A stretch of DNA of 27,814 nucleotides from a virus. Under the pieces are notes generated by a model that made no database searches, had not been told where the DNA came from, and saw only the letters and a list, made by a program, of their open reading frames with translations. The position numbers and the translations under genes are program-made. The stretch is taken from positions 1 through 27,814 of the IMG/VR virus record IMGVR_UViG_3300044699_000059. One strand, given 5' to 3'. Positions 1-27,814 of this stretch are shown piece after piece; the stretch's first letter is position 1; every line of letters begins with the position of its first letter.

Positions 1-514
1 CCCGCAGACCTCGAACCGGCAACCCGAACTGGAAGGACGACACACCCCTTCCCTCCACAACGGGCTGCACCAGCCGTAACACTCCCCCATAACCCGCAAC
101 TACCATTCGTCACGCCTAATACACATAACACGACCACATCCCACCAACCCCACACGGCGGGTGGCGTGTGCGGAGAGAACAACCGTATTCGGTGACAAAG
201 TGTTGCGATGTGGGGTGGGGTGGGAGTTGAGGCGCACAGCATGGAAGGGGTATGGGGAGGGTGGGGTTTGCGGCTTCGTGGGGGGAAGGCGGGGCGGCGT
301 AGTGCCCGGGAAGTTTTTGGAGGCGGCGGGGTTACGGGCACCGCGCCTTGCCGAATGAACGGGAAGAATAGGCGGTGAGAAGGGTGGGAGCCGGGGGGGA
401 TTGAGTATCACAAGGAGGATTGGAGCGGATGGGCGAATAGATGGAGGGAAAGGAAGGGTGTTTCAGGGGTTGGGTGGAAGTATGGGGTAAATACATGGGG
501 GAGGCAGGGCCGAT
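1..514. other. No convincing gene; strand-composition flip
   Basis: I see no supportable coding region here. The + strand is C-rich and G-poor from 1 to about 155, then G-rich and C-poor to about 510. A hairpin with arms CACACG (151-156) and CGTGTG (165-170) sits at the switch. G-run clusters follow at 212-224, 247-266 and 281-294. Open frames on both strands translate to low-complexity, compositionally driven peptides without family features. It may be a real regulatory or terminal region, or poor consensus at a contig end like that at the other end of the window. The next gene may start upstream, inside this stretch. Confidence 0.5.
247..266 (+). other. G-quadruplex-type motif
   Basis: Four G-runs of 4, 4, 3 and 4 bases are separated by loops of 3, 1 and 1 bases, which satisfies the usual G3+N1-7 rule. 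Further G-runs lie at 212-224 and 281-294. Function is unknown, and the surrounding sequence may be of low quality. Confidence 0.4.
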
Positions 515-715
515 GTGGTTGCGAAGTGGCTGGCCGGTCATCACCCTGAAATTCGCGAGCAGATACGGACCGACTGGCTTGAGGCGATGGACAAGCTTGT
601 CCCGGTGAACGAGCGGATAATTCTTGACCACTACGGCGGCGTCTGGCCGGACAAGGACGCGATGTGCAACTGGAGAAAAGACCATGAAGTTTCGCAAAAA
701 GCCGGTGGTGATTGA
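515..715 (+). CDS. Small hypothetical protein, 5' end uncertain
   Basis: A 66-residue protein that I do not recognise. It is charged and Trp-rich, with helical stretches around PEIREQIRTDWLEAMDKL and a C-terminal part containing DHYGGVWPDKDAM. The GTG at 515 follows a purine-rich stretch (497-509) that could act as a ribosome-binding site. The frame remains open a little upstream, so the true start may lie in the poor region before it. Its 3' end overlaps the next gene by 32 bases in another frame, and the next gene's ribosome-binding site lies inside it. Coding status is likely, function unknown. Confidence 0.5.
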   Translation: MVAKWLAGHHPEIREQIRTDWLEAMDKLVPVNERIILDHYGGVWPDKDAMCNWRKDHEVSQKAGGD

Positions 716-1001
716 GGCGTGGCGCAACGACCCCATGTCGCCGCCGCCAGAGTGGGTGCTTGAGGCGACCGGGATTCGCAACCCAAGAGACGGATCGCTG
801 CTGATAAAGACGCTGGAAGGCGAGATGCTTGCGCTCCCCGGCGACTGGGTCATCAAGGGCGTTGCGGGCGAGGTCTACCCTGTGAAGCCCGATATTTTTG
901 TTGCGACCTACGACCCGGTCACGACGCAGACGCTTGACCCCAACGTCATCTACCCCGGCTCTCCCTCTGCTCCCGGCCCCTTCCCCGAAGAGCGATCATG
1001 A
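684..1001 (+). CDS. PGDW-type conserved phage protein
   Basis: A 105-residue protein of the small family common in tailed phages, recognised by the opening MKFRKKPVVIEA, then PGDWVIKG (about residues 52-59) and YPVKPDIF (about 65-72). The function is not known. The chosen ATG at 684 follows GGAGAAAAG at a suitable distance and gives the family's usual N-terminus; starting further upstream would add residues unlike the family. A Pro/Ser-rich tail of about 25 residues follows the conserved core. It overlaps the next gene by ATGA, so translational coupling is likely. Confidence 0.8.
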   Translation: MKFRKKPVVIEAWRNDPMSPPPEWVLEATGIRNPRDGSLLIKTLEGEMLALPGDWVIKGVAGEVYPVKPDIFVATYDPVTTQTLDPNVIYPGSPSAPGPFPEERS

Positions 1002-1366
1002 CGACACAAGCACAGATCGAGGCGGCGCGAGAGGCAATAGCAAGGCATCTTGCTGCTAGTGGGCATACGTTTGCAGATGGCGAAAGCGCATGTTGGGGGC
1101 CGTCCACCCTGTACCCGCATGAGATTGCAGAAGCCGCCCTCACCGCCGCCGCGCAGGTTGGGGAGCCAGACAAAACGCCAGCATCCCGCAAGCTGCTGAA
1201 CTTGACAGAAGCTATGTGGCAGAGCGCGGAAAAAGAGTGCAAGGAAATAGAAGCCGCCACCATCGAACGCTGCGCTCAGACGGTGGAAGGATTTTCAAAC
1301 CCGCAAAATGCCGGTGATATAGCCGCCATCGCCGCAGCCCTTCGCAAGATGAAGGGCGAAGCATGA
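998..1366 (+). CDS. Conserved-type phage hypothetical protein
   Basis: A 122-residue protein, Ala/Glu-rich and probably mostly helical. The C-terminal part carries a pattern seen in many small accessory proteins of proteobacterial phages: IERCAQTVEGF followed by an AAIAAALRKMKGE end. No enzymatic motif is visible and no function can be given. It starts by ATGA overlap with the preceding gene and ends by ATGA overlap with the following gene, so it belongs to a coupled cluster of small genes. The assignment rests on overall look and context. Confidence 0.7.
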   Translation: MTTQAQIEAAREAIARHLAASGHTFADGESACWGPSTLYPHEIAEAALTAAAQVGEPDKTPASRKLLNLTEAMWQSAEKECKEIEAATIERCAQTVEGFSNPQNAGDIAAIAAALRKMKGEA

Positions 1367-1821
1367 CCGTCCCGTACGAGACCGCGACCAGCGGCGAAAA
1401 AGCCAGAGACGAAATCATGAAGATTCTCCGCCGCTTCGGCTGCGAGAGCGTCGGCTTCATGGACGACTTTGCAACGCACGAGGTCATTCTGGCGTTCACG
1501 CACCGGGGTCGACCCGTGCAGCTCCGGGCGAGTGCGTCGGGCTGGGCGGCGATGTACCTGCGCGAGAAACCGTTCAACGCGCACCGCAGGCGCAGCCGGA
1601 AAGACTACGAAGACGACGCGCTCCGGCAGGGCCAGATCGCGGTCAATTCGATTTTGCGCGACTGGATCAAGGGTCAGGTGACGGCGGTCGAGTGCGGAGT
1701 GCTCCAGTTCGACGCCGTCTTCATGCCGTACATGCTTACTGCCGACGGCAGGCCGCTTGTTGATAGGCTGCGCGAGCAGTCGCTGTTGCCAGCTCCCAAG
1801 GAAGCGAAGGTGGTCAAATGA
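1363..1821 (+). CDS. Conserved-type phage hypothetical protein
   Basis: A 152-residue protein. The N-terminal half alternates charged helix and strand (EIMKILRRFGCESVGFMDDF, then VILAFTHRGRPVQLRAS). The middle has an arginine-rich stretch (HRRRSRKDYEDDALRQGQ), and the C-terminal part contains a GVLQFDAVFMPYM segment. That arrangement resembles unnamed proteins found in phages of GC-rich proteobacteria, but I cannot name a function. The ends overlap both neighbours by four bases. Confidence 0.7.
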   Translation: MTVPYETATSGEKARDEIMKILRRFGCESVGFMDDFATHEVILAFTHRGRPVQLRASASGWAAMYLREKPFNAHRRRSRKDYEDDALRQGQIAVNSILRDWIKGQVTAVECGVLQFDAVFMPYMLTADGRPLVDRLREQSLLPAPKEAKVVK

Positions 1822-2006
1822 AGGAATTGAACCTGTCGATCTACACGGGCGAGAAGGGCGACAACAAGGTCACCATGACGGCAAGCTTCGAGACCCACGA
1901 GGACGCGGTGAGATTCCACGAGGGCATCGCCAAGCTGTGCCAGTATTCTTCGCACTCGCAGCAAAAGACCGTCTCCCAGCTCATCCCCAAGCTGATCGGA
2001 CGATGA
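1818..2006 (+). CDS. Small hypothetical protein
   Basis: A 62-residue protein, unrecognised. It has a beta-strand-like opening (ELNLSIYTG), a strand-helix segment (TMTASFETHEDAVRFHEGIAKL) and a polar C-terminus. It overlaps its neighbours by ATGA at both ends, which supports it as a real gene of the cluster despite its length. The ATG at 1818 is preceded by a GAAGGTGGTC stretch that could serve as ribosome-binding site. Confidence 0.6.
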   Translation: MKELNLSIYTGEKGDNKVTMTASFETHEDAVRFHEGIAKLCQYSSHSQQKTVSQLIPKLIGR

Positions 2007-2188
2007 CGGTCACCTACGGCAAAACCCCGCAGGGCCAGCTCTTGTATGATCTGGCGTTCACCAATCTCGGCACGAAGTATCTGGCGCGAAAGCACAAAAA
2101 GCCGGTTGCCGAAATCCGCCGCCTGCGGGCAGCCAAGGAAATCAAAAACCTGCGCAAGCAGAACGGTCTGCGCCAAGTGTTGCCTTGA
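2003..2188 (+). CDS. Small basic hypothetical protein
   Basis: A 61-residue, strongly basic protein. The middle (ARKHKKPVAEIRRLRAAKEIKNLRKQ) would form a positively charged helix and could bind nucleic acid, but no helix-turn-helix can be assigned with confidence. The ATG at 2003 overlaps the stop of the preceding gene. The open frame extends further upstream, but that part overlaps two genes and lacks matching context. It is the last gene before the 63-base gap that precedes the M15 peptidase. Confidence 0.6.
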   Translation: MTVTYGKTPQGQLLYDLAFTNLGTKYLARKHKKPVAEIRRLRAAKEIKNLRKQNGLRQVLP

Positions 2189-2224
2189 CGATACAGTCTT
2201 GGCGGGAGAATCAGGGCAGGCTCA

Positions 2225-2245
2225 CCCCCTCACCACAACAGGGGG
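2225..2245 (+). promoter_or_regulatory. Hairpin masking the M15 gene ribosome-binding site
   Basis: The arms CCCCCT (2225-2230) and AGGGGG (2240-2245) are perfectly complementary, with a 9-base loop. The right arm is the ribosome-binding site of the gene starting at 2252. In the folded message that site would be paired, which suggests restrained or regulated translation of the peptidase. This is inferred from sequence only. Confidence 0.5.
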
Positions 2246-2251
2246 AATGTC

Positions 2252-2791
2252 ATGCTACGCACAGTCATCCTTGCCATCCCGGTCGTCCTCTTTGCTGCAG
2301 CCGCCTCCGACGCCCGCTCACGGGCTGTCGTTGATGCCAACGGCTCGCTCGCAGCGGGCGTCGTCGTATCCAAGAAGACCGGGGCTTCAGCTAGGGTCTC
2401 CCCGCAATACGCAGCGGCTTTTCAAGACTACATAGATGACCTCGAATCTGGCGGAGCTACCGTCCGCTTCATGGGCGGCATCCGGCGCGGGAGCTGTCAC
2501 GCTGCCTCCCTGCACCCGTGCGGCAAGGCATTGGACGTCTGCCAGACCGCGCGAGGCAGGGTCGACAGCAGGTGCCACTTGCCTGCACCGTCCGCCCTCG
2601 CACAGATTGCAGCGCGGCATGGTCTTTTTGAAGGTGGACGTTGGTGCCACTCCGACTACGGCCACGCCCAAGTTGGCGAGACGGCGGCGGCTTGCGGCAC
2701 CACTATGTCAGCCAGACGACGTCCGGCGCGGGTATCCACAGCATCTGTCAAGGTTGACCTAGACAACCGCTGGGGCTTGTCGCAATACTGA
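2252..2791 (+). CDS. Exported M15-type peptidoglycan peptidase
   Basis: A 179-residue protein with a hydrophobic N-terminus (about residues 1-18) ending in an Ala-rich stretch, consistent with a signal peptide. The body carries the zinc-site pattern of the M15/VanY-Hedgehog peptidase fold: S-x-H-x2-G-x-A-x-D (residues 86-95, H88 and D95) and a later SDYGH (134-138, H138). Several cysteines (82, 90, 97, 108, 132, 148) could form disulfides after export. Known members cut peptide cross-links or D-Ala bonds in peptidoglycan, so this may be the phage lysis enzyme or a wall-modifying enzyme. No holin is recognised beside it. Its ribosome-binding site lies in a hairpin. Confidence 0.7.
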   Translation: MLRTVILAIPVVLFAAAASDARSRAVVDANGSLAAGVVVSKKTGASARVSPQYAAAFQDYIDDLESGGATVRFMGGIRRGSCHAASLHPCGKALDVCQTARGRVDSRCHLPAPSALAQIAARHGLFEGGRWCHSDYGHAQVGETAAACGTTMSARRRPARVSTASVKVDLDNRWGLSQY

Positions 2792-2795
2792 GGGC

Positions 2796-3092
2796 ATGAG
2801 TCGTAACCGGACAGGAAACATTGTCGCAGAGCGCGTGGTGCTCGAAGACGGGCATTTCGCGCTCTTTGACCAGTTGCCGCCCAAGGTGCGCGAGGAGCTG
2901 GCGAACGCGCCCTACCCGATGGCGGTTGGCGCGGTTGTGGCGTTCATGCAGGAGTGCCGCGCGGGCGGCATGGACGACTACCAGATCGCGGACCTGCTGC
3001 TGTTCCGTTTCCGTCAGTACGTCAGGGACAAGGTCAAGGACGAGTGCAGAAAACTTTACGGGCCAGAGCATCCGCAATCCGGGCCGCAATAA
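2796..3092 (+). CDS. Hypothetical protein
   Basis: A 98-residue protein, unrecognised. It looks soluble and mainly helical: a helix near the middle (KVREELANAPYPMAVGAVVAF), then a charged amphipathic C-terminal half (DDYQIADLLLFRFRQYVRDK). The ATG at 2796 comes four bases after the stop of the peptidase gene, whose end supplies a GAGGGC ribosome-binding site. The gap to the next gene is short and carries that gene's ribosome-binding site. Confidence 0.6.
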   Translation: MSRNRTGNIVAERVVLEDGHFALFDQLPPKVREELANAPYPMAVGAVVAFMQECRAGGMDDYQIADLLLFRFRQYVRDKVKDECRKLYGPEHPQSGPQ

Positions 3093-3103
3093 AGGGAAGT
3101 CGA

Positions 3104-3574
3104 ATGAACAATCCGATCATCTCGTTCGACACGCCGGAAGAGCGGGAAAGCTCCATCAAAAGGATGGTGTCGAGCCTGCGCTTCGAGATTGAGCGAGCCG
3201 AAGAGGGTTCGCTCGATGCGCGGAGCGCCGCCATGCTGATTGAGCTGATGCCGGTATTCCTGCGCTTCCTCGACCGCGAGCGCACGATCTTCGTGCGGCA
3301 AGCCAAGGACAGGACGCGCAACGACATCGACACCCCGCTGGAGGATTTCTTGCGGATGATGACGCTGCCGCTGGTCAACATGCTGGGTGCTTCTCTCATG
3401 ACCATCGTGCCGATCCCCGAGAGTATGGGGACCGAGCGATGTCAGGACATGCGCCTGATGCTGCTCCGCAACGTGATGGACAATCTTTTTTCCGGCGTCG
3501 TCGGCTATCTCAACTCCGCCGAAGACCAGCTCGCGGCAGCAGATGGAGTTGGCGATGGCAAGCTCCACTCATGA
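3104..3574 (+). CDS. Hypothetical protein
   Basis: A 156-residue protein, unrecognised, predicted largely helical. It has an N-terminal acidic/basic helix (EERESSIKRMVSSLRFEIER), a Leu/Met-rich central region (LIELMPVFLRFL, then LPLVNMLGASLMTIV) and an Asp/Ala-rich end. The ATG at 3104 follows AAGGGAAG by a short spacer. The frame is open further upstream, but that would overlap the preceding gene heavily without its own signal. It overlaps the next small membrane peptide by ATGA. Confidence 0.6.
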   Translation: MNNPIISFDTPEERESSIKRMVSSLRFEIERAEEGSLDARSAAMLIELMPVFLRFLDRERTIFVRQAKDRTRNDIDTPLEDFLRMMTLPLVNMLGASLMTIVPIPESMGTERCQDMRLMLLRNVMDNLFSGVVGYLNSAEDQLAAADGVGDGKLHS

Positions 3575-3660
3575 AAGAAGCATTGATCGTCACCGGCTAC
3601 GCGACGTTCATGGCGGCGCTGTGCGTCGCCATGTACGCCGTCATCCTGCTCAAATGGTAA
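3571..3660 (+). CDS. 29-residue single-span membrane peptide
   Basis: Begins MKEALIVTGYATF and continues as one hydrophobic stretch (about residues 4-27), ending LLKW. The start overlaps the preceding stop as ATGA, and third codon positions are almost all G or C, as in neighbouring genes; both support real coding. The topology suggests a short charged N-terminus and one span. It could assist lysis as a pinholin-like or accessory peptide, since an exported peptidase lies upstream, but this is speculation. Confidence 0.5.
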   Translation: MKEALIVTGYATFMAALCVAMYAVILLKW

Positions 3661-3830
3661 ACCTCGAACAACAAAATCGCGCCATCCGCGCCGCGTTCTA
3701 CCGTACGCTCATGCGCCTCAACTTGAGGTACACGATCTACGAGCGGGACGTTGTGGTAATCGAAGGACCGCAAGTGCCGGACATTGTGGTCGATCTGAGC
3801 ACAGGGAGAGTTGAAAATGCCGAAGACTAG
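3654..3830 (+). CDS. Small hypothetical protein
   Basis: A 58-residue soluble protein, unrecognised. A basic helix (QQNRAIRAAFYRTLMRLNLR) is followed by strand-like segments (YTIYERDVVVIEG and PDIVVDL). The ATG at 3654 overlaps the end of the membrane-peptide gene by seven bases. The 3' end overlaps the following gene and contains its ribosome-binding site (GGGAGAG, 3804-3810). Confidence 0.55.
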   Translation: MVNLEQQNRAIRAAFYRTLMRLNLRYTIYERDVVVIEGPQVPDIVVDLSTGRVENAED

Positions 3831-4092
3831 GAAAAAGATGAAGGCGAAGCGCGTGGCCAAAGCAAAGGCAAGGCCGAAAAAACCCGGCAAGGAACGCGAG
3901 CTGCTGTTCCGCGTGATCGACATGCTGGGTGCCAGCGTGGCGTCCTTTGAGGGTGACAAGAACAAGGTGACCGTAGCGCACTTCAATCAGCCGCCGTTCG
4001 TCATCGACTTCAAAAAGATGGCGGCGACCCGTATTGAGGAGCCGCCCGCCTCCGGCGAGGCGACCGTCGTGCAGCCGCCCGATGCCGCCTAA
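3817..4092 (+). CDS. Lys-rich small hypothetical protein
   Basis: A 91-residue protein with a very basic, Lys/Ala-rich first 27 residues, then a compact strand-helix core (RELLFRVIDMLGASVASF, then NKVTVAHFNQPPFVIDFKK) and a Pro/Glu/Ala tail. The basic head could contact nucleic acid, but the function is unknown. The ATG at 3817 was chosen over a TTG six bases upstream because GGGAGAG at 3804-3810 then has normal spacing. The gene overlaps both neighbours. Confidence 0.6.
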   Translation: MPKTRKKMKAKRVAKAKARPKKPGKERELLFRVIDMLGASVASFEGDKNKVTVAHFNQPPFVIDFKKMAATRIEEPPASGEATVVQPPDAA

Positions 4093-4453
4093 AAAGCCGT
4101 CCGCAGGCCAGCTTCATATCGGCAGCGTAATCTATCACAACGGCGTCTTCTCCGCCGAGATGCTGTTCGTCGTGAACGGCTTCACTATCGGGCCGGACCA
4201 CATAAAATCCGCAGGTCAGGCGGCGGCGCGGCATTTCTTCACGTTGCTGCATGTGAACGGTTTCCACGCGCACGGTGAGCCGGAAGTGCTCATCAAGAAG
4301 CAGGAGCTGCGGACCGTCCTGTTCTACATCGCCTGCAAGGCCAAGCGCGAAACCCCGCGCGTGATAACGATTCGCGATCCCGAGACGATCATCAAGGAAG
4401 CGGAGAAAAAGCCGGATGACGACGGTGGAGATAAAGTGGGCGACGAGACGTGA
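4082..4453 (+). CDS. Hypothetical protein
   Basis: A 123-residue protein, unrecognised. Strand-like N-terminal segments (QLHIGSVIYHNGVFSAEMLFVV, then a GFTIGPDH turn) are followed by an Ala-rich helix (SAGQAAARHFFTLLHV), a second strand region and a Lys/Glu/Asp-rich C-terminus. The ATG at 4082 overlaps the 3' end of the preceding gene. The 3' end overlaps the start of the gp13-like gene by 38 bases, pointing to coupled translation. Confidence 0.55.
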   Translation: MPPKKPSAGQLHIGSVIYHNGVFSAEMLFVVNGFTIGPDHIKSAGQAAARHFFTLLHVNGFHAHGEPEVLIKKQELRTVLFYIACKAKRETPRVITIRDPETIIKEAEKKPDDDGGDKVGDET

Positions 4454-5054
4454 CCTTTGCTACACGGCCTCAATCGCCCGCGAGATAGACAAGCTGGAAA
4501 TCGCCGCCGCCGGTCCGCGCAACATGACCGAGTGCGGCTACGTCACTTGGGAAATGCTGGAAATTTACGGCGGCGTTGCATGGACCGGCTGGGTCGACGG
4601 CAACCCCGAGTTCTCCTTCGGCTTCACCCCGCAGAGCGCACTGATGCCGCACCTGTTTTCGGCGTGGGCGTGGGGGTCGCACAAGATCGACATTGTCATG
4701 CCGGAGCTGTGCCGCTGGGCAAAAGGCTCTCCCGGCAAGCCGTCTTTGGTCGACCGTCTCGATACGATGGGCGCAACCCGCATTGAGGCGCGGTCGCATA
4801 TCGACCATCACGCCTCGCATCGCTGGCTGGAGTGGCTGGGTTTTGTGAAAGAGTGCGAGCTGCCGGAGTGGGGTAAAGACAAGGTGACGTTTGTTCAATA
4901 CCGCTGGCTGCGGTCTGAATTTAAGGGGTTTGGCAAGCATGGACAGGTCATCACAACGCGCAAGCAGGTGGGCCGGGTACACGGAAGAGCAAAAAGCAAA
5001 ATATCGCCAGTGGCACAGGGAATGGTATCAGAGAAACAAGGAAGCCCAGCGTGA
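4416..5054 (+). CDS. T7 gp13-like / GNAT-fold phage protein
   Basis: A 212-residue protein. Residues 1 to about 165 follow the pattern of T7 gp13-type internal virion or assembly proteins, which have an acetyltransferase-like fold. Supporting features are the opening (CYTASIAREIDKLEIAA), the WTGWVDG turn and the late motif SHRWLEWLGF (134-143) with strands CELPEWG and VTFVQYRW. Catalytic acetyltransferase activity is not implied. In T7, gp13 is needed for proper virion morphogenesis. The last roughly 45 residues are polar, rich in A-ending codons and overlap the 5' part of the HNH gene in another frame. They are probably an added tail created by insertion of the HNH gene. Confidence 0.6.
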   Translation: MTTVEIKWATRRDLCYTASIAREIDKLEIAAAGPRNMTECGYVTWEMLEIYGGVAWTGWVDGNPEFSFGFTPQSALMPHLFSAWAWGSHKIDIVMPELCRWAKGSPGKPSLVDRLDTMGATRIEARSHIDHHASHRWLEWLGFVKECELPEWGKDKVTFVQYRWLRSEFKGFGKHGQVITTRKQVGRVHGRAKSKISPVAQGMVSEKQGSPA

Positions 5055-5301
5055 GAGGCTGCGCCAGTGGCGCAAAGACAATCCCCGGTATAACGATGAT
5101 TGGTACAAACGCAATCCTGAGAAGCGACAGGCAAAATGGCGGGTCAAGTATGCTAAAGAAACTGGAAAGCTGATTCCGGGGCCGTGCGTGAGGTGCGGTA
5201 AGAAAAAGACCGAGACCCATCATGCCGACTACACGAGACCACTCGATGTGGTATGGATGTGTCGAGTCTGTCATCGCAAAGAGCACAGGGTCGATCCATG
5301 A
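4939..5301 (+). CDS. HNH-type endonuclease-like protein
   Basis: A 120-residue protein. The N-terminal 75 residues form a very basic, Trp/Arg/Lys-rich helix region with repeated W-[YH]-x-[RK] units. The C-terminal part is a compact zinc-finger/HNH module: C83-x2-C86, H94-H95, DY (97-98), PLDVVW, then C108-x2-C111-H112 and H116. Such small phage proteins are predicted DNA nucleases and are often free-standing mobile genes. The ATG at 4939 follows AAGGGG by ten bases. It overlaps the end of the gp13-like gene by 116 bases, and its codons are more A/T-ending than the neighbours', both consistent with late insertion. Confidence 0.75.
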   Translation: MDRSSQRASRWAGYTEEQKAKYRQWHREWYQRNKEAQRERLRQWRKDNPRYNDDWYKRNPEKRQAKWRVKYAKETGKLIPGPCVRCGKKKTETHHADYTRPLDVVWMCRVCHRKEHRVDP

Positions 5302-5552
5302 TTAAATCCCGCGAATATATCGACAGGTTCGTTTGTTACTGCATGGGTGGCGGCTCGCCCCCACCTCCTCCTCCTCCACCTCCGGCTCCACCCTCGACGG
5401 AAAACGCGGAAGCCATATCCCGCGCCCGTGACGAGCGCACGAAGGCGCTTGCGGCCCAAGGTCTCGGCGCAACCATCCTGACCGGTGGTCTCGGTGCGTC
5501 CGATTATTCGCGGACAGGCAGGGGAACGGTTCTCGGCTCAAGCACCGCATAG
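5298..5552 (+). CDS. Small proline-rich protein of tandem family (copy 1)
   Basis: An 84-residue protein. An internal stretch YCMGGGS is followed by a run of nine prolines, a polar helix (ENAEAISRARDERTKALAAQ) and a C-terminal GTVLGSS end. It is related in design to the next three genes: Cys-Gly-rich head, Pro-rich linker, then a (V/I)LG-x-(S/T) tail. The ATG at 5298 overlaps the HNH gene end. An in-frame ATG at 5343 would give MGGGS and could be the ancestral start, the first residues coming from the HNH insertion. Function unknown. Confidence 0.6.
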   Translation: MIKSREYIDRFVCYCMGGGSPPPPPPPPPAPPSTENAEAISRARDERTKALAAQGLGATILTGGLGASDYSRTGRGTVLGSSTA

Positions 5553-5559
5553 GTAATTC

Positions 5560-5808
5560 ATGTGCGTCATGCCAAGCCACGGCGTTTTTAATCCCACGCC
5601 ATACAGCGATGCAGAAAACCGCGCTTATTGGTCGTCGACCCCGGAACTTGTCGCTCATAAAGACAATCCGTACCGGACCAATGCAACCCCGGTTAAGCCG
5701 GGGGCCGATACGTCGCAGCGGTTTGCCGACACAAAGCTTGGCCAGACCGGCGGGGCCGGAGGAGGCTCCTCCGGGTCGCTTGGCAGCGTTCTTGGTTCAA
5801 CGAGGTGA
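5560..5808 (+). CDS. Small Met-Cys protein of tandem family (copy 2)
   Basis: An 82-residue protein opening MCVMPSHG, with a polar centre (YSDAENRAYWSSTPELVAHK) and a Gly/Ser-rich end GSVLGSTR. The beginning matches the MCVM opening of the gp14-like gene at 14249, and eleven bases around the start are identical there. The ending matches the VLG-x-(S/T) tail of its neighbours. No enzymatic motif is seen. Its position between the nuclease and the portal suggests a virion or assembly role, which is inference. Confidence 0.6.
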   Translation: MCVMPSHGVFNPTPYSDAENRAYWSSTPELVAHKDNPYRTNATPVKPGADTSQRFADTKLGQTGGAGGGSSGSLGSVLGSTR

Positions 5809-5812
5809 CATC

Positions 5813-6022
5813 ATGTGCTTTGGCGGCGGCGGCAATTCGCAACCATACCCACAGCCAGCTCCACCTCCACCGCAGAATACGCCGGTCCCGCCCGGGTCCG
5901 ATTCGTTTCAGCGGTTTCAGGAAATCCGGCGCGGTATGCTGACCGGCGGCGAGACCCAGCTTCTGCAAGAGCCGAAAGACGTCGTGCTGGGCCAGACCAA
6001 AGGCTCCAACGTCACAGGGTAA
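5813..6022 (+). CDS. Small Met-Cys protein of tandem family (copy 3)
   Basis: A 69-residue protein opening MCFGGGG, then a Pro/Gln linker (PYPQPAPPPPQ), an amphipathic helix (SFQRFQEIRRGML) and the tail DVVLGQTKG. It shares the MCFGG head, the E-I-R-R helix core and the D-V-(V/I)-LG-x-TKG tail with the following gene, so the two are probably duplicates. The ATG at 5813 follows CGAGGTGA. Function unknown. Confidence 0.65.
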   Translation: MCFGGGGNSQPYPQPAPPPPQNTPVPPGSDSFQRFQEIRRGMLTGGETQLLQEPKDVVLGQTKGSNVTG

Positions 6023-6025
6023 GTC

Positions 6026-6265
6026 ATGTGCTTCGGGGGACAAAGACAGCAGGCTTATCCACCTACTCCGCCCTCACCGGAGCAGGTCGCCTATGACAAG
6101 CTTCAGCGCGACAAGGAAATCCGGCGGGCATCGTATCTGGCCAACGGCCTGCCTGACCCGGGCGGCGGGACGGTGGTGATCGCGCCCGAAGAGACCTCCA
6201 CCAAAGGCGACGTCATTCTTGGCGCAACCAAGGGCGGCGATACTGCGTCGTACCGCGTGAAGTAA
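6026..6265 (+). CDS. Small Met-Cys protein of tandem family (copy 4)
   Basis: A 79-residue protein opening MCFGGQ, then a Pro-rich segment (YPPTPPSPEQ), a charged helix (YDKLQRDKEIRRASYL) and a tail DVILGATKGGD. It is the closest relative of the preceding gene. The start follows the previous stop by three bases, and its stop overlaps the next ATG (TAATG). It could be a minor virion component, but nothing in the sequence proves this. Confidence 0.65.
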   Translation: MCFGGQRQQAYPPTPPSPEQVAYDKLQRDKEIRRASYLANGLPDPGGGTVVIAPEETSTKGDVILGATKGGDTASYRVK

Positions 6266-6573
6266 TGGGACCGCCCGCAAAGCTTCGACGGGAGCCGTGG
6301 TTTCGACCCGCCAACTGGCTCTGGCAATGGTTCCTGACGCGCTACGATCTTTGGGCTATCCCCATGCCGTGGCGTTGTGTGCATGTGCGGCGCGACGTCT
6401 TCATCCGCAGGGGCGTCATGACCATGTTGCGCGAGCACGAGCGCGTCCACTATGAGCAGATGGAGCGCGAGGGCACGATCCGGTGGCACGTCAAGTATTT
6501 CTGGTTTCTGCTTCTCGTCGGCTACCGAAAAAACCCTTATGAGATAGAAGCTTACCGGCGATTCGGAGGGTAG
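6265..6573 (+). CDS. Mini-zincin-like protein with HExxH
   Basis: A 102-residue protein. It carries HERVH (residues 58-62), which fits the zinc-binding HExxH pattern, followed by EQMEREG and later NPYEIEAY (90-97), where a Glu could be the third ligand as in gluzincins. A hydrophobic segment (FWFLLLVGY, about 79-87) lies between them. It is very short for a peptidase, so it may be a minimal metallopeptidase or a derived structural protein. It sits directly upstream of the portal gene and may act in head maturation. The start overlaps the previous stop. Confidence 0.55.
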   Translation: MGPPAKLRREPWFRPANWLWQWFLTRYDLWAIPMPWRCVHVRRDVFIRRGVMTMLREHERVHYEQMEREGTIRWHVKYFWFLLLVGYRKNPYEIEAYRRFGG

Positions 6574-6575
6574 AC

Positions 6576-8501
6576 GTGGGTCTTGCAGGCGACATCATCG
6601 ACCGCGCTGACGCGATGGCGTCCGACCGCATCAACTGGGTCAACGTCTGGATCGACATTGCCAAGCTGGTGCTGCCGACCGAATCGGCGGAGACGTCTTT
6701 TACCTACATGATGTACGGCGCGACCCAAGGCTCCGGGCAGGGCAGGCGTGGCAATACTCTCGGGCAAGGCGGGCCAAACTCGACCAGCCGCGTCAAGTCG
6801 ATCTACGACAACACCGGAATGATGAGCTGCGACCGGCTGGCATCCGGAATGGAATCGCTGGTCACCCCGCAGTCGGAAAAGTGGCACGGCTTGACCGTTG
6901 CCGACGTGCTCCACGACAAGACAACGGATGAAGAAAACATCTATCTGGAGCGCCTGCGGAATTTCCAGTTTGCGCTGCGCTACGACCCACGCGCGGGCTT
7001 CATCCCCAGCCATCAGAAGGCGATGCGCTCGTGTGTGGCCTTCGGGACCGGCGTTCTCTACGTCGAGCAGGATGATGGTCGACCGCGAGCTGGCGACACC
7101 GCATCTACACCTTTTCGTTACCAGTATTGTCCGCTGAACGAGAACCTATTGGCGACCAACGACTATGGCAACGTCGACACCAACTACAGAGTTCGCAACT
7201 TCACGGTCAAGCAACTCGTACAAAAGTTCACCTACGCGAAAGTATCGAGCCGCGTCCAGACTGCTTGGGACAATCAGGAGTTCGACACTGTCGTCCCGGT
7301 AATACATGCGGTGTGCCCGCGCATGGAAATGGGGTCTCCAAATCTCGAAGGCACCATGAAGGGAAGCAAGATCGCCTCGTACTATTGCGAGGTCGACACC
7401 AAGCACCTTCTCGAAGACGGCGGCTTCCACGAATTTCCGTTCGCGATCTACCACTGGCTCCAGCAGGACAACGGCCCGTACGCGGAAAGCCCGGTCATGC
7501 TGGCGCTGTCCGAAATCAAGTCGCTCCAGCTCATGGGCAAGGGCGAGTTGCGAGCCTTCGGCCAGTGGACCGACCCGCCGCTGGGGATGCCCAACGATGG
7601 CGTCATGAACCGGCCTAACCTTAACCCCCGCGCGGTCAATCCGGGCGCGGTCGGGCCGGACGGGTCCTTGCGCGTGAAGCCGCTCATCACGGCGCAATCT
7701 CCCGACTTTGCCGAGAAGGTCATGGAGATCCGGCGGGCGCAGGTGAAGGAAACGCTCTACATCAACCTGTTCCAGACCCTCATCAAAAACCCGGAGATGA
7801 CCGCGACCGAGGCGATGATCCGCTCCAACGAAAAGGGCGAGCTGCTGGGTCCGGCAGGCGGCAAGATACAGGCGGGCCTGTCCCAGATGGCAGACCGGGA
7901 GCTGGGCATCATGGCGCGGCGCGGCGTCTTCCGTCCGGCGTCTCCACTGTTCCCGCCCCAGTCCTTGCAGGGCATGGCGCTTTCCGTCCGCATGACATCA
8001 CCGCTCGACCGGATGCGGCGGGCCAACGAAGGCGTCGGCACCACGCAGCTCCTCAATGTTGCGTTGCCGATGGTGAAGGTGAAGCCGAACATTCTCGACA
8101 ATTTCGACCTCGACAAGATGCTGCGATTGCTGCGTGAAATCTTCGGAGCGCCTGCCGAGGTGCTTGTGCCGGAGAGCGTTATGGTTGCTGCGCGGAAGCA
8201 GTCGGCGCAGCAAGAGCAGATGATAAAGATGATGGCGATGGGCAAGCAGGGAGCGGAAATCGCGAAAGACGCCTCGATTGCCACGCGCAATGTTGGAGAG
8301 ACAGCAAACACAGCTACAGATACCGTACAGCAAGGCCCGGGCGCTGCCGACGCCATAAGTGCCATGCTTCAGCGCCTACAGGGCGGTATGGCAAACAATC
8401 CGACGGCAACGGATCAAGCGATGAACAGCACCAATGCACTTCTTGCTCAATTCGGGAAAGCGCCGGTCCCCGGAGCATCGGGATTCCCAAGCGGCGGCTA
8501 G
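6576..8501 (+). CDS. Head-tail connector (portal) protein, T7 gp8-like
   Basis: A 641-residue protein of the podovirus head-to-tail connecting (portal) family. It forms the ring at one head vertex through which DNA is packaged and ejected. Family signs include an early WVNVWIDIAKLVLP segment, the RVKSIYDNTGMMSCDRLASG region (about 81-100), the MRSCVAFGTGVLYVEQ region and a late EMTATEAMIRSNEKGELLGP helix region. The C-terminus is Gln/Ala/Asn-rich and low in order, as common in this family. It is longer than T7 gp8 (536 residues). The GTG at 6576 follows CGGAGGG closely, which decides the start. It opens the head module. Confidence 0.92.
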   Translation: MGLAGDIIDRADAMASDRINWVNVWIDIAKLVLPTESAETSFTYMMYGATQGSGQGRRGNTLGQGGPNSTSRVKSIYDNTGMMSCDRLASGMESLVTPQSEKWHGLTVADVLHDKTTDEENIYLERLRNFQFALRYDPRAGFIPSHQKAMRSCVAFGTGVLYVEQDDGRPRAGDTASTPFRYQYCPLNENLLATNDYGNVDTNYRVRNFTVKQLVQKFTYAKVSSRVQTAWDNQEFDTVVPVIHAVCPRMEMGSPNLEGTMKGSKIASYYCEVDTKHLLEDGGFHEFPFAIYHWLQQDNGPYAESPVMLALSEIKSLQLMGKGELRAFGQWTDPPLGMPNDGVMNRPNLNPRAVNPGAVGPDGSLRVKPLITAQSPDFAEKVMEIRRAQVKETLYINLFQTLIKNPEMTATEAMIRSNEKGELLGPAGGKIQAGLSQMADRELGIMARRGVFRPASPLFPPQSLQGMALSVRMTSPLDRMRRANEGVGTTQLLNVALPMVKVKPNILDNFDLDKMLRLLREIFGAPAEVLVPESVMVAARKQSAQQEQMIKMMAMGKQGAEIAKDASIATRNVGETANTATDTVQQGPGAADAISAMLQRLQGGMANNPTATDQAMNSTNALLAQFGKAPVPGASGFPSGG

Positions 8502-8507
8502 TCCGCC

Positions 8508-8858
8508 ATGAATTTTTCGTCGCTAATCCGCCTGCTCGACAGGCGTCCGCAGTCGCGTCTTCAGGCCGAGGCGCGAATTGCCATTGCGTACCAGCGCGTC
8601 TTTACCGGGTCCGCAAACAATGAAGACCAGAGTATCGTTCTGGTCGACCTCGCAAATTTCACTGGCTTCTATCGCGTGACACCGCCGGAGACCGGCGACC
8701 GTGATGCAATCGTATTCAACGAGGGCATGAGAGCTGCGTATGGGCGCATTTTTCAGTACCTCCGAATGTCTGACGTTGAAGTGCTCTCGTTGGAAACTGC
8801 CGCGCGTCAGACAGCGGCTGGAGTGACTGGTCTTGCGTCCAATCAACCGGAGGAATAA
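8508..8858 (+). CDS. Bbp19-like phage protein
   Basis: A 116-residue protein resembling the Bbp19 family, named for a protein of Bordetella phage BPP-1 and found near head genes in podoviruses. Matching features are the AYQRVFTG segment, the SIVLVDLANFTGF strand-helix and the FNEGMRAAYGRIFQYLRM helix. Its molecular function is not established; its place between portal and scaffold suggests head assembly. The ATG at 8508 lies six bases after the portal stop. The C-terminal 25 residues are polar. Confidence 0.65.
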   Translation: MNFSSLIRLLDRRPQSRLQAEARIAIAYQRVFTGSANNEDQSIVLVDLANFTGFYRVTPPETGDRDAIVFNEGMRAAYGRIFQYLRMSDVEVLSLETAARQTAAGVTGLASNQPEE

Positions 8859-8860
8859 AG

Positions 8861-9751
8861 ATGGCGAATGAACCGAGCGGGTCCGCACCCAGCGGGCAAC
8901 CCAGCGGTGCTCCATCAGGAACGCCTGCCTCGCCAGTCGTTTCTGATTCTTCGTGGCTGTCCGGTCTGCAAGATGCAGGGAACCGCGACCTCGTTACGAA
9001 AAAGGGATGGGACAAGTCCAACTCACCGGACGTCGTAATCAATTCGTACCGTGAGCTGGAAGGTCGTCTTGGTAAGGCCATTGTCATTCCCGACGCAAAT
9101 GCGCCGAGGGAAGACTACGACAAGGTCTATACCGCCTTGGGGAAGCCCAAGACACCCGGGGACTATGCTTTCAGATTGCCCCAAGGTGTTCAGGAGAACT
9201 TCCCGTACGACGATGCCTTTGCGACCGAGTATAAAAACTGGGCGCACGAGGCCGACCTATCCCCCAGACAGGCGCAGCACGTTCACGACCGATTCGTTCA
9301 GCGGTTCGACAAACAGCTCAAGGATTCGGAAGAGGGCATGAAGCGTAAGGTGGGCACAGCCCATCAGGAAATCCTGTCGAAGTGGGGTCCTACCGACAGC
9401 GACGGTTACAAGAGCAATCTTGACCACGCCAAGGCGGGCCTTCGGGGTCTGGGTCTATCGGATACTTTCAAGGCGGCAGGTCTCATCGACCAGAACGGCT
9501 CGATTGCGGACGCAAAACTCGCTTTCGCGCTGGCGACGGTCGGTGAGGGGCTTTACCGGGAAGACAGACTGCGCGGCGGTGGACCGGGGTCTTTCACGAA
9601 CGCGAATCCGTGGAAAGACGGTCAGGAAAACCTCACCGAGCAGGGTCGCATCACCCGCGAGAATCCGGAACTAGCCCGGTCGCTCATTCAAGCCGCAGGT
9701 AAAGACCCCGAGAAAGCCTTGTTCAAGAACAGGTTTGGTAGGGACCAGTAG
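8861..9751 (+). CDS. Putative capsid scaffolding protein
   Basis: A 296-residue acidic protein with a Ser/Gly/Pro-rich start (about residues 1-28), a conserved WLSGLQDAGNRDLVTKKGW segment, then VINSYRELEGRLGKAI, a proline-glycine turn region (PKTPGDYAFRLPQG) and charged helices to the end. This order is typical of podovirus capsid assembly or scaffolding proteins, which shape the procapsid and leave before DNA packaging. Position directly before the major capsid gene supports the call. A strong GGAGGAATAAAG ribosome-binding site precedes the ATG at 8861, as expected for a highly expressed assembly protein. Confidence 0.75.
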   Translation: MANEPSGSAPSGQPSGAPSGTPASPVVSDSSWLSGLQDAGNRDLVTKKGWDKSNSPDVVINSYRELEGRLGKAIVIPDANAPREDYDKVYTALGKPKTPGDYAFRLPQGVQENFPYDDAFATEYKNWAHEADLSPRQAQHVHDRFVQRFDKQLKDSEEGMKRKVGTAHQEILSKWGPTDSDGYKSNLDHAKAGLRGLGLSDTFKAAGLIDQNGSIADAKLAFALATVGEGLYREDRLRGGGPGSFTNANPWKDGQENLTEQGRITRENPELARSLIQAAGKDPEKALFKNRFGRDQ

Positions 9752-9757
9752 CCAAAG

Positions 9758-9796
9758 GCCATGAGCGGCCACCACCAAATGGAGTCCGCTCATGGC
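9758..9796 (+). promoter_or_regulatory. Hairpin spanning the capsid start codon
   Basis: GCCATGAGCGG (9758-9768) and CCGCTCATGGC (9786-9796) form an 11-base-pair perfect stem with a 17-base loop. The capsid ATG (9792-9794) lies in the right arm and the GGAG ribosome-binding site (9781-9784) in the loop. The structure starts just after the scaffold stop, so ribosomes finishing scaffold would disturb it, suggesting coupled or timed capsid translation. It might also protect or terminate a transcript. Sequence evidence is firm; function is inferred. Confidence 0.65.
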
Positions 9797-10805
9797 TGTT
9801 ACCAGACTATCCGACGCAGTCATTCCGGCTGTGTTCGTCCCGTACATGCTCAAAGAAACGATGACCAAATCGGCCATCTTTCAGTCGGGCATCCTGCGGC
9901 AAGACGCCCAACTGTCGAGCTTCCTCAGTGGCGGCGGTCAGACGGTCAACGTGCCGTTCTGGAACGACCTCTCTGACACCTCGACGGCGAACATCTCAAG
10001 CGATGACCCGGCGGTAACCGCCGCGCCCGACAAGATCGTCGCGGCACAGGACATCGCCGTCCGCAACAACCGCAACAAGGCATGGTCGGACGCAGACCTT
10101 GTCTCCGAACTTGCGGGCGACGATCCGATGAAGCGCATCTCTTCGCGCGTCTCATCGTGGTGGGCGCGTGAGTTTCAACGCTATCTCGTGTCCGTATTGC
10201 GCGGCGTGATCGCCAACAATATCGCGATCAATGCTGGCGACATGACGGTCGTAATCGGAACCGACGCGACCGGCGCTCCGGCTGCGGCTGAAAAGGTCTC
10301 GGCCAACGCCATCCTCGACGCGGCCCAGACGATGGGTGACGCCTCCGACGTGCTCGATACGATCATCATGCACTCGGTCGTCTACACCAATCTGGCGAAG
10401 CAGAACCTGATCGACTTCATTCCGGACAGCGAAGGCAAAGTGCGCTTCCCGAGCTATCTGGGCTATCAGGTCGTAAAAGACGACGGCTGTCCGGCGGTCG
10501 CTGGCACCAACCGCATCATGTACCACACCTATCTGGTCGGAAAGAACGCGCTGGGCTGGGCGGAAGTCCCGCCTGACGTGCCGGTCGAGACGTTCCGCTA
10601 TCCCGCGCAGGGCAATGGCGGCGGCGTCGAAGAGCTGTGGACGCGGCGTCAATTCGTGATGCACCCGTACGGCATCAAGTGGACGTCGAATACGATGGCT
10701 GGCCGGTCTCCGACCGATGCGGAGCTGCGGACCACGGCCAACTGGCAGCGTGTGTATGCCGAGCGCAAGCAGATACCGATTGCCTGCCTGCAGACCAACG
10801 GCTGA
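9792..10805 (+). CDS. Major capsid protein (gp13-like HK97-fold family)
   Basis: A 337-residue protein matching the gp13-like major capsid family. The opening VTRLSDAVIPAVFVPYM is followed by KSAIFQSGIL, a PFWNDLSD segment, then the N-arm/E-loop-type region and SSWWAREFQRYLVSVLRG (about 118-135). A late ALGWAEVPPDVPVETFRYP region and HPYGIKWTSN match the family's C-terminal beta domain. These proteins form the icosahedral shell in tailed phages. It differs from T7 gp10 although the tail genes are T7-like. The ATG at 9792 is within a hairpin, and a strong stem-loop follows the stop. Confidence 0.88.
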   Translation: MAVTRLSDAVIPAVFVPYMLKETMTKSAIFQSGILRQDAQLSSFLSGGGQTVNVPFWNDLSDTSTANISSDDPAVTAAPDKIVAAQDIAVRNNRNKAWSDADLVSELAGDDPMKRISSRVSSWWAREFQRYLVSVLRGVIANNIAINAGDMTVVIGTDATGAPAAAEKVSANAILDAAQTMGDASDVLDTIIMHSVVYTNLAKQNLIDFIPDSEGKVRFPSYLGYQVVKDDGCPAVAGTNRIMYHTYLVGKNALGWAEVPPDVPVETFRYPAQGNGGGVEELWTRRQFVMHPYGIKWTSNTMAGRSPTDAELRTTANWQRVYAERKQIPIACLQTNG

Positions 10806-10811
10806 CGGGGT

Positions 10812-10823
10812 TACTCGCGAGTA
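10812..10823. repeat. 12-base perfect palindrome after capsid gene
   Basis: TACTCGCGAGTA reads identically on both strands and directly abuts the stem-loop at 10824-10858. It could be part of a terminator/processing element or a protein-binding site. No function can be assigned from sequence. Confidence 0.5.
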
Positions 10824-10858
10824 GGACGATCCGGCGTTTCGGCAGCGCCGGATCGTCC
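10824..10858 (+). terminator. Stem-loop after capsid gene, probable terminator
   Basis: GGACGATCCGGCG (10824-10836) pairs perfectly with CGCCGGATCGTCC (10846-10858) across a 9-base loop, giving a 13-base-pair GC-rich stem. It lies 19 bases after the capsid stop, the same place as the main T7 terminator after gene 10. No U-run follows, so it may act as a leaky terminator, an RNase-resistant end or a processing site. It would lower expression of the tail genes relative to capsid. Confidence 0.65.
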
Positions 10859-10890
10859 ATCAATCATGCCGAAATGCCAAGGAGCCGAAC

Positions 10891-11103
10891 ATGGCAAAGA
10901 AAGAACCGGATGGTACAGTCACGCTGCTCGAAGCGAATCGCAACTACATGGAAGGCAACAAGGAAGTCGAGAAGCAGATGGGCGGCGCACAGCGGGCAGC
11001 TCACCGCGCCATCGACATAGCCTTCGGACGAACCGGCGCTCGCGGCAACGTGCGAGAGCAAAAGCCGCTTCGCTCCGTTCCGCAGGAAGAGACCGGACAA
11101 TGA
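10891..11103 (+). CDS. Small hypothetical protein after capsid
   Basis: A 70-residue, polar, Lys/Arg/Glu-rich protein, probably helical in the middle (TLLEANRNYMEGNKEVEKQM, then AQRAAHRAIDIAFG). I do not recognise it. The ATG at 10891 follows AAGGAG with ideal spacing, and it ends with an ATGA overlap into the next gene. It may be a minor head component, going by position between capsid and tail genes. Confidence 0.6.
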   Translation: MAKKEPDGTVTLLEANRNYMEGNKEVEKQMGGAQRAAHRAIDIAFGRTGARGNVREQKPLRSVPQEETGQ

Positions 11104-11294
11104 CCGACCAGCGCACGATAGACAGGACTGTCATCGTTGCCGCATCGAGGAAGGCGGAGACGGCGCATACGCCGCCTCCGTACGGACCGCCGACACCGAC
11201 AGGTCTGACCACACCGCAGCAATGGGCGCTCTACTATTCGCGCAAGCACCGGAAGCAGCGCCTTGGCGTGGTGCCGAGACCGCCGCTGCCGTAA
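11100..11294 (+). CDS. Small proline-rich hypothetical protein
   Basis: A 64-residue protein starting MTDQRTIDRTV, with a Pro/Thr-rich middle (HTPPPYGPPTPTGLTTP), a WALYYSRKHRKQR segment and a proline end. It is unrecognised. The ATG overlaps the previous stop, so the two are probably co-translated. It lies directly before tail tubular protein A. Its low complexity suggests an extended peptide binding other virion proteins, but that is inference. Confidence 0.55.
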   Translation: MTDQRTIDRTVIVAASRKAETAHTPPPYGPPTPTGLTTPQQWALYYSRKHRKQRLGVVPRPPLP

Positions 11295-11303
11295 GGGGGG
11301 CAC

Positions 11304-11888
11304 ATGCCGTCTGGCTTTTCCGAGACACAGATTTTCAACGCTGTGCTCGACCGGCTGTCCGAGGAATCCGTCCTCTCCACCACGGACGAGAAGGCGGTCG
11401 CCCGCTGGCTCAACCGTAACTATCCGCTCCAGCGCGACGTGCTGTTGCAGCGGCATACTTGGAATTTTGCGACCTCGCGCCGGATGCTTGCCGCCGATAC
11501 GGCCAAGCCAGAGTTCGAGTGGTCGTTCCGCTTCAACCTGCCGGAAGACTGCCTTCGCGTCCTGCCGCTCACCACGGACGGCAAGCGCAACTCGCCGCCG
11601 ATCCCCTACATCGTCGAGGGGGTGTACATTTACTGCAATAAGGCCGGACCGTTGCCGGTGCGTTACATCTTTCGGCAGACAAATCCGGCGGCGTTCACCC
11701 CGGTCTTTATCGACCTTCTGGTCCAGATACTTGCCGCCAACTTTGCCTACTGGATGACCGGCAAGGCCAGCTTTGCCAAGCAGCTCACGGACATTGCGAC
11801 CAGCTCGTTTGCTGAAGCTGCCCGCATCGACAGCCTTGAAGGTCTGCCGGAAGAGCCATACGACGACGAAATCATAATGGTCCGGTGA
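11304..11888 (+). CDS. Tail tubular protein A, T7 gp11-like
   Basis: A 194-residue protein, close in length to T7 gp11 (196). The pattern is typical: an N-terminal ETQIFNAVLDRLSEESV helix, LNRNYPLQRDVLLQRHTWNFAT (about 37-58) and a mid-protein LPEDCLRVLPL strand pair. A helical bundle follows (FIDLLVQILAANFAYWMTGK), then an acidic C-terminus. The family forms the adaptor ring joining portal and nozzle. The ATG at 11304 follows a purine run (AAGGGGGG). It precedes the tail tubular protein B gene by a two-base gap. Confidence 0.9.
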   Translation: MPSGFSETQIFNAVLDRLSEESVLSTTDEKAVARWLNRNYPLQRDVLLQRHTWNFATSRRMLAADTAKPEFEWSFRFNLPEDCLRVLPLTTDGKRNSPPIPYIVEGVYIYCNKAGPLPVRYIFRQTNPAAFTPVFIDLLVQILAANFAYWMTGKASFAKQLTDIATSSFAEAARIDSLEGLPEEPYDDEIIMVR

Positions 11889-11889
11889 C

Positions 11890-14237
11890 ATGCCCGGACC
11901 GCTTTACCCACTCCAGCCAGTCTTTGCGCGTGGCGAGCTGTCTCCCCGTCTTTTCTCGCGGGTCGACATCGACCACTACAAGATGGGGCTGGCCGAGTGC
12001 GTGAACTGGCTGGTCATGAAGCAGGGCGGGCTGCGCCGCCGCCCCGGCACCGAATGGATAAACTTCAGCAAGACGCTAGGCCACAAGATCAGGCTGGTGA
12101 GGTTCGTCTTCTCCACCTTGCAGGCTTACGTTCTGGAGTTTGGCGATCACTACGTCCGCTTCTACGCGAACGGCGGGATACTCAGCAAAAGTACCGAAGT
12201 CGGCATCACCTTCAGCATCACTCCGACCAACACCGTGAACTGGACGGCGCATGGGCTGGCCGTCAACGACCCGGTTCAATTCTCGACCAATGGTGTGCTG
12301 CCCGCGCCGCTGATGCTGGGCACGACCTACTACGTCAAGACGGTTGTCGACGCCAACCACTTCCAGATTTCAGCAACCCCCGGCGGGGCGGCGATCAACA
12401 TGACCGCTGCCGGAAGCGGCGCTTTCGCCGGTCTGTCCGCAATCGAGCTGGCAACGCCGTATGGCATTGCCGACATCTGGAAGCTGCAATTCGCGCAAAG
12501 CGCGGACGTGCTCTACATCGCGCATCCCAATTTTCAGCAGCAGATGCTGTCGCGCTTCACGGGGAGCCTGTTCTCCTTAATTCCGTACACGGGCTTCGAT
12601 GGTCCGTACCTGCCGGAGAACACCACGCCGACCACGATGGCCCCGAGCGCCACGGCTGGCATCATCACGGTCACGGCCAGCGGCATTACTGGCATCAACG
12701 GCAACACCGGCTTTCACGCTTCCGACGTCGGACGCTGGGTCAGCGTCAAATACTCGAACAAGTGGTACGGCATCAGGATTACCGCCTATACCAGCACAAC
12801 GCAGGTGCAGGGCGACGTCGTTGGTCACATCGACGATAAGGGCAATCAGGTCTATATCCCCGATGGCGCGGGACCCACCGCAGGCTGCGGCTGGGCGCGT
12901 GGTCGCAGATCACCGGTTATCCGGGCTGCGTCACGTTCTACCAGCAGCGGCTGGTCTGGGCGCGGTCCGACACCCAGCCGCAGACGCTGTGGTTGAGCAA
13001 GGCGGGCATCCTCGACAACTTTGCCCAGACCGTCCCGATGCAGGACGACGACGCGCTGACGCTCACCATCCTTGCGGGCGAGGTCAACGCCATCTCGTGG
13101 ATTGTGGAAGGGCAGGACCTGCTCATCGGCACCAACGGCGCAATGCGGACGGTCGGTCCGGCGGACGCTGGCAAGAACTCGGCCCGACCAATTTCATGCA
13201 GAAAAGACAGTCGACCTTTGGCTCGATTGACATTCAGCCGGTGCAGGTCGCGGAAGTGGCGATCTACCCGAGCTATTACGGGCTGTCTTTGCGGGAGTTT
13301 CTGTTCAACTTTCAGGTCAACGGCTATGTCTCGCCGGAGCTTACGATTCTGTCCGAGCACATGCTGCGGACCGGTATCAAGCAGATGGCTTACGCGCAGG
13401 ACAAGGACGGCATCATCTGGAACGCGATGGGCAACGGCGAGCTGGTCGGCATCACCTATGATCGCGACCAGCAGATCGTGGCCTGCCAGCGACACCGCAT
13501 TGCAGGCAAGGTCGTCGGTGTTCCCAGCGTTCCAAATCCGGACAACCCGGAGGAGATTTCCCCCGATACGCCGTGGGGCATCGTTGAGAGCGTTGCCACT
13601 ATCCCGGGCCTTGATCGTACCGAGGTCTGGATTTCGGTGCGGCGGACCATCAACAGTGTCGACTGGCGCTACATCGAGCGCCTGACCATCACGTTTGAGG
13701 GGATGCCAAAGGAAGACGCGGTCTTCCTTGATTCCAGCTTCACCATTGACGGTGGTCCGTACGCCACGGTTTCCGGGTGAACTGGCTGAGAAACGAGACT
13801 GTCGGCCTTCTTGCGGACGGCGCTGTTCTGCCGGAAGTCGTGGTCAGCCCGACCGGGGTGGTCACCCTGCCTGAAGGCAAGTCGGCTGACAAAATCACCT
13901 CCGGTCTCAATTATGTTTCGCGGGCAAAGACCCTGCGGATGGCACAAGGCCAGCAGGACGGCACCGGCTGGGTCGACGCAAAAACATTGTCTCGGCAAAT
14001 ATCGACGTGATGGAGACGGGGTACCTCGAAGTCGGCTCTCCCTCTGCCCGCGAACTTCAGTAAAGGTTGGCCTTCGGGGTGTTGCGACGAGATGGATACA
14101 TCGCCGCCGCTGCACGATGGTATCTTCGCCTACCGATTCGACCGCTCATGGCGGGACCAAGGGCAGATCGTTCTTCAAACCGATAAGCCCCTGCCTGCTA
14201 CGATCAGATCAGTCACACGGTCTTTGATCCGGAATAG
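11890..14237 (+). CDS. Tail tubular protein B, T7 gp12-like (frameshifted)
   Basis: The tail nozzle protein. Signs are the start PLYPLQPVFARGELSPRLFSR, GGLRRRPGTEW, DVLYIAHPNF, and further on TFYQQRLVWARSDTQPQTLW, QSTFGSIDIQPV and ETVGLLADGAVLP. The C-terminal part (HDGIFAYRFDRSW, KPLPATIRSV) is also typical. The span equals about 782 residues (T7 gp12: 794). It is broken by successive one-base losses near 12886, 13179, 13778, 13983 and 14060-14085, with a last one near 14214; restoring one base at each gives a continuous family-like protein. The exact end (TAG at 14235-14237) depends on this. An extra beta-rich insert lies at about residues 102-186. Confidence 0.85.
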
Positions 14238-14248
14238 GAGACTGTCTT

Positions 14249-14744
14249 TTGTGCGTCATGGCCTTGGGAGTTGTCGTCGGCATCATTGGAGCAGTCGCTT
14301 CAGCCGCTGGCAGCATCGCGGCAGGGCAGGCGCAGGCGCAAGCCTCGCGGGCGCAGGCAGACGCCTATCGAAGACAGGCCGAGCTTGAAAGACAGCAGGC
14401 CGACTACAACGCCCGCCAGCAAGAGCACAAGGCCATCAAGCTTATATCGCAGCAGCGGTCGTCGTATCTTGCGGCTGGGGTCTCGCTCTATGGCACCCCG
14501 ATGGACGTCATCGACGACAGCACCTTGCAGTCCGACCTCGACGTGCAGGCCATCCGCTACAACGGGAAATAAAAGCGCAGAACTTCGACATGCAGGCGCG
14601 GGCGCTCGACGTGAAAGCGTCAGGCGCTGAGAGAGCCGAGCCATCGGCGCTATCGCGCCTCTCATAAAGGGAGTAGGCGGAGCTTTCGGCCCCGGCGGTG
14701 GTGGGGGTTTCAACTTCGGCGGTTCTACCAGCGTGGATACTTAG
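14249..14744 (+). CDS. Internal virion protein, T7 gp14-like (frameshifted)
   Basis: About 165 residues when two single-base losses (near 14566 and 14639) are repaired. It opens MCVMALGVVVGIIGAVAS, matching the MCWM opening and hydrophobic start of T7 gp14. A long Gln/Ala/Arg coiled-coil region follows (about 27-70), then LISQQRSSYLAAGVSLYGTPMDV and a Gly-rich end. gp14-type proteins leave the virion first and form the outer-membrane part of the DNA ejection channel. Translation starts at TTG 14249: GGAGA at 14237-14241 is well spaced for it, while the ATG at 14258 would be too far. Confidence 0.75.
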
Positions 14745-14753
14745 GGCTGACAC

Positions 14754-17700
14754 ATGGCAGTCCGCATCCAGTCTACGAGCGTCACGTCCAGCTCGATGCT
14801 GCGGCACAGACGATGCCGCGCTTCACGGCCAACACCGAAATCGGCAGGTCGTTGCAGCACGTTGGCGATGCCATGCTGCGCTTGGGTTCACACTGGCAGG
14901 AGAAGCAGAATCAATTCGACAGGATGCAACTGCATCAGCAGGAGGGCCTGCTTCACGAGACCATCAAGCAGATCGTCACTGAAGAGACTTTGAGATTTGA
15001 CCCGCTGAAGGATAGGCCGGGGACGCTGCACAATCGCATCATGAGCCGCGTCAACGACGCGGTAATCGAATTTAAGTCCAATGCGCCGCAGTCACAGCAG
15101 AAAGAGGCCGTGGTTAAAGGCGATGGCATCGCGGCGCAAACGTCAGTCGGCGCGGCAACTGTTGAAAGCAAGACCACAAATCATGCCGTGACGACTGAGC
15201 TTGATAGGCGCGTTGGTGAAATCTACAAGCAGGTCCAAGCAAATCCCGACAGCGGTCACGCTGCGGTAAAGCAGGTCGATGCTGAAATAGCCTCGCTCGA
15301 CAAGCTGGGCACCATCACCGCCGCTCAAAGACGCAGTATGCGCGATGGCTACATGAGTGGCATCGCCAATGCGGCAACCAAGGGATTCGCCGCGCAGGGG
15401 CGGACCGATGAAGGCAAGGAGTTCAATAAGCAGTTTTCAAAGGACCGCGAGGATGAAGGCCCCGTCCAGTTTCAGAACAATGCAGTCCCGGGCGTCCGCA
15501 AGTTGCCGGGAGCAGAGTCAACACCGGCAGCCCCCGGCAAGCAGTCAACGGACGATGCCGCCGTCAATCAGAAGCGCATCGCAGAGATAGACGCCAAGCC
15601 GGAAATCAAGGCGGCAATCGAGCGGGTCGCTCAAGAGTCCGGCATGGACCCGAACGTGCTCAAGGTCGCCGCCTCAATCGAGAGCAGCGGCAATCCCAAC
15701 GCCAAGAGCGGCAACCATCACGGTCTTTTTCAGCTCACGACAGCCGAGATGGGGATGCACGGCGATAATGCAGCCATCAACGATCCTGTAGCAAATACAA
15801 GGGCATACGTCTCAATCTTGCAGCGCAATGCGCCGCAACTGGAAAAGGAGCTGGGCCGACCGCCGACCGACAAGGAGCTGTACCTGTCGCATCAGCAGGG
15901 CGTTGCTGGTGCCGCAGCTCATCTTCAGAACCCGGATCAGCCCGCATACAAGACGCTGCTGGCGACCAAAGAGGGTCAGGACAAGGGCGAAGACTGGGCA
16001 AAGAAGGCGGTCGAGGGCAACATTCCGAAGGACGTGCTGAACCGTCTTTATGGCGGCGACGTCACCAAGGTCACCTCCGGAGAGATGGTGGCTATTCAGG
16101 GGACACGCTTTACCGGTGGCTCCATCGACGAAGCGGTTACGAACGTGCGGGTTGCTCCGCGCCCGGGAGAGCGGCAGGTCATCACGGCGGATGCGTCTGG
16201 TCGCGTCATCGACACAGACCAGAATCAGCAACCGCGCTCCATCATCGGCGGCGTCGATGCAGGCGGACCGCCGCAGCCTTCACAGAATTTCTCGGTAGCC
16301 GGTCTGCGGACACAGGTTGCCTATGCGCCCGGTCAGCAATTCGGACGGTCGGCCACAGCGGCGGCGGAACCGTTCAAGGCTATCGTGTCGCACAATACCG
16401 GCGGTGAGACCTTGCAAAGCGCACTGGAGACCCAGAAGGGCGACCCGTCGCGCGGCGGCAAATCCTTCGGCTATCACTTCTACATCGACAAGGATGGCAC
16501 GGTGTATCAGGGCGCTCCGCTCGATGCCCGCACCAATCATGTGCGCTCACCCGGGGAATCCACGCGCACGGCTCGACCGGACATCAGCAACAACAATGCC
16601 ATCGGCGTTGCCTATGTCGGAACGGGAAAGCCTACGCCGGAGCAGCTTGCATCGTCACATGCGCTGGTTGCTGGCCTGCAAGACAAATACCAAATCCCGA
16701 ACGAGAACGTCGTCGGGCACGGAGAAATTCAGGGCGGCTCGCGCGACAAGGGCGAGGGCATGGACTTGGTGCAGCTCGTGCGCTCCGGCGCGAAGCCTCC
16801 TGTTCTTACTGGAGACGACGGCAGCAACAGACCGGCAGCTCCGGCAAGCATGTCGCGCTGGCGGATGGATGCCGACCGAAATAATGCGCTGCTCGATGGC
16901 AGCGCCATGAAGGGTGCCGCCGTGAAGGCGGAGTTTGATCGCAAGCTGAAACTTACGCTCGATAGCGACATCAAGGGCATGGCCGCAACCGGTCAGGGCG
17001 TGAAGCTGTCGAAGGACATGCAGGACTATTTCAAGACCGACAAGCTGTCGTTCGACTTTGTCTCAAACCGGCTTGGCACCGGCACCGCGCTGACGTGGCA
17101 GGAGGGGCGGGAGAGTTCGCAGAAATACTATGAGGCGACCAACAACTTCAATCTCATGTCGTCGGAGTCAATCAATGAGCGGCTAGATTCGCTGAAGCCG
17201 CAGCCGGGGACTGCAACATACGATAAAGACCAGAAGCTGTATGTCGCCGCCACAAAGACGGCGCTGGAAATCTACAAGAGCCGCAACATTGATCCGTCTG
17301 CGGCGGCGGACAAATTCCCAGACGTGAAGGCGGCAAAGGATGCCTCGTACGCGGACCCGAACAACGCCGAGAAGGCACAGGAGCTGGTCACGGCCCGCAT
17401 GAAGGCGCAGCTATTTCTCGGCATACCAGCGTCAATCCAGACGCCGATCACAAAAGACGAGGCGAGGACACTCGCCGCGCCGCTCTCGGCGCTCACCGAC
17501 CCGGACACAACGCACTCGATTGCCGCCACGCAGGTTGCCCGCAATATCATGAAGCTGACCGGCAACAATCCGGAGCTGGCGACGAAGGCGATGGAGACCG
17601 TTCTGAAGGAAAAGAATATCAACAAGGAGACGCGGCAGATCGCCGCCACGCAGCTACAAGCCGCGAAGGATGGTCTGCTGCAAGATCAGTCGACGTCAAA

Positions 17701-18136
17701 CCTTATTCCGGACGAAGCAAAAAAGTCGCCCGCAGGCGCGACGGCAGGCGTGGCTCCGCCATACGCGGGGGGCGTGAGCTATCACGATCCTTTGACAGAA
17801 GGTCCCCCGTCGTTCGATACCGCTGCCGAAAGTTATGGCGGGCGGGAAGGGTCGTTTGTCGCTGGCAGGGACGTCATCCCGGCGGACTACATCAAGACGC
17901 TGCTCGCCAACAAAGACAGCCAAGAGGTCAAGGACTTCTTCAATCAGGCTTACGGACAAGGAGCCGCCGAGCACTTCATCAGTCAGGGGAGCGAACTGTC
18001 ATCCTCCGCTGCGGCCAATCAGCCGCCGGTTGTCGCCACCGAGCAGCCGCCGAACTTTGCTTTCCCGCTGCCGACGCCGGACACCGAAGACCAGACAGCG
18101 ACTGATACGTCGGTGCCTGACCCGCAGGAGTTCTAA
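14754..18136 (+). CDS. Virion ejection protein with transglycosylase and amidase domains
   Basis: About 1127 residues after repair of one missing base near 14769; the start then reads MAVRIPVYERHV. Counting from the in-frame ATG at 14813, residues 262-345 form a lytic transglycosylase (SLT) domain: catalytic-type Glu290 in ASIESSGNPNAKSG, then HHGLFQLT. Residues 520-655 resemble an amidase_2/PGRP domain: VSHNTGG (H527), FGYHFYIDKDG (H555), NAIGVAYVG, and VVGHGEIQGG (H636) with a downstream EGMDL. The two cut glycan strand and peptide stem respectively. The remaining residues are helical. In T7, gp16 carries only a transglycosylase; here both would open the wall during DNA entry. Confidence 0.8.
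15596..15847 (+). other. Lytic transglycosylase (SLT-type) domain
   Basis: Domain inside the ejection protein. The catalytic-type Glu lies in the E-S-S-G-N-P motif, followed by the G-L-F-Q-L motif and a helix with a conserved YLSHQQG segment just after the mapped span. The order matches the lysozyme-like fold of SLT enzymes, which cleave the glycan strand. Confidence 0.75.
16370..16777 (+). other. N-acetylmuramoyl-L-alanine amidase-like domain
   Basis: Domain inside the ejection protein, on the amidase_2/PGRP pattern. It has a zinc-ligand His in V-S-H-N-T, the segment GYHFYIDKDGTVYQG, the strand AIGVAYVG and the second zinc-ligand His in V-V-G-H-G-E-I. The third ligand is not certain: the usual K-T-D-P-G is replaced by a R-D-K-G-E-G-M-D stretch. 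Confidence 0.7.
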
Positions 18137-21100
18137 ATGGCCGAAGACCCATATTTGGTCCCCGGGTCTGAGGGCGTCACTCCGGCCATCACGCTTCCGG
18201 ATGCCCCCGGCGATTTCACTGAAACGACGCAGGACAAGGTCGGTCTCCAGCCGAGGAAGATCGACAAGATCAATCCATTCCAACCGCTCACGCCAGCGCA
18301 GGAGCTGGAGACGCGCCGCAAGCTGAATTACGAGCAGTCGCATCTCGACACAATCGCTGGTGCAAGCGGTGCCCTTCTCAATAAGCTACTGGCTGACCAG
18401 CCGAAACGCGATGAGGCAGGGGCTGCACCAACCGGCCCATATTCCGTGCCCGGGTCGGAAGGCGTTGTCCCGGCCATTGCGCTCGACGAGTTCAAGTTCT
18501 CGCCGGGAGGCCTTTCAGGACACAGCAAAGGACGAGCTTGCAAATACCAAGGCGGCGATTCTCGCCTATAAAAACATGCCGGGGTTCAGCAACGTCGGTG
18601 AGTTTGGCGCTGCTGCCTTTGGTCAGGTCGGCGGTCAGGTTCTGACGCCGGAAAATTTCGTCAATCCGTTCTTCAAGATTGGCAGCGTCGCATGGCGGGC
18701 AACGCATCCTCTGCTTTCCACCATCATTGGCTATGGAGTTGGGCAGGCGGCGGTACAGGGCGGCGCTGACGTGGTCGCGCAAGCCGCGCAGATCAAGGCG
18801 GAGCTGAGAAAAGAGTACGACCCGATACAGACCAGCCTTGCCATCCCCACCGGTTTCATCTTCGGGACGTTGCCAGCGTTCGCAAAAGACAATCAAATCC
18901 TGCGCTACAAGAACATCATTCAGGACCTGACGCGCAAAAAGGGGGTCGACCTTTCCGGGCCGCAGGTCACGCCTGAGATGACACCGCACGTCCCGCCGGT
19001 TCCGGACAGGGTTGCGGGAGACATATTTGAGCCGGGAGGTAGTCCGCCCCGCGCCGTCGACATAACGGCACCGACGTCATCCGGGGTTCTGCCGGAGCCT
19101 GCTGCTGGCATGACCCGTCTTTATCGGTCGCAGGGAGCCGCCGACGCGCAGTCTCGACACATTTCATTTACGTTGCAGCCGTTCGAGAACGCCAACGAAT
19201 ACATCGACGTGCCGAACCACATCGCTCTCAGTATGGTGCATGAGGGCGACCGCGTCATTTTGCCGTCGCAACTTGCGGAAAGCAGAAGGCCGCTGCCGAA
19301 GCCTACGGAAGAAGCGGCAGTCGATCCGTTTGCAGAACTTGGCAGGACAGAGGCTACCCCGGCTGGCGAGCAGGGCGTCATCCCCGGAGCCGAGCGCATC
19401 GGCATGGGTGAGCAGGCGCAACGCGCCGCAGATCGCCCGATGCAAGCCGGAGCGGAGCAGAAGCAAGCTGGCGGTCTTTTTGGCGAGACCAGCAAGCAGA
19501 CCGATATTCTCGACAGGCTCGCTGCAACAAAGGCAAAGGAGAAGCCGCCGCAGACGTTCTCGGAATGGGTCCAGTCGATGGGCGGTCTCAAGGGGGCCGA
19601 GCCTGAAATAAAAGACATGGACCTGCCGAAGAAGCTGGTCCGCCCGAAGGGCAAGAAGGCCATGACGGCGGAGAGGGTGCTTGAGGCAGCAGTCCAGCAA
19701 AAAAGACTGCCCGCAGGCTCGTCGCTTGATGACGTTTACAAAATCCTGCGCGACGAATCGACTGGCGCTGCCAAGCATTATCATCCGGGTGAGCTGGACA
19801 GAGTCAAAGTGCCTGACGCCAGCATGATTCGGGCGTCGGACGAGGTCGACATTGCGTTGCGCGAGTTCAATCTTCATCCCGACCAGACCAAAAGTCGGAA
19901 GGCAAAGAATGAACGCAATGCAATTCGTGACGAGGCAATTCGTGACGTTTACACAACGGCAGACAGAGACGCTGCGGACGCGGTAGCCGACGCAGTAGGA
20001 AGGTCAGGAGAACATGGCAGAGGACATGCCGGAAAAGACCGCTTCCCCGACAACGTCGACATTCCTTTTGACACCGGCCCAGCTCCTCCAAAGGGCGGAC
20101 CTGCTGGAGAGCTGGGACCCGGCGGAGTACGGGCATCTGGCGGAGAACCATCGGCTGCTGGCCGAGGGCTTGCTCCGTCGGGCGAGGACGTCGTCGCAGC
20201 AAGGCTGAGAAAGATGCGAGGGCAGGGCGTCTCTGCCCCGCCCGGATCGCAGCGACCGGAGGCTGGCATCGCGAGCGCCAACGTACATGCGCCGTTCACG
20301 CCGCTCGAAAGCATCCAAGATGCGATGACCCGGACGGTCAACAACCTGCAACTCACCGTCCGCAAAGGTGGCCTTAAAGGACAGGGCACGGTTGGCCAGT
20401 ACGACTACGGGACCGCGATCATCCGCCTGAAGGAGACAGGCCCCGCTGGCGTTGCCGATCTGGCGCACGAGATGGGTCACGACGTCGAGAACACGGTCGG
20501 ACGTCCGCTGAAGAATTTGATCGACGCAAACGAGCAAAGCATGAGGGCTTTTGCCGGTGAGGCTGGCGACGGCATGGACCCTGCCCAGCTCCGTCGTGAG
20601 GGCTTTGGCGAGTTCATGGCCGGATATGTCACCAACAGGAATTTTCTGGAGCAGACCGACCCCAATTTCACGCGCCAGTTTGTCGACCTGATGCAGCGCG
20701 AAAATCCCGAGATGCTGGCGCAGCTCAACCGTCTCCAGCAGGCATACGAGAAGTTCAACGCAGCGCCGTCGATGCAAAGCATGACAGCGATGACGAAGTC
20801 AGAGTTTGCCATTCCGAGGGTGATCGACAACGACCCGCTTCAGCGCGGGGCCATCGGTCGGTGGTGGGACGGCATGTATCGGCAGATCGTCGCCAGAGAC
20901 AGGCCGCTCGACAACGCCGTCAAAGTTGCTGGCAGGCAGTATTTTGACGTCTACGAAAAGCTGATGGACCTTGCGCCGTACGAAGACCCGCGCGTGTGGG
21001 CGCGTATCTACGGTCGCGGCGGCTTCAACAAGACGGTCGACGACATTCAGTACGGCGTCATGGACTTTGAGACGATGGATCGCATGGGTCCCGGGATTGC

Positions 21101-24100
21101 ACAGCCCATCAACGAAATGCTTGCCGACCCGATTACCAAGCTGGAGCCAAAAGACCCAGCCATCGTCAATCAGCGCCGCGATCAGATCAGTGCGTACATG
21201 ATTGCCCGCTGGGTCTACGCGCTGCACACGCAGATGGAGCGTGGCGAGCGGGCAATGGCGTCTCGGATGCCGACGTCGGCAACCAAGGGCGATGCCGAGG
21301 TTGCGATCAGGGAGTTTGAGCAGCTTTATCCGCACTGGCGGGCCAATGCGGAGCTTATCTACGCCTTCCAAAAAGACGTCGTGCGGATGGAGGTGAAGAC
21401 TGGGCTGCGAAATATCGACGAGGCGAACGAGCTGCTGCATCCCAGAAACTGGGAGTACGTCCCGCTGTTGCGCGACATGACCGGCATGGCGAACGAGCTG
21501 GTAGGCACGGGCACGAAGGACGTGATCCCGGGTCTGGAGTCACTCGGGCGTCATGCCCGCGTTGGCTCCGACCGTGACGTCAAGAATGTGCTCGAAAGCA
21601 TCTTCCAGAACGTCGCACACGCGAACGATCAGGCCGTCGAGAACATGACGAAGCTGTCCTATCGCGATCTGTTGCGTCGGCTTCCGCGTGAAGCGGCTGC
21701 TGCCATCGGTGAGGAAATTCCGAACGAGCGAATCCGCGCAATGGACATCGACGTAAAAGACACGATGTTCAAGGCGGCAAAAAAGGCCGGGTACACCACG
21801 GAAGATGCCCGCATGTTTGCATCGCGGGCGATACGGGAGCTGGGCGAAGACGAAATGCGGGTCAAGTTCTACTCGAAGGAGCCGATCAAGGCCGGAGGCA
21901 GGCCGATCATCTTCGGGTGGGACAAGGGCGAACGCTGGGCCATGCAGTTTGCCGATGGCGACTTTGGCAGGCAGCTCGTCAACACGATGGACATGCTTGG
22001 ACCGAAGGGGTCACAGATTTCAGCGCAGGCGGCGGGTCTGCTGGTCGACGTCATGAGCGTAGGCTCCGCAACGCTGCGGGCCGGAGCGACAACGACCCTG
22101 ACCTATGGCCTGAAGAACCTCGTAAAAGACAGCTTCATGCAATGGCTGCTCATCCAGAGGTGGGCACCGTCAAAGGCTTCCCGCTGTTTTTCAGGAACAT
22201 CACGCGCGGGGCCAAGTCGTTCTTTGCCAACGACGATTTCTACAAAATGCACACCTCCACCGAGGGCATCGGCGGTGGTGTCGGCACCGCAGGCTTGCAG
22301 CGTGGTCAGAAGGGCCTGCTGGAAATGGAGAAAAAGCTGAAGCTTGGCGGGACTTCTCCCTATCAGGCGCAGCGGGCGCGGATCGCGGCAGAGGCGGAGC
22401 GCCGTTCGACGTTGGCAGACGAACTGGAGACCGCCGGTCTGGAACAGCACAAAGGTCTCTACTTCGACAGCTTCAAGAAAGTCATCAAGATCATGGAGAC
22501 GACCGAGACCTTCGGGCGAACCGGTCTTTTCCGTGCGGTCTACGACCACAACATCGAGATGGGCAGATCGCATCGCTACGCCATGTTCGACGCTGCCATG
22601 AAGGCTCGCGATTTCGTGGACTACGGACGCTTCGGCTCGAAGATGGAGGCGTACTCGCGGGCCATTCCGTTCCTCAATGCCAGCATCCAAGGCATCGACA
22701 AGTTTCATCGTGTCGTCGGTGACGTTCTCACGCGCGAGGCAGTAACGCTGCAAGAGCAGGAGGCAAAGTCTCTGGCCCGCATGAAGCTTGTGCCGCGCGT
22801 GGCAATGCTCGCTGCCGCATCGGCTGCTCTTGAGGTTTGGAACCATGACGACCCCGTCTATCAAAGGCTGTCCGTGCAGACGCGCTCGCAATACTGGGTC
22901 GTTCGTCTGCCATTCATCGGCGCTGGCGAGTACGACACCGTCAACGGCAAGAAGGTCAAGCTGCCGGAGGGGATGCAGGGCGCATTTCTCTTTATCCCGA
23001 AGCCGTGGGAGCCGGGGACGATCTTCAATCTTGCGGAGCGGGCGACCCAGTTTATTCAGTCTGGTGACCCGAACGCGATGGCGAAGTTCGCCAAGTCGAT
23101 CTTCTACACTTATTCGATTCCCAATCCGTTCGAGGTGCCCGGGCTGAAAGCCGGAGCCGGTCTTTTGTCGAACTACGATACTTTCTTCGACAAGCCGGTC
23201 GTCTCGAAGGCATATCAGAATGTTGCGCCGCATTTGCAGGCCAGCGAATACACCAACAAGTTCTACAGTTGGGTGGCGCGGGGCCTCAACGCGGCGTCGT
23301 CCGCTGTCGGCTACGATTCGCACGACGTCCAGAAGCTGCTGCGCGACAATCTCGGCATCGTCGGCGCTGTGCTCGCCGCGCCGTGGTCTCCAATGCAGGC
23401 GCAATATCTGATGCAGGGCGTCTTTGGCGACATGCCGCGCGAGCTGGGCGGATTTGGCAACTGGGTGAAGGCGCTGGCGACCGGAGACCCGGTCAAGATT
23501 TCCGACGTGCCCGGGCTTCGCGCATTTATCAGGGACCGCATGGCTGTCGGTGAGCCAATGAGCGACCTCTACAACCAGATTGGCCAGAACGATGGTCGCT
23601 TGCAGATTGCCCGCGCATCGTTCGAGAAGAAGATCAAGGATGGCGACATTGCTGCGGCAACGACCCTGTTCAACGGCTACGACCAGAGCCAGCGGGACTA
23701 CATTCGCATCCATAACGCCAAGGCCGGTCCGCTGATAAACACGCTGCATCCGCTCGACCGCTCTTCTGCACTGGCGTCAGTGGTGCGGTCCTTAAAAGAC
23801 GGCCTTCAGAGTGAGGGAGGCATGGCAACGCTGACCGGCGGACCGATGGGGCCGCGCATCAAGCTGGAGCCGGGGAAGGTCGACGTTCTGGTACGAACGA
23901 TCAACGAGTATCAGGCGACCGAAGTCCGCAATGGTCTGATTGTGCAGGGCGTTCCCGGCTACAAGCATCTCCCTATCGTCAATGCCCAGCCCTACCTCAA
24001 GACCATCAACGAGATTTCTCCGGAGGTTGGCCGCGAGCTGAGTGCGCGTCTGTCGCAGAGCAAGGTCATGCCGATAGAGACCATCCAGAAATACTGGCCG

Positions 24101-24309
24101 CAGGCGCAAAAGCTTGTGCAGGCGGGACCGGGCAGAACCCGGCCATACTGGCATCGCAGCTCAAGGTCATCGGCGTTCAAGCTTCGCTGCAAGGCTACGA
24201 GGGTGGTGGTAGAAAGGCAGGCCGAAGCGCCGTTGATTCGAGCGGTCTACCAATCAGGCGGGCGAAGCCGACGTCCATTCCGCTACCCGCAGAGGGGGCT
24301 ATACAATGA
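18137..24309 (+). CDS. Giant virion protein with zincin motif, LPD38-like end (frameshifted)
   Basis: About 2050 residues after repair of an extra G at 18505-18507 and missing bases near 22156 and 24132. The N-terminus repeats a VPGSEGV motif. The central region has a zinc-peptidase pattern ADLAHEMGHDVEN (HEMGH at 20466-20480) and then REGFGEFMAGY, where a Glu may complete the site. The C-terminal third shows the LPD38-type pattern (large polyvalent protein-associated domain 38): MKARDFVDYGRFGSKM, AIPFLNASIQGIDKFHR, and WSPMQAQYLMQGVFGD. It takes the place of the T7 gp16-type core protein before the tail fibre. The stop overlaps the fibre start (ATGA). Part of the frame around 20014-20208 is doubtful. 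Confidence 0.75.
18149..18196 (+). repeat. VPGSEGV repeat, copy 1
   Basis: Encodes P-Y-L-V-P-G-S-E-G-V-T-P-A-I-T-L (residues 5-20 of the giant protein). A second copy begins exactly 96 codons later. The match includes CCATATT and CCCGGGTC at DNA level. This is a duplicated linear motif of unknown role. Confidence 0.7.
18437..18484 (+). repeat. VPGSEGV repeat, copy 2
   Basis: Encodes P-Y-S-V-P-G-S-E-G-V-V-P-A-I-A-L (residues 101-116). It matches copy 1 at 12 of 16 residues. The repair point of the first frameshift lies just downstream at 18505-18507. Confidence 0.7.
19921..19947 (+). repeat. Short direct repeat in the giant gene
   Basis: CAATTCGTGACG occurs at 19921-19932 and again at 19936-19947, giving AIRD-E-AIRD in the protein. 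It is probably a slipped duplication and lies about 65 bases before the place where the coding phase seems to change. Confidence 0.6.
20014..20208 (+). CDS. Possible nested or intervening small gene
   Basis: A 64-residue frame inside the giant gene, one phase off. It opens MAEDMPEKTASP and has a helical core (AQLLQRADLLESWDPAEY, then HLAENHRLLAEGLLRRAR). Ribosome-binding-like AGGAAGG and AGGAG precede the ATG, after TAG at 19996-19998 in the same phase. Its third codon positions are mostly G/C like real genes here, whereas the giant frame across the same bases is Gly/Pro/Ala-rich and about half A/T in third positions. It may be an overprinted gene, a separate gene between two halves, or a segment bounded by two indels. 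Not recognised. Confidence 0.4.
   Translation: MAEDMPEKTASPTTSTFLLTPAQLLQRADLLESWDPAEYGHLAENHRLLAEGLLRRARTSSQQG
20466..20480 (+). other. HExxH zinc-binding motif of the giant protein
   Basis: Codes for HEMGH within LAHEMGHDVEN, with E-G-F-G-E-F-M about 35 residues later. That spacing is typical of zincin domains in large phage virion proteins, where they are predicted proteases. Confidence 0.65.
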
Positions 24310-25824
24310 CGGTCACAGCGGCAGAAACCCGCGTCGAGTACGCAGGCAACGGCACCACGAAGGTCTTTTCCTATCCGTACCAGTTCTTCCAGAACGACGA
24401 TCTGGACCTGTGGCTCTTTACGGACATGACCGGCGTCGGCATCCATCAAATTCTTGGCGTCGACTACACCGTGACCGGGGCGATGAATCCTTCCGGCGGC
24501 AACGTCACCATGACGGTTGCTCCCCGAGTGGCACGACGCTCATCATCATCAACGATCCAGACATTGTGCAAACGACGCACTACGTCAATGCGGACGATTT
24601 CCCTGCGGACAGCCACGAGCAGGCGCTCGACCGGCTGACCAAGATTTGCCAGCGGCTGTCAGACCGCATCGACCGCGCCGTCCGTGCGCCGGACTACGCG
24701 CCGAAGACCAAGTTCCTGACGCCGACACGCTGGTTGGGCTGGTCGAGGACGCACAGCAGGCGGCGACAGAGGCCGCTGCATCGGCGGACGCGGCGGAAAA
24801 CGCGGTTAATGCGGCCAGCGGTTCAGCTGTGGCTGCTGCCAACAGCGCATCTGCGGCGGCTGGGTCAGCTTCGAGCGCGGCTGCGGCTGCAGCTGCGGCG
24901 GTTGCTTCGGCGTTGGATGCAGATTCCTCAGAGGCGGGAGCTGCGGCAGCGCAGGCTGCGGCGGAAGCGGCAGCGGCTGCGGCGCAGGTTGCAGAGGTCG
25001 ACTGGAAGGGCAACTGGATGGGGTCGACGACCTACCAGCCCAATGATGCCGTGCAGTCGGGCGGGTCTTCGTGGATTTCAAAGACCACTAACGTCAATAA
25101 AGACCCGGCAACCAACCCCACCGACTGGGACCTGCTGGCGCAAAAAGGACAGCCGGGTGCGCCGGGGGCTGGCACGGGCGACATGCTCGGGCCAACAATC
25201 TGAGCGACGTAGCGAGCGTTTCGCAGTCACGCACCAATCTCGGTCTTGGCAATGCAGCGACCAAGAACGTCGGGACAGCGGCAAATACGGTTTCGGCTGG
25301 TGACGACGCCCGCATTGTAGCCGCCGTCCAACGTGGCGGCGACATGATGACGGGTCATCTGTCATTACCGACTGCACCTGCTGCCGCCAATGCCGTTCGC
25401 AAAGACTATGTCGATGCAGCAATCGCTGCGGTGCCAGCCCCACCTGTCGCCGCCACCGCTGCCGAATACATCGCCACTCCGCGCCGACCAAGATGCTCAC
25501 AGGTGCCGCAACGTGGGCGGCTGCGGGAGAAGTTGCTCTCACCGACGGAGCGACAGTCACGCCTAATTTTTCACTCGGTATAAATTTCGGCCTGAACATG
25601 GCGGCGGCTGGTCGCACTCTCGCCAACCCGACAAATGCAAAGGTGGGGCAAGCTGGTGTCATCAGGCTAATCAACAGCGCCGGTACAGTTACGATCTACG
25701 GCTCGGCATACAAATTTCCCGCGGCGTGAAGCCAACAAGTGTCGTCGGCCAGATTGACGTAATTTCCTACGTTGTCATCGACGCCAGCAACATCTACTGC
25801 ACCTTCAGCGCGGGCTTTGCCTGA
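24306..25824 (+). CDS. Tail fibre protein, T7 gp17-like N-terminus (frameshifted)
   Basis: About 506 residues after repair of single-base losses near 24525, 24713, 25193, 25490 and 25725. The N-terminal ~135 residues match the T7 fibre virion-attachment domain: VEYAGNGTTKVFSYPYQFF, DLWLFTDMTG, VDYTVTGAM, then DDFPADSHEQALDRLTKICQ and DRAVRAPDY. An Ala-rich stem follows (about 24757-24990), then a carbohydrate-binding-like W-K-G-N-W...Y-Q-P-N-D-A-V module and a collagen-like GQPGAPGAG. The C-terminal part ends SYVVIDASNIYCTFSAGFA. It recognises or bridges to the cell surface. The start overlaps the giant gene stop. Confidence 0.8.
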
Positions 25825-27814
25825 TGCTGCCGGGATCACACCAACATTGTTTGGCGGCGCAGACATTGCTGGCAACGACAGCGATACGATCCTTTTGCTG
25901 CATTTCGATGGCGCGAACAACAGCGTCGTCTTCAAGGACTATTCTCCGTGAATGCCCGTGGTGATGCTTCGTCTTTGGTGGAACGGTGGTGTCGACCGCG
26001 CAATCCAAGTTTGGCGGCGCGTCGCACTGTTCGATGGTACGGATGACTGTCTGACATATGCGGCCAATGCTGATTACTATTTTGGCTCAGGCAACTTCAC
26101 CATTGACTGCTGGACGCGACACACCGGCTCGCAAGGTGTGCGCCGCTACATTCGGCGGACAATCCAACAGTGTTGGCGTCCAATCAGTGGGTGTTGATGC
26201 GCGATAACCACCAACGCTTTCCGTTTCATTTGCACAGCGGACGGCACAACAACGTCGTCGTTCTGACTGGCACGATCACAGTGCCAGACAGCAAACTGGC
26301 ATCACATTGCGGTCACCCGCTTGGGCAGCACGGTCAGAATGTTTGTGGATGGTGTACAGGACGGCCGGCAACCAGACCTATGCAGGCGCTCTTTACAACA
26401 GCCAGAATTTGCTTGGCATCGGTCGCCGGGTGAGTGAGCAGCTTGGAAATTGAATGGCAATGGAAAACATCCGACGAGTTTCGCTCATTTCAAAAGTTGC
26501 GCGTGGTGGACGTCAAATTGTTGCACCTCCGTCCCCGACCTTACGGCCCTGACCCCCGATCATTTCACAAAAGCTGTTGCTGCATTTGGATGGAACCGAA
26601 TGGGTTCCACGTCTTCATCGACGGCCTCCTACTGGAAGAAGGGTCCCGCTTGCGGTAACAGGCGCGACAGTCCACGGGCGGGCCAAGCAAGTTTGGTGCA
26701 TGCGCCGGTCTTTTCAGCGGCTCGTCGTTAACATCACCTACCCGGACCACGCCGACTACGACTTCTGGCACAGGAGTTTTTCACGATTTGACCGGTGGCC
26801 GCGTGTCGCGAACCTCAGTACGCAGTACGCATCTCTTCGTCAAGAACAAACGCATCGCTCAAACAACGGCTTCGGTCTTTACGTCAACGCGACAAGACCG
26901 TAGCATTGCTACTGGACGCCCCAAGCGACGGGGCGTTTCACTAGCGTCCAGATCAGCTCCGCTGTTGTCAACGATACAAACTTTCACCACTACGCCCTTT
27001 CAGCGTTTTGGCACGTTTAATGCTAATATATTTATCGACGGTGTTTTCTTGGCCCTCGCAGGGGTCAATCTCAGCGGGGCCTCGCTTGTGTCGAACACAA
27101 ACCTGCTGACGCTCGGAAGGCTTGGCGACCTCGGTCTTGTTCTTGAACGGCGGCTTCGGACGGAAATTTTCGCGTCAGCACGGGTGTAGGCCAGATTTTC
27201 TCTGGGGCCTTCAACCCCGCCTCGTCGCGGCCTATCCCCCGGCGGGACCCTGCCAGCGATCCAGGCGGCAAATGATGCTTTCATTCACCAAACTTCTTGC
27301 TGCACTTCGACGGGGCGAACGCGCTCGACGGACAATTACGGACAGCTCGTTGTCGGCAAAAGCAACGGCACCAACCGCTGGCGCTGAGCGGCCTGTCCAA
27401 CGGCGCTCTTTAAGTTTGGTGTGTCCTTCTTTTCTTTTTGCACAACTCGAAACAAATCGGCTACTGCACATTTCCCCAATCACGCCGATTGGGAGTTTTG
27501 GCGCTGGCGAACCTTCACCATCGACTGGTGGGGAGTCACCGGACGGCGGCAGGCGCGGTCATCGCCCGCGATCTCTTGCCACCACGCTACCACACCGTTC
27601 CTCGTTCTCAATCCGCCACGCGGTAATCAAATATACATGAGTTCGACTGGTTCCTTCGTGGGTCATTGCCAATGCCATTGCCCATCAACCATAACCCCGG
27701 CTCGCAATGGTTTCATCAGGCCAATCGTTCGGTCAAAGGCTCGACCTTTCAAGGGCGGTATTTGAATGGGGTGCAGTACGCCACTTGGTTCATCTGCGCT
27801 GGCGCTGAAAGTCG
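25824..27814 (+). CDS. Tandem LamG/ConA-like receptor-binding protein, partial and frameshifted
   Basis: Starts at TGATG, overlapping the fibre stop, and runs off the window. Read across many small indels it gives repeated concanavalin-A-like jelly-roll modules. Each has (L)LLHFDG(A)N, then SKFGGAS, a (D/N)HAD-aromatic-x-F-(G) segment and FTID-x-W, then HIAVTRLGSTVRMFVDGV, LLGIGR and a DEFR-type end. Module 1 spans about 25880-26570, module 2 about 26570-27290 and module 3 begins near 27290 and is cut. Such modules bind glycans or act as fibre tips. Frame changes occur roughly every 60-100 bases, so no exact protein can be given. Confidence 0.6.

Follow-up and report, generated by a model that had tools for sequence, protein, structure and literature searches.

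Assembly of the tailed-phage head needs a controlled scaffold-to-capsid ratio, and to our knowledge the setting of this ratio at the RNA level has been worked out for few dsDNA phages. Among phage genes with an RNA element in the initiation region, soc of T4 is a capsid gene, and mom of Mu has the element at the start site, with the zinc-finger protein Com as activator.

In the selected passages of the papers cited here, several hairpins that act on translation initiation are described. The T4 genes e, soc, 49 and I-TevI carry hairpins in their initiation regions, and sequestration of the Shine-Dalgarno (SD) sequence or the AUG lowers 30S binding (PMC3014915); in e and I-TevI late promoters in the 5' strand of the hairpin by-pass it (PMC3014915). 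For MS2 a coat-gene hairpin, the replicase operator and translational coupling are reported (PMC9894550), for Mu an RNA element that, with Com, gates translation of mom (PMC6483171), and for B. subtilis sigG a small conserved hairpin that occludes the ribosome binding site and tunes output 2-4 fold (PMC5942855).

Here we analysed a hairpin located on the start codon of the major capsid gene in a stretch of viral DNA of 27,814 bases (the window). We propose, with a probability of about 0.6, that it is a cis-acting RNA element on the scaffold-capsid mRNA that locks the translation initiation region of the capsid gene. Judged from predicted folds and sequence comparison, the hairpin probably holds back and meters capsid synthesis.

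Genes around the junction

The window is a complete copy of its virus record; its relatives are as long as 48-49 kb, so that it is probably part of a larger genome. The group to which it belongs is a family of uncultured tailed phages. On the plus strand the ORF starting at 9792 (9792-10805, 337 aa) encodes the major head protein, matching phrog_247 with E=3e-106 and the Pfam family Gp13-like, which comprises the relatives of SPP1 gp13. It is preceded on the same strand by a scaffold-like gene (8861-9751, stop codon TAG at 9749-9751) positioned between the portal module and the capsid gene. The product matches phrog_3742, a family of unknown function, and gave no direct match to a scaffold; tblastn yielded weak matches, one annotated 'scaffold' and several 'protease'. 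The AlphaFold model of the protein is all-helical with a mean pLDDT of 54, and a fold search starting from this model was rejected because this value is too weak. From the position of the ORF and the low-confidence all-helical model we infer that it may encode the scaffold. The preliminary description had placed the hairpin immediately after the scaffold stop: the position stands, as only a spacer of 6 nt (9752-9757, plus strand) separates the TAG from the stem, while the gene is better called scaffold-like.

Some further features of the window were noted. A perfect 13-bp hairpin lacking a T run (10824-10858) begins 18 nt past the capsid stop and is possibly a terminator or a 3'-end stabiliser; strong hairpins 3' of the capsid stop, often of other sequence, are found in 7 of 9 relatives examined and are absent in L018/L021. 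The phrog_376 tail protein is broken across several overlapping frames (11890-14388), and at this place L002 and L013 have a single open frame of at least 576 aa; the split frames are frameshifts or sequence errors in the window record. Another perfect 11-bp inverted repeat, with a loop of 34 nt, is located at 2308-2363.

Predicted structure at the capsid start

The 5' arm GCCATGAGCGG (9758-9768) and the 3' arm CCGCTCATGGC (9786-9796) form a perfect 11-bp stem on the plus strand, just as the preliminary description had it, with the capsid start codon (ATG, 9792-9794) lying in the 3' arm. The loop of 17 nt (9769-9785), in which C9769 is conserved and 9770 is C or U, contains the SD sequence GGAG (9781-9784), located 7 nt before the ATG. 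Folding of 9740-9830, proposed earlier as a check, gave a minimum free energy (MFE) of -32.7 kcal/mol, corresponding to z = -2.7 relative to dinucleotide shuffles, 3 of 200 of which were as good. In the ensemble the capsid AUG is fully paired (P near 1.0) and the GG of GGAG is paired with P of 1.0 and 0.99, most relatives being similar. The partner of this GG (9781-9782) is C9769-C9770 in the consensus structure and C9772-C9773 in the MFE structure of the window. As the GG pairs with loop cytosines, SD and AUG are both predicted to be hidden. The idea that the SD sequence is exposed in the loop and allows ribosomes to load before the stem opens thus does not agree with the predicted structure, in which it is sequestered together with the start codon.

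In Markov sequences 0.5 stems of at least 11 bp with a loop of up to 40 nt are expected per window, and the window has three, among which only the repeat at 9758-9796 contains a start codon. The low expectation and the unique overlap with a start codon favour the earlier claim that such a stem is unlikely by chance at this place. Opening the capsid initiation region costs 21.9 kcal/mol, more than for any other of the window's 18 candidate gene starts; this is suggestive but not decisive alone because 6% of ATGs picked at random from the window cost as much. It is conservation, not energy, that decides that the hairpin is real: although those 6% would be compatible with a chance inverted repeat, compensatory changes keep the pairing in independent lineages, as detailed below, and render the probability of a chance repeat negligible.

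Conservation in the window clade

Relatives of the capsid and scaffold genes were taken from IMG/VR contigs and gave an alignment of 12 distinct junctions, the capsid DNA being 75-87% identical to that of the window where compared. The 9-bp core (9760-9768/9786-9794) is paired in all 12 sequences. For core and inner helix together, 100% of 132 cells are paired (mean of the shuffles 97.7%), the covariation score is 0.226 (0.172 in shuffles) and double changes occur in 4 cells as compared to 1.0 expected, in agreement with direct reading of the alignment; in each case 0 of 500 shuffles reached the observed value, a control that overstates the support because the aligned sequences are related. 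When the registers of the alignment were slid, only 25-49% were paired.

Two pairs underwent double changes: 9768-9786 (G-C, G.U or A-U) changed from G-C to A-U in both L003 and L017, and 9764-9790 (A-U or G-C) from A-U to G-C in L006/L015. Pairs 9761-9793 (A-U or G.U) and 9767-9787 (G-C or G.U) vary on one side. The remaining core pairs (5/9) are invariant and therefore uninformative. In the capsid tree, several backbone supports of which are low, L003 and L017 lie on different branches and are not sisters, indicating at least three compensatory events. The covariation in related phages which the preliminary description had named as a possible confirmation was hence detected.

Every non-Watson-Crick pair of the core in the 12 sequences is a G.U pair on the sense strand and none is A.C, which argues for a sense-strand RNA structure. 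The repeat is, of course, also inverted in DNA, and CATG is self-complementary, so that a palindrome acting at the DNA level, for example as the binding site of a regulator, was considered. This has only a marginal chance of being correct, given the bias towards G.U and the joint sequence changes of the two arms; the sequence of a protein site would be expected to stay constant.

The 5' arm carries a start-like codon (ATG or GTG) at 9761, which in the window begins an ORF of 71 codons (9761-9976). It might open a leader or overlapping ORF, making the pairing a by-product, as all 12 sequences have a start-like codon here with an ORF of at least 61 codons, and in 10 of them it lies 1 mod 3 from the capsid ATG. 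Such a codon must arise, however, wherever the arm pairs with CAUG, pairing alone would account for the A-to-G change at 9761, an SD sequence at a usable distance is absent and L018 and L132 do not keep the frame. We regard this explanation as highly improbable and rejected the upstream-AUG leader ORF because its reading frame is not conserved.

Beyond the core the junction is variable. The lower pairs are not conserved (9759-9795 is unpaired in 7/12), the distance from the 5'-arm AUG to the capsid AUG ranges from 28 to 37 nt with changing loop length, and the position of the scaffold stop and the sequence surrounding it differ between relatives, the arms staying paired throughout. The loop cytosines (CC) and the GG are conserved within the clade consensus. 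Across the clade the start codon pairs with upstream sequence with P=0.92 as compared to 0.33 for shuffled leaders. The comparison thus supports selection for an RNA structure that covers the capsid start.

This variability also bears on a switch by transcript origin of the T4 e/soc type, where long transcripts would be locked and a late promoter within the 5' strand would give rise to unlocked short ones. Such a switch would account for high capsid output, and passages of PMC3014915 describe it for phage hairpins of the same layout. Nevertheless, we see but a slim chance for it here: no sigma-70-like promoter was detected in 9500-10900 in a search for this promoter type, and the scaffold coding sequence that precedes the hairpin is unrelated in L018/L021 and L132, which keep the hairpin. 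Searching six clade records for a single-subunit (T7-type) phage RNA polymerase gave no match, and the control was also without a match.

A covariance model of the element (R1) found one element per clade record, at the capsid start, the extra matches being antisense shadows and weak ones (E=0.29 in the window, E=0.43 in G007); in the records of a second clade, described below, it found none. Rfam gave no match above the gathering score in the window and 19 related loci. Comparison of the DNA pattern GAGCGGCC N6-26 CGCTCATG with viral contigs revealed no new homologue among the matches listed; one match that was traced, L209, is on the same contig as the clade member L004.

Start-codon hairpins outside the clade

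Phages of the second clade (L023-L052, L300 and others), related at 53-64% protein identity, possess a different start-codon stem of 7 bp, [A/G]GCCATT/AATGGCT, which is sited 15-30 nt upstream of the capsid start and has GAAAGG in its loop. One pair is compensatory, with both sides changed in three sequences. Start-codon pairing has a mean P of 0.63 in this clade and 0.30 in shuffled leaders, but is uneven, with P below 0.15 in 5 of 17 sequences. A further 35 gp13-type leaders, those of SPP1, Shewanella phage 3/49, AXL3 and ART among them, stay at background (0.34 vs 0.37 in shuffles), and the hairpin is absent from the nearest outgroup (L022/L256/L268), indicating that the device is lineage-specific. 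Either the start-codon hairpin arose repeatedly or it was lost in between.

Cleavage at intercistronic hairpins is common in phage structural operons. The element could accordingly be a hairpin for RNA processing or stability, i.e. an RNase III site or an exonuclease barrier, that overlaps the start codon incidentally; besides the frequency of such cleavage, the second strong hairpin 3' of the capsid stop in most relatives would fit this explanation. We consider it very unlikely, as 9 paired core bp are few for an RNase III site, the SD-AUG region lies at the centre of the core in 12/12 sequences, and in the second clade the capsid start codon is likewise enclosed, but by another stem.

C-AUG-R hairpins in Queuovirinae-like siphophages

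In Queuovirinae-like siphophages with capsids about 40-43% identical to the window capsid, the gap between the scaffold and capsid genes, about 120-180 nt in length, contains hairpins with variable, covarying stems and a constant short loop, C-AUG-G or C-AUG-A (C-AUG-R). In 75 distinct loci these hairpins form two clusters. Counted from the capsid start, one is located at about -1150 to -980, adjoining the upstream side of the scaffold gene, and the other at -170 to -50. The hairpins are strongly enriched over controls: permuted loop motifs are near zero in the same loci, and ATG is the most enriched loop triplet in the leaders, with 43 hairpins as compared to 3 for the median triplet. The imperfect stem pairs (17 G.U, 2 A.C and 9 others) point to RNA, given the excess of G.U over A.C. 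At least one such hairpin is present in the isolates Roseobacter phage RDJL3 (L335), Pseudomonas phage PaMx25 (L453), MiCath (L452), R7M (L449), ALK (L456), CA8 (L457), EC151 and K4PH164 as well as in loci L386, L393, L418 and others, and none was found in Siara, HD01, Iggy and MMDA13 at the threshold used. Sphingomonas phage MMDA13 (L460), which is cultivated, has a perfect 12-bp stem CCATGGGACAGG/CCTGTCCCATGG around its capsid start codon (about 1350-1406), unrelated in sequence to the window hairpin.

In many Queuovirinae-like loci the capsid start CCATGGC can be paired with a proximal CCATGG instead. P exceeds 0.8 in 59% of the leaders but in 14% of the shuffles, and the 12-bp stem of MMDA13 is a version of this pairing. 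The window clade has no short-loop hairpin with CATGG or CATGA at the threshold used, 9761 giving only a 4-bp GGCC/GGCC stem. Rfam gave no match for the C-AUG-R hairpins, and the open-access literature searched (titles, abstracts and selected passages) yielded no description of them. They have the look of an RNA element, or a binding site for a protein, that is new to the literature searched, and they are perhaps a more novel lead than the window hairpin.

How the hairpin may act

In the proposed mechanism the 3' arm covers the start codon and the small inner helix the SD sequence, so that the hairpin would block access of the 30S subunit to the capsid start. Ribosomes would less often start independently (de novo) at the capsid gene, so that capsid protein would appear later and in an amount tied to that of scaffold. 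To lock the virion's most abundant protein this strongly would be a paradox unless the lock can be opened in some way.

Opening by ribosomes that terminate at the scaffold stop had been suggested in the preliminary description. In 10 of the 12 sequences the stem core begins 6-11 nt from the stop codon, about where a terminating ribosome would have its leading edge. As this edge would reach the stem base in these, it is plausible that such ribosomes help to open the stem, which might result in partial translational coupling. In L018/L021 (2/12), however, the core begins 19 nt past the stop and is out of reach, and with the first 11 nt past the stop occluded about 7-22 kcal/mol are still needed to open the site, making coupling by melting geometrically weak. 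Coupling may play a part but does not account for the whole, and protein binding or a throttle that acts constantly deserve to be considered as well.

The hairpin might alternatively be an operator, stabilised or opened by a phage protein (capsid, scaffold or another one) in a feedback on capsid synthesis, in the manner of the coat protein on the MS2 replicase hairpin or of Com on Mu mom. A stable conserved hairpin over a start codon, with CC and GG conserved in its loop, would suit this role, a lock needs a key where the coupling geometry is weak as in L018/L021, and the constant C-AUG-R loops on variable stems in Queuovirinae-like phages are as expected for protein sites. Yet within the window clade loop sequence and length vary and leave no constant unpaired recognition motif, C-AUG-R arrays are absent, and no candidate RNA-binding protein came to light. 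We therefore rate the operator as unlikely, though worth keeping in mind. Still more doubtful is a generalisation by which phages with SPP1-gp13-type capsids would share RNA-level metering of scaffold and capsid translation, the window clade using one hairpin on the start codon and Queuovirinae-like phages a C-AUG-R array before both genes that would be bound by a phage protein and whose proximal copy could swap to pair with the capsid start codon.

The covarying hairpin, sited exactly on the capsid start codon, missing from near relatives and differently built in a second clade, is a concrete element that can be tested. Along with the C-AUG-R hairpins seen in cultivable Queuovirinae-like phages, it opens RNA control of head-gene expression to direct test.

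Comparison with known systems

The window element was not found described in the open-access literature searched (titles, abstracts and selected passages). The following comparisons refer to the passages of the cited papers that cover the respective hairpins. Like those of T4 e, soc, 49 and I-TevI, the window element has the SD sequence and/or the AUG in a helix (PMC3014915). Unlike in T4 e and I-TevI, no by-pass promoter of the sigma-70 type was seen in the window, and unlike in the T4 set the hairpin is located on the major capsid gene directly behind a scaffold-like gene. With MS2 it shares a start-codon hairpin that would set translation and, possibly, coupling to ribosomes of the upstream gene and binding of a virion protein (PMC9894550). 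MS2 is an ssRNA phage, however, in which coupling depends on ribosomes passing through a long-range partner, whereas in the window the upstream gene ends before the hairpin. Mu mom is similar in having an RNA element at the start site. Translation of mom is gated with the help of Com, a known trans-acting factor (PMC6483171), in which it differs from the window hairpin. The sigG hairpin differs in being bacterial, having a stem of 5 bp and residing in a 5' leader (PMC5942855), whereas the window hairpin lies between two genes. The window element thus joins a known kind, the initiation-region hairpins, with a placement on a major capsid gene directly behind a scaffold-like gene.
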